From assembly GCF_008014775.2 (NCBI RefSeq), contig NZ_CP144914.1, forward strand, positions 2,294,001 to 2,358,000: DNA of 64,000 nt, read 5' to 3'. Below the pieces are notes generated by a model. It was not told where the DNA came from, did not search any database, and worked only from the letters and a program-made list of their open reading frames with translations. The stretch comes from Alkalicoccus halolimnae (GTDB taxonomy: Bacteria > Bacillota > Bacilli > Bacillales > Salisediminibacteriaceae). Of this stretch, positions 1 through 64,000 are shown piece after piece. The stretch's first letter is position 1. Each line of letters starts with the position of its first letter. The translations under genes were made by a program, and so were the position numbers.

Positions 1-321
1 TTGGAAGGTCTTCTTTTATAGAGCGGCTCAAAATGCGCAATGGAACTCTTATATAAGAATGTTCAATAAGTGGTCCTTTTCAGACGTACACTTTCCCAGG
101 GGCTCATCTTCAGCTGAATGCTGCGAAGAAAACCTTCGCAGCAATGAATCTTCAGACTGTGCTAATCCTCTAAAAGCCGCCGCCTTTCACTACGGTCATT
201 CAAAGATATGAACTTAAGTGTACAATTCACTTAAAATATTCATCTTTTTATTCTGGGACAGGCAATTATGAAATTCATCCTTCTGAATAGTTTTTGTTAT
301 ATTTTTATAACGGGCATCAAA
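1..321. other. Gene-free leading region with one strong hairpin
   Basis: No convincing coding frame is visible. At 120-142 there is a perfect 9-bp stem (GCTGCGAAG / CTTCGCAGC) with a 5-base loop. The surrounding text (an aCTTTCCCAGGGGCTCATCTTCAGCTGA-like run around 90-117) resembles the GC-rich degenerate repeats common between genes of alkaliphilic bacilli, but it is not a clear member of the repeat family described elsewhere in this window. The upstream gene, if any, lies outside the window. Confidence 0.4.
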
Positions 322-1467
322 TCAGGCTCTGCTTTGAGAGAGTTTATCGATAATGGCAGCAATTGCTCCATCACCTGTAACATTGGCACCTGTGCCGAAA
401 CTGTCCTGAGCAAAATAAAGAGCGATCATCATCCCCATTGCTGCTTCTGAAAATCCGAGCATCGAAGTCAGAACACCCAAGGCAGCAAATATTGCACCTC
501 CTGGAACCCCGGGAGCCGCTACCATGATTACTCCAAGCGCTAGAATAACAGGAAGCATTGTAAAGAATCCAGGGACTGTATAGCCGTCCAAAACGGTCAT
601 TACAGCTACAGCGCAGCTGATAATTGTAATGACACTGCCTGATAAGTGTATAGTAGCCCCCAGCGGAATCGAGAAATCAGCTATTTCCTCCCGAATATTA
701 TTCCGCTTCGTCTGTCTCAGAGTAACTGGAATCGTAGCAGCTGAACTCATCGTACCAAGCGCGGTAAAATAAGCTGGAAGCATCGTTTTTATCATCGTGA
801 AAGGGTTTTTCCCATTAAGAATTCCTGCGACAGTATACTGGATTGTCAGCCAGACCCAGTGGGAGCCTATAGCCACGGCCAGTACAATTCCAAACACTTG
901 AAGAGTTTCCAGGACCGTCCCTTCTGCAGCCATATCTACAAATATACCTGCTATGTAAAACGGAAGAATTGGAATGACAGCTTTGTAGATAATCATCTCA
1001 ATAATGTTTTTCCCTTCATCAAATACCTTTTTTAATCCGTCGGACTTAAGAGCAGCAATCCCAATACCGAATATAAAAGCCAGAATAAGAGCCGGCAGAA
1101 TCTCCATAAATGGAGTTAATTCAAAAGTGAAATATGACTCAGGAGCAACACCTTCTTCCGGAGCGGTCTGATTGCTTGTAACAAATGGCATAATAAATAC
1201 AGCAATAAAAAAGGCACCGATTCCCGCAAGTACCGTTGAAGTATAGGCAATCCCAACTGTCGCCCCTACAAGTTTTGAAGAGCCCCGGCCCATGCTTGCA
1301 ATTCCTGAAGCGATAAAAAAGAGAATGATTAATGGAATAACAAAGTTGATCCACTGCCCGAACACTTCAGTAAACGTAACAAGCGCCCTTATAAGTGGTT
1401 CGACGCCTGACAAGCCGATTAAAATACCGGTGATAATACCAGCAAGCAGTTTTAAAATTAATTTCAT
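322..1467 (-). CDS. Dicarboxylate/amino acid:cation symporter (DAACS family)
   Basis: The protein of about 381 residues is a polytopic membrane carrier of the DAACS family, which takes up dicarboxylates or acidic or small neutral amino acids with Na+ or H+. Evidence is the repeated hydrophobic helices throughout, the serine-rich TMSSAATIPVTL loop and the C-terminal DSFGTGANVTGDGA signature that binds substrate and cation in this family. A longer reading frame begins at a GTG at 1485, but the ATG at 1467 has an ideal AGGAGGG seven bases upstream and gives the usual MKLILKLL start. The exact substrate (serine/threonine, glutamate or succinate) cannot be told from sequence alone. It is transcribed alone, divergently from the trpS leader. 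Confidence 0.88.
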   Translation of the reverse strand: MKLILKLLAGIITGILIGLSGVEPLIRALVTFTEVFGQWINFVIPLIILFFIASGIASMGRGSSKLVGATVGIAYTSTVLAGIGAFFIAVFIMPFVTSNQTAPEEGVAPESYFTFELTPFMEILPALILAFIFGIGIAALKSDGLKKVFDEGKNIIEMIIYKAVIPILPFYIAGIFVDMAAEGTVLETLQVFGIVLAVAIGSHWVWLTIQYTVAGILNGKNPFTMIKTMLPAYFTALGTMSSAATIPVTLRQTKRNNIREEIADFSIPLGATIHLSGSVITIISCAVAVMTVLDGYTVPGFFTMLPVILALGVIMVAAPGVPGGAIFAALGVLTSMLGFSEAAMGMMIALYFAQDSFGTGANVTGDGAIAAIIDKLSQSRA

Positions 1468-1636
1468 TGTCTTTCCCTCCTGCACTGTTTATTTGAGATG
1501 AACAAATGTTTTTATCACAAAGTCCATACTGCCTAACTGGAATTATAAATTCAAGATCGTTGGAAATAGTCATAATTATAAGTTTATTGGATGATTGCAT
1601 TTCCTTGTGCTTACAGCTATAATAGCAAGGTATAAT

Positions 1637-2993
<1,357 letters not shown>

Positions 2994-3081
2994 CTGAAAA
3001 AGAAAAGCTTTTAGATTTCTTTGAAAGTCCTCTCGATCTCCCCTATACTCTGGTATAATCATCTTAGTTGAGGTGAATATA

Positions 3082-4095
3082 ATGACTGCCAGAAAATATA
3101 GAGCTCCACGGTGGATGAGAATCTTAGCAGGTTTCATTCTGATATCAACGTTATCGGTTGTTGTTATCGCCAGCTGGGCCGTCAGCGGCTTTCATGATTC
3201 AAGAGAAGAATCAATGAAAAACATCGAACAACAGGGCCTGCAGGCTGCGCAGGATAATGGAGCTTTCGAGCCTCCCGAGGATGATGCGTCTATAGAACAT
3301 ATTAATGTCCTTCTAGTCGGTACAGACAGTGAAGACGGTGTTTCCCGCTCTGATACAATTATGATCGGCAGATACGACGCAGACTCCGGTGAAGTAAAAC
3401 TGGCTTCACTCATGCGTGATACATATGTCGACATCCCAGGTCACGGGAGAAATAAAATAAATGCGGCTTTTTCTTTAGGTGGCCTTGCACTGCTACGCGA
3501 TACGATCGAGACTAACTTTGAATTTCCCCTTCAGTATTACGCTATGGTTAATTTCGATGGTTTTACTTCTATTGTTGATACACTCGCCCCGGATGGAATT
3601 GAAATTGAAGTTGCCAGCAGCATGCACTACGAAGACAGGGCCGGCAATCTCGAAATTAATTTTGAAGAAGGTCTCAATGTAATGGACGGAAACCAGGCTT
3701 TGAAATATGTTCGTTTCAGAAGCGACGGCCAAAACGACTTCGGCCGGGTAGCAAGACAGCAGAAAATGCTGAAAGTACTTCAGAATGAGCTGCTAAGTGT
3801 TTCCGGAGCCACCAGAATACCTCGTATTCTCGGGGCCGTTGAACCTTATATCCAGACGAATCTCGACCAGGATAAACTATTTACGTACGGAAGGAATTTT
3901 TTCATCCAAAACGATGAAGCATCTGTCAAAACGATTACAATTCCCGAGCAGGGCGGCTATAGTCAGGATTATTCCGAGCATGCAGGCCAGGTTCTTATTC
4001 CTGATCTGGCAGCAAATATTGAGGTGTTAAAAACCTTCTTTGGGGAGGAGTCTTTTACTATGGAAGACGGTACTGCTAAGTCCTCTGCTCCTTAA
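3082..4095 (+). CDS. LytR-CpsA-Psr (LCP) family cell-wall glycopolymer ligase
   Basis: LCP proteins transfer undecaprenyl-linked teichoic or other anionic polymers onto peptidoglycan outside the membrane. The 337-residue protein has an N-terminal cytoplasmic basic stretch, one membrane segment (about residues 12-35), then the LCP domain with NVLLVGTDSEDG, the arginine motif SRSDTIMIGR, and SLMRDTYVDIPGHG followed by KINAAFSLGG, which form the polyprenyl-phosphate pocket. ATG at 3082 has GAGGTGA seven bases upstream and is preferred to the GTG at 3073. It is not possible to say which of TagT, TagU or TagV it matches best. It is monocistronic between trpS and the convergent fabF terminator. Confidence 0.92.
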   Translation: MTARKYRAPRWMRILAGFILISTLSVVVIASWAVSGFHDSREESMKNIEQQGLQAAQDNGAFEPPEDDASIEHINVLLVGTDSEDGVSRSDTIMIGRYDADSGEVKLASLMRDTYVDIPGHGRNKINAAFSLGGLALLRDTIETNFEFPLQYYAMVNFDGFTSIVDTLAPDGIEIEVASSMHYEDRAGNLEINFEEGLNVMDGNQALKYVRFRSDGQNDFGRVARQQKMLKVLQNELLSVSGATRIPRILGAVEPYIQTNLDQDKLFTYGRNFFIQNDEASVKTITIPEQGGYSQDYSEHAGQVLIPDLAANIEVLKTFFGEESFTMEDGTAKSSAP

Positions 4096-4215
4096 AATAT
4101 GAGGTCCTGTTGATTTTTATAGCAAACCTCGCTGCAGGCGCCTCTCCTTAAATCCTCATTTTACTTTTAAGGAGGCAAAAACGAAAAAAACGTACCTCTG
4201 TTCGAAGTAAAACAA

Positions 4216-4260
4216 AAGAGAAAGCCCCGGTGAAGCAGTGCTCCACCGGGGCTTTCTCTT
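4216..4260. terminator. Bidirectional terminator between LCP gene and fabF
   Basis: A perfect 17-bp stem (AAGAGAAAGCCCCGGTG with its complement at 4244-4260) closes a short loop. A- and T-rich ends on both sides allow it to end transcripts from either strand. It overlaps the fabF stop codon. Confidence 0.92.
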
Positions 4261-5500
4261 ATTTTGTGAATTTTTTAAAAAGCAGGGAAACGTTATGACC
4301 TCCGAAACCAAGTGAATTACTCATCACAATATTTAATTCTTTATGACGGGCTTCATTTGGTACGATGTCAAGATCACATTCCGGGTCTTCATTTTCATAG
4401 TTAATCGTCGGAGGAATGATTCCTTCCTGAATCGCTTTAACAGAAAAAATTGCTTCTATCGCACCAGCTGCACCAAGTAGGTGCCCTGTCATAGATTTCG
4501 TAGAACTCATAGGCAGTTTGTAGGCATAATCTCCAAACACTGTTTTGACGGCAGTGGTTTCATACTGGTCATTATATTCCGTACTGGTTCCGTGAGCATT
4601 TATATATCCAACGTCTTCAGGAGCAACACCGGCCTGCTCAAGTGCCTGCTGCATCGAGCGCGCTGCCCCTTCTCCTCCCGGTGCAGGGGCTGTCACATGG
4701 TAGGCATCCCCAGTTGCTCCGTAACCTATAATTTCCGCATAAATTTCAGCACCGCGTTTTTCAGCTGATTCGAGGGATTCGAGAATTAATATACCTGTAC
4801 CTTCACCCATAACAAATCCATCACGCTCTTTATCGAAAGGACGGCTCGCCTTGGAAGGATCCGGGTTCGTTGATAGTGCTCTCGCCGAACAAAAGCCCGC
4901 AAATGACATTTCTGTAAGCGGAGCTTCTGCTCCCCCGGTAATCATCGCGTCGGCATCGCCGCGTTCAATCGTCCGGTAAGCATCTCCAATAGAATTTGCC
5001 CCGGAAGCACAGGCAGTAACGGAACAGGAATTAATACCTTTCGCTCCAAGAGCAATCGAAACCTGGCCGGCTGCCATATCCGGGATCAGCATCGGCACAA
5101 AGAATGGAGAAACTCTTCGGTAGCCGCGTTTTTCATACATCCGGAACTGTTTCTCGTACGTTTCCATGCCTCCGATACCAGAGCCGATCCACACTCCAAC
5201 CCTCTCTGCATTGGTCTTATTTATCGTTAAACCTGCATCTTTGACAGCCATATGAGCTCCTGCAACCGCAAACTGTGTAAAACGATCCATTTTTCGAGCT
5301 TCTTTCGGATCCATAAAATCTGCTACTTTAAATTCATCAGATTCTGCGGCAACTTTGGCCGGGAAATCTGCGTCTTCATACCGGTTAAATTCCGCTATTC
5401 CGGACCGCCCCTCCTTAATGCCTGCCCATGTTGTATCGACATCATTTCCAAGCGGGGTTACCGCTCCATACCCTGTAATTACTACTCTATTTTTTGTCAT
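4259..5500 (-). CDS. fabF: Beta-ketoacyl-ACP synthase II
   Basis: FabF condenses malonyl-ACP with acyl-ACP in type II fatty acid elongation and helps set membrane fluidity. The 413-residue protein has the thiolase fold with the active-site cysteine in [12 protein letters not shown], the first histidine in [11 protein letters not shown] and the second in [15 protein letters not shown], plus the C-terminal [14 protein letters not shown]. The start at 5500 ([12 protein letters not shown]) is conserved; a longer upstream frame overlaps fabH and is rejected. Its AAAGGAG site lies about 13 bases upstream, inside the 22-base gap after fabH, so the two genes form one fabHF operon as in other bacilli. 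Confidence 0.98.
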
Positions 5501-5522
5501 AATGTATGTTAGACTCCTTTCC

Positions 5523-6455
5523 TTATTTTCCCCATACGAGTGCCATAGAGCCCCATACAAGACCTGCTCCGAAGCCTACAAGCACTACTACGTCGCCTTC
5601 TTTAATCTTACCTCGATCAAGTTCATACTTCAATGAGAGTGGAACAGAGGCCGAGGAAGTATTGCCGTAATATTCCACAGTTTTAGACATCTTTTCTTCC
5701 GGAAGTTCCAACCGCTGTCTTGCTGCTTCCATGATCCGGATGTTTGCCTGATGAGGGATGAGAAAATCAACATCCTCCTTCGTTAAGCCTGCCTTTTCTA
5801 CAGCATTCAGGCAGGATTCACCCATTTGACGAACAGCAAATTTGAATACTTCACGGCCGTTCATAAAGATATAATCGTTCATGCGGATGTGAGCCCCTCC
5901 GCTTCCATCTGCTCCAAGCTCAAAAGATAATATACCACGATCTTCGGCCACTGGTCCAAGAACCGTCGCACCTGACCCATCTCCGAAAAGAACCGCTGTG
6001 TTCCTGTCTTCCCAATTTACAGTCTGGGAAAGTCTCTCCGTTCCGATTACAAGTACATGCTTGTAAGTTCCGTTCTCAATAAATTGTTTACCTGTAACGA
6101 GCCCGTAAATATAGCCGGCACAGGCCGCACCAATATCCATGGCAGCAGCATTTACAGCTCCAAGCTGATACTGAAGCATTGATGATACAGAAGGAAAATC
6201 CTGGTCGGGAGTAACCGTTGCCACGATAATCATATCAAGCTCTTCCGGGGATATCCCCGCATTATCTATCGCTTCTTTGGCTGCATTAAAACTCATATGC
6301 GAAGTTAATATATCATCAGAAGCAATCCGGCGCTCCCTGATTCCAGTTCTTGTACGAATCCATTCATCTGATGTATCCATTCTTTTTTCTAAATCATGAT
6401 TGGTTACTACTGTTTCAGGGACATACGTGCCCATTCCCCAAATTCCGACGCGCAT
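5523..6455 (-). CDS. fabH: Beta-ketoacyl-ACP synthase III
   Basis: FabH starts fatty acid synthesis by condensing acetyl-CoA or branched acyl-CoA with malonyl-ACP. The 310-residue protein has the catalytic cysteine in [13 protein letters not shown], histidine in [11 protein letters not shown] and asparagine in [13 protein letters not shown], the full FabH triad. ATG at 6455 is preceded by AAAGAGGAGGAG. It is the first gene of the fabHF operon. A probable FapR operator lies about 40-55 bases upstream, so repression by FapR and relief by malonyl-CoA are expected. Confidence 0.98.
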
Positions 6456-6492
6456 GACGTCTCCTCCTCTTTAAATCGGTTTATACGTATCA

Positions 6493-6509
6493 TTATGACC
6501 TAGTACTAA
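6493..6509 (-). promoter_or_regulatory. Probable FapR operator upstream of fabHF
   Basis: Read on the minus strand the site is TTAGTACTAGGTCATAA. It matches the FapR operator TTAGTACCTAGTCTTAA, as I recall it from Bacillus subtilis, at 13 of 17 positions, including the TTAGTAC half and the terminal TAA. It sits 38-54 bases upstream of the fabH start, where FapR sites normally lie. FapR itself is not in this window. Confidence 0.65.
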
Positions 6510-6745
6510 ATAAATTGCAAGCTGTGGATACACCGTACGAAAGCCTATCTCATGCGGTTTTCAATACTATGTTCCTTTAAACTAAAGGCATATATTTTTG
6601 AAAATGTGAATAAAAGAACTCTTATAAATTTCCAGTTCAAAAATATTTTGAATTATTTATTTCATTTTTATAAATATACGGTTTAAATAATTCATTTTTG
6701 TGATACGATATTATTAGACATTATTTTACGGAGGGTATATTGACT

Positions 6746-8119
6746 ATGACAAAAACAAAGTCCGCCGCTTTTTCTGACAAAATTAAAACGTCCCGGCTGA
6801 TGCACGAGGAAGCATCCGAAGTTATTCCAGGTGGGGTAACAGCAAATATCAAATACTTTGCTCCCCACCCCATCGTGATGGAAGAAGGTCATGGAAGTAA
6901 GCTGTATGATGTGGATGGCAATGAATACATCGATTATTTAATGTGCTATGGAGCTTTGATGACAGGCCATGGCCATCCTGAAGTATTTTCAGCCGTTACA
7001 GAGCAGATGTATTCAAAAGGAACGACTATTTTCGGTACTCCTCATAAACTGGAGGTTGATCTTGCTAAAAAGCTCGTCTCTCTCTATCCTGGTATCGATC
7101 AGGTTAGGTACTGCAATTCCGGAATGGAAGCAACCCTCCTTGCAGTCAGGCTTGCTTCTGCCTATACCGGTAAAAAGAAACTGGCTAAGTTTGAAGGTCA
7201 CTACCATGGAGGGTATGATCAGGTCCTTCTGAGTGTAAACCCGGAAGAAAGTAAAGCCGGCTCCTCCAGCTCCCCCACCCCGGTTCCTGAATCGAGCGGC
7301 ATGTCTGACTATCACACCGAACATACAATTATGCTGCCATTTAACGACATCGAATCATGCGAAAAAATTCTCAGGACTCATGCTGATGACATTTCAGCTT
7401 TGATTATGGAACCCGTACAGGGCGGATTTATTCCTGCAGAAAAGGAATTTATAACAAAACTTCGTGCCCTGACGCATGAACTAGGTATTCTGCTTATATT
7501 TGATGAAGTGAAAACCGGATTTCGTCTGGCTCTTGGGGGTGCACAGGAAATGTATGGGATTCTTCCCGACTTGACGACACTTGGAAAAGTTCTGGGAGGT
7601 GGTTTTCCAGTCGGAGCTCTTGGAGGCCGGCGTGATATTATGGAACTCTGTTCCCCTGCTGCAAGTAAAGATATATTAACCGCCGGAGACGATAACCAGA
7701 ATAAACGGGAAGCTTTTTTCCACAGCGGGACATATAACGGTCATCCAACTACACTTGCTGCTGGTCTTGCCACCATTCACTTACTCGAGAAACATCATAA
7801 TCTGGATAAAACTTTTCAAAAAACAGAGTATTTAAAAAAAGAACTTGAGAAAATGTACTACTCCGCCGGCATTCCTATGACGGCTATGGGGGAAGGGACT
7901 ATCTTCAATATCGTTGTTACAGATAAGCCGATTAAAAATCTACGCCAAATGAATCAGTCCAATACAGAACTTCGTAAAGCAATTGATTATGAACTGCTTG
8001 ATCTCGGAATATATTCGAAACCACTGAACCGCTATTCCGTCTCAACTGCTCATGACGAAAAGGACCTCGATAAAACGCTTCAGGCTCATTACGACGCTTT
8101 ACAACGCGTGACAAATTAA
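6746..8119 (+). CDS. Class III aminotransferase, glutamate-1-semialdehyde aminomutase-like
   Basis: The 457-residue protein is a PLP-dependent class III aminotransferase closest in pattern to glutamate-1-semialdehyde 2,1-aminomutase (HemL/GsaB). It shows the N-terminal SEVIPGGVTANIKYF, the FCNSGMEA-like CNSGMEATLLAVRLA, the PLP aspartate in LIFDEVKTGFR, and the PLP lysine in TTLGKVLGGGFPVGALGG. It is longer than typical HemL (about 430) through two loops, one serine/proline-rich near residue 175 and one near 315. It stands alone rather than in a hem operon, so it may be a second copy or a relative acting on another amino acid. ATG at 6746 lies 10 bases after GGAGGG; a TTG at 6740 is also possible. 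Confidence 0.8.
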   Translation: MTKTKSAAFSDKIKTSRLMHEEASEVIPGGVTANIKYFAPHPIVMEEGHGSKLYDVDGNEYIDYLMCYGALMTGHGHPEVFSAVTEQMYSKGTTIFGTPHKLEVDLAKKLVSLYPGIDQVRYCNSGMEATLLAVRLASAYTGKKKLAKFEGHYHGGYDQVLLSVNPEESKAGSSSSPTPVPESSGMSDYHTEHTIMLPFNDIESCEKILRTHADDISALIMEPVQGGFIPAEKEFITKLRALTHELGILLIFDEVKTGFRLALGGAQEMYGILPDLTTLGKVLGGGFPVGALGGRRDIMELCSPAASKDILTAGDDNQNKREAFFHSGTYNGHPTTLAAGLATIHLLEKHHNLDKTFQKTEYLKKELEKMYYSAGIPMTAMGEGTIFNIVVTDKPIKNLRQMNQSNTELRKAIDYELLDLGIYSKPLNRYSVSTAHDEKDLDKTLQAHYDALQRVTN

Positions 8120-8325
8120 ACGGTACTTCAAAAGGTTTTGTCGAATTGGTAATATAAGATGAACTTAATTTTGAGTCCGCTGCTGTAACGAGCCGCTTTC
8201 GTTTCCATGTGATTGCAGGGCAGTCCGATGCGAAGCTTTCTGCGTTTATAAACCCCAGCCTTTAAAATCACTTAAAAAAGATATTAATTTTGTGTCGATC
8301 CCCCCCTATTATAAAAAAACTGCAC

Positions 8326-8366
8326 AAAAAAGGAGCTGTCTCTGATTTCACGAGACAGCTCCTTTT
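8326..8366. terminator. Shared terminator between aminotransferase and aconitase
   Basis: AAAAGGAGCTGTCTC and GAGACAGCTCCTTTT form a 15-bp stem with A/T runs on both sides, between two convergent genes. Just upstream, at about 8195-8240, is a decayed fragment (CGCTTTCGTTTCCATG) of arm A of the dispersed repeat. Confidence 0.92.
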
Positions 8367-8371
8367 CTATT

Positions 8372-10327
8372 TTACTGTGTTTTCTTTTTTCCTTCTTTGA
8401 TCCAGTTAATCAAGCCGCCTTCCAGCAGGATCTCCACCTGTCTTTTAGAAAGAGCATGCTGAAGGTCGATTCTTTTATCTTTCCCCTCTACTTCGCAGAA
8501 AACGTCTTCCCCTTTCTGAAGGGAAGATTTAATGTCTTTTACGTGCAGAACATCTCCTATTTCAAGTTCTTCATAATCCGTTTCGTTTTTAAACGTAAGC
8601 GGAAGGACACCGAAGTTAATGAGATTCTGCCAGTGGATGCGGGCAAAATCTTTTACAACAACAAGGCGTAGTCCAAGATAGCGGGGTGCAAGCGCTGCAT
8701 GTTCCCGGCTCGATCCCTGTCCGTAATTGGATCCGCCGATGACTGCGTGCCCTTTTTCAAAATCCATTTCCTTCGTACGTTCATAATACGTATCGTCCAG
8801 CATCTCAAAGGTAAATTTACTTATCTCCGGAAGGTTGCTTCGGAATGGGAGCACCCGCGAGCCTCCGGCCAGTATATCGTCAGTGGAAACATTATCTCCA
8901 AGTTTTAAAATAACCGGGACTTTGATTTCATCCGGCAGCTTTTCCATCTCCGGTATTGCTGCAATATTCGGTCCCCGCTGCAGTTCGATTTTTTTAGCTT
9001 CTTCCAGAGGCAGGGGTTCTTCGAGTAGTTTAAAATCAAGATTCGGATGATCTGGATCTTTAACGTCCGGATATTCCATCTCCAGTGTACGTGGATCGGT
9101 GATTTTTCCCGTTAGTGCTGAAGCTGCAGCTGTTTCCGGGCTGCATAGAAAAACACTGTCCTCCTTCGTTCCGGAACGGCCCGGAAAGTTCCTCGGAGTC
9201 GTACGCAGACTATTTCTGCCAGTTGCCGGGGCCTGCCCCATACCAATACATCCATTACAGCCTGCCTGGTGAAGCCTTCCACCGGCTGACAGCAGACTGG
9301 CAACATGTCCATCTTTTACGAGGTCTGTGAGCATCTGTCTTGATGTTGGATTAATATCGAAAGAAAGTCCTTCTGAAACAGCTTTTCCTTTAACTATTTC
9401 TGCGGCAATTGCAAAGTCACGGTACCCTGGATTAGCTGAGGATCCAATGTAGGACTGATAAATTTCTTCTCCCGCAACTTCTGCAACGGGAACGACATTT
9501 CCGGGGCTGGAAGGTTTGGCAATCATTGGTTCCAGTGAAGAGAGATCTACGGTTTCTTCCAGATCATAGGAAGCTCCTTCATCTGCAAGCAGCTCCACCC
9601 AGTCTTCTTCGCGCCCCTGGCTTTTCAAGAACCGTTTCACTTCTTCATCTGACGGAAAGACTGTGCCGGTAGCTCCAAGCTCAGCTCCCATGTTGGCAAT
9701 AACATGGCGGTCCATAGCACTGAGGCTTTTTAACCCCGGGCCGTAATATTCCATAACTGTTCCTATACCGCCTTTAACATCATGACGCCGGAGCAGCTCG
9801 AGGATAACATCCTTCGCACTTACCCAGTCCGGCAGTTTCCCGTCCAGATAAATCCCCCATACTTTAGGCATTTTTACGTTAAATGGTTCTCCGGCAATAG
9901 CCTGAGCCACGTCGATACCTCCCGCTCCCATCGCAAGCATTCCCATACAGCCATTTGCACACGTATGGCTGTCGGAACCTAGAAGGGTTTTACCGGGAAC
10001 GGCCAGTCTCTGCATGTGGACAGGGTGGCTTACTCCATTTCCGGGAGCGCTGTAGTATAAACCGAATTTTTTTGCTGCACTTTCCAGAAATAAATGGTCG
10101 TCGGGATTACGGCTGTCTGCCTGAATCATATTATGGTCTACGTACTGAGCCGAAGCTTCAGTCTGAGCCTGTTCTACTTCCATCGCTTCGAGTTCAAGCA
10201 TAACCATTGTACCTGTAGCATCCTGAGTGAGGGTCTGGTCGATCTTTAAACCAACTTCTTCTCCCGGCTTCATTTCTCCGCTGACAAGGTGATCTTTAAT
10301 AATTTTTTGGGTCACGTTCATTTTCAT
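8372..10327 (-). CDS. Aconitate hydratase
   Basis: Aconitase isomerises citrate and isocitrate through a [4Fe-4S] cluster in the TCA cycle. The 651-residue protein is shorter than the usual bacterial AcnA (about 900) and matches the shorter two-lobe type I know as the Aquifex-type aconitase. Cluster cysteines are seen in GSDSHTCANG and CNGCIGMGQ. The C-terminal swivel domain carries GGSNYGQGSSREHAAL, which includes the catalytic serine and substrate arginine. ATG at 10327 has AAAGGAGG nine bases upstream. 3-isopropylmalate dehydratase fused subunits are an alternative, but the length and SNYGQGSSREHAAL favour aconitase. Confidence 0.88.
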   Translation of the reverse strand: MKMNVTQKIIKDHLVSGEMKPGEEVGLKIDQTLTQDATGTMVMLELEAMEVEQAQTEASAQYVDHNMIQADSRNPDDHLFLESAAKKFGLYYSAPGNGVSHPVHMQRLAVPGKTLLGSDSHTCANGCMGMLAMGAGGIDVAQAIAGEPFNVKMPKVWGIYLDGKLPDWVSAKDVILELLRRHDVKGGIGTVMEYYGPGLKSLSAMDRHVIANMGAELGATGTVFPSDEEVKRFLKSQGREEDWVELLADEGASYDLEETVDLSSLEPMIAKPSSPGNVVPVAEVAGEEIYQSYIGSSANPGYRDFAIAAEIVKGKAVSEGLSFDINPTSRQMLTDLVKDGHVASLLSAGGRLHQAGCNGCIGMGQAPATGRNSLRTTPRNFPGRSGTKEDSVFLCSPETAAASALTGKITDPRTLEMEYPDVKDPDHPNLDFKLLEEPLPLEEAKKIELQRGPNIAAIPEMEKLPDEIKVPVILKLGDNVSTDDILAGGSRVLPFRSNLPEISKFTFEMLDDTYYERTKEMDFEKGHAVIGGSNYGQGSSREHAALAPRYLGLRLVVVKDFARIHWQNLINFGVLPLTFKNETDYEELEIGDVLHVKDIKSSLQKGEDVFCEVEGKDKRIDLQHALSKRQVEILLEGGLINWIKEGKKKTQ

Positions 10328-10638
10328 ATTAAATATCCTCCTTTATTATTCTTTATATTTCCTATTCCTTGAAAATTCACCCGTTAAACGTTTCAGCCTG
10401 TAAGTCTCTCAAAATAGAAAATACCTTCCTTTTTACCAAAGGCTGCTTTGAAATTAATAAATTATAGAGGGCTTTTTAATTGACTTCCCTTTGTCCGCCT
10501 TCGTTCTCAAGGGGCGGCGGGCTGCTCTCATGAAAACGAAGGATGGGGGTTAAGACGTAAGAAATTTAAGTTCATCTTATATGGTTAAATACTTGTACCT
10601 TTCAGAGGATAAGAGGAAGAATATTTACGTTTGCATAC
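10328..10638. other. Gene-free region upstream of aconitase
   Basis: The first part holds the aconitase ribosome site (AAAGGAGG) and AT-rich promoter DNA. Between about 10485 and 10560 is a GC-rich block with two GAAGG/CCTTC-type inverted elements that looks like a decayed intergenic repeat. I see no coding frame. Confidence 0.45.
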
Positions 10639-10680
10639 AAAAGGCTGTTTTCTGGAAGTCAGCAGAAAACAGCCTTTTTA
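10639..10680 (-). terminator. Terminator of the cardiolipin synthase gene
   Basis: AAAAGGCTGTTTTCTG pairs with CAGAAAACAGCCTTTT over an 8-base loop, giving a 16-bp stem with T runs on both strands. Confidence 0.9.
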
Positions 10681-10707
10681 CAGGATATACATTATTTTGT
10701 TCTTTTA

Positions 10708-12162
10708 TCACAAAATCGGACTCAGGAGACTGGAGACACCTTCTTTGAATTTTTCCGTCCATTTTCGTTCTGCGTACATTTCCTTCGTAAAAAGAAAGCT
10801 CCCTGCGGTGTCTGTTTCAAAAAGGGACTCCAGCTCCAGAGCAATCTTTTCATTGTAAATTAATGCATTAATTTCAAAATTAAGCTTGAAACTTCTTGCG
10901 TCCAGATTTGTCGTACCTACAGTTGAAACTTCGCTGTCAACAATCATGGTCTTGGCGTGCAGAAATCCTTTTTCATAGAAGTATACGTTTGCTCCGTACT
11001 GCAGCAGTTCCCCGAGAAACGATCGCGACGCCCAGAATACAAAAGGGTGATCAGGATTTCCAGGTATCATAATGTACATTTTCACCCCTGAAAGAAGCGC
11101 CGTCCGGCATGCATCCATAAAACTCTTATCAGGAATAAAATAAGGTGTCTGAATATAAATATCGTGTTCTGCAGACATGATAAGTTTAATCATCATATTT
11201 TTTAAATGTTCCGAATGCGAATTCGGTCCGCTCGTTACAATCTGCATAGGAGCATAATCCGTAATCTGATGACTGACAAAAACGAAAGCATCCTCTTTGT
11301 TCCTGCCATTCCCAGCATAGTTCCAGTCAAAAATAAACCGCTGCTGCAGGTCAGGGACAACATCACCTTCTATTCGAAGGTGAGTGTCGCGCCAGTAACC
11401 AAATTTTTTATCAAGACCCAGATATTCATTACCTACATTAAATCCGCCGATGTAGCCGATTTTACCGTCTATGATACATACTTTCCGGTGGTTTCGGTTA
11501 TTCAGCCGTAAATTAATAATGCCAAGCAGTGGAGGAAAGAAAACCCGTACCTCTCCATTATTATCAATAAGTTCTGTGAAATCCTTATGGCGCAGCGTTC
11601 TTGAACCGACTGCATCGTAAAGAAGTCTTACTTTCACCCCCGCCCTGGCACGTTCCACAAGCGATTCCAGGATTTTCTTCCCTAGAGTATCACGTTTAAT
11701 AATATAATATTGAATGTTTATTTCACGTTCAGCGTTACTGATATCCTTAAGTAAAGAAGCGAATTTCTGCTCCCCATCGTGGAGGATCAGAGTGCGGTTC
11801 TGCAGACTGATTAAAGACTGACTCGAACGGAGATTCAACTTAAGCAGCTGTTCGTATTTGTTCAGAAAAGAGTTTTCCACTCCCGTTTTTCTATGACGGA
11901 TTTCTTCAATCTGTCTGTCTACATGCTGATTGAAAAAAGTCTGTTCTTCTACGCTTAAATTATAGAAGTTGTCTTCTTTAAGCTGTCTTCCCAAAAAAAG
12001 ATAAATGATAAAACCCAGAACCGGGAGGAAAAATAATACGAGAAGCCAGGCCCACGTCGTTGCTGCGTCTCTTCGCTCTATAAAGATAACGAAAATGGCA
12101 AGGGCAAAGTTCGCGACAATGATAGCATTCAAACTCCACCCTAAAACGTAGGACCATTCCAT
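10708..12162 (-). CDS. cls: Cardiolipin synthase
   Basis: Cls joins two phosphatidylglycerols into cardiolipin at the inner face of the membrane. The 484-residue protein has two N-terminal membrane helices and two phospholipase D HKD motifs: HRKVCIIDGKIGYIGG and HAKTMIVDSEVSTVGT, each followed by the expected glycine/asparagine context. Start at 12162 (MEWSYVLGW) has AAAGGAGG upstream and is preferred to the longer frame from 12192. The gene is single, with its own terminator. Confidence 0.96.
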   Translation of the reverse strand: MEWSYVLGWSLNAIIVANFALAIFVIFIERRDAATTWAWLLVLFFLPVLGFIIYLFLGRQLKEDNFYNLSVEEQTFFNQHVDRQIEEIRHRKTGVENSFLNKYEQLLKLNLRSSQSLISLQNRTLILHDGEQKFASLLKDISNAEREINIQYYIIKRDTLGKKILESLVERARAGVKVRLLYDAVGSRTLRHKDFTELIDNNGEVRVFFPPLLGIINLRLNNRNHRKVCIIDGKIGYIGGFNVGNEYLGLDKKFGYWRDTHLRIEGDVVPDLQQRFIFDWNYAGNGRNKEDAFVFVSHQITDYAPMQIVTSGPNSHSEHLKNMMIKLIMSAEHDIYIQTPYFIPDKSFMDACRTALLSGVKMYIMIPGNPDHPFVFWASRSFLGELLQYGANVYFYEKGFLHAKTMIVDSEVSTVGTTNLDARSFKLNFEINALIYNEKIALELESLFETDTAGSFLFTKEMYAERKWTEKFKEGVSSLLSPIL

Positions 12163-12434
12163 AATTTCCTCCTTTACCGGGCAGTGTACCATCTAATTAA
12201 TAGAACTTTTCAATAAGTTTTGCAGAAAGCCGGAACAGAAATGAAGAAACGTTATAATTTTCCGACAATTATAAACGAGCTGCTATTAGTTAAAGACTGC
12301 TGTTAGTATTTTGTTTTATATTAATTTGAACTCAATTTTAAATCAAGGTTTTCAGGCAAAAGCAGTCCAAAAAATTTGATGATAAAACAGCTTTCGATTT
12401 TTGATGAGAAAGAAATAATAAGATGCTGTCTTCT

Positions 12435-12530
12435 TTAATTACTTTTCTGCGGCCTGAGAAGCGTATAAAATACGGCTATCATAAGAAGTCCAACGACGAT
12501 ATAAATTGGTTCATCGATCAATGTTTCCAT
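12435..12530 (-). CDS. 31-residue single-helix membrane peptide
   Basis: A very short frame (METLIDEPIYIVVGLLMIAV then a polar RPQKSN tail) has an excellent ribosome site, AGGAGGG seven bases before the ATG at 12530, which argues that it is translated. One hydrophobic helix spans about residues 9-25, with a short charged C terminus. No family is recognised. It lies between cls and the DUF805 gene on the same strand, but with too much space to call an operon. It could be a stress-type or regulatory membrane peptide; I assign no function. Confidence 0.65.
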   Translation of the reverse strand: METLIDEPIYIVVGLLMIAVFYTLLRPQKSN

Positions 12531-12619
12531 GAAATGTCCCTCCTTTTAACCTTTCTTTCAGTATAAAGAAAAAACCCGGAAACGTCACCTTTAAGATTGA
12601 CATTTTCCGGGAAAATATA

Positions 12620-12976
12620 TTACGCACCTGGGTGCTCTTTCGGGTTAGGTCCGAATTTATTGGATCCTGCTTCACTGTCCTGTACGGCAAAAATCAGTAA
12701 GATAATCCAACCGATGATCGGTATTAGTACAATAAGCACCCACCATCCACTTTTATTTGTATCATGTAGACGCCTTACTGCAACTGCAAGGCCTGGAATG
12801 AGTACGAATAAAGAATAAAGACTGGATATTACGGTTGGAAGCCCTACCAGCGCTTCCAATATAGATAAAGCAGTCACGATTAAAAAATTAATCAGAACAA
12901 ACATCCAGTACTCTTTACGTCTCGCTCTGGTTTGAAAATCAGTAAAATTTTTCAAAACCTTCAAATACCACTCCAC
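12620..12976 (-). CDS. DUF805 family membrane protein
   Basis: The 118-residue protein has three or four membrane helices and the family hallmarks: an N-terminal YLKVLKNFTDFQTRARRKEYW block and the loop VAVRRLHDTNKSGWW. The family is widespread and of unknown biochemical function. The start is GTG at 12976 with AGGAGGGG about ten bases upstream. It ends close to a strong inverted segment shared with the small-peptide gene region. A dispersed repeat copy begins about 70 bases upstream of the start. Confidence 0.85.
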   Translation of the reverse strand: MEWYLKVLKNFTDFQTRARRKEYWMFVLINFLIVTALSILEALVGLPTVISSLYSLFVLIPGLAVAVRRLHDTNKSGWWVLIVLIPIIGWIILLIFAVQDSEAGSNKFGPNPKEHPGA

Positions 12977-13047
12977 TATTTGTGTCCCCCCTCCTGTATT
13001 AAATCATCATGAAATTTCAGCCACCTGTAATATATTTCACTTTTCAG

Positions 13048-13359
13048 AAAAGCTGTGTTAAAGCATTCTGTCGTTGATAAATATAGGAAACTTCGCTTCA
13101 GCTCTGCCGTGGAGGAGCTTTACGGGTGGGCTGCGCCCTGCGGGATCTTTCAAATTAGAAGGCAGATCCTGCTCCGTATTTTTACCAGGCGCTGGAGTGG
13201 ATATGGGGCGACTCCTGGGCGATAAAGGAGGAGCCGAAGATCCATTCCGCCCGACCCAAAGGAGGACGGAATTAGCTGAGGCCGGCCCGCCCGGAAAGCG
13301 TCCCCATGGGAACGAAAGCGCCCGTACATCGATTATCTACTTGATTTTCAAGGTATTCC
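13048..13359 (-). repeat. Dispersed intergenic repeat, copy 1 (arm B + arm A)
   Basis: The left edge is arm B, starting AAAAGCTGTGTTAAAGC then GTTGATAAATATAGGAAAC, CTTCGCTTCAGC and GCCGTGGAGGAGC. The right edge is arm A in reverse, with CGGCCCGCCCGGAAAGCG, CCCCATGGGAACGAAAGCG and TTGATTTTCAAGGTA. The inner modules M and B found in the 576-bp copy are missing. This copy provides the uninterrupted arm B junction used to date the IS110 insertion. Confidence 0.85.
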
Positions 13360-13420
13360 AAAATTAAAAACTGCTATTCTTCATTTGCCGCGGGCAGTGA
13401 AGAAAGCAGTTTCAAGAGAT

Positions 13421-14032
13421 TTACTTACAACCTTTTACACGAGGGTTGAAAGCGGCGAATACACCGTCAGGATTCTTTTTATAAATCCACGCGTGCAGAG
13501 TGTAGGTACCTTCCTCAGGCCCGTCTTCAAACCTCTGTCCGAATAATTTTGGCGGTTTTTTTGCTGTTGACATATACTCGACAGCTACGAGCTTGTATTT
13601 GCCGTTTTTCATCGGTTCATACACGAGCAACTCCGGTTTCTTGATGTTAAGTTTTTTATCTACTAGTTTCTCCTTTACTAAATGTACCCCCATCTGCGGT
13701 ACACAAGGGGAAGCTACCTTGTACCCGTCTTTTTTGGCCCTATTGATGTTCTGGTATTTTTCAGTAGCCCGCTTTACTTGTTTCAGCTGTTTATTAATTT
13801 TAGGATTCTTATGGTATTTCTCATATTTATGATGTTTATCATCATATTTATCATGTTTTTTATCGTATTTATGATGTTTACCATCAAACTTATCATTGTT
13901 ACTTTCATATTTATGATGTTTACCATCATAATGGTCGCCACCATAAGAATGAGCACCAACAGAAGCAGCTCCTAAGACACTAAATAAAAAGATCACCAGT
14001 AAGTGCAGCACGAGAATTTTTTTCATTTTCAC
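13421..14032 (-). CDS. Secreted histidine-rich protein
   Basis: The 203-residue protein has an N-terminal signal peptide (about residues 1-27, cleavage near VGA-HSYG). A low-complexity stretch (about 28-75) follows, rich in His, Lys, Asp and Tyr with three HHKY units. The globular C-terminal domain contains DGYKVASPCVPQMGVHLV and ends VKGCK, so it has two cysteines. Such His/Asp runs bind divalent metals, but that is inference. The C-terminal domain resembles one I have seen in secreted proteins of unknown function. The GTG at 14032 is nine bases from AAGGAG; an ATG at 14026 is the alternative. It is monocistronic. Confidence 0.75.
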   Translation of the reverse strand: MKMKKILVLHLLVIFLFSVLGAASVGAHSYGGDHYDGKHHKYESNNDKFDGKHHKYDKKHDKYDDKHHKYEKYHKNPKINKQLKQVKRATEKYQNINRAKKDGYKVASPCVPQMGVHLVKEKLVDKKLNIKKPELLVYEPMKNGKYKLVAVEYMSTAKKPPKLFGQRFEDGPEEGTYTLHAWIYKKNPDGVFAAFNPRVKGCK

Positions 14033-14505
14033 TTTTTACATCTCCTTATTTTAGTTGATTGGGAGAGTGCACTAAGCTTAATTCTGCTGAACACTGCCTG
14101 TATTTACTTTTTTAACTCCCCTGCTGGATGCATCCCTTCTATCTTGTATCCTGGATGCCGGAGCGGCAGTTTACCTCCTTTCTTCCTCTTTTCTTACAGA
14201 CCATTGTTAAATTAACGGATCAGGGATAATCCCTTCTCCAAAAAAGAGGCTTTGTTGGCAGGTGCTCTTTCAGTTACTGATGACTTATTTTTTATGTAAA
14301 ATACTAATTTTAGCTTTGGTTACATTATACTCCTGTTATTAAACACTAACATTGCTTTCCGAATTTTTTCTGAATAATTCATCATTAGCCGTTATCCGTG
14401 TTTACATTCTTTGTGTACAAATAATTATTTCCATTAACATTTCACCAATCTGTTATACTAAATCATGTAAAGAAAGCGCTTAATGAATATAAAGGGGTGA
14501 GTCCT
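14033..14505. other. Divergent promoter region
   Basis: This 473-base gap separates the His-rich gene (leftward) from the SDR gene (rightward). It is AT-rich, has a TATACT -10-like hexamer at 14454-14459 and a cre-like site at 14471-14484, and shows no coding frame. Confidence 0.5.
14471..14484 (+). promoter_or_regulatory. cre-like site before the SDR gene
   Basis: AGAAAGCGCTTAAT contains the AAGCGCTT palindromic core of CcpA sites but departs from TGNAANCGNWNNCA at three outer positions. It lies downstream of the TATACT box, where bound CcpA would repress. Confidence 0.4.
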
Positions 14506-15348
14506 ATGAAAAAAGTTGTTGTTACCGGTGGCAGCGGACTGCTTGGTACGTGGGTCGTTAAAGAGTTTGTTAACAAAGGGTACGAAGTTTTAAATGTCGA
14601 TGTAAAAAAACCAGCAGAATCAATCACTGAAACTAAAATTGTCGATCTGACGAATCTGGGCGAAGTCTATGGTGTTCTGCAGGGTGCATACGCTGTGATT
14701 CACCTGGCTGCTATTCCAGTTGCGTATTCCCATCCAAATGAAGTAACTTTTGAGAATAATGTAATGAGTACATATAATATTCTTGAAGCAGCTTCTGGAC
14801 TTGGCATAAAAAAAGTAGTCCTCGCTTCGAGTGAATCTTCCTACGGAATAGTTTTTGCTCCGGAAAGGTTCGATCCTCAATACTTCCCGGTAGACGAAGA
14901 TCATCCGCAGCTGCCTGAAGACGCTTACGGGTTATCGAAAATTGTCAACGAAGAGACTGCAAAAATGTTTTACCGCAAGTCAGGCATGCAGGTAGTTTCA
15001 TTCCGCCTCGGTAACGTTATAGCGCCTGAAATGTATAAAAAATTTCCGTCCTTTATCCATGACTCCAAACAGAGAGATCGTATTTTATGGAGCTACATCG
15101 ATACAAGAGATGCAGCAGAAGCCTGCCGTCTGGCTGTCGAAAAAGATGGACTCGGCGCCGTCGAGTTAAACCTGGCTGCTGATAATACCAGTATGGACAT
15201 TCCCAGCCGGGAGCTGATGACGCTCGAGTTTCCTGCTGTAAAGGATATCCGGAGAGAAATAAATGGTTATGAAACACTGCTGAGCAACGAGAAAGCTAAA
15301 AAACTTCTTCACTGGCAGCCGCAGCATAATTGGCGGGATCATGTTTAA
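14506..15348 (+). CDS. NAD(P)-dependent epimerase/dehydratase (extended SDR)
   Basis: The 280-residue protein has the Rossmann motif TGGSGLLG at the N terminus, HLAAIPV, the catalytic serine region LASSESSYG and the YxxxK pair in YGLSKIVNEE. These mark an extended short-chain dehydrogenase acting on a nucleotide sugar or sugar acid. The lack of a long C-terminal substrate domain and the overall size recall uronate dehydrogenase-type enzymes, but the substrate is unknown. ATG at 14506 follows AAAGGGGTGA; the GTG at 14497 inside that ribosome site is rejected. A cre-like site upstream suggests carbon control. Confidence 0.85.
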   Translation: MKKVVVTGGSGLLGTWVVKEFVNKGYEVLNVDVKKPAESITETKIVDLTNLGEVYGVLQGAYAVIHLAAIPVAYSHPNEVTFENNVMSTYNILEAASGLGIKKVVLASSESSYGIVFAPERFDPQYFPVDEDHPQLPEDAYGLSKIVNEETAKMFYRKSGMQVVSFRLGNVIAPEMYKKFPSFIHDSKQRDRILWSYIDTRDAAEACRLAVEKDGLGAVELNLAADNTSMDIPSRELMTLEFPAVKDIRREINGYETLLSNEKAKKLLHWQPQHNWRDHV

Positions 15349-15535
15349 TTTCTCATAATCTCCACTTTCCGATTTCTGAAATAAGGGGTCGTGTTGAACC
15401 TTCTTACCATATCTGGTCCTCTCCGCCCGGACCTATAGACCCGTTTTTGTGAATTATATTGAATTAGTTCATGCTTGCTTATATGATAATTAGTAAGAAC
15501 GCCTATAAGCCCGGAAAGAAAGGTGACGTTATAAC

Positions 15536-16069
15536 ATGGAAGAAAGAGAAACAGCCTTTACTACAAAAGAGCTGAGCCTTCAGTTGAATGTTGGCACAAG
15601 CACACTCCGCAAATGGTGTATATCGCTGGAGAAGAACGGTTATGTATTTACAAAAACAACGAATGCACACCGTGCTTTTAAACCAGCAGATGTAACGGCT
15701 CTGGAATATATCCAGAAGCTCATTCAGGTGGAGCATTTTTCTTTGACGAACGCCTCAAAAGTTGTCGTCACAAAGTTCGCAGGCAATGCGTCCAGTTCAG
15801 GAACGCTTTCCATCCAGGATCAAAAAGATATCGCGGAGCGTACAGCGGAACGTTATAACATTCTTTTAAATGAACTTTTACAACGTACGTTTGCACAAAA
15901 TGAAAGACTGGATCGTCAGGAACAGATGCTTGAACAGATTATGACCCATATCGACAAGTCGGAAGAAAAAAGCTCTGAACGGGAACAGCTTCTTCTTGAA
16001 ACAATTGAGGAAATGAAAAAAGAACCTCCAAAAAAATCCCTGTGGAATGTAGCCAGCTGGTTCCGATAA
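15536..16069 (+). CDS. MerR-type HTH protein with C-terminal coiled coil (RacA-like)
   Basis: Residues 7-55 form a MerR-type winged helix (TTKELSLQLNVGTSTLRKWC ... HRAFKPADVTALEYIQKLI). Residues 100-160 are charged and heptad-like (ERLDRQEQMLEQIMTHIDKS), and the C terminus ends in a basic-aromatic WNVASWFR, a possible membrane-touching tip. This architecture recalls RacA, which anchors chromosomes to the pole during sporulation, and plasmid DUF3967 proteins. A plain MerR regulator would be expected to have a C-terminal ligand domain, absent here. ATG at 15536 follows AAAGGTGA. The gene has its own terminator. Confidence 0.72.
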   Translation: MEERETAFTTKELSLQLNVGTSTLRKWCISLEKNGYVFTKTTNAHRAFKPADVTALEYIQKLIQVEHFSLTNASKVVVTKFAGNASSSGTLSIQDQKDIAERTAERYNILLNELLQRTFAQNERLDRQEQMLEQIMTHIDKSEEKSSEREQLLLETIEEMKKEPPKKSLWNVASWFR

Positions 16070-16087
16070 AAACCTGTCCCTTTTCAT

Positions 16088-16130
16088 AACCAAAAGCAGA
16101 AGCCTTTTAATTAGGCTTCTGCTTTTGGTT
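16088..16130. terminator. Terminator after the MerR/coiled-coil gene
   Basis: A perfect 17-bp stem, AACCAAAAGCAGAAGCC with GGCTTCTGCTTTTGGTT, is followed by TTTG on the plus strand. It may also serve the leftward arsA-like gene. Confidence 0.92.
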
Positions 16131-16276
16131 TGTAATTAAATGTAAGTTAAACTAATGCTGTTTATATAAAGTACGCTTTCCAGATTCGAGAATAAGGGAG
16201 AACCCTTCTGTTTGATCCAGTCCCCCGATACTTTCGTTTTAATAGAATACATTTTAATCAATCTGGCATGGGAAAA

Positions 16277-17215
16277 TCACTTTTTCGTATACCAGCTGCT
16301 GAATTCCTCCAGTTGATCCATATTCGTAATGTCGTGAGGAAACAGAGGGACAAATATCAGTTCCTGAGATTGAAAGGAATCTTTTATCGTCTGCAGATGT
16401 TTTTTTTCGTGTCTCCGCCGCTGATTCAGAAATTCACCGTCTGCCGTTTCGGGAAGCACTTTATTTACGATGATCGTCTTCACATGAAGATGGTACTTAT
16501 CCAGCAGCGTAAGCGCTTTTTTCGTTTCCATTATTGGCAGGCGTTCCGGATTCAGAACAAAAATAAACCCTGTTTCCTTTCCGTTAAGCATAATGTCTCT
16601 GGCTTTCGAAAACCGTTCCTGTCTTTCCTTAAGGACATCGTAAATCGGATCTTCTATCGGTTCGCCGTCATTGAGAAGCTGGGAATAATTTTCATTCGTT
16701 TTCTTTCGTTTTTTTAGAAGGCCTTCAATCCAGACGCCCATAAGTTCGGGAAGGGAGAGCAGCCTGATCGTATGGCCGGTAGGAGCAGTGTCAAAAATGA
16801 GTTTATCAAAATTCTCCCCTTCTTCCAGAATGATCGAAATCAACTTGTCAAAAAGGGCTGCTTCGTCCGCTCCCGGTGAAGCTTTTGCGGTATCGAGCTG
16901 CCGGTGAACTTCTTCCATCATTCCTGAATGCACCGTTCCTTTAATATTTTCTTTGACACTGGAAATATATTTTTCTGTTTCTATTTCAGGGTCAATCTCC
17001 AAAGCGTAAAGCTTATCGGCTACTTTCGTTGTTTTCCCGCCGATACTCCGGCTGAAAATATCCCCCAGATTATGAGCAGGGTCAGTTGAAATAAGCAGCG
17101 TTTTATGTCCCGCCTCTGCAGACCTCCATGCAATGGCTGCCGCCGATGTCGATTTGCCGACACCTCCCTTCCCCCCTACAAATATAATCTTTTTTGTCAG
17201 TACATCCATTTTCAT
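16277..17215 (-). CDS. ArsA/GET3-family ATPase
   Basis: The 312-residue P-loop ATPase has the deviant Walker A GGKGGVGKST, the switch I region STDPAHNLGDIF, the switch II FDTAPTGHTIRLLSLP and the A-loop-like INNV equivalent TIIVNKVLPE. It is a single-domain ArsA relative; the doubled, cysteine-metal-binding form of Escherichia coli ArsA is not seen and there is no arsB nearby. The conserved partner upstream is a small protein ending in two cysteines (17240-17497), and the pair probably acts together. The role, whether metalloid-linked or a tail-anchored-type chaperone, is unknown. Start may be 17215 or, with better spacing from AAGGAAG, 17209. Confidence 0.85.
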   Translation of the reverse strand: MKMDVLTKKIIFVGGKGGVGKSTSAAAIAWRSAEAGHKTLLISTDPAHNLGDIFSRSIGGKTTKVADKLYALEIDPEIETEKYISSVKENIKGTVHSGMMEEVHRQLDTAKASPGADEAALFDKLISIILEEGENFDKLIFDTAPTGHTIRLLSLPELMGVWIEGLLKKRKKTNENYSQLLNDGEPIEDPIYDVLKERQERFSKARDIMLNGKETGFIFVLNPERLPIMETKKALTLLDKYHLHVKTIIVNKVLPETADGEFLNQRRRHEKKHLQTIKDSFQSQELIFVPLFPHDITNMDQLEEFSSWYTKK

Positions 17216-17239
17216 CTCTTCCTTTCCTTCAGCTGTCGC

Positions 17240-17497
17240 CTAGCAGCACCGGATACCGTTAAGAGGCGATTTATCCATCCCCATGCGCAGATGCCAGTCA
17301 TGAAATTCTTCGATCATATGCGGGTACAGTTCCAGGGTGTAATAATATACCGGATTTGGAATGCCGATCATTTCGGAATACAGCAGCAGCATAAATAGAT
17401 CATCTTCGTTGCGAAGCTCTCTCGCAATTTCCTGTCGGTGCGGCATGCTGAGCACTTCTTCATAAAATTTTATCAGTTTTTTCATATTTTCGAACAT
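17240..17497 (-). CDS. Small CC-tailed protein (cory-CC-star type)
   Basis: This 85-residue helical protein ends NGIRCC, with two cysteines as its last residues. It contains MPHRQEIARELRNEDDLFML and NPVYYYTLELYPHMIEEFH. I recognise it as the family called cory-CC-star, which is regularly found beside an ArsA-type ATPase; here the ATPase starts 24 bases downstream in the same operon. The paired C-terminal cysteines could bind metal or metalloid, or be modified, but this is inference. ATG at 17497 lies eight bases after AAGGTG; the GTG at 17506 overlaps the ribosome site. Confidence 0.8.
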   Translation of the reverse strand: MFENMKKLIKFYEEVLSMPHRQEIARELRNEDDLFMLLLYSEMIGIPNPVYYYTLELYPHMIEEFHDWHLRMGMDKSPLNGIRCC

Positions 17498-17605
17498 GTG
17501 TATCACCTTCTTTCTTAAATGCTGAAGCTTCTGCTTAAACAGTGGTATCTGCTTTCTGTTAAATGTTTTACGAAGCGGTTTAGTTTCGTTCTGTCACTGG
17601 ATAAA

Positions 17606-17640
17606 AATACCTTCATGACAAGTACAGTCATGAAGGTATT
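17606..17640 (-). terminator. Terminator of cstA
   Basis: A perfect inverted repeat (AATACCTTCATGAC and complement, 7-base loop) ends in TTTTTAT on the minus strand, about 105 bases beyond the cstA stop. Confidence 0.85.
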
Positions 17641-17745
17641 AGGCTTTGTGCGTCATACTTATGAATCTGTCTGCTCGTATGCTGTAACTTTACCTTATTC
17701 AGCAGATTTTTGGAATTTCTTTTTTTATTTCATTTCGTCTGCCTA

Positions 17746-19479
17746 CTATTTCTTATCGATCGGTTCATCGGACTTTTTTGTCATTACTGAGACAGCAGTA
17801 ATCGTAATCCAGAATGCGAAAACAAAGTTGACAGCTCCAATGATAAACAGCAGCATATTGGAATCTGTTCCCCACCAGGACCATGTGAAGAGAACCTGCT
17901 GGAACAATGCGTACATCGTCATAAACAGCAGGAATATCATCGGCACGAGCGTATAAATGTAATTTCTGCCGAGCCGTTTCAACCATAGGGAAATTAATAA
18001 TAAACTTATCCCTGCAAGAAGCTGATTGGATGTACCGAACAGCGGCCAGAGCAGATATCCTCCGGAACCGAATCCCTGTGGTCCTTCCGGAATAAGTACG
18101 AGAGCCGCTGTCGAAGCTACTGCTACCGTTGTCGCCACATGCGTTTTTGTAAGAGCAGGAATTTTATATTCTGTCCCGAGCTCAGCGATAATATATCGCA
18201 TGAGCCTGACTGATGTATCCAGTGTTGTGGCTGCAAAACTGACGACGATAATTGAGACAATCGTTGTCGCTACTCCGGCAGGAATCCCCAGTCCTCCTGC
18301 AAGACCGGCTGCGCCTTCCACAAAATTTCCAAGTCCTATAGCATTTGATTCCGTAAAGCTGGAGTAAGCACCAGTAAATTCGTCAGCATTCGCAAATAAT
18401 GTGACGACCGCGAGAATCGAGATGAGAGCAAGCACCCCTTCACCTACGGCTCCAAAATAGCCCACAAATCTGGCATCTGTTTCTTTATCGAGCTGTTTGG
18501 AGGAAGTTCCAGAAGAAACGAGACCATGAAAGCCGGAAATAGCCCCGCAGGCAATTGTTATGAAAAGAAGCGGCAGCCAGGAGGTTTCCGCCCCTGGATT
18601 GGTTGCAGGCGCTGTAATTTCCGGATTTGTTAAAAACAAGCCAAGATATAAAATAGCAAGCCCTACTACGAGCTGATGCGAATTTATAAAGTCACGCGGC
18701 TGCAGAAGTTTCCATACGGGAAGGGTAGAAGCGATATACACATACCCGAGCAGAATAATGATCCAGATGAAAAACGCTGTCGAAACAGCTCCAAGACCAA
18801 ACAGTCCTGCACCGTCCTCTCCGCCCATATACTGGACAAGATCAATCTGCATTAGAGGAATTCCACTTGCGAAAATTGCCGTTGCATACATAATAGCCAG
18901 CGCAATCAAAGACGGCACGAGCATTTTTATATTCTTCTTATATACGGCATATCCAATCCATATGGCAAGGGGAATCTGAATAAAGACCGGCAGCACAGAT
19001 GCCGGATATGTAATAAATAAATTGGCAATAACCCAGGCAAAAACGGCATTTACCATAAGTACAAGTATCAGAATAATGAAGAGAAAAAGTATTTTCCCGC
19101 GTTGACCGATAAGCTTATTGGCCAGCGTGCCGATCGACTGCCCTTTGTTACGGACAGATATAGCAAGGGTTCCGAAATCATGAACACCTGCGGCAAATAC
19201 TGTTCCCAGTACTACCCATAATACGGCCGGAACCCATCCCCAGTATACGGCAATAGCCGGTCCGAGAATCGGGGCGGCTCCGGCAACCGACGTGAAATGG
19301 TGGCCCCACAGCACGAATTTATTCGTCGGTACGAAATCCACTCCATCCTTAAACTGGTGGGCAGGCGTTACATAATTCGGGTCCAGACGAAAAATTTTCT
19401 CTGCAATAAATTTGGAATAAAAGCGGTATCCTAAAGCGAAAATAACTAATCCTGCTACAGCAACTAAAATAGCCGACAT
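17746..19479 (-). CDS. cstA: Carbon starvation protein CstA (peptide/pyruvate transporter)
   Basis: The 577-residue protein is a polytopic membrane transporter of the CstA family, which takes up pyruvate or peptides when carbon runs low. Hallmarks are the N-terminal YRFYSKFIAEKIF, DFVPTNKFVLWGHHFTSVAGAAPILGP split across the first helices, VHDFGTLAISVRNKGQSIG, and the SGTSSKQLDKETDARFVGYFGA loop. Length is that of the Gram-positive short type, without the E. coli C-terminal extension. ATG at 19479 has AAGGAGG before it. A cre-like sequence at 19543-19556 fits carbon control. Confidence 0.94.
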   Translation of the reverse strand: MSAILVAVAGLVIFALGYRFYSKFIAEKIFRLDPNYVTPAHQFKDGVDFVPTNKFVLWGHHFTSVAGAAPILGPAIAVYWGWVPAVLWVVLGTVFAAGVHDFGTLAISVRNKGQSIGTLANKLIGQRGKILFLFIILILVLMVNAVFAWVIANLFITYPASVLPVFIQIPLAIWIGYAVYKKNIKMLVPSLIALAIMYATAIFASGIPLMQIDLVQYMGGEDGAGLFGLGAVSTAFFIWIIILLGYVYIASTLPVWKLLQPRDFINSHQLVVGLAILYLGLFLTNPEITAPATNPGAETSWLPLLFITIACGAISGFHGLVSSGTSSKQLDKETDARFVGYFGAVGEGVLALISILAVVTLFANADEFTGAYSSFTESNAIGLGNFVEGAAGLAGGLGIPAGVATTIVSIIVVSFAATTLDTSVRLMRYIIAELGTEYKIPALTKTHVATTVAVASTAALVLIPEGPQGFGSGGYLLWPLFGTSNQLLAGISLLLISLWLKRLGRNYIYTLVPMIFLLFMTMYALFQQVLFTWSWWGTDSNMLLFIIGAVNFVFAFWITITAVSVMTKKSDEPIDKK

Positions 19480-19542
19480 GCTTCTGCCTCCTTAAAATGA
19501 AATATAGTTTAAAATTTTTACTATGCTCCTTCCCTCCTTTTT

Positions 19543-19556
19543 TGAAAGCGCTTCCT
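19543..19556 (-). promoter_or_regulatory. cre-like CcpA site upstream of cstA
   Basis: On the minus strand AGGAAGCGCTTTCA matches TGNAANCGNWNNCA with one mismatch (first base). It lies about 65-80 bases upstream of the start codon, in the promoter zone. Confidence 0.65.
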
Positions 19557-19725
19557 AATCGGAACCTAAGTACAGTTTAGCAATAATCTTCATTTTGTAA
19601 ACTATTTAGAATCTTTTAATACTAAATACTTTTCTTATGCTTTCCGCTTCTGATTATAAAGGGAGATCAGTAACCAATAGTCCAGAGGAGTACCACGATT
19701 TAAATTCATTTCCTTCCTTATTACT

Positions 19726-20460
19726 TCAATCTTCAGGAACAAATTCCACTTTATCCAAAGAAGTAATTTCTCCCGTTTTAACGACAGACGCATACATACC
19801 AAAACAGTTATTTCTTTCTTTTACGACCGTTTTCAAAAGCCCTGGTTCCTGCTCACCCGTTTGTGGATCTACATTGATAATCATACATCGTTCACACGGC
19901 CGTTCGATTTTAATTACTGCTTCTCCCCCCAATTTTATTTTTCTTCCTGTCCAGCTATCCTCTATAAACGGAATCTTATCCTCGAGTGAAACAATAATAT
20001 TCGGACGAAAACGGGCGGCATCCAGTTTTTCTTTTCCCCACGTTTCTTCCAGCTTTGCAAGAGAGGCATCTGTAATTAAAAGTATATGCTCTTCTTCAAT
20101 AGCTCCGGCCGGGACGTATTCCGGAGAATACTTTTTAAAAGTAAGGCTTGTGCCTGCCGCATTTTCCAGCTCTTTTTTTAACTGGTCTTCCTCCCACGCA
20201 AAGATTCGTCCTTCCGGATTTCGCACTTCCAACCAAGGGAGAGCTTCAACTGTTTCTGTTCCTTTAAAGGATGCTTCGTATAGGACCATGCGCGGGCACT
20301 GGGTTATTGTCAGGAACTTCCCATCTCTTTTATCGTCGAGAAGCGCGTGGCTTCGATCTCCATATAATCCGTATTTCATCACAGTAGTTGCTGTGACGTG
20401 CTCTCCTCTGAAAGATTTAACAGGGTAGCGGATAATGTCTTTTAATCTGCCAATAGTCAT
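19726..20460 (-). CDS. MOSC domain protein
   Basis: The 244-residue protein has an N-terminal MOSC beta-barrel (LKDIIRYPVKSFRGE and GLYGDRSHALLD) and a C-terminal MOSC core with FRPNIIV and the conserved cysteine in IERPCERCMIINVDP. MOSC proteins bind or deliver sulfurated molybdenum cofactor or handle N-hydroxylated compounds, as in YcbX and mARC. No electron-transfer domain is fused, so it is a stand-alone form. ATG at 20460 is preceded by AGGAGG. It is the only gene of its transcription unit. Confidence 0.88.
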   Translation of the reverse strand: MTIGRLKDIIRYPVKSFRGEHVTATTVMKYGLYGDRSHALLDDKRDGKFLTITQCPRMVLYEASFKGTETVEALPWLEVRNPEGRIFAWEEDQLKKELENAAGTSLTFKKYSPEYVPAGAIEEEHILLITDASLAKLEETWGKEKLDAARFRPNIIVSLEDKIPFIEDSWTGRKIKLGGEAVIKIERPCERCMIINVDPQTGEQEPGLLKTVVKERNNCFGMYASVVKTGEITSLDKVEFVPED

Positions 20461-20793
20461 TTAGTTCCTCCTGTTCATTATCTCTGTTTAATGTTTTATT
20501 CAGCTGAATGATTTCATTATTTACATTACAAATAGATAAACACGAATAATATAGCGAAAACCGGCAGGCTCACGTTGTTCGACACTCATCTTCTTTCCTG
20601 TCGCCCGATAACAGAAACCGGTCCATCTCTTTTAGGTCTTCAGGAATTTTCTTGACGGTAATGCAGAAAAAGGATAGGCTCAAAGTAACTATATGCCGAA
20701 TATTTTGAAAGCGCATTCAAAAATACCGCTTTCTCACGGCGGAGTTATCTCATTAGATTCCTTACATATATCATTAATACAGGAGGTTTTTTC
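20461..20793. other. Divergent regulatory region of MOSC and acyl-CoA synthetase genes
   Basis: This 333-base gap contains ribosome sites for both flanking genes and a full-match cre site at 20706-20719. No coding frame or dispersed repeat is visible. Confidence 0.5.
20706..20719 (+). promoter_or_regulatory. cre site (CcpA) before acyl-CoA synthetase
   Basis: TGAAAGCGCATTCA fits the TGNAANCGNWNNCA consensus at every fixed position. It is 75-88 bases upstream of the start codon, so carbon catabolite repression of fatty acid activation is likely. Confidence 0.75.
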
Positions 20794-22386
20794 ATGCATG
20801 TACCTTTAATTTTAACAGATTTTCTGGACCGCGCTGTCAAACTTTATGGGAAGAAAACAGCCGTCATTGACGGAGACAGAAGACTTACTTACGAAGAAGT
20901 TAATAATCGTGTACAGCAGCTCTCACGCGGCCTGTTTGATCTGAGCATTAAAAAGGGAGAAAAAGTCGCCTATCTTGCCCCTAATACTCTCGAAATGTAC
21001 GAAGGTTTTTACGGCGTCTTTCAGACCGGAGGTGTCATGACCTCCCTTAATACCCGCCTGCGTCCGGAGGATTATATTTTTATCCTGAACCACAGCGAAT
21101 CCCAGGTACTGTTTGTTGATTACTCCCTGTACGAGCAGGTAAAAGTTATAAAAGATCATCTGGAAACGGTAAAAACGATTATTGTTCACGGCATGGATGA
21201 AGACAGTAACGGCGATATATCCTACGAGAAATGGCTCGCCGGATTTTCGAGCAGCGCTGTCGAAAGGGTGCCCCTGGAAGAAACCGACATAGCCAGCCTT
21301 CTTTATACAAGTGGAACAACAGGAAATCCTAAAGGAGTAATGCTTACTCACCGCAGCAATTATCTGCATGCCTTAACAACGATGCATCATCTGCGCGTCA
21401 GTGACCAGGATACACTGCTCCATGTCCTTCCCATGTTTCATGTTAACGGATGGGGTTCTCCTTTCTACTACACAGCGAACGGAGTAACCCAGGTCATGCA
21501 GAGGAAAATTGAGCCGGCTTCCATGCTCGAAAATATCCGGCGGGAAAAAGTAACCGTTGCCCACATGGCCCCTACGGTTCTCAACATGCTGATAGAAGAG
21601 TATGCTTTGATGAAAGAGCCTTACAAACTATCCCAGGACATGCGTGTCGTGATAGCAGGATCTGCTCCCCCTCCAGCTTTTGTGAAACGTATTGAAGAAG
21701 ATCTCGGATGGGAATTCGTTCAGGTTTACGGAATGACAGAGACATCTCCTCTCGTCAGCACTTCCATACCCCTTTCTGAACAAAACGGTATCGACTCCGA
21801 GTCACTTCACCGTCTGAAAGCAAAGCAGGGTTATCAGATGATTGGTACGGATCTTCGCGTTTTTGACGAAAATGGAGAAGATGTTCCGCGGGATGGTAAA
21901 ACTGCAGGCGAACTTGCCGTGCGCTCAAATAATGTGATGGAAGGATACTGGAAAAACTTAGAAGCGACAAGAGCCACAATCCGGGAAGGCTACCTCTACA
22001 CGGGTGATATGGCGAATGTCGATGCCGATGGTTATGTAGAAATTGTCGATCGCAAAAAAGATGTGATTATCAGCGGTGGTGAAAATATTTCTTCTATTGA
22101 AGTCGAAGGGTGCCTGTATGATCATCCCGCTGTTCTTGAAGCTGCTGTTGTTTCTGTCCCTCATGAAAAGTGGGGCGAAGTTCCTCATGCTATCGTTGTC
22201 TTAAGGGAAAAAGATGGGGCTACAGAGGAAGAATTGATGGAATTCGCCCGCACTCATCTGGCACGGTTCAAAGTTCCAAAAGGAATTACGTTTACAGAAG
22301 AACTTCCTAAAACAGCTTCCGGTAAGATTCAGAAGGTCCAGCTGCGCAAACCTTTCTGGGAAGGGAAGGACCGTTTCATAAACTGA
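20794..22386 (+). CDS. Fatty acyl-CoA synthetase (AMP-binding)
   Basis: The 530-residue ANL-superfamily ligase activates a carboxylic acid to an acyl-AMP and then to the CoA thioester. It shows the P-loop LLYTSGTTGNPKGVMLTHR, the VYGMTETSP motif, YLYTGDMANVDADGYVEIVDRKKD, and the C-terminal catalytic lysine in LPKTASGKIQK. The size and motifs resemble medium/long-chain acyl-CoA synthetases of the DitA/YngI type. It is monocistronic, with a strong AGGAGG site, a cre site upstream and a terminator after. Substrate chain length cannot be told. Confidence 0.9.
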   Translation: MHVPLILTDFLDRAVKLYGKKTAVIDGDRRLTYEEVNNRVQQLSRGLFDLSIKKGEKVAYLAPNTLEMYEGFYGVFQTGGVMTSLNTRLRPEDYIFILNHSESQVLFVDYSLYEQVKVIKDHLETVKTIIVHGMDEDSNGDISYEKWLAGFSSSAVERVPLEETDIASLLYTSGTTGNPKGVMLTHRSNYLHALTTMHHLRVSDQDTLLHVLPMFHVNGWGSPFYYTANGVTQVMQRKIEPASMLENIRREKVTVAHMAPTVLNMLIEEYALMKEPYKLSQDMRVVIAGSAPPPAFVKRIEEDLGWEFVQVYGMTETSPLVSTSIPLSEQNGIDSESLHRLKAKQGYQMIGTDLRVFDENGEDVPRDGKTAGELAVRSNNVMEGYWKNLEATRATIREGYLYTGDMANVDADGYVEIVDRKKDVIISGGENISSIEVEGCLYDHPAVLEAAVVSVPHEKWGEVPHAIVVLREKDGATEEELMEFARTHLARFKVPKGITFTEELPKTASGKIQKVQLRKPFWEGKDRFIN

Positions 22387-22438
22387 CCATTTTACTGATC
22401 TTCCCCCTGCTTTCATGAAATAACCTGATACAAAAGTT

Positions 22439-22479
22439 AAAAAAGCGGTATGAAGGTTTCCTGTTCATACCGCTTTTTA
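22439..22479. terminator. Shared terminator of acyl-CoA synthetase and VOC gene
   Basis: AAAAAAGCGGTATGAA and TTCATACCGCTTTTT make a 15-bp stem with A and T tails, between convergent genes. Confidence 0.92.
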
Positions 22480-22498
22480 TTATTGCCCCGCCAATTTA

Positions 22499-22936
22499 TC
22501 AGTCAACAACAAGCATGTTGTTATCATCGAACTTCCACATATCACCGTATGCTACTTCCCAGCAGTAGCCGTCCGGATCTGTAAAGTATCCGCCGTAGCC
22601 TCCCCAGAATAAACGCTGAGGACGTTTTTCAATCTTAGCTCCTGCGGATTCTGCAAGTTCCATCACCGCATTTACCTCATTTTCTGATTTTCCGTTAAAG
22701 GCAAGAGTTATTCCTGAAAATCCTTCTTTCTTTTGAGGAGGATAAGCTTTGTTAATATCATCAGATAGATTTTCCAGAGGGTAAAGAGACAGTCTGGAAC
22801 CTTCATTGTCGAAAAATACTACTTCCGGATTCTCTTCTGTCCCGTAAACAAAAGCACGAAAGCCAAGCTTCCGGTAAAACTGGAGAGAATGTTTCATGTC
22901 TTTTACTCCAAGTGTAATAAGGTTAATTCTGTTCAT
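22499..22936 (-). CDS. VOC superfamily (glyoxalase/bleomycin resistance fold) protein
   Basis: The 145-residue protein has the vicinal-oxygen-chelate beta-alpha-beta repeats: NLITLGVKDMKHSLQFYRKLGF at the N terminus and GGYGGYFTDPDGYCWEVAYGD at the C terminus. Members bind a divalent metal and act as glyoxalases, dioxygenases or drug-binding proteins; the substrate here is unknown. ATG at 22936 lies eight bases after AGGAGG, so the frame's earlier ATG at 22942 is less likely. It stands alone. Confidence 0.85.
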   Translation of the reverse strand: MNRINLITLGVKDMKHSLQFYRKLGFRAFVYGTEENPEVVFFDNEGSRLSLYPLENLSDDINKAYPPQKKEGFSGITLAFNGKSENEVNAVMELAESAGAKIEKRPQRLFWGGYGGYFTDPDGYCWEVAYGDMWKFDDNNMLVVD

Positions 22937-22960
22937 TATCATTTCCTCCTATACTTTTCA

Positions 22961-23047
22961 GCGGTGTTAAAGCCTGGTCCTTGTGTTCATAAATATAGAA
23001 AACGTCGCTTCAGCCTGCGTTGGAAAGGATTTTCGGGTGGTCTGCTT
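22961..23047 (+). repeat. Dispersed repeat, copy 2 (arm B only)
   Basis: Begins GCGGTGTTAAAGC, then CATAAATATAGAAAAC, GTCGCTTCAGC and a TTGGAAAGGATTTTCGGGTGG tail, diverged from the arm B consensus. No arm A is found here. Confidence 0.7.
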
Positions 23048-23103
23048 TTTTAAACAAAATCAGATCTTTATCGGAGCTGTCTTTTATCTCTTTTGAGGAA
23101 AAT

Positions 23104-23130
23104 GTTTAACAGTTGAAATGCCCAGGGTAT
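23104..23130 (+). promoter_or_regulatory. SigB-type promoter of the YusW-like lipoprotein gene
   Basis: GTTTAA and GGGTAT are exact SigB -35 and -10 elements separated by 15 bases, and the -10 ends 65 bases before the ATG at 23195. Confidence 0.72.
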
Positions 23131-23194
23131 TTCACGTACGTAACGAGGAATTTATTACATTCGATAAATTTAACTTTAGAAAGGAGCAGTTAAA

Positions 23195-23770
23195 ATGAAA
23201 AAAATCACACATATCTCTGTTGTAAGTGCAGGCACACTGTTTTTAACTGCCTGTGGCGATGCAGAGGATAATTCTGAAGAAAACGTTGAGCTTAATGATG
23301 AAGCTGAGTACACAGAAGAAAACAGTATCAATGAAGAACCGGAAGAAGAACCTGCCGACCTTGAAGAAGAAAATGAAGAGAACTGGTTCCACGATGAAGA
23401 AGATGTGGAGTCTGACAACAACGAAGAAACAGAAGGAACCGAGTCCACTTATAACTATGGTGCAGAAGAACTTTCACTGCTTATCGAACAGGATGACGGC
23501 GCCAGCCTGGAATATGATTATGAAAATACAGGTGATGAACCAACCGGAATGGTGACTATCATTGACGGAGAAACAACCGAAACGGAAGGAACAGAAGCCG
23601 TGAATGAAATAGAAGAAATGATGCAGGAGATCCAGGTCCTTCCTGATTCTGACGAGACTACTGCGCAGGAAGAAGTTTTGAATTATTTAGAGATGGAGGA
23701 AGAGGCAGTCGCAGCTTTTGAGCTTTCCATCGAATTTTCCGATGAAGAACAACTGGAAGTGACACACTAA
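23195..23770 (+). CDS. Acidic lipoprotein with YusW-like C-terminal domain
   Basis: The 191-residue protein has a lipoprotein signal (LFLTAC, cysteine about residue 20) followed by an extremely acidic Glu/Asp-rich linker (about 23-85) and a C-terminal domain. The domain shows NEIEEMMQEIQVLPDSDETT and a final AFELSIEFSDEEQLEV, like YusW of Bacillus subtilis. It should sit on the outer face of the membrane; function is unknown. The acidic linker fits a salt-adapted cell. ATG at 23195 follows AAAGGAG. A near-perfect SigB promoter upstream suggests general stress induction. Confidence 0.8.
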   Translation: MKKITHISVVSAGTLFLTACGDAEDNSEENVELNDEAEYTEENSINEEPEEEPADLEEENEENWFHDEEDVESDNNEETEGTESTYNYGAEELSLLIEQDDGASLEYDYENTGDEPTGMVTIIDGETTETEGTEAVNEIEEMMQEIQVLPDSDETTAQEEVLNYLEMEEEAVAAFELSIEFSDEEQLEVTH

Positions 23771-23811
23771 CTCTTTGAGAGCCTGCATTTTTATAAGCAT
23801 GATTCCCTTTC

Positions 23812-24226
23812 AAATTGGCTACCTTGAAAATAAAGTAGATAAGAAATGAACGTACGCTTTCGTTTCCATGGGGACGCTTTCCGGGCGGGCCGGCCTCCAT
23901 CGCCCCGGAGTCGCCCCATGTCCTCTTCCGCTTACGGTAAAAAGATAGAGAAGTATCTGCCATCTAATAAAGAAATTCCTTCTTCCACAGGCGTCCGCCG
24001 GTTTCCGCTTCGTTTTTTATTCTCTCATACAGAAAGTCTGCTGGTTGAATCAAGAAGATACCAAGGTAAAAACCAGTGCCAAGGCGATTTTTCAAGACGC
24101 CTGCGGAAAAAGAAAGCAGGAAGATCCTCCCGACCGCAAGGGAGGGAGAGCTGAGGACTTTCTCCGCGGCAAGCGAAGAAAAAGGAGCCGCAGGCAATCC
24201 AATAACAACACGGAGCTTTAACAGAG
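23812..24226 (+). repeat. Dispersed repeat, copy 3 (arm A plus module B)
   Basis: It begins GGCTACCTTGAAAATAAAG and runs through CGCTTTCGTTTCCATGGGG, GGCGGGCCGGCCTC and GTCGCCCCATGTCC to about 23970. From about 24073 to 24226 it holds module B (CCAGTGCCAAGGCGATTTTT ... AACAACACGGAGCTTTAACAGAG), which matches 62230-62336. Relative to arm A, module B is inverted compared with the full copy, so this is a composite. The long open frames inside it are not credible genes. Confidence 0.78.
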
Positions 24227-24344
24227 CCTTCCAATTAAAAGAGAAACCTGCTGGGCTTAAACCCAGTATCCTATTCAGAAGGACAGGGTTTCCGGGAAAT
24301 CGATTCAGGGTAAAGGCTTTCATAACCTGAAAGGAGCCGATAAG

Positions 24345-24815
24345 ATGACCGATCCTATTGAACTGACTAAAATAACGATCGAACAGCAGGAACCACCCCA
24401 CCGTCTTGCCTATATTGATGGCTTTGAAGAACCTTTTAATTACGGCGTGCACGGCGGGGTAAAGGAGTTTTACGGCGTTGATCCGGACACGAAACATCCA
24501 TCTACGCTTGATCATATAGTAGCTTCTGCAGCCGGCTGACTAACCGGGACTTTGTCCGGCGCGCTGTATGCGCGTCAAATACCTCCTTATCCTGATAAAA
24601 TCAAAACCACTGCGCATGGAACGATTGAAGCTCCAGAGGGAGTGTTGAAAGTAACGAAAATTGCCTGTCATTATCATTTGAAAATTCCAAAAGGCAAAAA
24701 GGAAGCTGCTGAGCGGGTGTTAAATGTTTTTGAAAAGAAATGTCCGGTAGCTCAAACTTTGAAAGGCTGTGTCACGTTTGAACATTCCTGGGAAATAGAA
24801 GAATATGAAGCATAG
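24345..24815 (+). CDS. OsmC family selenoprotein candidate (in-frame UGA, Sec65)
   Basis: The frame encodes an OsmC-like thiol protein of 156 residues if the TGA at 24537-24539 is read through. The first half ends at TLDHIVASAAG, the TGA follows, and the second half continues LTGTLSGALYARQIPP without any shift. In OsmC relatives the residue at that place is the peroxidatic cysteine (SAAGCLTGTL), and its partner is the cysteine of KKCPVAQTL, here residue 133. So the TGA stands exactly at the catalytic cysteine. A 7-bp hairpin with loop UGUAU begins 18 bases after the TGA. Start at 24345 has AAAGGAG. I infer selenocysteine; a chance nonsense mutation of TGC/TGT to TGA is the alternative. Such proteins reduce organic peroxides. 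Confidence 0.8.
24558..24576 (+). promoter_or_regulatory. Candidate SECIS hairpin of the OsmC gene
   Basis: GGCGCGC and GCGCGTC (one G-U) pair over a five-base loop TGTAT at 24565-24569. The loop starts 25 bases after the TGA and has G at its second position; both agree with the bacterial SECIS rule I recall (loop 16-37 bases after UGA, G in the first two loop bases). An overlapping alternative hairpin is CCGGGAC/GTCCGG at 24544-24559. Confidence 0.65.
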
Positions 24816-24846
24816 CTGGTTTTGAATTTAACCGGATCTGCTTACG

Positions 24847-24881
24847 AAGGCGGCTTGACAGCGATTGTCATTGCCGCCTTT
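24847..24881. terminator. Shared terminator of OsmC and AIM24 genes
   Basis: AAGGCGGCTTGACA and TTGTCATTGCCGCCTT form a long stem between convergent genes, with a T after the plus-strand arm and A-rich flanks. Confidence 0.8.
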
Positions 24882-24897
24882 ATAAATGCCTATGCCG

Positions 24898-25578
24898 TTA
24901 CATTTTGCCTTCAAAGCATGGCTGAACGATTACAAATCCATCACCTTCGAATTTCATTTGAATCGATTCCCCGCTACCCCGTCCGAGAAACGTGCGATAG
25001 TTTATATCCGTTTTTAATTCCGGCTGCAAACTTCCTGACCATGCAACGGTAGCACCAGGATCCGTCAGTACCGGTGTGCCCGGCTTTACTATCAGCGTCA
25101 GCGGCTCATAATAAGTAGTAATTGCTGCTTTCCCGCTTCCTTCCAATAAAATATTGAACAGTCCTCCTGACATCATTCCTGCCGCTTTTTTCATCATACG
25201 AATATCCCAGTTTACAGAAGGTTCAAATGCCAGCAGATCATTACCATTTACTATAATTTTCTCCCCGTTTAAATCGAGAATCGTGATTTTCTTTCCCTGA
25301 TCAGAAAGATACAGTGTTCCTCTCCCGGACGCCTTCATCAATTCATTTCCTTCACTCGTAAATACTTTTTTCACCATACGGTCCATGCCGTGCTCCATCA
25401 GCTTTTCCCGCTCGAATCTTATTTCTCCATTATAGGAAATCATCGAATCGATTTTTGCCCACAGTTCTCCGGTTAATTCAATATTTAATATCCGGTCTGT
25501 TTCCAGGTCGAACGCTTCCTGCGTGCTTTCTCTTTCCTTCGTTTTATTGACAAATTCCCGGATTGAATAGTGACCCAC
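24898..25578 (-). CDS. AIM24 family protein
   Basis: The 226-residue protein matches the AIM24/DUF124 family (TIGR00266-like), predicted beta-rich double barrel of unknown function. Visible are RGTLYLSDQGKKITILDLNGE, NGNDLLAFEPSVNWDI and VLTDPGATVAWSGSL. It is the last gene of a three-gene leftward unit (small membrane protein, amidinohydrolase, this). The best start is the GTG at 25578, eight bases after GGAGG; this start codon overlaps the upstream gene's stop region, so translation is probably coupled. A GTG at 25587 is too near the ribosome site. Confidence 0.82.
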   Translation of the reverse strand: MGHYSIREFVNKTKERESTQEAFDLETDRILNIELTGELWAKIDSMISYNGEIRFEREKLMEHGMDRMVKKVFTSEGNELMKASGRGTLYLSDQGKKITILDLNGEKIIVNGNDLLAFEPSVNWDIRMMKKAAGMMSGGLFNILLEGSGKAAITTYYEPLTLIVKPGTPVLTDPGATVAWSGSLQPELKTDINYRTFLGRGSGESIQMKFEGDGFVIVQPCFEGKM

Positions 25579-25579
25579 A

Positions 25580-26572
25580 TTACTCACCTCCTTTTTTAAC
25601 AGCAGGCTGCGTACGTTCTGCCGGCTCCCTTTTCAAGGAAGCAGTAGTGCAGTGCACGGCTCCCCACCCCTTCATCAGCTCATTGAGTTCTGCTTCAAGA
25701 ACGTCTATTCCGTGACTTTCAAGCAGTTTTTTCGTTTCCGGGTTTCCGGAAGGCATGATAATTTTACCGGGTTCCAATGCTACGAAATTCAGTGCCATTC
25801 CTTCTTTGATTTCGCTGATATGATCAGCTTCGATCAGTTCGATGCCGATATCCTGAAGTTTCCGTGCAGCATCATAAGGGAGGTGCCAGGGGAAAACGAC
25901 CATCTTATTCGAATCAGCCATGCACATAAAGCCATCCAGATGAATGGATCCATAAGGGATAGGCACATGGATAATATTTTTGACTCCCAGATTACGCAGC
26001 TCTGCTTCCACCTGGGCGGCGCCTGCTTCATTGGTCCGGCTTCCTGTGCCGAGAACCACGTTTTCCCGGTCTATCCAAAGCACGTTTGCCCCCTCGAAGT
26101 ATCCGTCTCCGTTTATTGTTTTTATAATGGGTACGCCTAAAGCAGCAAGCGTGCGGGCGACGGCTTTCTCTTCCCCTCGGCGGGAAGCTGAAGCCGGACG
26201 GGAAATAATGGCTCCTTCCGGGGTCATCAGCATTAAATCCCTCATAAATAGAGCATTGGGACGGTCTTCTCTCTGATTGTCTATGTAATGAACTTTTACC
26301 CCATGATTCCGGTACAAAGCAGCAAGTTCATCATGCTCCCGACGTGCTATTTCTGCATTTATAGGCCCGCGGAACCGGTAATCCAGGAAGTTATCATAGG
26401 TTATATGGTCCAATTCCTTTCCTGGTCGGTGCATTAAAACTGTTTTCAGTTTACCCGTTTCCGAATCACAGTACCAGTCTCCCCATAGATCTTTCATCTC
26501 TTCTGAAAAGATCTTATCTGACGGGAACCAGCGCTCTCCCTGAACTTTTACCTGCTTATTTGAATAGGTCAT
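25580..26572 (-). CDS. Arginine deiminase-family amidinohydrolase/amidinotransferase
   Basis: The 330-residue protein has the guanidino-group-modifying fold. Catalytic elements are the Glu/Asp region GDGYFEGANVLW, the histidine of GSIHLDGFMCM and the C-terminal cysteine of GAVHCTTASL, which forms the covalent amidino intermediate. It differs from classic ArcA (about 410 residues) and from the DDAH gene at 40756-41520 in this window. The substrate could be arginine or another guanidino compound. It starts 27 bases after a small membrane-protein gene and overlaps the AIM24 gene, indicating one operon. Confidence 0.85.
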   Translation of the reverse strand: MTYSNKQVKVQGERWFPSDKIFSEEMKDLWGDWYCDSETGKLKTVLMHRPGKELDHITYDNFLDYRFRGPINAEIARREHDELAALYRNHGVKVHYIDNQREDRPNALFMRDLMLMTPEGAIISRPASASRRGEEKAVARTLAALGVPIIKTINGDGYFEGANVLWIDRENVVLGTGSRTNEAGAAQVEAELRNLGVKNIIHVPIPYGSIHLDGFMCMADSNKMVVFPWHLPYDAARKLQDIGIELIEADHISEIKEGMALNFVALEPGKIIMPSGNPETKKLLESHGIDVLEAELNELMKGWGAVHCTTASLKREPAERTQPAVKKGGE

Positions 26573-26599
26573 GCGTATCCCTGCTTTCTTTTTATTCTT

Positions 26600-26968
26600 T
26601 TAAAAAAGCCAAGGTGTTGAGAAAGCCGCAGCTCCACTTTCAAAATAAATAATGCCAAGAATAATAAATCCTAAAAACATCGGGATTCCCATAAACATTA
26701 AGAATACTGATACTTTGTATCCTTTCCCCCGTTTAGGATTTCCGCGTTCTACGGTAGACGGCTTTTTAGGGGCCGAAGTTCCGTAAACAGTCGGACGTGA
26801 TATTTTTTTCGTAAACAAACTTAATACCAGTACCGGAATGAATAAAATTACTCCAGTAATCGGCGTTAAATAGAGAGTTAATACCGGATCTTCAAAAACG
26901 AAATAAGCTAATAATGCATAAACAACTACTAAAACAATTCCCGCTGCTGAACCGAGCGCGTAAAACAA
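26600..26968 (-). CDS. Small polytopic membrane protein
   Basis: About 122 residues with three hydrophobic stretches (FYALGSAAGIVLVVVYALLA; TPITGVILFIPVLVLSLF; VFLMFMGIPMFLGFIILGII) and a basic cytoplasmic loop (KKPSTVERGNPKRGKG). The TTG at 26968 is seven bases after GGAGG; the open frame continues upstream to a TTG at 27016 without a ribosome site. No family is recognised. It leads the amidinohydrolase/AIM24 operon, so it may be a transporter-like or anchoring partner. Confidence 0.65.
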   Translation of the reverse strand: MFYALGSAAGIVLVVVYALLAYFVFEDPVLTLYLTPITGVILFIPVLVLSLFTKKISRPTVYGTSAPKKPSTVERGNPKRGKGYKVSVFLMFMGIPMFLGFIILGIIYFESGAAAFSTPWLF

Positions 26969-27170
26969 TTTCCCACCTCCTTTCGCTGCAGTGCTGAAAC
27001 TACTGATTATTTCCAACAGGTGAAACTCGTGGAAGAAAACCTGTAAACTTACAAGTAATCCCTCTACTTCATACGGTCAAACAGTCCAATCGTTTCAGAC
27101 CGACCATCGGCAGACAGAAGCACCCGCTCTGTATTGATTATGTATTTAATCAGGATATATTTATAGTTTA

Positions 27171-27199
27171 AAAAAGACACCCCGTTTCAGGTGTCTTTT
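27171..27199 (-). terminator. Terminator of the 62-residue gene
   Basis: AAAAGACACC and GGTGTCTTTT pair around a nine-base loop, with a T/A run on both sides, just beyond the stop at 27207. Confidence 0.88.
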
Positions 27200-27206
27200 C
27201 GATAAA

Positions 27207-27395
27207 TTATTCCTTTTCGTAGCCGGTAAGTTTCACATTCGGATCTTCAGTTATTTCTTTCAGCCGTTCTTTAATAAACGCTTCATCGTGTTCTTTATCA
27301 TCCGGAATATCCGTTACGATTACTCCAGGAACTTTTTGCTCCGTAGTTTGTCCATCCATTTTTTTGGCAGCTTCATAATCCAGCTTCATGCGCAT
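27207..27395 (-). CDS. Small hypothetical protein (62 aa)
   Basis: The product is soluble, highly charged and short (DYEAAKKMDGQTTEQKVPGV ... ITDIPDDKEHDEAFIKERLK), with a mix of helix-forming acidic and basic residues. It has a strong AAGGAGG eight bases before the ATG at 27395 and a good terminator, so I believe it is a real gene. No family is recognised. Next door is a lipoprotein gene (27494-28060) on the same strand, but the 98-base gap does not require an operon. Confidence 0.7.
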   Translation of the reverse strand: MRMKLDYEAAKKMDGQTTEQKVPGVIVTDIPDDKEHDEAFIKERLKEITEDPNVKLTGYEKE

Positions 27396-27493
27396 ATATA
27401 ATGCCTCCTTAAAGAGATTCCTTTAAAATCACTTCCACCATCCTATACCCTGTGAGTATAGAGGCAAACTTCCTTTCCTCAATTAAGCGTTTT

Positions 27494-28060
27494 TTAAGGA
27501 ACCATTCCCTCTTCTTTCATCTGCTCTATAATATCGCCCGTTTTTTCAATTGCTTCCGCATTTGAATAGCGGCTTCTTAGATAATTAAACAGGTAATGAC
27601 CTTCTTCTATTTCATATACAAAATAAGGTCCTATACTGTTTTCTGAAAACTGAACCCTTTCTCCTGCAACTTGAATTTCATGCCCATAATGACCTGCAGG
27701 TGCCTTCGAAAAGCTGAAAAGTACATTTTCTCTTTCTTTGTAAGGACCATAAAGAAGCTTCGCATTTCGATTTTCTTCCCACTTTTCTATTCCTTCCTCA
27801 GTCTGGAGATCGCTTTCTATCGTTTGAGGATCTTCAGCATAATGAACATCCACCATGGCAGGCTCACCTCTTCGATGAGTAACGAAAGCCGTATGAATAT
27901 CCAAATTTTCGAAATCCGGAATAAATACTTTCATATCCAGCATCGACGCCGCTTCAGATTGAATATCATCAACTCCTTTGGATGGTTCAATCCCTTCATG
28001 AGAACAAGAAGCAGCAAAACCGAGCAGCATTACTGCCGGTAAAACTATTAACCTTTTCAT
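27494..28060 (-). CDS. Lipoprotein of unknown function
   Basis: The 188-residue protein has a lipobox (GFAASC, cysteine about residue 19) and should be anchored on the outer membrane face. The mature part mixes FIPDFENLDIHTAFVTHRRG with a central ENVLFSFSKAPAGHYGHEIQ and ends in a helical, acidic tail. No domain is recognised. ATG at 28060 follows GGGTGAGG; a GTG at 28069 is the alternative. It is cut off from upstream genes by a dispersed repeat and an IS110 element. Confidence 0.75.
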   Translation of the reverse strand: MKRLIVLPAVMLLGFAASCSHEGIEPSKGVDDIQSEAASMLDMKVFIPDFENLDIHTAFVTHRRGEPAMVDVHYAEDPQTIESDLQTEEGIEKWEENRNAKLLYGPYKERENVLFSFSKAPAGHYGHEIQVAGERVQFSENSIGPYFVYEIEEGHYLFNYLRSRYSNAEAIEKTGDIIEQMKEEGMVP

Positions 28061-28214
28061 AAGCCTCACCCAATTCCCGATTAATACAGATTTATTGATG
28101 TGCTGCTTTTCATTTCTATGGTGAAATTTCGTCTATTAGCTATACGGCTTTTCCAATGAAGAAGTTTCACTATAATGTAATCCATTCCCGGAAATTTGGT
28201 CAACTTCATTTAAT

Positions 28215-28323
28215 AAGGCTACCTTGAAAATAAAACAGATAAGCAATGAATGGTCGCTTTCGTTTCCATGGGGGCGCTTTCCGGGAGGGCCGAAGCGAAG
28301 TTTTCTACATGTATCAACAACAA
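28215..28323 (+). repeat. Dispersed repeat, copy 4 (arm A joined to arm B), split by IS110
   Basis: Arm A runs GGCTACCTTGAAAATAAAA ... CGCTTTCCGGGAGGGCC and passes directly into arm B, GAAGCGAAGTTTTCTACATG then TATCAACAACA. Arm B then stops; its missing outer end (GAATGCTTTAACACAGCTTTT) reappears at 30084-30104, on the far side of the IS110 element. The minimal, two-arm form of the repeat is therefore about 130 bp. Confidence 0.85.
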
Positions 28324-28709
28324 ACTCCCTCGGTAAGATAGGTTTATCTCTCAAATACTCGCTCATTCGCAGGATGTTCCCCCTTTTCGATCGCACCTGA
28401 CGGATAGATCAACGAAAGAAACGGAAGAGGAGGCGCTCCAAGACAGGCGGAAAGAAAGGAGGTCGCGAAAACTCCATTTTTTACCATATCCTGCACGTCT
28501 TCTCCACGCGGTCCCTGGAGGCTTTTCCTCCCATGTCTCAACGGGTCCATGCCCTCTCATTCCTTTGTCATGCCTGGCCAGGGGGTGGAGGCCGGTTTTG
28601 CTTTAACGACGGGTCCGGGCCCTTTGGTTTGTGGTATCCGGTCCTCCGTGCTTTCTTTTTCATCCTGCGAATAAGCCATGATTCGATGAGCCGACGGGAC
28701 GATCACCCC
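28324..28709 (-). other. Long non-coding end of the IS110 element
   Basis: Between the transposase stop and the element border there are about 385 GC-rich bases without a credible gene. In this family a structured guide (bridge) RNA is encoded in a non-coding end; for IS1111-type members this is the end downstream of the transposase. The region is long enough to hold one. Which bases pair with target and donor was not worked out. Confidence 0.4.
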
Positions 28710-29981
28710 CTAGACAGCAGACGGAAGCGGTCGGACTTTCTCTGAACAGTAGGGTTCTCCCCCTCTGGCGAGGGCCACGAGGATTCGTGCCAGCTTGCCC
28801 ATCAGTTTCATGACCGACTTCATCTTTTTCATCTTTTTGCCCTGCACATTGACGTGGTGGAGGTGCCGGAAATCCGCGTTGTTTTTGATCAGGCTCAGCG
28901 TGGCCAGGTATAAACAGCGCCTCAGCCGGGACCTTCCGCGTTTGGAGAGGACCACTTGTCCTTTCCATTTGCCGGAGCTCGCTTCGGCCAGGTGCAGGCC
29001 GGCATGACGTAAGAGCGCATTACCATGGGCAAAACCACGAATATCACCGGCTTCCCCCAGAATCCCCGCCAGGGAGAGATCGCTGATCCCATCGATGGCA
29101 AGGAAGGAGTGGCGGTAGGTCACGTGCTCCAGGGTGGCAGCCACCTCGTGTTCCACCCGTTCCAGCTGGGCCGTGACCAGGTCCCATTCTTCGAGCAGCT
29201 GGTCCAGGTGCAGGAGATACGCCTCCGGCGCCTGCGTGCTTCCCACGGACCGTTTCGCCACCGCAAGCAGCGTTTCCGCTTTCCGGTGGCCGGCGTGACG
29301 TTTCATCCCTGTTTTCCATCCGTGGATCACGTCCGCCACGTCCAGCTCCCGCAGTTGTTTCGGCATGGGGAACAGCCGCAGGGTAGCGATGGCCCCTTTG
29401 CTTTGGAGATCCTGAAAGACCTCCCGGAGTTCCGGGAAGACAATATCGACCCAGCGGTGCAGCTGATTGATGGTCGCAACGCGCCGTTTCACGAGCACCT
29501 CCCGGTTGGCCATGAGCACCCGGAGCGAGTCGAACGTTTCCGACGTGGGATGGATCTGGCTGTAATAGCCGTTTTTAACCATGTCGGCAATCACGAGGGC
29601 GTCTTTGGCATCGCTTTTGGACTGGATATGATCCCGGTTTTCTTTATTCTTTTTGACCAGGTGGGGATTAACGGTGACAACATCGATCTGCCGGCCCTTC
29701 AGCCAGGCGGTCAGGTTCAGCCAGTAATGGCCGGTCGGCTCCATCCCGACGATTTCGGTCGTACAGCCGCTCGCTTCCTTCCACGCAGCGATCCTGTCGA
29801 GAAGCCGGGTAAACCCTTCCTCGTTGTTTTCAAAAGCCAACGGCTTACCAAAGGCGATGCCCCGGTAATTGACAGCACGTGCCACGTGGTGATGCTGGGC
29901 AATATCCACCCCGATAATCAGGTGGCTGGAAGAAATACGGGCAATCCGTTGATTTTGTTGGTCCTGCATTTTAAACTTCAT
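28710..29981 (-). CDS. IS110-family transposase (DEDD recombinase)
   Basis: The 423-residue protein has an N-terminal RuvC-like DEDD domain: LIIGVDIAQHHHVARAVN, EIVGMEPTGHYWLN and SKSDAKDALVIADMVKNGYY. A coiled-coil middle (about 200-290) follows, then a C-terminal Transposase_20 domain with FLAIDGISDLSLAGILGEAG and the serine-bearing HLAEASSGKWKGQ. The frame appears intact, so the element may be active. ATG at 29981 follows GAGGAGGG. The antisense frame over the same DNA is a composition artefact. Confidence 0.95.
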   Translation of the reverse strand: MKFKMQDQQNQRIARISSSHLIIGVDIAQHHHVARAVNYRGIAFGKPLAFENNEEGFTRLLDRIAAWKEASGCTTEIVGMEPTGHYWLNLTAWLKGRQIDVVTVNPHLVKKNKENRDHIQSKSDAKDALVIADMVKNGYYSQIHPTSETFDSLRVLMANREVLVKRRVATINQLHRWVDIVFPELREVFQDLQSKGAIATLRLFPMPKQLRELDVADVIHGWKTGMKRHAGHRKAETLLAVAKRSVGSTQAPEAYLLHLDQLLEEWDLVTAQLERVEHEVAATLEHVTYRHSFLAIDGISDLSLAGILGEAGDIRGFAHGNALLRHAGLHLAEASSGKWKGQVVLSKRGRSRLRRCLYLATLSLIKNNADFRHLHHVNVQGKKMKKMKSVMKLMGKLARILVALARGGEPYCSEKVRPLPSAV

Positions 29982-30138
29982 AGTAAGGTCCCTCCTCAAG
30001 GTTTGGAATAGTAGAGTCGTGTCTCTATTCTTATCTTAGCGAGGGGCCCCTGTTTTTTCAAAGTGGAAATTAACACTCTACAGGAATGCTTTAACACAGC
30101 TTTTGATAAAATGATGGCGCACCGGGATTTCATCCTAT

Positions 30139-31035
30139 TCACCGTAATAAATCCCTGAAAACGCAGGCTGCTTCCAAAAAGGAAGGATGTAAATTCCCGT
30201 CTTCGATACTCCAGCAATAAGCCAGGACGGCCTGGGCAAAACCCCATAGCAGAATTTTTTCTTCGTTTAATTGGAGCTCTTTCACAAAAATAGATATCCG
30301 CTTTTTTATAACGGCCTTCTTATGCTGATCAGGGAGCTTATTTAACAGAAAGGGAATTACGTCAGATTCTCTTTCCCCAATCATTCCTTTTGGATCAATG
30401 GCAAGCCACGGTTCCCTTTCCCCTCGAAGGATATTGTAATGATGAAGATCACCGTGCAGGAGATAGAGCTGTTTCTGGCTGTTTGCAAGCTGTTGAAATA
30501 TTGTTAAGGCCTCTTTTAAAGTTCTTTTTGATACCGATCCCAGTCCTTGTTTATTATTTACGTAAATACGCTTCATAGACTCCACTTTTGAAGACATATC
30601 CGGCAGGCTGTTTTTTGCTGAAGCAGGTTTCCAAAGCTTTTTCATCACCTCTGCTGCTGCTAAAGCCGTCATTTCTTCTTCTTTTACCTCTGCAAGCATG
30701 GTTCCGGGTTGAATACATTCTAAAAGCATAATGCCTCTTTCTGCATCTGTATCGAGCAGTTTTACGGCTCCGGAATTATTGAAGCAGCGGAGCGCTTCTG
30801 TTTCTGTCCGATATTCTTTCTCAGAAACTGTAAATTTTATGACAGCCCTGCTTCCATCCCCGCATTGTATCGGAGCCACATAATTATAGGACAGCTCAAA
30901 CGGGGCCAGCATTTTCATCCCCCATTTACGTTCGCTGTAATCAACGAGCTCAGGGAAATTACGAAGCCAGTTTTCCCCTTTCTTGTGATGAATATTTTTA
31001 ATTGTACGCTGAAAATGTTCAGGCAAAAAGCTCAT
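30139..31035 (-). CDS. Aminoglycoside/hydroxyurea kinase-like protein (APH fold)
   Basis: The 298-residue protein has the aminoglycoside phosphotransferase fold: an N-lobe with SRAVIKFTVSEKEY (ATP lysine), the LLECIQPGTML hinge, the catalytic LLHGDLHHYNIL and the metal-binding WLAIDPKGMIGERE. This pattern is closest to the streptomycin 6-kinase/hydroxyurea kinase group. Chromosomal Bacillaceae members are common and need not give resistance; the substrate may be another amine or sugar. The start at 31035 (MSFLPEHF) has only a weak ribosome site inside the end of the upstream HAD gene, 19 bases away, so the two are probably cotranscribed. Confidence 0.8.
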   Translation of the reverse strand: MSFLPEHFQRTIKNIHHKKGENWLRNFPELVDYSERKWGMKMLAPFELSYNYVAPIQCGDGSRAVIKFTVSEKEYRTETEALRCFNNSGAVKLLDTDAERGIMLLECIQPGTMLAEVKEEEMTALAAAEVMKKLWKPASAKNSLPDMSSKVESMKRIYVNNKQGLGSVSKRTLKEALTIFQQLANSQKQLYLLHGDLHHYNILRGEREPWLAIDPKGMIGERESDVIPFLLNKLPDQHKKAVIKKRISIFVKELQLNEEKILLWGFAQAVLAYCWSIEDGNLHPSFLEAACVFRDLLR

Positions 31036-31054
31036 AACATTCCCACTTTCTTTT

Positions 31055-31696
31055 TTACTCCGTCTGACGAAGGCAGTACACTTCAAATTCTTCAGCATGC
31101 TTAAATACGGCGTCCGGCTTCACAGTAAAGGAAGTCTGTTGAAGATTCGGCAGCCATTGGGCTCCCGCTGAATGGACGCCTGCTTTTATTCCTGTTTCGA
31201 TATCACTGTCGCTGTCACCTGCAAAAATAGCTTCTGAAGGAGCGGCGTGCAGAGAAGCGAGAGCTGTTTGCACGCCTTCCGGATGAGGTTTAATATTTTT
31301 GACTTCATCTCCTGGAATGAGTACATCAAAATAATGCTTCATACCAAGAATCTCAAGTGAAATTTCCAACCCTCTTCTTGATTTACCAGTAATAATTCCC
31401 AAAGAAAAGTGACGGGAAAGCTCATGCAGCATCTTTGTAACTTCTTTATTTTCTTTTACGAGACGTTCATGGTTTTCTGAATAAGTCTGGAAAAAATATT
31501 CAACCGCTTTTTCTTTTTCGCTGTGTTCCAGGTTTTTGTATATAATTTCGTTTTCCGGCGGACCGAACATAGCCCGGACCTCTTCATCATTTAATTTTTT
31601 ATTATCGTACTTCAAAAAAACTTCCTGGAAAGAATGATAAATACAAGGCAGCGTATCAGCGAGCGTGCCGTCGAAATCAAATAAAACTGCTTTCAT
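31055..31696 (-). CDS. HAD-superfamily phosphatase (phosphoglycolate phosphatase-like)
   Basis: The 213-residue hydrolase has all four HAD motifs: FDFDGTLADT, the threonine of LGIITGKSRR, the lysine region KNIKPHPEG and the acidic pair FAGDSDSDIETG. A cap domain lies in residues 15-85. Such proteins dephosphorylate phosphoglycolate or other small phosphates. The ATG at 31696 follows AAAAGGAGG. It heads a two-gene unit with the kinase-like gene. Confidence 0.9.
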   Translation of the reverse strand: MKAVLFDFDGTLADTLPCIYHSFQEVFLKYDNKKLNDEEVRAMFGPPENEIIYKNLEHSEKEKAVEYFFQTYSENHERLVKENKEVTKMLHELSRHFSLGIITGKSRRGLEISLEILGMKHYFDVLIPGDEVKNIKPHPEGVQTALASLHAAPSEAIFAGDSDSDIETGIKAGVHSAGAQWLPNLQQTSFTVKPDAVFKHAEEFEVYCLRQTE

Positions 31697-31889
31697 TAAG
31701 GGGTCCTCCTTTTAAGTAATGATGCTCAAAACAGCTGTTAATTCCATACCCTTTTTCCTGCTCCGTTATCCAGGCAGTCTTCAAAAAAAAGCCGTTCTAT
31801 GCCACCTGCAGCTTTCTGGACGTCCTTATTGCTGTCATTTACGATAGAAGGGACTATAGTTCCCTTCGAAGAAAGGAGTGCCTCGTTTG

Positions 31890-32213
31890 ATGGAAAAGGT
31901 GCTGATCGTGGAAGGTAAAAATGATCGAAAGAGAATAGAACCGATTCTTGATGAACCTGTGGAAATTATTTGTACTCAGGGGACATTAAGCCTGGAAATG
32001 CTCGATAACGTCATACTTCCACGTGAAGAACTGGAAGTATTTATATTTGTAGACGAAGATAATCCGGGTATAAAGTTAAGAAAACAGCTGCGGAGAGAAC
32101 TTCCTAACGCGATTCATTTATACACCCGTGAGGAATACAGGCAGGTGGAAGATACTCCCTATGATTACCTGCTTATGGAACTGGGAAAATATTTTAACGT
32201 TCATCGCTATTAA
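31890..32213 (+). CDS. Toprim-domain protein (YusF-like)
   Basis: About 107 residues form a single Toprim domain, with the catalytic glutamate in KVLIVEGKNDRKRIEPIL and the acidic pair in VFIFVDEDNPG. Toprim stand-alone proteins resemble the catalytic part of the RNase M5/primase group, but this one lacks other domains. The closest relative I recall is YusF of Bacillus subtilis, function unknown. ATG at 31890 is ten bases after AAAGGAG, the TTG at 31887 is also possible. Confidence 0.82.
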   Translation: MEKVLIVEGKNDRKRIEPILDEPVEIICTQGTLSLEMLDNVILPREELEVFIFVDEDNPGIKLRKQLRRELPNAIHLYTREEYRQVEDTPYDYLLMELGKYFNVHRY

Positions 32214-32303
32214 GTGTTGTGATCTGCTTATTGTTATCTTTAGTTATTCTGAAGCGTTTTACGGAGCCTGAAACCGCGGAATTATTTCTCTTTCCTTTTC
32301 CAC

Positions 32304-32558
32304 TCATTCTCTTCCCGAAAGGAGAATAAAAAACATAAAGGGCCCTGATAATCCTGCGAACAGAAGCATGCCCATACTAAAGAAAAATAGTTCAGCTCCC
32401 CCCTGGGATATGAACAGCAGAGTGCCCACAAGACTTAGAATCCACGCCACAACTCCAGCATAAAAGGCTTTTCTCCAACTTTTTGACTGCCATTTTCTCA
32501 GTGAAAATATAAGCAGATTTAATAAAAATCCTCCTGCCGCAGGAAATAATAATTCCAT
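32304..32558 (-). CDS. Small membrane protein (84 aa)
   Basis: Three hydrophobic segments are seen (FPAAGGFLLNLLIFSL; AGVVAWILSLVGTLLFI; FSMGMLLFAGLSGPFMFFIL) separated by a basic loop. The ATG at 32558 follows GGAGG at eight bases. No family is recognised. It lies convergent to the Toprim gene. Confidence 0.65.
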   Translation of the reverse strand: MELLFPAAGGFLLNLLIFSLRKWQSKSWRKAFYAGVVAWILSLVGTLLFISQGGAELFFFSMGMLLFAGLSGPFMFFILLSGRE

Positions 32559-32622
32559 TATCGATTCCTCCAATTTTCTATTTAATCTTTTATTTAATCT
32601 TTAGTAAGTTTTACTACTCTGA

Positions 32623-32856
32623 CTACTTCACGCTGAAGGGTGTGCATCCCTTCCCTTTTATAACTGTTTTCATTAAGATGAGGTATTTCATACGGACCTT
32701 TACTGGACCTCCCGTAATTATGCCATTCTTTTCACTCGTATCTTCTATTAATTTTTGAATATTTGAAGAGGCTCCACTTTCAAGCGTATAATGACAGATA
32801 AGGAGTTCATTTACTCTGCGTGAAGCAGGAAAGCTTCTGCATAAATTATAAACCAC
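32623..32856 (-). CDS. Doubtful small ORF (77 aa), possible decayed gene
   Basis: A GTG-started frame reads plausibly (RRVNELLICHYTLESGASSN ... EKNGIITGGPVKVRM), but there is no good ribosome site. A second minus-strand frame over the last 130 bases also reads like protein (SYKREGMHTLQREVVRVVKL, ending at 32594). Two partly coding-like frames over the same stretch suggest a frameshifted remnant. I do not recognise either. Confidence 0.3.
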   Translation of the reverse strand: MVYNLCRSFPASRRVNELLICHYTLESGASSNIQKLIEDTSEKNGIITGGPVKVRMKYLILMKTVIKGKGCTPFSVK

Positions 32857-32879
32857 TTTTTACAGTTTTTGATAATATC

Positions 32880-32953
32880 GCGCTGTTGAATAGATAATGT
32901 AGAAAAATTCGCTTCAGCTATGCCGTAAAGAGAACCTTCGGGGGAACTTTCGG
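32880..32953 (+). repeat. Dispersed repeat, copy 5 (arm B, degraded)
   Basis: Contains GCTGTTGAATAGATAATG, GTAGAAAAATTCGCTTCAGC and a TATGCCGTAAAGAG tail, matching arm B with several changes. It is just upstream of selO. Confidence 0.6.
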
Positions 32954-32998
32954 AATCGTCCGTTTTATAATATTAATTTGAGTGAAAAGGGTGAAATT

Positions 32999-34474
32999 AT
33001 GTCTATAAGAAATGAACAAATACAGCCGGGTTGGAATTTAGAACACAGTTATACAGCTCTTCCAGAGAAGTTTTTCAGAAAAATAGAATTAAACCCCGTC
33101 CACTCTCCTAAAATGATCTTGTTGAACAGGGAACTCGCGTCCTCTCTAGGACTGGATCCGGATGAGCTTCAGAGTGAAAAAGGAGCTTCCATTCTCGCTG
33201 GAAATGAACTTCCTGCAGGCTCCCTGCCGCTTGCCCAGGCTTATGCGGGTCATCAATTTGGTAACTTCACTATGCTTGGGGACGGACGTGCTCTACTGAT
33301 TGGTGAACAGATAACACCTTTCGGAAAGCGGGTTGATATTCAGCTGAAAGGCTCCGGCAGAACCCCCTATTCCCGTGGAGGAGATGGACGGGCTTCTCTA
33401 GGTCCGATGCTCCGGGAATATATTATTAGTGAAGCGATGTATGCACTCGGTATTCCTACGAACCGTTCGCTGTCTGTCGTACGGACAGGGGAATCCGTTA
33501 TCCGCGAAACAAAGCAGCCCGGTGCTGTGCTTACTAGAACTGCCGCCAGTCACCTGCGCGTCGGAACCTTTCAATTTGCTTTAGGAGGCGGTACCGAAGA
33601 AGATGTAAAGGCTCTTGCTGATTATGCCCTCGAAAGGCATTTCCCGGGTGCTGACCGTGCAGAAAATCGTTATTTATTTTTACTGAAAGAAGTGATCAGA
33701 CGCCAGGCGGAGCTGATTGCTGACTGGCAGCTTGTCGGGTTCATACATGGAGTGATGAATACCGATAACATGGCGATCAGCGGAGAAACGATTGATTACG
33801 GCCCTTGTGCGTTTATGAACAGCTATGATCCAAATACGGTGTTCAGCTCCATCGATGTCCAGGGCCGCTATTCCTACGGTAACCAGCCGCGCATCGCAGG
33901 CTGGAACCTTGCCCGGTTTGCTGAAACACTCGTTCCGTTAATTGATGAGGATCAGGAAAAAGCCGTAGAACTGGCTCAGGCCGAGCTCTCCAGCTATCTG
34001 GATTTGTATCACCAGAACTGGCTTCACGGCATGCGAAAAAAACTCGGTCTTTCATTGGAAGTAGAGAAAGATGAATCATTATTCAATGATCTTCTTGATT
34101 TGATGCAGGAGTATGAGGCGGATTACACGAATACTTTCCGTGCCCTTACTTTCCAAAAATGCGAAGAGCTCCCTTTTTCTGATACGGTGAAATTCATGGA
34201 TTGGAAAGCCCGCTGGAAGGAGCGCCTTCAGACAGAACAAAAATCGGAAAAAGAAGTGCAGGAAATGATGCAGTCTCATAACCCGGCTGTTATCCCGAGA
34301 AACCACCGGGTGGAAGAAGCTTTGGAAGCTGCGGTTCAGCGCGGAGATTACAGTGTGGTGAAGAAGCTTATAAACGTTCTGGCAGACCCTTACGCCCACA
34401 CGCCTGAGCAGGAAGCTTACTGCAGCCCTCCACCAGAATCCTCCGGCCCATATCAGACTTATTGCGGGACGTAA
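32999..34474 (+). CDS. selO: Protein adenylyltransferase SelO
   Basis: SelO is a pseudokinase-fold enzyme that transfers AMP from ATP to Ser/Thr/Tyr of protein substrates and is tied to oxidative stress. The 491-residue product has [20 protein letters not shown], the nucleotide-binding [20 protein letters not shown] and the [21 protein letters not shown] metal/active site. The C terminus keeps the bacterial [18 protein letters not shown] tail. No Sec codon is present in it. ATG at 32999 follows AAAAGGGTG; the longer frame from 32978 is rejected. It is a single gene. Confidence 0.93.
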
Positions 34475-34590
34475 TTACTTCGCCTTCCCTGTCCGATCCA
34501 ATGAATATACAGGAGAGCTCTTCTTCCTGGTAAGTTAACACTTTTTGATTTCAGAAATGAATAATTGCAAATTCAATATCAACGAATAAA

Positions 34591-34626
34591 GCCTGGGTCC
34601 CTGATTTCTTACAGGGATCCAGGCTA
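34591..34626. terminator. Terminator between selO and the metE remnant
   Basis: GCCTGGGTCCCTG and CAGGGATCCAGGC make a 12-13 bp stem with one mismatch, flanked by AATAAA and TATTTC. Weak T run; may serve selO. Confidence 0.7.
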
Positions 34627-34653
34627 TTTCGTTCCCCGGCATATTTTTATACT

Positions 34654-35499
34654 TCAGCTGTCACTGCTGTAACTTTTATGCTGCTCACGCGCTGCTTCTG
34701 CTGCCTGCTGCATATTGATCATGGCTGCCACTGTTTCTTCTTCTGTAAGTGTTTTAAGGCCGCAGTACGGATTAATCCAGAACAGCCGGGAAGGAAGGAA
34801 ATGCAGAGCCTGCAAAATAGTGTCTGTCATTTCATGAACCGGAGGAATACGCGGACAGTGGATGTCATAAAAGCCAAGCCCTATTCCTTTATCATAAACA
34901 TAATCCTCAAATATTTTGATCAGCTCTCCATGCCTCCGCAACGTTTCAATCGAAATGACATCCGCATCCATGGCGCTTATAGATTCAATAATGTCATGAA
35001 CTTCGCTGTAGCACATATGAGTATGAATCTGAGTCGTTGACTGGACACGCTCTGAAACGAGGCGGAAAGCATTGACCGCCCAGTCAAGATAGTCTTTATG
35101 GCACTTCTGCTTCAACGGGAGCCCCTCCCGCAGTGCTGGTTCATCCACCTGGATCATTTAGATATAATTCTCCTCAAGTGCCCGGATTTCTTGCTGCAGG
35201 GAAGCTGCGATTTGATAGGCAGTATACCCCCGGGTAATATCTGTGCGCTCAAAAGACCAGTTCAATATAGTCACCGGTCCGGTCAGCCTCCCTTTCACAG
35301 GTTTGTCTGTCAGCGTCTGAGCATAAGCAGTTTCGCGAACCGTCATTGGTTTTTCAAAAGAAACATCTGAGTAAATAATCGGCGGCTTTACACAGCGGGA
35401 ACCGTAGGACTGCACCCAGCCATTAACTGTCACCGCAAACCCATTCAGTTTTTCACCGAAAAATTCCACCATATCATTTCTTTCAAATTCTCCATGGGA
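34654..35499 (-). pseudogene. metE: Truncated cobalamin-independent methionine synthase remnant
   Basis: Only the C-terminal third of MetE is left. A frame opens in [18 protein letters not shown], continues through [17 protein letters not shown], then meets a TAA at 35158-35160 within ALEENYI*MIQVDEPALREG, where intact MetE reads straight on. Beyond it the catalytic domain runs to IHTHMCYSEVHDII and NPYCGLKTL, both zinc-ligand regions. The N-terminal two thirds (about 480 residues) are absent. The in-frame stop is TAA, so recoding is not a sensible reading. The gene is dead unless fragments are used. Confidence 0.85.
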
Positions 35500-35603
35500 G
35501 AACTCCTTCTCTTTCGATGAAGGAGACCGCTTATCAACGTCATTTATTTCAACTGTTAAGATATTAAGTTCAATTAATAAGGTTGTATAAAGACATCGTC
35601 CTT

Positions 35604-36227
35604 TTACAGCAATTTTTTCAGTGCCTCAATATCCTCCTGAATAACCTCTTCCAGCCGGCGGTTGTAAAAAACAGAAGCGGGATGAAAAGTAGGGAAAATA
35701 CTGAACTCTTTCTCTGTCCAGCTGTAAGTGCCTTCGTTATATTTTTGAACCGGCCCCCGAAGGACTCTTCCGTGCTGTTCCGTTATTTTATAGCCCGGAC
35801 CCAGCAGTCTTTTTAGTCCTATGTTCCCTAAAGTTACGATTATCGGAGCCTTTACATGTTCTATTTCATAATCAAGAAGCGGGGCGTGACCCAGAATTTC
35901 TTTAGCTGTCGGGGGTCGGTTATATTTTCGTTTTACAACATTTCCGTGTTTGTCTTTTTTCTCCCCCCAGCGGTATGGCCGGCTCCGAACAGCACTCGTA
36001 ATATAGACCTCTTCTCTCGATAGATTTAATTTCTCCAGAAACTTCATCAGCTCTTTCCCTGCTCTCCCGCTGAAGGGAACGCCATTATGTATTTCCGTTT
36101 CACCCGGAGCCTCCCCTACGAGCATAAATGCAGCATTTTCCGGGCCCTTTCCGTAAACAAATCCTTCCACTGGAAAAGAAGCCAGTATTTCTTTTCCTTC
36201 GTCAGCTAACTTTTCAGGTATGTGCAT
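35604..36227 (-). CDS. Uracil-DNA glycosylase superfamily protein (no Fe-S cysteines)
   Basis: The 207-residue protein has UDG motif A as [21 protein letters not shown] and motif B near [24 protein letters not shown] is also typical of the family 4-like branch. It has no cysteine at all, so it cannot carry the [4Fe-4S] cluster of classical family 4 enzymes. It probably removes uracil or another damaged base from DNA. ATG at 36227 follows AAAAAAAGGAG. The longer frame upstream is only arm A of a dispersed repeat and is rejected. Confidence 0.85.
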
Positions 36228-36248
36228 TATTTCTCTCCTTTTTTTAAA

Positions 36249-36598
36249 ATTGGCTACCCTGAAAATAAAGTAGATAAGTGATGAACGTGCGCTATCGTTT
36301 CCATGGGGACGCTTTCCGGTCGGGCCGGCCTCAGCTAATTCCGTTCTCCCTTTGGTCGGGCGGAATGGATCTTCGGCTCGTCCTTCATCCCCCTGGATTC
36401 GCCCCATGTGCCCTCCAGCTTATGGTAAAAAGCAAGAGCAGGATCTTCAATCTAATAAAGAAAACCTCTTCTTGAAAATTATCGATTCCACCTGTATAGA
36501 GGGAAAGTTCCTTTTCTTTAGAAAGCCATTTTCATCCGTCATGGTGCAGCGAGCCTGCATGAGGGAATCTGTTAAAGCTCCGGGCTCTTAAAGCAAAC
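36249..36598 (+). repeat. Dispersed repeat, copy 6 (arm A + module M)
   Basis: Arm A (GGCTACCCTGAAAATAAAG ... GACGCTTTCCGGTCGGGCC) runs into GGCCTCAGCTAATTCCG, GGAATGGATCTTCGGCTCGT and CCTCCAGCTTATGGTAAAAA. Module M (TTTAGAAAGCCATTTTCATC, GTCATGGTGCAGCG, CATGAGGGAATCTGTTAAAGC) follows. It ends without arm B. It sits 20 bases upstream of the UDG start, so the UDG promoter must lie in or before it. Confidence 0.8.
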
Positions 36599-36945
36599 TT
36601 GAGGGTAAAAAATATATCTTCCAATAAATTTAAAGCGTCCCTCTCAAGTGAAATTCATTCATCAAGTTCGGAAATCCCTTTCTGAAAGGGACTTATGAAA
36701 TTGATTCAGCTTATAATAAATTAGTCTCCTATAATTTTTTTATGTTTCTCTATTCATAGCCTTTTCTTCTTTACAAATAAGAACAGTCGTTGTTACTATG
36801 ATATGAATGAAACAGCTGTTATATTGTTCATTTTCCCTAAATTACTCTAATTAATCCAACGCCGGGCTGATATATTCGAAAAAGCTGTCCGTATTATTAA
36901 GCAGTTTTTACCGACTGTTTCTTCCCGTTAGGAGCCCTGATTGAT
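36599..36945. other. AT-rich non-coding region before the FhuF-like gene
   Basis: No gene is visible. A block near 36664-36715 (GAAATCCCTTTC then ACTTATGAAATTGATTCA) is echoed at 46428-46470 (AAATCCCTTTCCTACAGTTACTTATGAAATTGAATCA), a minor second repeat. Confidence 0.4.
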
Positions 36946-37638
36946 ATGAAGCAACAACTAATAAATGACCTTCGTGAACAGTATAAAGTTTACTTTACAG
37001 ACTCATCTGGACCTGAGTCTTTTGCTCATAAGGATATCACTGCCGATCCACTGCCTCTCATCCATCTGCACAGCAGGCAGATGCTGATGGATAATCCGAC
37101 TGTTATTGGTACTTTATTCGCGAAACGCTATGCCAAAACAGCTGCGGGTCATTTTTATGCCCTCGTTCATGGCTGTATCCTTCAAACGGACCCTGCTCAT
37201 GCGTTCATACGGGCAAAAAATTATGGCGAGCTTGCTCTGGAGCTTCCATCAGGCAGCTGGGTCGAAAGCAGCGATCAGAAACTACAGCGGGAAGCGGTTC
37301 ATGCGTTAATTAAGCATCATATTGAACCGTTATTTTTCAGTATTTCAAAACACACCGGAGCGCGTTCTGCTCACTTATTTTCGATAGCTTCCCACACGCT
37401 CCATCAGACGTCTCTGCATCTAAAAGAACAAATGCCTCATGCTGCTTCCTATGTAGAAGATATTCTTCACATGTATACGGCTTATGAAAATTTTTCGACA
37501 GAGTTCCGGTTTAAAGAGCACTCAGGGTTCTACGTAAGAAAGCACTGCTGTCTTTCTTATATGCTCGATGGTGACAAGGCTTCCTGCTGCAAAACGTGCC
37601 CGCTCATTAATAAAAAAAGATCCAGCCTCTCTACTTGA
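36946..37638 (+). CDS. FhuF-like siderophore-iron reductase
   Basis: The 230-residue protein resembles FhuF: a mainly helical domain ending in the unusual [2Fe-2S] pattern. The motif is seen near the end as KHCCLSYMLDGDKASCCKTCP, that is CC-x10-CxxC with extra cysteines. FhuF reduces ferric hydroxamate siderophores after uptake, releasing Fe(II). No siderophore transporter is adjacent. Start at 36946 has AGGAG eleven bases upstream. A Fur box was not convincingly seen. A strong terminator lies about 90 bases after the stop. Confidence 0.85.
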   Translation: MKQQLINDLREQYKVYFTDSSGPESFAHKDITADPLPLIHLHSRQMLMDNPTVIGTLFAKRYAKTAAGHFYALVHGCILQTDPAHAFIRAKNYGELALELPSGSWVESSDQKLQREAVHALIKHHIEPLFFSISKHTGARSAHLFSIASHTLHQTSLHLKEQMPHAASYVEDILHMYTAYENFSTEFRFKEHSGFYVRKHCCLSYMLDGDKASCCKTCPLINKKRSSLST

Positions 37639-37725
37639 CCCCTATTATATCTGTTTTTACGGGTAACTGATATTCAATCGCAGGAGCGCGGACTGTAAAC
37701 AATCACAATTTGCTTCAATTAACAG

Positions 37726-37763
37726 ACAGAGTCCGCCGGGAAAATTCCGGCGGACTCTGTTTT
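37726..37763. terminator. Terminator between FhuF-like and RsbR-like genes
   Basis: ACAGAGTCCGCCGG and CCGGCGGACTCTGT form a perfect 14-bp stem with TTTT on the plus strand. Confidence 0.93.
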
Positions 37764-37878
37764 CCTTACAGCTGTTTATACTGTTGATTTTAAACATGGA
37801 ACGCACCCCAGCCGCCTCTTTGCAGAAAATCGGCTGCCTGATTCTGAATTCCCGATCGGATCAGCAGCGGTTCCTCAC

Positions 37879-38907
37879 TTAAACGATACTTTTGCCTTTC
37901 TGCGCAAGAGCAAAGTGGATCCCGTGCTGAAGTGTCTGGAAACAATTAAATTTGGATAAATCAATGTCCGTGCTGTTAATGGTCATGCCTACTTTCGGAG
38001 AAATTCCGACCAGTATAGTGTCTGTACCTATTAAGGAAGCAGCTCCACCCAATTTTTCAATTAAACTTGCTGCATGAACAGTGAAATTATCATTCAATCC
38101 AGTTAAATCAAGTACTACATACTTCGCCTTATAAGCAGGCAGGTTTTCCAACGTTTTGTGCAGCAGCTCTTCCGTGCGCTCTTCATCGTATGCTCCAAGG
38201 AGTGGAATCACTACAATGCCTTCCAGTACCGGAATGATAGGAGAAGACAGCTCTTTTACGAGTGCATTCAATTCCCCCGTCTGTTCCTGTACAAGCCGCT
38301 CCAGCTGCTGTATCTGCTTCTCTTCATTCGTTCGGGCAAGCTGGTGTATATTTTTTTCCACGTTTTCACTTGATGGGAAATAACGTATAACACTTTCTTC
38401 AAATCCTTCGATCTGATAGTGAAGAACTTCATACCAGACGTTTCGTCCAAAGAGTCCCGTAAAAATTCCTGCATAATGAGCCGGAAGAAAATTGCCGCCC
38501 TGCTCCTTGTTCTGAGCGACGTTAATCTTATATTCCCAGCTGTTCTTTAAATGGACCTCCAGAGTCGCTTCTTCTTCTTTCAAGTAATGAATTTCTGCAA
38601 GTCCCCACCCAGCTGCCGCATATGTAGATGTAATTAATTTTGAAGCTTCAGCTGCACTAACATTCATATCTGTAAAATATTTACCTACTACAAGCCCCTG
38701 GCGGAATCCCGTCGTTTCCAGCACTACCCGTGCTGCTTCTTCTCCGGAAACTTCTTCAATAGCATCGAAAAACTCTTTCATAGCGGAGGTAATCCAGAAA
38801 AGGACAGCGTCTTCTCCTTCAAAAGAAAATAAACCTTCTGCTGTATTCCAGTCGAACTCCAGACCTGCAACTTTTTTTGATGGCTTTTCCAAAATATTCA
38901 TCTCCAT
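37879..38907 (-). CDS. RsbR-like STAS-domain stress regulator
   Basis: The 342-residue protein has an N-terminal sensor domain with a LETTGFRQGLVVGKYF motif (about 65-80), like a V4R/heme-NO-type fold, and a helical linker with a heptad pattern (about 195-215). The C-terminal STAS domain (IIPVLEGIVVIPLLGAYDEE; YVVLDLTGLNDNFTVHAASL) is built like RsbR paralogues of the SigB stressosome. Phospho-acceptor Ser/Thr equivalents could be T/S in the TGLNDNFTVHAASL region, which departs from the usual DITGV-T-T pattern. No clear ribosome site precedes the 38907 start. Its presence fits the two SigB-type promoters in the window. Confidence 0.78.
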   Translation of the reverse strand: MEMNILEKPSKKVAGLEFDWNTAEGLFSFEGEDAVLFWITSAMKEFFDAIEEVSGEEAARVVLETTGFRQGLVVGKYFTDMNVSAAEASKLITSTYAAAGWGLAEIHYLKEEEATLEVHLKNSWEYKINVAQNKEQGGNFLPAHYAGIFTGLFGRNVWYEVLHYQIEGFEESVIRYFPSSENVEKNIHQLARTNEEKQIQQLERLVQEQTGELNALVKELSSPIIPVLEGIVVIPLLGAYDEERTEELLHKTLENLPAYKAKYVVLDLTGLNDNFTVHAASLIEKLGGAASLIGTDTILVGISPKVGMTINSTDIDLSKFNCFQTLQHGIHFALAQKGKSIV

Positions 38908-39154
38908 CTATTCTTTTATTTGAATCCATTTTCTAAGCCGTATCTCTGTTTTTTAGCGGCACCAGCGATCATGACTAAATTAAATCTGAATCCGTCCTTA
39001 TTTCAGTTGTTTCATTCTATATTTATGCAATTAAAATGTATTATACAGGAATTCAGACATGCTTTAAATATCTAATCTCTTGATTAACACAGACAGTCAT
39101 TACACGTCGTCGGCTTTGTGTGCTGTAAGAGCATTTGCGAGTATCCTAATTCCA
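38908..39154. other. AT-rich non-coding region
   Basis: It holds the RsbR-like promoter zone and no gene. The GC-poor text around 38960-39110 shows no strong repeat; a repeat copy begins at about 39155. Confidence 0.4.
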
Positions 39155-39405
39155 CCTGATAAGGAAAAGTTTCATTCCTATAGAAAGCCGTTTTCATCCA
39201 TCATAGTGCAGCGATTCTGCATGAATGTCTCTGTTTAAGCTGTGTGTTGTTTTTGGAGTGTCTGCGGACCTTCCGAAGACGGTTCTGCCTTGACACCAAT
39301 TTTTTCGGAAGGGAAAATCGGCTTCATGAATAGAAGAACTTCTTTTCTTTCTATGAAAAAAAACGAAGCGGAGTTTTTACATGTATCAACAGCAGCTTTA
39401 ACACA
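39155..39405 (-). repeat. Dispersed repeat, copy 7 (modules M and B + arm B)
   Basis: M-like text (CTATAGAAAGCCGTTTTCAT, CATGAATGTCTCTGTTTAAGC) is followed by a shortened B module (GTTGTTTTTGGAGTGTCTGC) and arm B (ACGAAGCGGAGTTTTTACATG, TATCAACAGCAGCTTTAACACA). Arm A is missing. It is the reverse orientation of the full copy at 62071-62646. Confidence 0.75.
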
Positions 39406-39631
39406 TCTATTGTTTAAATACGTGTATTCCCCTTTACTTATATAAACATTTAATTATATACTATAGTATAAGAAGTATTTCTTTGTTATGGTTTATTAAG
39501 GTGATGTCTGTTGACCTCTCTATTTATAGGCAGATTTTAAAGCCGGTATTGCCTTATTAGGCCTTCTCATCTAGTCTAAAGAAAAGATTTATTTTTAAAA
39601 GGTAACTATAACCAACAATGGAGGCGTTAAG

Positions 39632-40579
39632 ATGGAAAAAGTAGTGATTTTAGGTACTGGGCCGGCTGGACTGACTGCGGCCGTGTATTTAGCACGAGCC
39701 AACATGGAACCACTCGTTATTGAAGGACCGGAACCGGGCGGCCAGCTCACCTTAACGACAGAAGTAGAAAACTTCCCCGGCTTCCCGGACGGTATTATGG
39801 GGCCGGAACTAATGGATAATATGAAGAAGCAGGCAGAACGTTTCGGTGCTACTTTTAAAAGAGGATGGGTAACAGAAGTAGAGATAGAAGAACGCCCTTT
39901 TACGCTCCATATTAGTGGAATGGATGATATAAAAACCGAGGCTCTTATCATTTCCACCGGTGCATCCGCAAAAATGCTGCAAATACCCGGTGAGAAAGAA
40001 AACATCGGTAAAGGAGTCAGCACCTGTGCTACCTGTGACGGTTTCTTCTTCAGGGGTAAAAAAGTAATTATTGTCGGCGGAGGAGATTCTGCTATGGAAG
40101 AAGCAACGTTCCTCACAAAATTTGCGGATGAAGTCCAAATTGTTCACCGCCGGGATGAACTGAGAGCGTCCAAAATAATGCAGGACAGGGCGCGCGATAA
40201 TAAAAAGATTACCTGGGCGCTTAACAAAACCCCGGTTGAAATGATGTCAGACGGAATGAAAATATCCGGTTTAAAAGTACAGGACAACGAAACAGGCGAA
40301 GAACAAATTCTCGAATCAGATGGAATTTTTGTCGCTATCGGTCATAATCCAAATACTAAGTTTCTTAAAGGAAAATTAAATATGGATGAAAAAGGCTACC
40401 TCCTTGTCGAACCGGGCACGACGGATACCAATGTCCCGGGCGTGTTTGCTTGTGGTGATGTCCAGGATCAGAAGTACCGTCAGGCAATTACGGCTGCCGG
40501 CACAGGATGTATGGCAGCGATGGACTCTGAACGATTCCTTGAAGGGGAAGCAGTTCTCGACTGGAGCCAGAATTTATAA
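39632..40579 (+). CDS. Thioredoxin reductase-like flavoprotein
   Basis: The 315-residue flavoprotein has FAD motif ILGTGPAGLTAAVYLARA, the redox-active pair STCATCDGFFFRG (CATC), the NADPH motif VIIVGGGDSAMEEATFL with the HRRDEL run, and the C-terminal GVFACGDVQDQKYRQAITAAGTG. These define class TrxB. The core is complete; whether it is the main housekeeping TrxB or a paralogue is not certain. ATG at 39632 has GGAGG seven bases upstream. It is relevant to selenium chemistry, as the Trx system can reduce selenols, but this is inference only. Confidence 0.92.
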   Translation: MEKVVILGTGPAGLTAAVYLARANMEPLVIEGPEPGGQLTLTTEVENFPGFPDGIMGPELMDNMKKQAERFGATFKRGWVTEVEIEERPFTLHISGMDDIKTEALIISTGASAKMLQIPGEKENIGKGVSTCATCDGFFFRGKKVIIVGGGDSAMEEATFLTKFADEVQIVHRRDELRASKIMQDRARDNKKITWALNKTPVEMMSDGMKISGLKVQDNETGEEQILESDGIFVAIGHNPNTKFLKGKLNMDEKGYLLVEPGTTDTNVPGVFACGDVQDQKYRQAITAAGTGCMAAMDSERFLEGEAVLDWSQNL

Positions 40580-40656
40580 ACCACAGTGTCATATTGGAAC
40601 CAGTATGCAGTTTTACTGTCTTTCCAATATCGATCAGGTACGCATTAATATAATTC

Positions 40657-40689
40657 AAATCGGTCATGGCTCTGCCGTGACCGATTTTT
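40657..40689. terminator. Terminator after the TrxB-like gene
   Basis: AAATCGGTCA and TGACCGATTT pair around an 11-base loop and run into TTTTTG on the plus strand. Confidence 0.85.
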
Positions 40690-40755
40690 GTATATGGACC
40701 GGATTATTTCATTTATTGGTTTAGTTCAGCCGCTATTTCAAGAAAAAGCGTGCGT

Positions 40756-41520
40756 TTAAAATCGAAGAGATAAACAGCTTAATCCTCCATCCTGCTTCCG
40801 GAATTCGCTCACTGCTGCCTCCCTCGTCATAAACCCTGCTTCTTCTATTTTTCGTTTTGTTTCCGGAAATCCCTCTGGTACAATAACAACTTCGTTTACA
40901 CGTATGCAATTCGCTGCATATTCTTCTTCCTGTGAAACGGTAATCTGCTTATATTTTTTAAAAACGTCATGATCAATAAATTCGCCGGCAGTAAGAACAG
41001 TATTGTCACCGAGATAGGCAATGCCGGTTTTTAAGTGAAAAAATTCTTTAAGAGGAATAATGGTGGCACCATACCCTTCTTTTTGAAGAATAGCTTCGAA
41101 CTGCTCTGCTCCTGATTTGTTAGTGCGGGTGGACAGCCCTATATAAAAGTGATCTTCCACGTGCAGAACATCGCCTCCTTCGAGCGTTCCGGGTTCACTG
41201 ATCGTATACATTCTTCGGTGGTAATCTTTAAGTGCCGCTTCTACGGCTTCAGTTTCTCCGCGTCTTGAATCAGCGCCTGGGCGTGTAATCAGGGCAAACT
41301 TACTTGTCACAACAGCAGGATCTTCCACGAAAACGTCGTCCGGATAGTCATTATCTGAAGCAAGCTGGTGCACCATCACTCCAGCTTCTTCCATTACCTC
41401 TACATAAGCGCGGTGCTGCTCAAGTACTTTACTATAATCCGGGGTCCCTAGATTTGCTGTCGTCAGCCCTTGTGCAAAAGAAGCTGCTGGTTTTTTCACA
41501 ATGATTTGCTGCACTTTCAT
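40756..41520 (-). CDS. Dimethylarginine dimethylaminohydrolase-like amidinohydrolase
   Basis: The 254-residue enzyme belongs to the guanidine-modifying superfamily. It has DVFVEDPAVVTSKFALITRPG, the acidic site TLEGGDVLHVEDHFYIG, FFHLKTGIAYLG with the histidine, and the catalytic cysteine near the end in DGGLSCLSLRF. This is the short, DDAH-type form, which frees dimethylamine from methylated arginine or deiminates arginine analogues. ATG at 41520 follows a GGCGGGGG-rich ribosome site. Together with the longer relative at 25580-26572, the window has two such enzymes. Confidence 0.88.
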   Translation of the reverse strand: MKVQQIIVKKPAASFAQGLTTANLGTPDYSKVLEQHRAYVEVMEEAGVMVHQLASDNDYPDDVFVEDPAVVTSKFALITRPGADSRRGETEAVEAALKDYHRRMYTISEPGTLEGGDVLHVEDHFYIGLSTRTNKSGAEQFEAILQKEGYGATIIPLKEFFHLKTGIAYLGDNTVLTAGEFIDHDVFKKYKQITVSQEEEYAANCIRVNEVVIVPEGFPETKRKIEEAGFMTREAAVSEFRKQDGGLSCLSLRF

Positions 41521-41563
41521 TTCGCCCCCGCCTCTCTGCTTAATATATTTTCTCTGTTTGCGT

Positions 41564-41650
41564 CTGCTGTTGTTTTTTACAGAAAACGCCGCTTCAGTTA
41601 GCTATAGGGAGACTCCCCGGGTGGGCCTGTGCCCAGCGGGATCTTCCGAT
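41564..41650 (+). repeat. Dispersed repeat, copy 8 (arm B, degraded)
   Basis: TGCTGTTGTTTTTTACAG, AAAACGCCGCTTCAGTTAGC and ACTCCCCGGGTGGGCC correspond to arm B; the tail GCCCAGCGGGATCTTCC equals the GCCCTGCGGGATCTTTC of copy 1. Confidence 0.65.
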
Positions 41651-41855
41651 TTTTTCTTCGTTAATGTTAATAACAGAAAGAGAAGGTCTGCCCTTCATAT
41701 TATAAGAAATGTTTTATTTCAAGGCAGATTAATATTTTCTAATAATTCACCTTAAGAAATCTCCTATTTTATCTATTCCACGCTCCTCTCCCAATTCCTT
41801 TATCTGCAGATATTCTATTTTGTTTTTTCGTAACAATGAGAATTCACAATAACTT

Positions 41856-41882
41856 GTTTGATTTCATAAATATATCGGGAAT
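41856..41882 (+). promoter_or_regulatory. SigB-type promoter of the stress-protein gene
   Basis: GTTTGA (one change from GTTTAA) and GGGAAT are 15 bases apart, 40 bases upstream of the ATG. Confidence 0.7.
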
Positions 41883-41921
41883 AGCGGGAAAGAAGAGGTA
41901 ATTTAAAGGAGCGTGAATGTA

Positions 41922-42476
41922 ATGAAAAAACGAGTTGTCGGGGTTTATGAAACGAAAGAAGAAGCGGTAAAAATAGTAGAAAATTTACAGCTGGAAGGAA
42001 ACCGTCCAGAAGAAATAGTTCTTTTATCAAATGATAAGGAAACGACCTCCCGCCTTCGTGACGAAACTACGGTAAAAACGGAGAAACTGGAAGAAGAAAA
42101 GGAACAAAAACCAGAAGAAGAAGAATCTCCTTCATTTATGGACAAACTGAAAACAGCTTTCAAAGGGCAGACGGAATTTAAAGGAGATACTTCAGCAAAT
42201 AATGTGAAAGATCCATTTAATTTTATCAATTTAGGATTTTCGGAAGAGGAAGCCGAAAAATATGAAAATGAAGTGAAAAACGGAAAAATTATCGTACTCG
42301 CCCCTGTTCAAGGAGAAGCGCATGAGGAAGAAGCAGATAAAGCCGCTCCCCTTGATGCGGAGGGACCAAACCAGATTGGAGATCCAATGAGCGCAGAAGA
42401 TCCACAGCAGTACGCAGAGGAAGCACCAAAATTTCCGCAGGACAGCGATGTAAAAAAAGAAGAAAGAGATCGATAA
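41922..42476 (+). CDS. General stress protein 17M family protein
   Basis: The 184-residue protein begins with the GS17M/YflT domain, RVVGVYETKEEAVKIVENLQ and EEIVLLSNDKE, which is followed by an acidic, low-complexity Glu/Pro-rich middle. A second half contains DPFNFINLGFSEEEAEKYEN and IVLAPVQGE. Such proteins are SigB-controlled in Bacillus subtilis and of unknown biochemistry. ATG at 41922 is after AAAGGAG. The SigB-type promoter and the strong terminator downstream make it a single-gene unit. Confidence 0.85.
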   Translation: MKKRVVGVYETKEEAVKIVENLQLEGNRPEEIVLLSNDKETTSRLRDETTVKTEKLEEEKEQKPEEEESPSFMDKLKTAFKGQTEFKGDTSANNVKDPFNFINLGFSEEEAEKYENEVKNGKIIVLAPVQGEAHEEEADKAAPLDAEGPNQIGDPMSAEDPQQYAEEAPKFPQDSDVKKEERDR

Positions 42477-42519
42477 AAAAACATTTTTAATACCGCACGT
42501 ATCTGAGTAACTAAAATAG

Positions 42520-42554
42520 TGACAGACCCTTTAAGAAGGTGCTGTCATTTTTTT
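42520..42554 (+). terminator. Terminator of the stress-protein gene
   Basis: TGACAGACC and GGTGCTGTCA pair (one bulge) and are followed by TTTTTTT. Confidence 0.9.
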
Positions 42555-42724
42555 CGTAAATTTGATCTGCCCGAGTTTTTAAGGAATCTCCTCGTAGGGA
42601 TCCCCTGGGATTATTGATTTCCCAGGCCTTGAAAAACAGCCAAGGTTCCGGAGAACGACATAAGCTGCCGGATATAGAGACATTATTCCACCTTAAACGA
42701 TGTAATTTAAAAGGAGGTTTTCTA

Positions 42725-43522
42725 ATGATAAAAACAGCTGCCGTTCAAATGCACGCCATGCCCGGGATGAAGGATAGAAATATTGATACAGCAGTGAAAA
42801 TGATTAAAGAAGCTGCAGAAAAGGGAGCAGAATTTATTTCTCTTCCCGAGCTTTGGGTAAGCGGATATTACTTATCCGAGGCAGAATTCCGGTCCTTAGC
42901 TGAACCATCAAACGGAGAGCTGATTTCATTTTTTCAGGATTTAGCCTCCACCCTTCAAGTTGTTTTAATTGTTCCTTTTGTGGAGCAGCATGAAGAAAAC
43001 ATCTATAATGCAGCCGCAGTCATTGACAGAGATGGAACAACAGCTCTCTGCTACCGGAAATCATTTTTGTGGGGAAGGGAAAACGGCATATTCACACTAG
43101 GAAAAAAAGTATACAAGCCTGCTCAAACTTCCCTTGGAAAAATAGGAATCCTTATTTGTGCAGACATCGAATTACCAGAGCCTTCCCGCATCCTTGCTAT
43201 GGAAGGCGCTGAACTTATCGTTGCTCCTTCTGTTTGGAGTCTTAAAGCTGAATCCAGATGGGACATTCAGCTCCCTGCACGCGCCCTTGACAATACTGTG
43301 TTTATGCTTGGGGTCAATACCGTTCAGGAAGGAAGCTGCGGTAAAAGCAGACTTGCCGCGCCGGATGGAAGCATTTTCAACGAGGCACCTGAGAGCGAAG
43401 AAACCCTGCTTCTCTGCGATATTGATTTTTCCCTTATTGAAGAAGTTCGTGAGGAGCTTCCTTATTTGCAGATGATCGAGGAAAACCTGCTGCCGCGGGG
43501 TATAACTAAGCAGTCATTTTAA
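42725..43522 (+). CDS. Carbon-nitrogen hydrolase (nitrilase superfamily)
   Basis: The 265-residue amidase-type enzyme carries the Glu-Lys-Cys triad: glutamate in ISLPELWVSGYY, lysine in CYRKSFLWGREN and cysteine in ILICADIELPEPSR. It hydrolyses an amide or nitrile carbon-nitrogen bond; the substrate is unknown. ATG at 42725 has AAAAGGAGG. The preceding 170 bases hold a hairpin (CCTGGGA/TTCCCAGG, 42605-42628) and no coding frame, so a leader is possible. Confidence 0.88.
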   Translation: MIKTAAVQMHAMPGMKDRNIDTAVKMIKEAAEKGAEFISLPELWVSGYYLSEAEFRSLAEPSNGELISFFQDLASTLQVVLIVPFVEQHEENIYNAAAVIDRDGTTALCYRKSFLWGRENGIFTLGKKVYKPAQTSLGKIGILICADIELPEPSRILAMEGAELIVAPSVWSLKAESRWDIQLPARALDNTVFMLGVNTVQEGSCGKSRLAAPDGSIFNEAPESEETLLLCDIDFSLIEEVREELPYLQMIEENLLPRGITKQSF

Positions 43523-43567
43523 ATTTCTGGTATTTTCAGGTTGGGCAAATATAATCCTTCATGCATA

Positions 43568-43606
43568 AAAGGAGCTGGGAATAACTATTCCCCAGCTCCT
43601 GTTTTT
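43568..43606. terminator. Shared terminator of the nitrilase and AcuI-type genes
   Basis: GGAGCTGGG and its complement form a stem with T/A tails on both strands. Confidence 0.88.
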
Positions 43607-43630
43607 ATTTCTAAATAATTTTATAACAAT

Positions 43631-44611
43631 TTAAAGCTTAACGAGGACACGGCCACTGATTTTGCTTTCCAGAATGTCATCCAATGCTCCTTGAAGTTCA
43701 TCAAGCGTTATTTCCTGCACGATGTCTTCCAGATGATCCGGTTTCAAATCTTCAGCAGCCCGTTTCCAAACAGTCCTGCGCAGATCCATTGGACAGTTAA
43801 CAGAGTCGATCCCTAAAAGATTTACACTGCGAAGAATAAATGGCATTACGGTAGTCGGGACTTCAACCCCGGCAGTCAGTCCGCTTACGGCAACTGCCCC
43901 GTTATATTTAGTCGAACTCAAAATAGAAGCAAGTGCCTTTCCGCCTGTCGGGTCAACCGCTGCGGCCCAGACCTGCTTCTGCAGAGGTTTAACTTCTTCC
44001 GGCGTTACTTCATCCCGACTGACGATTTCTGACGCACCTAATTTTTTCAAAAACTCATGCTCTGTTTTTTTTCCTGTGCTTGCAGCTACCTTATAATTGT
44101 TTTTGGAGAGCATATCTACAGCCATACTGCCTACCCCTCCAGTTGCACCGGTAACTAGTACTGGATTATCGTCCGGCGTCAGGCCGTTTTCTTCCAGTTT
44201 ATGAATCGAGAGTGCCGCTGTAAAACCGGCCGTGCCAATAATCATAGCTTCCCGCGTCGTCAATCCTTCCGGAAGAGGCACGACCCAGTCAGCCGGCACA
44301 CGCGCAAACTGGCTGTAACCGCCGTCATGGCCTGTACCCAGCTCATAGCTTGTAACGATCACTTCATCTCCCTTCTTGAAATCTCCGGATTCCGATTCAA
44401 TGACTTCTCCCGCAAGGTCAATGCCGGGAATGAGCGGATATTCTTTTGCAATCTTCGTTTTTTTATTAAGTGCCATACTATCTTTATAGTTAACTCCCGA
44501 GTAATGAACTTTAATAGTCACCTCTCCTTTGGAAAGGTCTTCCATTTTTCTCGATACGATCCGGCCTCTGCCGTCGCCTTCGGTTACAAATGCTTTAAAT
44601 TCTTCAGTCAT
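43631..44611 (-). CDS. AcuI/YhdH-type acryloyl-CoA reductase-like MDR oxidoreductase
   Basis: The 326-residue protein is a zinc-less medium-chain dehydrogenase of the YhdH/AcuI group, with SGVNYKDSMALNKKTKI near the start, PGIDLAGEVIES, VLVTGATGGVGSMAVDML (NADPH site) and VSGLTAGVEVPTTVMPFILR. Relatives reduce acryloyl-CoA or other enoyl compounds. ATG at 44611 follows GAGGAGG. It is a single gene; the flanking gap on the left has the terminator, that on the right is featureless. Confidence 0.9.
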   Translation of the reverse strand: MTEEFKAFVTEGDGRGRIVSRKMEDLSKGEVTIKVHYSGVNYKDSMALNKKTKIAKEYPLIPGIDLAGEVIESESGDFKKGDEVIVTSYELGTGHDGGYSQFARVPADWVVPLPEGLTTREAMIIGTAGFTAALSIHKLEENGLTPDDNPVLVTGATGGVGSMAVDMLSKNNYKVAASTGKKTEHEFLKKLGASEIVSRDEVTPEEVKPLQKQVWAAAVDPTGGKALASILSSTKYNGAVAVSGLTAGVEVPTTVMPFILRSVNLLGIDSVNCPMDLRRTVWKRAAEDLKPDHLEDIVQEITLDELQGALDDILESKISGRVLVKL

Positions 44612-45218
44612 ATTAAGCCTCCTCGAATAATTTAAGCGTCTTACAAATAAACTGGTTCCTTTTACATATTCTGTTGAAATGAAATGTTTTTACGATGCTC
44701 CTGGCAGCAGTCATAAATCTTCCACCCTGAACAACACCCACCCTTAAAAGAGCCAAAAAATAATAAGCCGATTTTATCAGCTTATCATCCCTTTCCCTTA
44801 ATTGGCTGCCACTATTCATTATTCCAACGTCAGCGACAGTTATCCTTGTATAAATTTCATCGTGGAAGCGCATCCTGTAAAAGCCGAATAAGGCAGGCTG
44901 CCTCCGCTTCATTCTCCGGAAATTGCCGCCATCCACGCATCCATTTTTAAATGCGGACGTAAAGACGGAATTTTTTATAAATATTCAGCCTGCCGCCTGA
45001 AAAGATAACTATGGAAATTGATGCCCTTATGTAAATATAAAAAATAAAATTTTAAGTCATCTTTTTAGTAGACATTCCTGAAAAATTCATCTGTCTTCAA
45101 TTTATCGGGTCCACTGCTTCTGGAGTTTATGCAGGTGTACTACCTGAAGTGAAACCCACGGGCCGCTTGACTTCTCGGGACAATAATTTTTCTCCCCCAA
45201 TGAAGAAAAAATCCCAAA
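44612..45218. other. Non-coding region, mostly featureless
   Basis: This 607-base stretch has no gene I can support. A minus-strand reading near 44880-44960 looks partly like protein (NEAEAACLIRLLQDALPR) but has no start or ribosome site; it may be a relic. Confidence 0.4.
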
Positions 45219-45374
45219 TTATTCTTCTACTCTCTCTTTAATACTTTTTTCTGTATTTTTCTTTTCTGTCAGTTCTTTTTCTTTTTTTCCTGCATAAATA
45301 ACTACTTTAGCAATTATTAAACCGATAGGCAGCAATGATGCAATGGCAATTGATGTGATGACTACTTGTAGCAT
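45219..45374 (-). CDS. 51-residue single-helix membrane peptide
   Basis: After MLQVV a hydrophobic helix (ITSIAIASLLPIGLIIAKVV) is followed by a strongly charged tail (GKKEKELTEKKNTEKSIKER). GAGGTGA lies seven bases before the ATG at 45374. No family recognised. The gene is transcribed after a similar small membrane gene (45532-45783), 157 bases upstream on the same strand. Confidence 0.6.
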   Translation of the reverse strand: MLQVVITSIAIASLLPIGLIIAKVVIYAGKKEKELTEKKNTEKSIKERVEE

Positions 45375-45531
45375 ATTCACCTCTTTGTCCGGGGCATTTT
45401 TATCTCCCAAAAAATTTTCTCCCCTTTAAAATTTTTTATTTATCCATCTTCCTAAGACAAAATTGCAGATGAACAAAAGGTTTCCTATACTATTTATTAT
45501 ATACCATCTTCTTAAAACATTATATAAAACT

Positions 45532-45783
45532 TTAAGGAGTTAACCTCGATTTAATAATGATAGATTTTGTGATTATTCCTGCTGCCCACGAGAGGGCGGC
45601 GTAAATAAACGGCCATAATAAAAAGGAACTGTTAAAAATCGTAATAGCTGCAGTTATTCCTGCTGCCCATACCACCACCGGCATTATAAGGACATTTTTA
45701 AAAAGAAGGTATCCAATAACACCTGCTCCTGCAGCTATTAGTGGGAATACAATCATAATCATCTGAAAAACATTCATCAACAT
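45532..45783 (-). CDS. Small membrane protein, DUF2651-like
   Basis: The 83-residue protein has three hydrophobic segments (MIMIVFPLIAAGAGVIGYLL; VLIMPVVVWAAGITAAITI; FIYAALSWAAGIITKSIII) and recalls DUF2651 proteins of bacilli by pattern (VFPLIxAxxGVIGYLLFK). Function unknown. Starts at 45783 or 45777 are possible; the ribosome site (GGGCGGG) is weak. A dispersed repeat lies just upstream. Confidence 0.6.
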   Translation of the reverse strand: MLMNVFQMIMIVFPLIAAGAGVIGYLLFKNVLIMPVVVWAAGITAAITIFNSSFLLWPFIYAALSWAAGIITKSIIIKSRLTP

Positions 45784-45800
45784 CCCGCCCTTCTCATTTA

Positions 45801-46161
45801 GCTGGGTTAAAGTCTGTTACTGATAAACATAGCTTTAACAGAGACGCTCATCCAAATATTTTTGCACCATGAAGCATGAAAATGCCCTTTTACAACAATA
45901 GAATTTCCCCTCTATAAAGGTGGTATGAATGATGTTCAAGAAAGGATCTTCTTTAGTAGGCGGCAGATACTTCTCTATCTTTTTACCGTAAGCTGGAGTG
46001 GACATGGGTCGACTCCGGGGCGATGAAGGACGAGCCGAAGATCCATTCCGTCCGACCGCAGGGAGAACGGGATTAGCTGAGGCCGGCCCGCCCGGAAAGC
46101 GTCCCCATGGAAACGAAAGCGACCATTCATTGCATATCTGTTTTATTTTCAAGGTAGCCTA
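45801..46161 (-). repeat. Dispersed repeat, copy 9 (arm B tip + module M + arm A)
   Basis: The arm B tip (GCTGGGTTAAAGTCTGTTAC, TGATAAACAT) is directly joined to module M (AGCTTTAACAGAGACGCTC, GCACCATGAAGCATGAAAAT). This passes to CCGTAAGCTGGAGTGGACAT, GAAGATCCATTCCG and arm A (GCGTCCCCATGGAAACGAAAG ... TTTTATTTTCAAGGTAGCC). It lacks module B. It is about 361 bp. Confidence 0.85.
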
Positions 46162-47304
46162 TCATTTTATTAGAGATGCTCTTTCGGGATTCAGCCTTTT
46201 TGAAAATTATATTCCTCCTGCTGGGAAAATGACAGATAAGACTTATAAAACATATTTCGTGAAAAAGTGGGAAAACTCCTCTATAACCATACTCCTTATT
46301 AATTATCTATATGTATTGTATTTATACATTTCTCTACAGTCAGCCTCCTATGTTTCGCCGGTGCGATAGAGAACTCGGATAAATACAACGACAGACGATG
46401 GATCAGTCGCGATAGAGCCGTGTTTGAAAATCCCTTTCCTACAGTTACTTATGAAATTGAATCATACAGGAAAATTTATAATTATTTTTTCAGAGGAACT
46501 TTCCGGAATTCGATACGGAATTATTCATCTCCTTTTTTGAAATTCCATCAAAGTAATCAGAAAAGACCTTCCGTCAGAAAACTGACTGAAGGGTCCAGGC
46601 TGTTTACAAAGTAATTTTTTCTGTATAAGTAGACAGTTGGCTGCTTCCGCTTTCGAAGAGTCGCTTTCCGGAGGGAACGCTCTCAGCTGACCTGCCTTTC
46701 AGAAAACAAGAGCATGGCTTCACGCAGCCAAATTCTTGTAAAGCAAAGAACGCTTTTCAAGAATTTCAACACCTCTGGCTGCGCTCATGCTTCCTCAGAT
46801 TTCCCAGCAAGATCAATTGGAAAATCTAAAATATGACTCTTCAATCTTCCGGATCCATTCTTCTACCGCTCCAGCATCTAAACAAAATGAAAGACTTTGC
46901 TGCGAAAACAAGCGTACTACAGGTTTCTCCTATTAAAAAAGGTGATTTTCTCTGCAGTGTCCGGCGGGGACGCCAGTGGGTTGGAAGCGCAGTCTGAAGA
47001 TCCTTTCCAATGCAGTCAGGCATTGGAAATAGCTGAAGACAAGCCCCACGGCAGGCTTCCGCCGGTAAGCGGAGGAGAAAATACAAGGAATAGAATACAT
47101 ATACTTCTTTCTTTACTTAATCAAAACTCTAAGACCTTCCATCAGAAAACTAATGGAAGGTCCGAAAAAATTATCACCTTTTCAATTGATAATTAACAGT
47201 GATTCTGTCAGTGTGATTCATCATCCGAACAGGAAGCAATCTTATTTTTCCCAGCGGATGTTTCAAAGGTTCAGCTACAACTTCCTGAGTAGGAGCTAAA
47301 AGTT
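46162..47304. other. Long gene-free region with a hairpin-bounded segment
   Basis: No gene can be supported. Two near-identical hairpins (GACCTTCC-N-GGAAGGTC type) lie at 46565-46594 and 47132-47162. Between them is a ~600-base GC-richer segment with two other dyads: a stem of about 46719-46785 (GCAGCCA / TGGCTGC ends, with AAATTCTTG/CAAGAATTT inside) and a dense inverted region about 46940-47080. The last 140 bases precede the subtilisin stop. Confidence 0.5.
46563..47163. repeat. Direct hairpin repeats bounding a 600-base segment
   Basis: Copy one (46563-46596) and copy two (47130-47163) share AAGACCTTCC, TCAGAAAACT and GAAGG.TCC. Each copy can form a hairpin. Nothing else with these repeats was found in the window. 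Confidence 0.55.
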
Positions 47305-48441
47305 TTAATCATTAATGGCATCGAGAGTCTGGATAAGTCCGTTACCATAATCACGCTGAGCACCAAGAGGTGCCGCAGTATCATTTAACAGGCTCCGCAG
47401 TTCTGCATTGGACAGCTCCGGTTTAGACTGCCAGACTTGTGCCGCAACTCCGGCAACATGTGGAGCAGCCATGGAAGTACCGTTTAAAGAATCGTAGCCA
47501 TTGTTAGGCACAGTACTGAGAATATCCACCCCGGGAGCTGATATTTCCACTGCTGGACCTGCGCTGGAGAAACTTGCACGCTGGTTATTGCTGTCTACTG
47601 CCGCAACTGCCATAGCAGAATCATACTGAGCTGGATATCCCACCGTATCGAAAAAACCGAACCCGTTTCCTTCGTTTCCGGCAGCAGCTACTACCAGAGA
47701 TCCTTCTTCATAAGCGAGATCCGTGAAATCCTCTAAAATAGACGATCCCTGACTGCCGCCAAGACTCATATTAATAATATCGATGTCATTTTCAATGGAC
47801 CACTCCAGGCCTTCTGCAATGCCGGAAAGGGACCCGCTTCCTTCATTGGAGAGAACTTTTACTGCATAAAGATCTGCTTCCGGAGCCGTACCGATTACGC
47901 CTAGATCATTATCGACGGCCGCCACCGTTCCTGCCACATGAGTTCCATGTCCATTTCCATCGTTAAATGGATTGGAGTTTTCTGAATCCGTAAATACGGA
48001 ATAGCCATCCACTACGTTATCAGCAAGATCTTCATGGGAAGCATCTATACCTGTATCCAGAACAGCAACACTCATACCATCGCCTTCAATTCCCTGAGCC
48101 TGGGCATCTGTGCTCTGCACCTGGTCGATCCCGTAAGGAACATCCTGTGCCATCGTCGTTACTTCTGCGTTTTCATCGAGCGCTGCCACGTGAGGATGGT
48201 TTTCCAGACTGTCCGCCTGAGCATCGGAAAGTTCAACAAGGTGAACAGGAAGGTAATCGTATTCATGGAGAATGTCTTCTCCTTCTACCCCAAACGCATT
48301 TAGAAGCCCTTTTTCAGCAGGACCGTCAAATTGAATTAAATATTCATTTTTTTCACCATCGTCTTCTGTTGTTTCTGCACTAACCTGAAAAGGAACGACC
48401 ATAAATGTAAATGCAAGACCACCAATAAAGTATTTTTTCAT
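47305..48441 (-). CDS. Secreted subtilisin-type serine protease
   Basis: The 378-residue preproenzyme has a signal peptide (about residues 1-23, AFTFMVVPFQVSAETTEDD), an inhibitor-type propeptide (about 24-105, EYLIQFDGPAEKGLLNAF, VHLVELSDAQADSLE), and a mature S8 domain. The triad is Asp in SVAVLDTGIDASH, His in GNGHGTHVAGTVAAVDN and Ser in LNGTSMAAPHVAG. Its acidic surface and a mature start near AQDVPYGIDQVQ recall high-alkaline or halotolerant subtilisins. ATG at 48441 follows AAAGGAGGAGA. It is secreted for protein scavenging. Confidence 0.96.
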   Translation of the reverse strand: MKKYFIGGLAFTFMVVPFQVSAETTEDDGEKNEYLIQFDGPAEKGLLNAFGVEGEDILHEYDYLPVHLVELSDAQADSLENHPHVAALDENAEVTTMAQDVPYGIDQVQSTDAQAQGIEGDGMSVAVLDTGIDASHEDLADNVVDGYSVFTDSENSNPFNDGNGHGTHVAGTVAAVDNDLGVIGTAPEADLYAVKVLSNEGSGSLSGIAEGLEWSIENDIDIINMSLGGSQGSSILEDFTDLAYEEGSLVVAAAGNEGNGFGFFDTVGYPAQYDSAMAVAAVDSNNQRASFSSAGPAVEISAPGVDILSTVPNNGYDSLNGTSMAAPHVAGVAAQVWQSKPELSNAELRSLLNDTAAPLGAQRDYGNGLIQTLDAIND

Positions 48442-48628
48442 CTGCAATCTCTCCTCCTTTAAATGTATAACTGCTTTTTTCAATAAGCTAAAAGCAGCTT
48501 TGTGCACGTTGGTATATGTTTACCAAGTGGCTTCATCTTACAAGGAGGAGAAAAACACTTCAATAACCTGGGCCTTTTTAATTATAAGTATGCTTATATT
48601 ATCAGGGACATTTCTTATTTTGCCCATG

Positions 48629-48664
48629 AAAAAAGCTGCCTCTGGGTTTGCAGGGCAGCTTTTG
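48629..48664. terminator. Terminator of the SpoIIAA-like gene
   Basis: AAAAGCTGCC and GGGCAGCTTTT form a stem with A/T tails; it lies just beyond the stop at 48683. Confidence 0.85.
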
Positions 48665-48682
48665 TCTAACAGGCGCAGTTTA

Positions 48683-49051
48683 TTATTCCTCATCACGCTG
48701 TCTTAGCCATTTGCGTGCTTTTTCAACGTCTTCTGTTCCAAAAGAACGGAAGTTGGCTTTCGTAAACGGATCACTTGCCTTTACAAGGCCGGAAGCGATA
48801 CTGGAGTCGCTGACGAGCGCATATTTTTCAATATTTTTCATATTATCTTTTGCAAACGATAAATATTCTTTAATCGAAGTCGGACTGACTTTAGGCATTT
48901 CCACCGCATATTCCAGCATTCTTATTTTTCCGTTTGTTTCAATTATACGTTTCACTTCATTCATTGCCTGTTCATTTTCTTCATCCGTCAATTTCCCTTT
49001 TGTTTCAAATTCAAGAATATCGCCTTCGCTTGTATCCAGTTTTCTAAACAT
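48683..49051 (-). CDS. SpoIIAA-like (STAS-related) protein
   Basis: The 122-residue protein matches the SpoIIAA-like family PF11964 by pattern: FETKGKLTDEENEQAMNEV, MLEYAVEMPKVSPTSIKEYL, and SDSSIASGLVKASDPFTKAN. Function is unknown; a regulatory or lipid-binding role has been suggested for STAS relatives. ATG at 49051 follows AAGGAGG. It is a single gene. Confidence 0.85.
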   Translation of the reverse strand: MFRKLDTSEGDILEFETKGKLTDEENEQAMNEVKRIIETNGKIRMLEYAVEMPKVSPTSIKEYLSFAKDNMKNIEKYALVSDSSIASGLVKASDPFTKANFRSFGTEDVEKARKWLRQRDEE

Positions 49052-49170
49052 TCTATCCCTCCTTAATTTTCTATTTTCCTTGAAAAACAGTTTTCAAACC
49101 CTTCTGCCCGTAAAAACTTTGAATGTTTGAGAAAATGCTAACCTTCATTTTCATTGATCTTTTTGCTGAA

Positions 49171-49340
49171 TGGCTGCCTTGAAAATAGAAAAGATAAGCG
49201 ATGAAAAGGCGCTTTCGTTTCTATGGGCTTCCCAGGACCGGCCTCAGTTAATTTCGTACACCTTCCATCGGGTGAAGCGTGCTCGTCCTTATTCGCCCTG
49301 GACCCGCTCCGTATGCCCTGCGGCTTACTGAAAAGAACCT
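49171..49340 (+). repeat. Dispersed repeat, copy 10 (arm A, degraded)
   Basis: TGGCTGCCTTGAAAATAG, GGCGCTTTCGTTTCTATGGG and CCGGCCTCAGTTAATTTCG match arm A; the remainder (GTCCTTATTCGCCCTGGAC, CCGTATGCCCTGCGGCTTAC) decays. About 80 bases downstream lies the 49434 gene's end. Confidence 0.7.
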
Positions 49341-49433
49341 TCTGCGCTCAAGTGCAAAAAAGAACGTAAACCAGCGTTTTTTTCATCTTCTGTATTCTCG
49401 CCAGCACCTGTCAGGAATCCAGTGATGAATCAG

Positions 49434-49724
49434 CTACTTCCCGATTTCTTTCATCCATTCCTGAAGCTGATGTTTTGGATAATAAACTTTTCCATTGAGT
49501 GTGATGTGCGGTATGGAAGGATAATCCTGAATTAACGTTTCTGCATCCCGCTTTGTAATGCCGAGAAAGGAATGAACTTTACTTTCCTTTATCAATTCCT
49601 GTTTATTAAACCCAAAAATGTTCTCAAGTGGATCTTTCGCTTTATCATTTTGAAAATTCTTCAATCCTTCCCCGATAAAATACCCGGCCGCTGCCAGACC
49701 GATCGCCAGCAATGTAAAATCCAT
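49434..49724 (-). CDS. Membrane-anchored protein with HTH-like C-terminal domain
   Basis: The 96-residue protein has an N-terminal membrane helix (LLAIGLAAAGYFIGEGL) and a C-terminal domain (FLGITKRDAETLIQDYPSIP, TLNGKVYYPKHQLQEWMKEI) that reads like the small HTH of excisionase/AlpA-type or membrane-tethered DNA-binding proteins. ATG at 49724 has AGGAAG. It follows the amidohydrolase gene by 21 bases, so it is probably in one operon with it. Confidence 0.62.
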   Translation of the reverse strand: MDFTLLAIGLAAAGYFIGEGLKNFQNDKAKDPLENIFGFNKQELIKESKVHSFLGITKRDAETLIQDYPSIPHITLNGKVYYPKHQLQEWMKEIGK

Positions 49725-49745
49725 CAGATCAGCTTCCTTTCTTTT

Positions 49746-50498
49746 TTAGATGCCTTTGCGATACCATGTTAACGCATTTTTAAAAAGCACGTCTTCTGCT
49801 TCCCTCTCCGTGAGGGCTTCATAAATGACATCAATATCAGCATGCGAATACGGCCTTTCAGCACGCGTGGAAGGAAGGTCGGTGCCAAACATTAACGCCT
49901 CTGGATTCGCCTGATAGATCTCCTTCACGGCTTTAACAACATCGAAATCGACCCTTCCAAAACCAGAAGCTTTTATTTTAACTCCTTTTTCTGCAAAATA
50001 AAGAACGTTTCGAAATCCTTCCCGTGAAAGACCGAGATGATCGAGCGAAACAGCCGGCATTTTCAAAATATCAGAAGCCTGATCGTTCAGGTTTTTAGCA
50101 TCAGCATATATTTCGGCATGCCATCCCGCTGTCATATAAACTTTATCTGCCAGTTGGCGCATGCTGGTTACGTCTGCTCTGCCGCCTCTTCTCAGATTGA
50201 ATCTGACTGCTCTGACTCCAGCCTCGTGTAGATTTATAATTTCTTCTTCTGAAGTATCGTGCGGAATCTGGGTTACTCCTGCGAAATTACCTCCCAGTTT
50301 CCGCAGTGCTTCTACAAGATAAGTCTGATCGTGCCCCTGGAAAGAGCCGGAGACGACCGCTCCACCTGCCAGCTCGATTTTTTTCATTTTCTGCATATAA
50401 TCGTCACAGGTGAAAGGTTCTGGCTGAAAACCCTCATTTTCGATAAGAGGAAACACTGGATCAATAATATGTAAATGGGCATCAAACAGTTTAGTGAT
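49746..50498 (-). CDS. Amidohydrolase (LigI/2-pyrone-4,6-dicarboxylate lactonase-like) with ATC start
   Basis: The product of about 250 residues is a TIM-barrel amidohydrolase. The N terminus reads TKLFDAHLHIIDPVFPL, whose HxH binds the metal, with SLDHLGLS, KASGFGRVDF and LMFGTDLPSTR further in. The nearest GTG (50456) would cut off this metal motif. In frame upstream there is no ATG/GTG/TTG, but an ATC at 50496-50498 lies eight bases after GGAGG, exactly where the start belongs. Either the gene uses a rare ATC start, or an ATG has mutated and the gene is dying. It is cotranscribed with 49434 and perhaps with 50525. Confidence 0.75.
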   Translation of the reverse strand: MTKLFDAHLHIIDPVFPLIENEGFQPEPFTCDDYMQKMKKIELAGGAVVSGSFQGHDQTYLVEALRKLGGNFAGVTQIPHDTSEEEIINLHEAGVRAVRFNLRRGGRADVTSMRQLADKVYMTAGWHAEIYADAKNLNDQASDILKMPAVSLDHLGLSREGFRNVLYFAEKGVKIKASGFGRVDFDVVKAVKEIYQANPEALMFGTDLPSTRAERPYSHADIDVIYEALTEREAEDVLFKNALTWYRKGI

Positions 50499-50524
50499 TT
50501 TATTCCCCTCCTTTTTTAAATTAA

Positions 50525-50938
50525 TCAGGGACTTTTATAAAAACTTCCAACAACTACGTAGCCAAAAATAAGGTGAATCATTGTCGTAACATGCGCTTCA
50601 TTCAGGAGAACTATTTCCATAAAAAAGGGAGGGACGAACGAAATAGGGGCAAAGGCAATAAGTTGAGCAGCTATAACATACAATGCCGGGAGTCCTGTAC
50701 CTAGCAGCTTTGCCCAGTGTATGCGCCACGCTCCATTTAATTGAAATTCCTTGAGCAGACGAGGAAGGCGGAGCAGCATTCCTATACCAATCGGGAAAAA
50801 GATGCTGAACTGCCAGAGTAAAAATGGGTCTCCTTCTATGCTTGCTTTTTCCTGTAAAAATTGATGAGTTAGAAAACCAGCGTACATTACCACTCCAATT
50901 CCTAACGTCCATAATAAATAAGTTGTAAACTCCTTCAT
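50525..50938 (-). CDS. Membrane protein of unknown function (137 aa)
   Basis: Four hydrophobic segments (LLWTLGIGVVMYAGFL; LLWQFSIFFPIGIGMLL; LGTGLPALYVIAAQLIAFAP; MIHLIFGYVVVGSFY) separated by short loops. No family recognised. ATG at 50938 has AAAAGGAGG. It lies directly before the amidohydrolase gene (27-base gap), so both could be one unit. Confidence 0.65.
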   Translation of the reverse strand: MKEFTTYLLWTLGIGVVMYAGFLTHQFLQEKASIEGDPFLLWQFSIFFPIGIGMLLRLPRLLKEFQLNGAWRIHWAKLLGTGLPALYVIAAQLIAFAPISFVPPFFMEIVLLNEAHVTTMIHLIFGYVVVGSFYKSP

Positions 50939-51243
50939 CCAATTCCTCCTTTTAGTAAACGTTGTTCTCCGGCTGCCGGCCTGAAAGTATTTCCTTTGAG
51001 CCTCTTATCATCAAAGAGAATTTTTTCTGCTATTTCTTATCAACGTACGTAATAATCTACTTCTTTACTTAACGTGTAAATCCTTTTCCTCCGGGTATCT
51101 TTTCTTTACAGCTGCCGTCAGCTGGTGTTGATACTTACAGAAATCTACGCTCCGGCCAGCCGAAGAAAAGAGTTTCGGGTGGCTGTGGATCTGAAGGTTC
51201 TTCCTATCTCCTTTTTCATATTGACAGCCTGATAAACTTATAC
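50939..51243. other. Gene-free region before the cad operon
   Basis: A repeat-like fragment near 51160-51210 (CGAAGAAAAGAGTTTCGGGTGG) may be a strongly decayed arm B. No gene is visible. Confidence 0.4.
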
Positions 51244-51308
51244 ATTCAAATATAAATTTGAATATTCGAGTTTATTTAATTATAATATATTCAAACGAAT
51301 ATTTGAAT
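51244..51308 (+). promoter_or_regulatory. cadCA promoter with two CadC-type operators
   Basis: A perfect palindrome ATTCAAAT-ATAA-ATTTGAAT (51244-51263) overlaps a -35 TTGAAT (51258-51263). The -10 TATAAT (51281-51286) is 17 bases on. A second palindrome, ATTCAAA-N6-TTTGAAT, lies at 51289-51308 around the start point. This is the TCAAA(T)/(A)TTTGA dyad type bound by ArsR/SmtB/CadC repressors, so two dimers could bind. Confidence 0.85.
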
Positions 51309-51322
51309 AAGGAGAGAACTGT

Positions 51323-51676
51323 ATGAGTGCTAAAGATCAGTGTGAAATATTTACTTTTGATAAACAAAAAGTCGCTTCTTTGAAAGAAAAAATTTTAACT
51401 GAAGACGTAGAGGTCATGGCTGGAATGTTTAAGGCTCTTGCTGATAAAACTAGAATGCATATTGCATACGCTCTGAGCCTGGAAGAAGAGCTGTGTGTCT
51501 GCGATGCAGCACAGATTACGGACACCTCCACTGCCACAGCCTCTCATCACCTGCGCACGTTAAAAAAGCTTGGTCTTGCGAAGTTCCGTAAACAGGGAAA
51601 ACTTGCTTTTTATTCTCTGGATGATGACCATATCCGACAGATGATTCAAATGGCTTGCGAACACAGCCGGGAATAG
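51323..51676 (+). CDS. cadC: CadC-type ArsR/SmtB metal-sensing repressor
   Basis: The 117-residue winged-helix repressor controls cadA and releases DNA when it binds Cd/Pb/Zn. Metal ligands are Cys7 (SAKDQCEIF) and the alpha-3 pair Cys58/Cys60 (ELCVCD), followed by TASHHLRTLKKLGLAKFR, the recognition helix, and DDDHIRQMIQMA. In staphylococcal CadC, as I recall, position 11 is also cysteine; here it is threonine. ATG at 51323 follows AAGGAGAG. It is the first gene of the cadCA operon. Confidence 0.94.
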   Translation: MSAKDQCEIFTFDKQKVASLKEKILTEDVEVMAGMFKALADKTRMHIAYALSLEEELCVCDAAQITDTSTATASHHLRTLKKLGLAKFRKQGKLAFYSLDDDHIRQMIQMACEHSRE

Positions 51677-51713
51677 TGCAGCTGAAACTTGTGTATAGAA
51701 AGAAGGATAGCTG

Positions 51714-53834
51714 ATGGCAGACGAAAGGAATATCCAAAATAAAACCTACCGCATAGAAGGCTTTACCTGAGCAGGCTGCGCAAAAACGTTCGAAAAGAAC
51801 GTGCAGCACCTGGAAGGTGTTGAAAAAGCGGAAGTGAATTTCGGTGCCGCAAAAATTCATATTTCGGGGAGCGTATCCCGCAAAGCAGTGGAAAGAGCCG
51901 GCTCGTTTGAAAACTTAAAAATCCGAGAAGAAAATCAAGGTTCGGTTTCCCGTCCCCCCTTTTGGAAGGAAAAATCGAATATTAAAGTATATTCAGCGGT
52001 TCTCCTCCTCGCTGCGAGCATCATTTTTGGCGAATACTCTCCGGAGAGCAGCCTTCCTGTGCTCGGCTATGCCGGAGCGATTGCAGTCGGAGGATTCACT
52101 CTCTTTCGTAAAGGTCTGCAGAATCTGATACATGCCAAATTCGACATGAACACGTTGATGACAATCGCTGTAATAGGAGCAGCGATCATCGGGGAATGGC
52201 TGGAAGGAGCAGTCGTCGTTATTCTATTTGCCATAAGTGAAGCACTCGAGAGGTATTCGATGGATAAAGCGCGTCAGTCGATTTCCTCGCTGATGGACAT
52301 TGCTCCAAAAGAGGCTCTTATCCGCCGCGGCGGTCGGCAGATGATAATAAATGCAGCAGACATTAACATCGGGGATGTGATGATTGTTAAACCCGGTGAA
52401 AAGCTTGCTATGGATGGTCGTGTCATCAAAGGTAATACCTCCATTAATCAGGCAGCAATTACCGGGGAGAGTGTACCTGCAGAAAAAACAATAAACGATG
52501 ATGTCTACGCTGGAACTCTTAATGAAGAAGGCCTTCTCGAAGTGGAAGTGACGAAACGGGCGGAGGACACAACACTTGCTAAAATCATCCATCTCGTCGA
52601 AGAAGCTCAGGCGGAACGCGCCCCATCTCAGGCTTTCGTAGATAAATTCGCGAAGTATTATACTCCTTTTATCATAGTCATTGCTATTCTTACAGCGGTT
52701 ATTCCGCCGCTTGCTGTGGGAGGTTTATGGAATGAATGGGTGTATCTTGGTCTTGCCGTTCTAGTTGTAGGCTGTCCCTGCGCTCTCGTAGTCTCCACCC
52801 CGATAGCTGTCGTTACCGCTGTCGGTAATGCCGCTAAACACGGGGTACTTATTAAAGGAGGCGTCTATTTAGAAGCTGCCGGAACACTGAGAACAATTGC
52901 CTTTGATAAAACCGGAACGCTTACAGAAGGCGTCCCCGTAATCACAGACATACTCCCTTTTAACAGGGACGAAAACGACGTGCTTTCCGTTGCAGCTGCG
53001 CTTGAATCAGGTTCGCAGCACCCTTTGGCATCCGCTTTTCTTAAAAAAGCCGTGGGAGCGGATATTGATTACGAAAGTATTCAGGTTGATCATTTTCAAT
53101 CAATCACCGGGAGAGGAATAAAAGCGGAAATGAAAGGGACCGAGTACTATTTAGGGAGTCCTGCACTGTTTTCAGACCTTCTTTTAAAAACTAATGATGA
53201 AATAAATCGGAACATCACCAAAATGGAAAATGACGGTAAAACCGTTATGCTTCTTGGAACAAAAAAAGAGATATTATCTATTTTTGCTGTAGCAGACCGT
53301 ATACGTCCTTCTGCTAAAGCAGCGATAAGTAAACTAAACAAACTGGGAATGGAAACGATTATGCTTACCGGGGACAATGAACGGACCGCTTCCGCCATCG
53401 GAAGAGATGCTGGAGTCAAAAGCATTCAGGCCGGCCTCCTTCCGGAAGATAAGCTTTCAAGCATCAAAAAATTAACGGGTAAAGGGAAAAATATTGCTAT
53501 GGTCGGAGATGGAGTGAATGATGCGCCAGCTCTTGCTGCTTCCACAGTCGGAATTGCAATGGGGGGAGCGGGTACGGATACGGCGATAGAAACAGCTGAC
53601 ATTGCGCTCATGGCGGACGATCTGGCTCAGCTGCCCTACACTGTAAAACTGAGCCGTAAAGCCCTTCGCATCATTAAACAGAACATTACCTTTTCTCTTG
53701 CGCTTAAAGTGCTTGCGCTTTTACTCGTGATCCCGGGATGGCTCACATTATGGATTGCGATCATTGCAGATATGGGCGCCACCCTTCTTGTTACAATGAA
53801 CAGCCTCCGCCTGATGCGGATAAAAGATAAATAA
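51714..53834 (+). CDS. cadA: Cd/Zn/Pb P1B-type ATPase with in-frame UGA (Sec19) in the HMA motif
   Basis: The 706-residue pump exports Cd2+/Zn2+/Pb2+. It starts at the ATG at 51714, 37 bases after cadC. The N-terminal HMA reads [21 protein letters not shown], where the family has GFTCANC or CAGC, so the TGA (51768-51770) stands at the first cysteine of CxxC. After the TGA the frame runs without a shift through [17 protein letters not shown] to the end. Other motifs are intact: TGES, CPC (354-356), DKTGTLTEG (Asp398), GSQHPLA and [11 protein letters not shown] starting codon after the TGA (GTG at 51801) would remove the HMA entirely. With a hairpin 5-35 bases after the TGA this looks like UxxC by selenocysteine. 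A plain nonsense mutation is the alternative, with translation restarting downstream. Confidence 0.85.
51776..51806 (+). promoter_or_regulatory. Candidate SECIS hairpin of cadA
   Basis: ACGTTC (51786-51791) and GAACGT (51797-51802) pair perfectly over loop GAAAA, whose first base is G, 21 bases after the TGA. A lower stem CTGC/GCAG (51776-51779/51803-51806) extends it across an internal A-rich bulge. The geometry is that of a bacterial SECIS. Confidence 0.7.
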
Positions 53835-53944
53835 CCTTCACAGAACTTCGGGGAGCGCTCCCCCTTCTGAAAAATCTCTTTTCTTTCACTCTGTTCAGGA
53901 CGCTGAATATCAGGTTTTGACTAGTACCCAGCTAAACGCACCTC

Positions 53945-53992
53945 AAAAAACAGCCTGTCCCTGCACCGTTAATCCGGTACAGGAACAGGCTG
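53945..53992 (-). terminator. Terminator of the deacetylase gene
   Basis: CAGCCTGT..CCTG..ACCGG and its complement pair around TTAAT; the minus-strand end is TTTTTT. Confidence 0.88.
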
Positions 53993-54008
53993 CTATTTTA
54001 TTTGCTTA

Positions 54009-55415
54009 TTAATAATCAAGAGCTCTGTAGAATACTGCAGCTGACTCCGCCCTCGTAGCTGAACCTTTTGGTTTAAAGGAACCGTCAGGGTATCCCATAA
54101 TCAAATCAGCGCCCACGGCCTTCGCTACTTCTTCCTCAGCCCAGGAACCGATTTTCTCTTTGTCACTGAAAGTAAGAGAAGCTTTGCTAAGCTCGCTTCC
54201 ACTCTGCCGTTCTTCAGCACGCACCATCATCGCTGCCATTTCTTCACGGGTAATGTCCTGGTTCGGACGGAAAACGAGGCTGCTTCCTGTATCATAACCG
54301 TTAATGATACCGGTGCTGGACGCTGCATCTACGTAAGGTTCATACCAGCTTCCTTCCTTCACATCCGCAAATGGTTCCTCTCCGGATGCAAACCTTTGTA
54401 AACCGTAAGCACGGGTGACCAACGTAGCAAATTCTGCCCTCGTCACTTTTCCACCTGGTACAAATGTAGTGGAGGTGCGGCCTTTAATAATTCCCGCCTG
54501 TGTGAGTTTGGCAATTTCATCTTCTGCCCAGTGATTAGTGATGTCTGTAAACGGATGAGCTTTAATGAACAAAATCTGGCCGACGCTTAAAATACTGGAA
54601 CTGCTCAAGTCGTTCAGCTCTCTCAATTTCGTTACAGTTGTGTTGTACTTTTGAGCAATGGAAGAGAGTGTGTCCCCCGGCTTTACAACATAAATGATCT
54701 CTGCAGGAGGCTCATTGTGAAGAGACAGAAGCTCTGCCATAGTGACAAATTCGTAGTCCAGTGCCTCCAGTTCCTGAATGATGTCAGGAAGTGCAACTGG
54801 AGTCCCGGCTGCTCCTTCTCCGGTGTGCATGAGCACAATGGAGCCCGGAACAATATTACTGACAACCTTATCGGTCATTTCGTTTTTTGGGGTCCCCTTC
54901 CAGTCCACCGTATCGATATTCCATTGAATGGTGTGCGTGTAACCGGCTTCCCCTGCCGCTTTAAGAACGGCAGAATTTGTATAGCCGTAAGGCGCCCGGA
55001 AAATCGGTTTTGTCGACTTGCCGGTCACCTGTTTTGCAAGGGCTTCCGTTCTGTCCAGTTCACTTTTCATCTGCGCAGCTGTTAATTTAGTGAAATCCGG
55101 GTGGGAATAAGAGTGATTTCCAAGCTGATGGCCCTGATCAGCTATTTTCTTGATATCTGCCGGGTGATCATTCAACCCGGTACCTGTTAAGAAGAAGGTT
55201 GCCTTCACATCATAATCGTCCAGGGTATTAAGAATGCTGTTGATATTTGCTCCATCTGCTCCGTCATCAAACGTGAGGGCTACAACTTTCTGGGTCGTGT
55301 TTGCTTTTGTAATAAATTGAGAGCTTGCAGCGTCTGCCGAGGTTGGATTGAAAGCGAAAACAGTAACAAACAGCAAAATAAGGCCCAAGACTAATTTAGC
55401 AGCTTTTTTTCCCAT
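54009..55415 (-). CDS. Secreted polysaccharide deacetylase with LysM and three SLH domains
   Basis: The 468-residue surface enzyme has a signal peptide (about 1-30, LVLGLILLFVTVFAF) and a NodB domain (about 40-220) with VALTFDDGADG, the metal-binding HSYSHPDF and IFRAPYGYTN. A LysM repeat (about 240-285, YVVKPGDTLSSIAQKYNTT) and three SLH repeats (DITNHWAEDEIAKL; GSWYEPYVDAASSTGII; GSWAEEEVAKAVGADL) bind it to the wall. It probably removes acetyl or formyl groups from peptidoglycan or another glycan. ATG at 55415 follows AAAGGGGTG; the upstream frame is not used. Confidence 0.94.
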   Translation of the reverse strand: MGKKAAKLVLGLILLFVTVFAFNPTSADAASSQFITKANTTQKVVALTFDDGADGANINSILNTLDDYDVKATFFLTGTGLNDHPADIKKIADQGHQLGNHSYSHPDFTKLTAAQMKSELDRTEALAKQVTGKSTKPIFRAPYGYTNSAVLKAAGEAGYTHTIQWNIDTVDWKGTPKNEMTDKVVSNIVPGSIVLMHTGEGAAGTPVALPDIIQELEALDYEFVTMAELLSLHNEPPAEIIYVVKPGDTLSSIAQKYNTTVTKLRELNDLSSSSILSVGQILFIKAHPFTDITNHWAEDEIAKLTQAGIIKGRTSTTFVPGGKVTRAEFATLVTRAYGLQRFASGEEPFADVKEGSWYEPYVDAASSTGIINGYDTGSSLVFRPNQDITREEMAAMMVRAEERQSGSELSKASLTFSDKEKIGSWAEEEVAKAVGADLIMGYPDGSFKPKGSATRAESAAVFYRALDY

Positions 55416-55760
55416 CTCCTTCACCCCTTTTGTATTTATGCTGACAATAATCAGCATATGTATAAAGAGATAGGATTATTTCTTTGTATAAATATGTATT
55501 CTCTGTACTTAATATTATACTCCTTTTTCGCGAAAATTTCTCATGAATTTTGCTTTATTCCACTATAGAGTACGGTTTCTGAAAATATAATAATCCCGGA
55601 CAAAAAATATCAGCCTTTTATTTTATGCATTTTCACCGAAAAAGCTGCTCTTCTTCCTATATGACCAGAACGTATAAAAGCAGGAAGAAAAGTTTTTAAT
55701 ACATACCTTTCTTCCTGATCATTTGTACCTATCCAAGTAAAATTTTTCAGAATCTCCGGC
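55416..55760. other. Intergenic region, no clear gene
   Basis: AT-rich, with the deacetylase promoter zone on the left. A minus-strand frame at 55610-55864 looks like a shadow that overlaps the OYE gene end and has no ribosome site. Confidence 0.35.
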
Positions 55761-56993
55761 CTAAACTCTCCTTTTCTGAAAAACTTCCCTTCCATTTTGT
55801 AAAAGAGTAAGCAGTAATGACAGAATCGGAGGAAAACCCGGCTTGACAGGTTTCCCCTTTCCAATTCTCGTCAGCTGCTGGCTGTACCAGGTGATTTCCA
55901 GTAATCCTTTATTATCAATAAAAGGCAGGCCTGTTTTAATAGGTTTGATAGTGAGGGTTTTTTCTTTGCCGGACAGCAAGTCGTTCGCAAATGCTGGATT
56001 AACAGCTGATGGCCGGGCAATCCCGATAAAATCTGTGGCACCTGCCTGCAGCGCTTCCTCCATCGTCGTTCTTGTTCTGAATCCGCCTGTTAAAACGATC
56101 GGTATGGTCGTTTCCCTTTTCAACTGTTCTGCATATTCCAGAAAGTAAGCTTCGCGTTTCAACGTAGAAGGTTTAACATCTTTTCCGAGAAGCACCGCTT
56201 TTTCGTACGTTCCTCCGGATATTTCTATAAGATCCACTCCAAGCCGTTCCAGTTCTTTTATGACGAATCGGGAATCTTCTTCTGAAAAACCGGCTTTCAT
56301 AAAATCGGAGCTGTTAATTTTTACTCCAACAAAAAATTCACCCCCTGTCTTTGAGCGGATCGCCTGGTAGATTTCAGATAAAAAACGAAAGCGGTTTTCG
56401 AGAGAACCTCCCCACTTGTCGGTTCTCTGATTATGCCTCGGGGATAGAAACTGACTTATTAGATAGCCGTGGGCTGCGTGAATCTGCACCCCGGTAAACC
56501 CTGCTCTTTCAGCAAGGGCGGCCGTTCCGGCAAATTCTCTGATAGTTTGTTCTATCTCTTCTTCTTCCAGCGCTCTTGCTTCCGGGAAGAATCTCTGCAG
56601 CTTAGGAGGGAACGGCACAGCGGAGGGAGCAACTGCTTCCGCAGAGACTCCTTTCAACACTTGCTTGCCGGGATGGTTCACCTGCATCCACAGGTGAGTG
56701 TCATTGGAAGTTCCGGCCTTTGCCCAGCGTTTAAACAGGTCAATGTGATCGTCATCTGCAAGGACGATGTTTCCAGGTTCCCCAAGTGCTTTATCGTTGA
56801 TCATCACATTCCCGGTAATTATCAGCCCCGTGCCCCCCCTGGCCCAGGCTTCATATAACCGTAAAATTTCTTTTGTCGGCAGATGATCTTTTGTGGCCAT
56901 CCCCTCACTCATCGCCGACTTTACAAGTCTGTTTTTTATCATGCCTTTGTTTTTAAAAGTAAACGGTTGTGCGAGTAACCGGTGCTCTTTCAT
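55761..56993 (-). CDS. NADH:flavin oxidoreductase (old yellow enzyme family)
   Basis: The 410-residue FMN enzyme has KNRLVKSAMSEGMATKD near the start, the active-site TGVQIHAAHGYLISQFLSPRHNQRTDKWGG (His-Asn proton-donor region, VQIHAAHGYL), GVKINSSDF and the phosphate-binding IVLTGGFRTRTTMEEAL. It reduces activated C=C bonds of unsaturated carbonyls. ATG at 56993 is nine bases after GAGGAG. The C terminus after about 375 (SLLLTLLQNGREVFQKRRV) is basic. It is a single gene. Confidence 0.93.
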   Translation of the reverse strand: MKEHRLLAQPFTFKNKGMIKNRLVKSAMSEGMATKDHLPTKEILRLYEAWARGGTGLIITGNVMINDKALGEPGNIVLADDDHIDLFKRWAKAGTSNDTHLWMQVNHPGKQVLKGVSAEAVAPSAVPFPPKLQRFFPEARALEEEEIEQTIREFAGTAALAERAGFTGVQIHAAHGYLISQFLSPRHNQRTDKWGGSLENRFRFLSEIYQAIRSKTGGEFFVGVKINSSDFMKAGFSEEDSRFVIKELERLGVDLIEISGGTYEKAVLLGKDVKPSTLKREAYFLEYAEQLKRETTIPIVLTGGFRTRTTMEEALQAGATDFIGIARPSAVNPAFANDLLSGKEKTLTIKPIKTGLPFIDNKGLLEITWYSQQLTRIGKGKPVKPGFPPILSLLLTLLQNGREVFQKRRV

Positions 56994-57212
56994 CTCATTT
57001 CTCTCCTCTTCCCATAAGTTCTGCCGAAACCAGCCCGCTGTTTTTCTTTACTTTACCAGAGGCAGACCGAAATCTACAGCGGAGTAGACTTTATGGATCC
57101 TTTCCGTATTATAAAGTCTTTAAATCACGTATGAATAAAGTATTTTATCTTTGATTTTGTGAGAATGAAATTACATATTTTATATGAGAAGAAAAGAAGC
57201 CGTTTCGTGAAA

Positions 57213-58292
57213 TCAACTTTTGCTCCGGTAACTGCTAACTGTGCTGGAGAAATGACCTGCGATTTCCTTTACTGCATCAGCTGCCTGAGGATAATAACCG
57301 AGCAGTTTGACAAATGCATGATGCATCCCTTTATATTCTATATGACGTACCGGAACTCCCGCCGCCAAAAGCTGAGCTGAAAAGTCCTCTCCCTGGATTC
57401 TCAGAAAATCAAATTCAGCGGTTATCATCGTCACAGCAGGTAATTCATGCTTTTCTTTACTCAAAAGAGGAGACACAAGCGGAAGAAGCACATCATCTAA
57501 ATTTTTTAAATACAGCGTCTGAATGAAGAAAAGAGATTCTCTCATTTGAAGCAGCTCCCTGCGGATGAGAGGTTCATCTTTAGACATGTCATAATGATCA
57601 ATTTTCCAGTTCTGCCTTGAAATATCCGATAAATCAACGAGCGGACATAAAAGACCGACGTAGCATATATTCCATTCTTCATCCTGGCTCAAATGATCCA
57701 CTCCAAGTGCAAGATTTCCCCCTACACTGTCCCCAACAAGACCGATAAGTTCAGGATTAATAGAAAGGGAGGCAGCCTCTTCGTAAACATACCGCACGCC
57801 TTCCAGACAGTCATCTAATCCCTGCCTGTAAGGAAATTCAGGAGCGAGCCTGTATTCTATTGCAACTACAACGGCTCCCGCTTTTTGAGCAAGCAGCCTG
57901 CAGGGATTCTCCATGACGTCCATTCCGCGTTCGAAAAAGCCTCCACCGTGAAAATAGACAAGTGCAGGTTTCACCTCCTCCGAGCGGTTGTATATTCTTA
58001 TTTTCAGCGTTCTTCCTGGAAGATGAATATGTTTTGTCTCTACCTCTCCTACTGTACTTAAATTTTTATTTTCAACGTCTTTTCCGCTGCGGATCGCTTC
58101 CAGATCTTCAATACCCCTTGGACGATGCGTCGATGGATCGACCGTCTGCAGATGTTCTTTTGCTTTTGCGTCCAGTCCTTTTGATTTTTCGAAAAATGGA
58201 ATGTTTTTGCTGATGATATCCAGCGGGCCTTTATTTAATAAGGTGACCGTATTTTCCAGCCTCTTTTCTCTTTGCTCGTATGTATAAAGCAT
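57213..58292 (-). CDS. Alpha/beta hydrolase (HSL-type esterase/lipase)
   Basis: The 359-residue enzyme has the oxyanion-hole motif YFHGGGFFERG and the nucleophile elbow LVGDSVGGNLALG (Ser), an acidic member in TAEFDFLRIQGE, and a histidine in KGMHHAFVKL. This is the hormone-sensitive-lipase/alpha-beta-fold-3 group, hydrolysing short esters. The N terminus (about 1-80) is an extra helical cap. ATG at 58292 has AAAGGGAG. Single gene. Confidence 0.9.
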   Translation of the reverse strand: MLYTYEQREKRLENTVTLLNKGPLDIISKNIPFFEKSKGLDAKAKEHLQTVDPSTHRPRGIEDLEAIRSGKDVENKNLSTVGEVETKHIHLPGRTLKIRIYNRSEEVKPALVYFHGGGFFERGMDVMENPCRLLAQKAGAVVVAIEYRLAPEFPYRQGLDDCLEGVRYVYEEAASLSINPELIGLVGDSVGGNLALGVDHLSQDEEWNICYVGLLCPLVDLSDISRQNWKIDHYDMSKDEPLIRRELLQMRESLFFIQTLYLKNLDDVLLPLVSPLLSKEKHELPAVTMITAEFDFLRIQGEDFSAQLLAAGVPVRHIEYKGMHHAFVKLLGYYPQAADAVKEIAGHFSSTVSSYRSKS

Positions 58293-58551
58293 ATGTTCTT
58301 CTCCCTTTCTGAAAATTGGAATAAGCATTGCAATAGCAGCCCTTTTTTAAGTCTTCAACTTAATAGACATCCTGGCTATTTATCCTATACCCCTTTCCCG
58401 AATGAAATAAATATCCGGATTTTTAATAATAGTAATAATCCGTTTAGTCGTTTGAAGTTCAGCGGCTGTTTGCGGGGGATCGTTTCAACCTTTTATTGAA
58501 TATATACAGAAAAGAGATTATACTGTATATAACTTCATATACTTCTACTGT

Positions 58552-58690
58552 AAAAGGGGAGTAGCTCTTACTGTATAGTCCGTCATGACGGGATAAAACC
58601 CCGGCTGTGCAGGCAATAATTCTATTGTCAGCAAGACCTTTACTTTAAAATGGACATCCGTCTGTTTTGAAGTGAGGGTCTTTTTTGTTT
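58552..58690 (+). promoter_or_regulatory. yybP-ykoY manganese riboswitch and terminator
   Basis: AAAAGGGGAGTAGCTCT at 58552 is the conserved P1 start. CCCGGCTGTGCAGGCAA and TCAGCAAGACCTTTACTTTA complete the aptamer (about 58600-58645). AAGACCTTT and AGGGTCTTTTTT (58633-58686) form the terminator. Mn2+ binding turns expression on in known cases. The TerC gene follows 50 bases on, as in ykoY. Confidence 0.9.
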
Positions 58691-58742
58691 TGTATCCTCT
58701 GCATCGGGTATTGAGAAATCGATGGTGAAGGAGATGAAAGGC

Positions 58743-59519
58743 GTGGAATGGAGCATAGTATTACAGTACGGCTGGATCCTGCTCGTTCTGGTGGTTCTGG
58801 AAGGTGTGCTTGCTGCCGATAACGCTATGGTTCTGGCTGTTATGGTAAAAAGACTCCCGGCGGATAAAAGAAAAAAAGCTTTATTTTACGGTCTTGCCGG
58901 CGCATTCGTGTTTCGTTTTGCTGCTCTGTTTGCGATCGCGCTGCTGATTACCATCTGGCAGATTCAAGCGGCCGGTGCCTTGTATTTATTAATTATTTCC
59001 CTTCATCATTTTTTGCGGAATAAGTTCAAAAATTATCCAGAAAAAATTAAAAACAGCGGGAGATCAATGAATGAAGCTGGTTTCTGGACGACTGTAATGA
59101 AAGTAGAAGTCGCAGACATTGCCTTTGCAGCAGACTCCCTCCTCGCAGCTGTCGCTCTTTCCGTCACGCTTCCGGATACTTCCATGCCTGCAGTAGGCGG
59201 TATGGATGGCGCCCAGTTTTTCACTGTTTTGACGGGGGGACTGATGGGAGTTATCCTGATGAGATTTGCGGCCGGATATTTTGTTAAACTGCTTTCCCGT
59301 AAGCCTGGATTGGAACATACCGCTTACGCTATCGTCGGTTGGGTTGGCGTGAAGCTGGCTGTCCATACTCTTGCCCATCCTGCTTTATCCTTCCTTCCTG
59401 AACATGCAGCTGAATCGACAGCCTGGAAATTGACCTTTTATACGATACTCGTCTTTCTTGCTGTTTCAGGCTGGTTTTTATCTGAAAACCGAAAAGAAGA
59501 CACCACTTCTGATAATTGA
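58743..59519 (+). CDS. TerC family membrane protein (YkoY/YceF-like Mn exporter)
   Basis: The 258-residue protein has seven hydrophobic segments and the acidic TerC motifs: LEGVLAADNAMVLA in helix 2 and VEVADIAFAADSLLAA in helix 5, the likely metal path. TerC proteins export Mn2+ or hand it to secreted enzymes, consistent with the Mn riboswitch upstream. Start: GTG at 58743, nine bases after AAGGAG, is my choice. ATGs at 58722 and 58734 are too close to or before the ribosome site. Confidence 0.92.
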   Translation: MEWSIVLQYGWILLVLVVLEGVLAADNAMVLAVMVKRLPADKRKKALFYGLAGAFVFRFAALFAIALLITIWQIQAAGALYLLIISLHHFLRNKFKNYPEKIKNSGRSMNEAGFWTTVMKVEVADIAFAADSLLAAVALSVTLPDTSMPAVGGMDGAQFFTVLTGGLMGVILMRFAAGYFVKLLSRKPGLEHTAYAIVGWVGVKLAVHTLAHPALSFLPEHAAESTAWKLTFYTILVFLAVSGWFLSENRKEDTTSDN

Positions 59520-59627
59520 TTTTCAAAGAAGAGGATATTGTACTTTACAATCAGGGTATAGCCGATTATAAGCCAATTAATACCCCTGTTGGATTTTGTG
59601 GAAGAATTAAAAGGAGGAAAAAGCATT

Positions 59628-59834
59628 ATGAAAATAGCGATGAACTTTACAGACGGAAGCAGAATTGTTCAGGACGACTTCGGACAAATTGAACTCTACA
59701 GGGAAAAAGATATGTTCTCAACGGTTCAGGAGTGGAAAGAAAAAGATACTCCAATTACGATTAAGAACATGGAGGGAGAAACGTTTAATAAATCTGGTAA
59801 AGATCTCGTTTCTTTTGAGATCATCCCAGAGTAA
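59628..59834 (+). CDS. Small hypothetical protein (68 aa)
   Basis: The product (MKIAMNFTDGSRIVQDDFGQ ... FEIIPE) looks like a small beta-rich acidic protein. AAGGAGG lies ten bases before the ATG at 59628. No family recognised. It follows the TerC gene by about 110 bases and could be in the same transcript; a hairpin follows at about 59882-59922. Confidence 0.65.
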   Translation: MKIAMNFTDGSRIVQDDFGQIELYREKDMFSTVQEWKEKDTPITIKNMEGETFNKSGKDLVSFEIIPE

Positions 59835-59881
59835 GGCAAATCATTAAGCGGAAACCCCCGCCTTCTTTTCCAATCGTCAAT

Positions 59882-59922
59882 GCAGGAGTAAGAGAGGTTC
59901 GGGGGAAAGCCCCGGACCTGCT
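59882..59922 (+). terminator. Hairpin after the 68-residue gene
   Basis: GCAGG..AGGTTCGGGG and CCCCGGACCTGC form a GC-rich stem with GAAA-like loop, followed by TTTAT. The T run is weak. Confidence 0.6.
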
Positions 59923-60074
59923 TTATAATTGGTCCGCTCCTATTATTTTTAAGGCGTTTTATTCACGTACGGGAGTTTTTAAGAGCTTTGTTTTCATCCG
60001 CCCGGGGTGTAGATGCTTTAACACAAGTCCCTGGTGTGTTCACTAAGCTTGTTTATTTGGGGAGGTGCTCAAGA

Positions 60075-60203
60075 ATGGAAGAACTCGTAGGTAACTGCCA
60101 CAGATGCGGATGCGAAATCTACTGTCTTGATGGTTTTTTTGAAGGTTTACAAAAAGATGACGAACTCTACTGTAATGCCTGTGAAGAAGAAGCAGAAAAG
60201 TAA
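60075..60203 (+). CDS. Very small zinc-ribbon protein (42 aa)
   Basis: MEELVGNCHRCGCEIYCLDG ... LYCNACEEEAEK: two CxxC knuckles (CHRC, CNAC) and two more cysteines, so a zinc ribbon is likely. GGGGAGGTG lies seven bases before the ATG at 60075; the longer frame upstream is ignored. Function unknown; such mini-ribbons often bind RNA or a protein partner. Confidence 0.75.
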   Translation: MEELVGNCHRCGCEIYCLDGFFEGLQKDDELYCNACEEEAEK

Positions 60204-60283
60204 TTGTTCAATTTTTGAAACCTAAAAAAACAAGCTCTATAAGAGCCTGTTAAATGATCCTCCATTCAGAACTCTATTTGTCT

Positions 60284-60595
60284 TTAAGCCTGATCCACAG
60301 TTGAAAAACGCTTTAAACCTTTTATATCGAGCTGTTCAAACGGCGGTCGTCCGCGCACCCAGAGATCGACACGGCGTACTTTTGTCTGAATTTTTTTATC
60401 GATAAATATCGAAATTCCGTCTTTCTCAATCTCATAGTAATTTTCTTTGTCTTCCGGGGTCTTCACTTCACATTCAAAATCAAATAAAACCTGTTTATTT
60501 CTAAAAGTCCAGGGCAGCAGAACGGGACTTATCGTAATAACTGCTCCGTGCTTTAATAACCAGCTTTTTGTGTGGGAATCAATGCGTACTCCCAT
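60284..60595 (-). CDS. Hypothetical protein, HesB-like pattern (103 aa)
   Basis: The protein reads DSHTKSWLLKHGAVITIS, TPEDKENYYEIEKDGISIFI, VDLWVRGRPPFEQLDIKGLK. The overall order, with KENYYEIEKDGISIFIDKKI, recalls the small HesB-like family NCBI calls CC/Se motif (seleno)proteins, but the CC/Se site is replaced (PVLLPWTFRNK). So it may be a degenerate relative. The match is my recollection, low certainty. ATG at 60595 follows GAGAGGAG. Confidence 0.55.
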   Translation of the reverse strand: MGVRIDSHTKSWLLKHGAVITISPVLLPWTFRNKQVLFDFECEVKTPEDKENYYEIEKDGISIFIDKKIQTKVRRVDLWVRGRPPFEQLDIKGLKRFSTVDQA

Positions 60596-60880
60596 ATGCA
60601 ATTTCTCCTCTCTAAAATAATGTTTATTATCGCATGCATCATTACTGCACCTAGTTTTATCATTCCCGCTGTAATAGCAGTTATAACCTAAAATAGCTAA
60701 TAAAACCAATTTTCAGAATAGTAAAATTATTTATGCATTTCTACTTTTTCTTTATATATGGTGACGTCGCCCCTTTAGTGTTACATAGGTTAAAGAATCC
60801 TGAAAAATCTCCATCGCCCACTAGTTCTGGAAAGCGAAATAGTTCCATTCAGGATGCTGACAAAGTCAGATTATTTTCAT
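60596..60880. other. AT-rich region, no gene seen
   Basis: Contains only short frames; the right edge is an arm B copy. Confidence 0.35.
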
Positions 60881-60985
60881 AAAAGCTGTGTTAAAGCTTG
60901 TTTTGATACATGTAGAAAACCCCGCTTCTCCTCTGCCGCGTAGAAGATTTTCAGGCAGGCTTCGCCTCTGTGGGATTTTCCACCC
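60881..60985 (+). repeat. Dispersed repeat, copy 11 (arm B)
   Basis: Starts AAAAGCTGTGTTAAAGC, then TTTTGATACATGTAGAAAAC, CCCGCTTCTCCTC and TGCCGCGTAGAAG. It is the clearest single arm B and a reference for the IS110 insertion point. Confidence 0.8.
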
Positions 60986-61204
60986 ATGTTCTTACACGTA
61001 CCTGTTTCCACTTCATTTTTTCTTCACGAAAAGAGAAAGACTTCTGCTATTCATGTAAAGGGTTCAGTTTTGAAGTGCAAAATTAAAATTAGAAGGGCAA
61101 TTAACAAGCTAAATAGCTCATGGTTTAGCTTGTTTCCTACGGCAGTGATTTTTTATACAAAAAACGCCACTAAAAGCGGTGTCATTTATCCGTTGTTAAT
61201 ATTT

Positions 61205-61558
61205 AATTTTCTGATTGTCCTTCCCAAGTAATTTCAAATTCTATTTCCTCGTCCTCTTGAATCACGGCACAGCCTCCACAATCACCACGTCCAAGCTCCG
61301 CTTCCTCATTAAGCAAATCTTTCCTTCGGTATGTCCTGAATTATAATCTATCGTTTCGGGAGCTTGTTCTTCACCAGTATATTCAATAGTTCCAGTATTT
61401 GTTTCCATATCACCATTAGAAATATCTGCTTCATAACTAACACCCCAATTCCCACTATTTCCTGAAGAGTTAGCACTGTCTCCGTTTCCAAAATCAGCCA
61501 AGATAAATTCAAATACGAGTAACCCAATCATTTTCTTCACAAATATTCCTACAATCAT
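61205..61558 (-). pseudogene. Broken lipoprotein gene (lost lipobox cysteine, frameshift)
   Basis: The first half (MIGLLVFEFILADFGNGDSA then NSGNWGVSYEADISNGD, EYTGEEQAPETIDYN) looks like a secreted lipoprotein whose lipobox reads LADF instead of LAGC, so the lipid cysteine is gone. After HTEGK the frame is off; the true continuation is in another frame as DLLNEEAELGRGDCGGCAVI and DEEIEFEITWEGQ, ending at about 61205. A deletion or frameshift joins the two. Both halves look like one family with a CxxC near the end. I call it a pseudogene. Confidence 0.6.
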
Positions 61559-61650
61559 AGTTTTAAACTCATCATAATGGCTTCATCAACTGTCACTGCC
61601 CGTTTTTTAAAGTAAAAATATTCACAATCTATTCTTAAAATTCTTCCGTA

Positions 61651-61785
61651 TTACTTATCCATTAATTTTCCAAAAATTAAACCTAATAAGACATTCGTTA
61701 TCAATAAAGATGAATTTCCAGAAAACGCAACAGTAAAAATACCCGCTATTATTCCATACGATAAAGCATTAGCATTATACTTCAT
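61651..61785 (-). CDS. 44-residue membrane peptide
   Basis: MKYNANALSYGIIAGIFTVA ... NVLLGLIFGKLMDK. Two hydrophobic segments. GGTGAG lies eight bases before the ATG at 61785. No family recognised. Confidence 0.5.
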   Translation of the reverse strand: MKYNANALSYGIIAGIFTVAFSGNSSLLITNVLLGLIFGKLMDK

Positions 61786-61882
61786 TAAGAATTCTCACCA
61801 CTTCCTCACTTTTCGAGTTTCAATAATCATAAATTATTGTTTTGTTAATCTCTCGTATTAGATGAATGAATAAGAAGTATGA

Positions 61883-62035
61883 TTATATGAATTTAGATAA
61901 TCTGAGTGTATCATACATTCCGACAATTGGAATTAAATTTCCTTTTATGATGATACCCTTCATGGGGACTTCATTTCGTTTAGGATGAACATTGCATACC
62001 GCTTGAAACCAGGAAGGTAATTGTTCAAATTTCAT
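61883..62035 (-). CDS. Possible 50-residue protein
   Basis: MKFEQLPSWFQAVCNVHPKR ... LIPIVGMYDTLRLSKFI. It reads well, but a ribosome site is weak (AAGGG 20 bases upstream). It could be a real small gene or a remnant. Confidence 0.4.
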   Translation of the reverse strand: MKFEQLPSWFQAVCNVHPKRNEVPMKGIIIKGNLIPIVGMYDTLRLSKFI

Positions 62036-62070
62036 GATGAAAAACCAATTCCCTTTATTGAATTTTAAAT

Positions 62071-62646
62071 AAAAGCTATGTCAATATCTTATGTTGATAA
62101 ATATAGGAAACTTCGCTTCAACTGACCTGCCGTGGAGGAGCTTTCAATCTCCTTCTTACCCGGGCAAGTTTCCGCTTCGTTTTCTTCACAGAAAGAGAAG
62201 TTCTTCTGTTTTTCATTCCGTAAAGCCAGTGCCAAGGCGATTTTTCAAGGCGCCTGTGGAAAAAGAAAGCGGGACGATCCTCCCGGACGCAAGGGAAGCC
62301 GCAGGCACTCCAAAAACAACACGGAGCTTGAACAGAGACACTCATGCAAGAGCCTTATACCATGATGAATGAAAATGGCTTTCTACAGGGCTGGAACTCT
62401 CTATCTAAACAGGGCAGCGAAGGATGTTCAAAAGGGAACTTCTTTGTTTAGAAGGAGATGCTGCTCCGTATTTTTCCGTGAGCTGCAGGGCACATGGGGC
62501 GACTCCAGGGCGATGAAGGACGAGCTGAAGATCCACCCCCGACCGCAGGGAGGAAGGGATTAGCTGAGGCCGGCCCGCCCGGAAAGCGTCCCCATGGAAA
62601 CGAAAGCGCACGTTCATCGCTTCAATACTTTATTATCAAGGTAGCT
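62071..62646 (-). repeat. Dispersed repeat, copy 12: full-length 576-bp form
   Basis: Arm B (AAAAGCTATGTCAATATC, GTTGATAAATATAGGAAAC, CTTCGCTTCAAC, CCGTGGAGGAGC) occupies 62071-62150. Module B (CCAGTGCCAAGGCGATTTTT ... AACAACACGGAGCTTGAACAG) is about 62226-62338. Module M (CATGATGAATGAAAATGGCT, GGATGTTCAAAAGG) is about 62340-62460. Arm A (GCACATGGGGCGACTCC ... AAGCGTCCCCATGGAAACG ... ATTATCAAGGTAGC) is about 62480-62646. No terminal inverted repeats and no coding gene. Confidence 0.85.
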
Positions 62647-62660
62647 ATAAACATAAAAAT

Positions 62661-62696
62661 GCGGCATGACAATTTTCTGTCATGCCGCTTCAAGGG
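62661..62696 (-). terminator. Terminator of the repeat wall-protein gene
   Basis: GCGGCATGACA and TGTCATGCCGC form a perfect stem; the minus-strand side is followed by ATTTTT. Confidence 0.9.
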
Positions 62697-62756
62697 GATT
62701 TAGCCTGCTTTCAATTTTCATTTAACTGATTCGTAAATCAGGAACTGTTCCCAATG

Positions 62757-64000
62757 TTACTGCTCTGACCGGCGGTGACGTGTAATCATCGCTGCACCTG
62801 CTGCGAGAAGAACAAGGACCATTCCATAAAGGAACCACTGATTTTCAGCACCTGCTGTTCCACCAAGGCCGGTGGCAGGCATTTCTGAAGGCATATCCCC
62901 TTCAAAGTTTTCAGGAAATTGATCTGTGATCGCTCCGGACATCATCTGGCCGACTCCAAACATATGGCCATAAGCCTCGCGGACATTCTCATATGTTGTT
63001 TCGTAATCGCCTTCCGTATAGCTGTCAAACGCTGTTACAAGCTGATCCACGTGCATCTGCAGTCCTTCTGAAAGAGCATCTGCTTCGAGACGGTTTTCAG
63101 TAGCATCAGATAAGAACTGGGAAAATGTATCACGGTAGCCAGCAAGATTATTCAGGGCTTCTTCCTGTCCGGCTTCGTCCTCTTCCGCTGTTGCCACGAC
63201 ATAATTCACGAAGAAGTCGATATGCTCACTCCACTGTTCATTAAATGCGTCGCCTGCTTCTTCTCCGTAAACACCGCTGATTGCTTCAGTCAGATCTTCT
63301 GTGTTTTCGTTAAGTGCTCCGGCTGCTGCATCAAAGTCCCCTGCTCCATCGATCCCCTTCTGCATAGCAACTACAGCTAATCCTGCGTGTTCGGAGAAAA
63401 GGTAGTTCAGATCTGAACGGAGATCCGCTGCCGGTGTGTCGGCTGATGATCCTTCAAAATCTTCATCAAACTGATCTACTATAGCAGTGGAAAGACCTTT
63501 GCTTACCCCGTACATGTGGTTAATCGATTCTCTTACATCACTGTAGGCCGCATCAAAGTCTCCCTCGTTATACTGGTCGAATGCTCCTACAAGCTGATTC
63601 ACGTGCATCTGCAGTCCTTCTGCGAGCATGTCAGCTTCTAAACGCTCTTCTGTAGCACCTTCGAGAAAGCTGGAGAAGTCGGCGCGGTATCCATCAAGCT
63701 GAGTAAGTGCTTCCTGACGACCCTCTTCATCTTCTTCCGCTGTTGCCGTTACATAATCAACGAAGAATCCGATATGATCTTCCCACATGCCCTGGAAAGT
63801 CTGAGCCGCTTCTTCTCCATAAACTTCCTCAATCGCACCAGTTAAATCTTCCGTATTAGCCTGCAGAGCACCTGCAATTTGATCAAAGTCTTCGGCTCCG
63901 TCAATTCCTTTTTGCATGGTGAATACTGCCAGATAGGCGTGTTCTGATAAGTACTGATCCAGCGTAGCGCGGAGATCCGCTGCCGGTGTGCTGACCGTCG
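62757..64000 (-). CDS. Cell-wall-anchored tandem-repeat protein (N-terminal part outside window)
   Basis: At least 413 residues are visible and the frame stays open to the window edge. Two full ~165-residue helical repeats, and part of a third, are seen, each with DLRSDLNYLFSEHAGLAV, MQKGIDGA, VYGEEA, HIDFFVNYVVATAEEDE, LEADALSEGLQMHVDQLV and AFDSYTEGDYETTYENVREA. The C terminus is MPATGLGG, then a hydrophobic helix (FLYGMVLVLLAAGAAMI) and TRHRRSEQ, the layout of a sortase substrate with an MPATG variant of LPxTG. The repeats are very acidic, as expected in a salt-adapted bacterium. I do not know its ligand. Confidence 0.78.
   Translation of the reverse strand, partial: TVSTPAADLRATLDQYLSEHAYLAVFTMQKGIDGAEDFDQIAGALQANTEDLTGAIEEVYGEEAAQTFQGMWEDHIGFFVDYVTATAEEDEEGRQEALTQLDGYRADFSSFLEGATEERLEADMLAEGLQMHVNQLVGAFDQYNEGDFDAAYSDVRESINHMYGVSKGLSTAIVDQFDEDFEGSSADTPAADLRSDLNYLFSEHAGLAVVAMQKGIDGAGDFDAAAGALNENTEDLTEAISGVYGEEAGDAFNEQWSEHIDFFVNYVVATAEEDEAGQEEALNNLAGYRDTFSQFLSDATENRLEADALSEGLQMHVDQLVTAFDSYTEGDYETTYENVREAYGHMFGVGQMMSGAITDQFPENFEGDMPSEMPATGLGGTAGAENQWFLYGMVLVLLAAGAAMITRHRRSEQ

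What the first reader, a model, noticed from the sequence alone, without database searches (positions are those of the whole stretch)
51714..53834. cadA P-type ATPase with UGA for the first cysteine of its metal-binding CxxC (UxxC)
The frame from the ATG at 51714 reads a canonical HMA domain up to a TGA at 51768-51770 and then continues with no shift through the whole pump. The TGA is at the first cysteine of GFT-C-AGC. A 6-bp hairpin with a 5-base loop starting with G lies 21 bases after it. If read as selenocysteine, the metal-binding motif is UxxC, and pump synthesis would depend on selenium. I do not recall this in a Gram-positive Cd/Zn ATPase.
Basis: partly seen in the sequence, partly recalled or inferred. 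Interest (0 to 1): 0.95.

Follow-up and report, generated by a model that had tools for sequence, protein, structure and literature searches.

The report
Selenium-containing cadmium/zinc pump gene, cadA
A bacterial pump for toxic metals very probably carries selenocysteine, the rare selenium amino acid, at its metal-gripping site; this type of protein had been predicted before, and the sequences here show it in many Bacillus-like bacteria, often swapped for ordinary cysteine.

Summary
The cadA frame 51714-53834 has one internal stop, TGA at 51768, at the first cysteine of the HMA metal-binding motif. The genome encodes SelA, SelB, a SelD with its own active-site TGA, and tRNA-Sec with anticodon TCA. 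63 fetched pumps, this one included, carry TGA at exactly this codon; 60 of their 61 genomes have SelB. A hairpin of SECIS geometry that beats synonymous-codon shuffles is present in 35 of 43 TGA genes and 2 of 56 cysteine relatives. The selenocysteine reading is therefore supported by sequence; I saw no experiment. [quoted passage not shown] Added here: its frequency in Bacilli (38 of 64 SelB-bearing genomes among 100 examined, this one included), two SECIS geometries, at least 10 supported Sec/Cys changes on a tree, and a near-identical Cys/Sec gene pair from two species. What Sec does (soft-metal ligand; selenium-dependent pump synthesis) is inferred.

The parts
51323..51676 (+). ArsR/SmtB-family metalloregulator (CadC-like, with ELCVCD, cysteines intact) immediately upstream of cadA
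   Evidence: NF033788 84.6 bits, cut-off 55; an ELCVCD-like motif lies within 700 nt upstream in 38 of 43 TGA pumps and 46 of 56 Cys pumps
51714..53834 (+). cadA: heavy-metal P-type ATPase, 706 residues with Sec at position 19
   Evidence: open except for TGA 51768; TIGR01512 518.7 bits, cut-off 313.5; TIGR01525 613.3, cut-off 346.25
51744..51890 (+). HMA metal-binding domain interrupted by the TGA
   Evidence: PF00403 38.6 bits, cut-off 24.8, residues 11-59
51768..51770 (+). Sec-UGA candidate, first residue of UxxC
   Evidence: same codon in 63 pumps in all, this one included
51786..51802 (+). SECIS-like hairpin: 6-bp stem, loop GAAAA at 51792-51796
51778..51809 (+). possible lower helix of an extended SECIS (51778-51780 with 51807-51809)
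   Evidence: paired in 93.3% of cells of 25 genes of this geometry, but 2 of its 3 pairs never vary, so weak
51801..51803 (+). GTG from which ORF calling starts a 677-aa product without HMA; not conserved

Best explanation
cadA here is a selenoprotein gene. The ribosome reads UGA 51768 as selenocysteine with SelB, Sec-tRNA(Sec) and the hairpin just behind the codon, giving a full-length cadmium/zinc P-type ATPase whose N-terminal HMA domain holds metal with U-x-x-C instead of C-x-x-C. Shown from sequence: the frame, the Sec machinery, conservation of the codon, its occurrence with SelB, selection on the hairpin, purifying selection on both sides of the codon. Inferred: Sec insertion itself (about 0.9), Sec as a soft-metal ligand in the HMA domain (about 0.6), and that the amount of full-length pump depends on selenium supply (about 0.7).
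For: Machinery: tRNA-Sec 61.1 bits over cut-off 47, anticodon TCA; SelB 377.9 over 242.25; SelA 519.2 over 267.9; SelD 406.2 over 125 with its own in-frame TGA in AGUGCK. Conservation: TGA at the same codon in 41 of 89 pump loci of 74 genomes, this one included, in 2 named Halalkalibacter genes (L058, L059) and in 20 pumps of the wider phylum sample. Genomes: such a gene in 38 of 64 with SelB and 1 of 36 without (Fisher p 2.6e-9, species not independent; among genomes with an examined pump 38 of 54 and 1 of 20); 22 of 22 further TGA genomes have SelB. SECIS: hairpin at p 0.05 or less against synonymous shuffles in 35 of 43 TGA genes and 2 of 56 Cys genes; changes on both sides of pairs in both geometries. 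Coding: pN/pS 0.38 before and 0.37 after the TGA, 1.27 and 1.46 in shifted frames; second Cys kept in 43 of 43. The other three HMA domains found in the genome have no stop.
Against: No experiment. G034 has the TGA gene but no SelB, SelA or tRNA-Sec over cut-off; it is 76% complete, so this is open. The independent-pairs test of TGA against SelB on the tree is inconclusive (9 pairs, SelB differs in about 2.6 of them, median p 0.5). 8 of 43 TGA genes do not reach 0.05 against synonymous shuffles. The loop here, GAAAA, has the G but not the commoner G[G/U]. In one search the number of pairs with changes on both sides and of pair types does not exceed shuffles (56/500 and 451/500; 145/500 and 500/500), and one slid version has the same covariation score. 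In 26 of 64 SelB-bearing genomes no TGA cadA was found (10 of the 26 had no examined pump).
Confidence: 0.88

Rival explanations
1. The UGA is a regulatory stop read through by a near-cognate tRNA (Trp or other), without selenium.
For: Would also keep the frame open; one genome with the TGA gene shows no sel genes over cut-off (G034).
Against: 60 of 61 genomes with the TGA gene have SelB; in the examined loci with the motif the other state of the codon is Cys; the SECIS-like hairpin is in 35 of 43 TGA genes and 2 of 56 Cys genes.
Confidence: 0.05
2. The functional pump starts after the TGA (GTG 51801) and lacks the HMA domain; the upstream part is a leader or relic.
For: ORF listing gives this product; the protein database holds it in this form (P0003, 677 aa, the window's own product) and the nearest other entry, P0004 (85% identical, 648 aa), has no HMA either.
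Against: GTG there in 17 of 43 genes; an internal start with a Shine-Dalgarno-like site within 60 codons in 9 of 43 (codons 11, 22, 37, 49 or 58), whereas 43 of 43 have an in-frame start before the TGA, 32 with such a site; codons before the TGA are under purifying selection.
Confidence: 0.04
3. Pseudogene, sequencing error or chance stop.
For: Cys codons TGC/TGT are one step from TGA.
Against: Same codon in 63 genes of 61 genomes, no other stop in this frame, purifying selection, company of SelB and SECIS.
Confidence: 0.01

Closest known systems
[quoted passage not shown] TIGR01525/COG2217; representative ABB15669.1)
   Same: Heavy-metal P-type ATPase family with Sec as first residue of a UxxC motif; listed as predicted (PMC13188914 Table 1, PMC9312934 table) and counted in PMC5029168 Table 3 and PMC2398784.
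   Different: The passages I read do not describe it in Bacilli, nor its SECIS geometries or Sec/Cys switching. I did not compare with ABB15669.1 itself and could not see supplementary lists.
CadA-type ATPases of Bacillota (database relatives 62-69% identical; 56 Cys genes)
   Same: HMA, E1-E2 ATPase and hydrolase domains; CadC-like motif upstream in 46 of 56 Cys genes.
   Different: Cys at the site in the 56 genes whose DNA I read, with the SECIS-like hairpin in 2 of them. Codons of the entries were not read.
Solved zinc-transporting ATPase 4umv (ZntA, name recalled) and cadmium ATPase 7qbz
   Same: Nearest solved relatives by sequence (473 and 439 bits).
   Different: The 7qbz match starts only at residue 121; the listing says nothing of selenium.
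Metal-binding (seleno)protein NF041115, UxxU
   Same: Weak match to residues 11-47 (30.4 bits, under cut-off 95).
   Different: Small separate protein (profile length 74) with two Sec according to PMC13188914 Table 1; not a member.

Membership tests
Bacterial selenoprotein gene | In-frame UGA at a position that is Cys in homologues | tested here: met
Bacterial selenoprotein gene | SelA, SelB, SelD and tRNA-Sec in the same genome | tested here: met
Bacterial selenoprotein gene | bSECIS: loop 3-9 nt, upper stem 4-16 bp, G in first two loop bases, 16-37 nt spacing, energy at or under -7.5 (model as in PMC13188914, Fig 2 legend) | tested here: met
   loop 5, stem 6, G first, spacing 21, -9.6 kcal/mol over 39 nt; the commoner G[G/U] loop start is not met here but is in the other geometry (GUU)
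Bacterial selenoprotein gene | UGA conserved across species | tested here: met
Bacterial selenoprotein gene | Selenium in the protein (75Se, mass spectrometry) | not testable with these tools
   needs cells
Cation-transporting ATPase E1-E2 selenoprotein (UxxC) | TIGR01525 ATPase with UxxC | tested here: met
   613.3 bits, cut-off 346.25; U-A-G-C
Cation-transporting ATPase E1-E2 selenoprotein (UxxC) | Alignment with the representative ABB15669.1 | not tested
   not looked for
CadA (P1B-type Cd/Zn ATPase) | TIGR01512 over cut-off, CPC, DKTGT | tested here: met
   518.7 bits, cut-off 313.5; GCPC and DKTGT in the translation
CadA (P1B-type Cd/Zn ATPase) | Cd/Zn transport | not testable with these tools
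   needs assay

The most novel reading that the evidence does not exclude
In Bacilli the residue at the first HMA ligand of CadA is a fast evolutionary switch between Sec and Cys, and where it is Sec the making of the whole metal pump is gated by selenium: cells trade a better soft-metal ligand against dependence on selenium, and genomes that carry both forms (G027, G062, G065, G096) can run either. Metal resistance would then be one reason why these bacteria keep the selenocysteine system, although the three formate dehydrogenase homologues found in this genome do without it.
Probability: 0.3. Interest if true: 0.75.

Novelty: new member of a known kind. Interest (0 to 1): 0.55.

Why it matters
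UxxC P-type ATPases stand in the 2026 catalogue as predictions (PMC13188914). This set offers named Bacilli with the gene, a strong SECIS case, and two near-identical natural genes that differ at the Sec/Cys codon, so the question what Sec does in a metal-binding domain becomes testable. It also shows an annotation fault: the database product of this gene starts after the TGA and so loses the HMA domain. Sec-to-Cys changes were reported as few and mostly limited to FdhA and SelD (PMC1794560, abstract passage); hairpin relics in two Cys genes (L029, L110) suggest two more.

Tried and rejected
Rfam SECIS_1 (RF00031) in the own genome: nothing, but it rang in none of the 14 controls, so uninformative. 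The tRNA-Sec model gives many sub-threshold hits to ordinary tRNAs; only hits over the cut-off were used.

Formate dehydrogenase as the main user of Sec: three homologues (one over cut-off), no stop inside. The UGA genes known to me in this genome are selD and cadA; I did not search for all others.

Plasmid-borne TGA copies: the rows shown (40 and 30 of far more) name heavy-metal or cadmium ATPases, a regulator, or no feature; I did not read their codons and claim nothing.

Promoter and terminator scans: about as many as in shuffles, not used. Independent-pairs test: too few informative pairs.

Rows left out: of the full-length matches listed, 18 lower-scoring ones were not fetched (none listed with TGA; G058 one TAG; G065:C46 two TAG and two TAA), and the tool cut its list. 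Partial or weak matches with TGA (G097:C20, G081:C9, G043:C1:3758668, G316, G153) were not looked at. The TAA listed for G091 (L095) was not traced. L051, L053, L056, L057 and L061 were dropped as the same contigs as those of G010, G002, G032, G039 and G028 (equal contig length and HMA sequence); L062 as distant; L064, L065 and L123 showed no motif.

Full report
OBSERVATION. In the window the frame from ATG 51714 (preceded by AAGAAGGA at 51700-51707) runs 18 codons to TGA 51768-51770 and then stays open to 53834. A plain ORF listing gives only a 677-aa product from GTG 51801. With the TGA read as a residue the protein has the HMA domain (PF00403, residues 11-59), E1-E2 ATPase and hydrolase domains; the 677-aa product has no HMA. 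TIGR01512 (cadmium family) and TIGR01525 are over their cut-offs. An ArsR/SmtB regulator with ELCVCD lies directly upstream at 51323-51676.

GENOME. The window lies in a single-contig genome of 3.69 Mb. It carries tRNA-Sec (61.1 bits, cut-off 47; ARAGORN: tRNA-SeC, anticodon tca), SelB, SelA and SelD in one stretch at about 1.968-1.974 Mb. SelD has its own in-frame TGA in KKAGUGCKI and scores 406 bits against TIGR00476; Sec-bearing selenophosphate synthetase is listed as experimentally verified (PMC13188914, section 7 part 1). Three formate dehydrogenase homologues have no stop. Of four HMA domains found in the genome only that of cadA has a stop. The genus is probably Alkalicoccus: a contig of same-genus genome G002 has the length of an Alkalicoccus urumqiensis contig and the same HMA sequence; inference.

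CONSERVATION. The relatives set holds 100 genomes, this one included. I examined 89 pump loci in 74 of them; 41 loci in 39 genomes carry TGA at the first Cys of the HMA motif, the others TGT or TGC, none TAA or TAG. In the own genus 5 of 7 other genomes have the TGA gene, G006 has a Cys pump, and no pump of G003 was examined. Two more TGA genes come from named Halalkalibacter genomes (L058, L059). In a sample of 398 genomes of the phylum, 28 newly fetched loci gave 10 with TGA at this codon and one (L137) with TGC there and a TGA elsewhere; 10 further loci listed with a TGA were fetched, and all 10 have it at the HMA motif. That makes 63 genes in 61 genomes.

LINK TO SELENOCYSTEINE DECODING. 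Among the 100 genomes 64 have SelB and 63 SelA over cut-off; G007 (80% complete) has SelB but no SelA match. TGA cadA is in 38 of 64 genomes with SelB and 1 of 36 without (Fisher p 2.6e-9; among genomes with an examined pump 38 of 54 and 1 of 20; species are not independent). The exception, G034, is 76% complete with 6% contamination and also lacks SelA and tRNA-Sec over cut-off. In a second set of 56 genomes that I picked for carrying TGA or Cys pumps, all 22 TGA genomes have SelB, and the 8 without SelB have Cys at the site. A tree-based independent-pairs test was inconclusive.

SECIS. Most TGA genes have one of two hairpins: a 6-bp stem whose 5-nt loop, GAAAA here, starts 21 nt after the TGA, or a 7-bp stem with loop GUU starting 17 nt after it (I sorted 25 genes to the first and 18 to the second, and a few of the 25 have shortened stems). 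Against synonymous-codon shuffles that keep the protein, 35 of 43 TGA genes have a bSECIS-like hairpin at p 0.05 or less, and 2 of 56 Cys genes. For this gene p is 0.007. Pairs 21-33 and 24-30 of the first geometry and 20-24 and 15-29 of the second change on both sides in some genes and keep pairing; 94.7% and 99.2% of cells pair, against at most 51.6% and 42.0% with partners slid. Not all measures exceed their shuffles: the number of covarying pairs (56/500 and 145/500) and of pair types (451/500 and 500/500) do not, and one slid version of the first geometry has a covariation score of 0.128 against 0.124. The two Cys genes that do have the hairpin, L029 and L110, are sisters of TGA genes and look like relics of Sec-to-Cys change. 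The 20 TGA genes of the phylum sample were folded (-5.4 to -22.9 kcal/mol) but not tested against shuffles.

CODING. Across 903 pairs of TGA genes pN/pS is 0.38 in the nine codons before and 0.37 in the 45 codons after the TGA, and 1.27 and 1.46 in the shifted frames (synonymous distances are near saturation, so these are rough). The second Cys is kept in 43 of 43. An in-frame start before the TGA exists in 43 of 43; the GTG of 51801 is kept in 17 of 43.

SWITCHING. On a FastTree of 99 pumps built without the site, Sec/Cys needs 19 changes, at least 10 on branches with SH-like support of 95 or more. L029 (G011, TGT) and L030 (G027, TGA), from two genomes of one genus, differ at 9 of 2115 nt, TGT/TGA among them, all 9 near the 5' end; recombination may explain the identical remainder. 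G027, G062, G065 and G096 carry both forms.

MECHANISM. Best reading: SelB with Sec-tRNA reads UGA with the help of the hairpin, and Sec becomes the first metal ligand of the HMA domain. From general chemistry (recalled): a selenolate is more acidic and softer than a thiolate, so tighter or faster capture of Cd, Pb or Hg is the likely gain; a redox role of U-x-x-C is the alternative. If UGA stops translation when selenium is short, full-length CadA becomes selenium-dependent.

WHAT IS KNOWN. [quoted passage not shown] PMC5029168 (passages) counts 25 organisms and 32 proteins; PMC2398784 and PMC9312934 (passages) list it too. In 2006 Firmicutes/Bacillales had 3 selenoproteins of 3 families (PMC1794560, passages). 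The main text of PMC12013277 has no hit for ATPase or Bacillus.

VERDICT. Real and well supported by sequence; a new member, in a group where it is frequent, of a known predicted selenoprotein family.

Noticed in passing
L017:8201-9289 (own genome, about 1.970 Mb): selD is itself a TGA gene (AGUGCK); the ORF listing starts it downstream of the TGA.
   Followed up: partly
L017:13174-15579 and G000:C1:1974959-1975141: A CopA-like ATPase with two HMA domains and a small HMA-bearing frame (82 aa) lie next to selB and tRNA-Sec; these three HMA domains have no stop.
   Followed up: no
L029 against L030: Pumps of two genomes differ at 9 of 2115 nt, TGT against TGA included, all differences near the 5' end; hints at recombination around the Sec site.
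   Followed up: partly
L082 and L114 (G033): One genome with two TGA pumps, the second a divergent one with GLHUAGC.
   Followed up: no
L137 (G361): A pump with Cys in the HMA and an internal TGA elsewhere, in a genome without SelB over cut-off.
   Followed up: partly
A1 columns 40-45 (51807-51812 in the window): C[A/G]CCTG (CACTTG in one gene) behind the hairpin in the 25 TGA genes of this geometry; may be part of a lower SECIS helix that constrains the protein.
   Followed up: partly
P0003, P0004: The database copy of this gene's product and the nearest other entry are pumps without HMA, as expected if Sec genes are truncated by annotation.
   Followed up: partly
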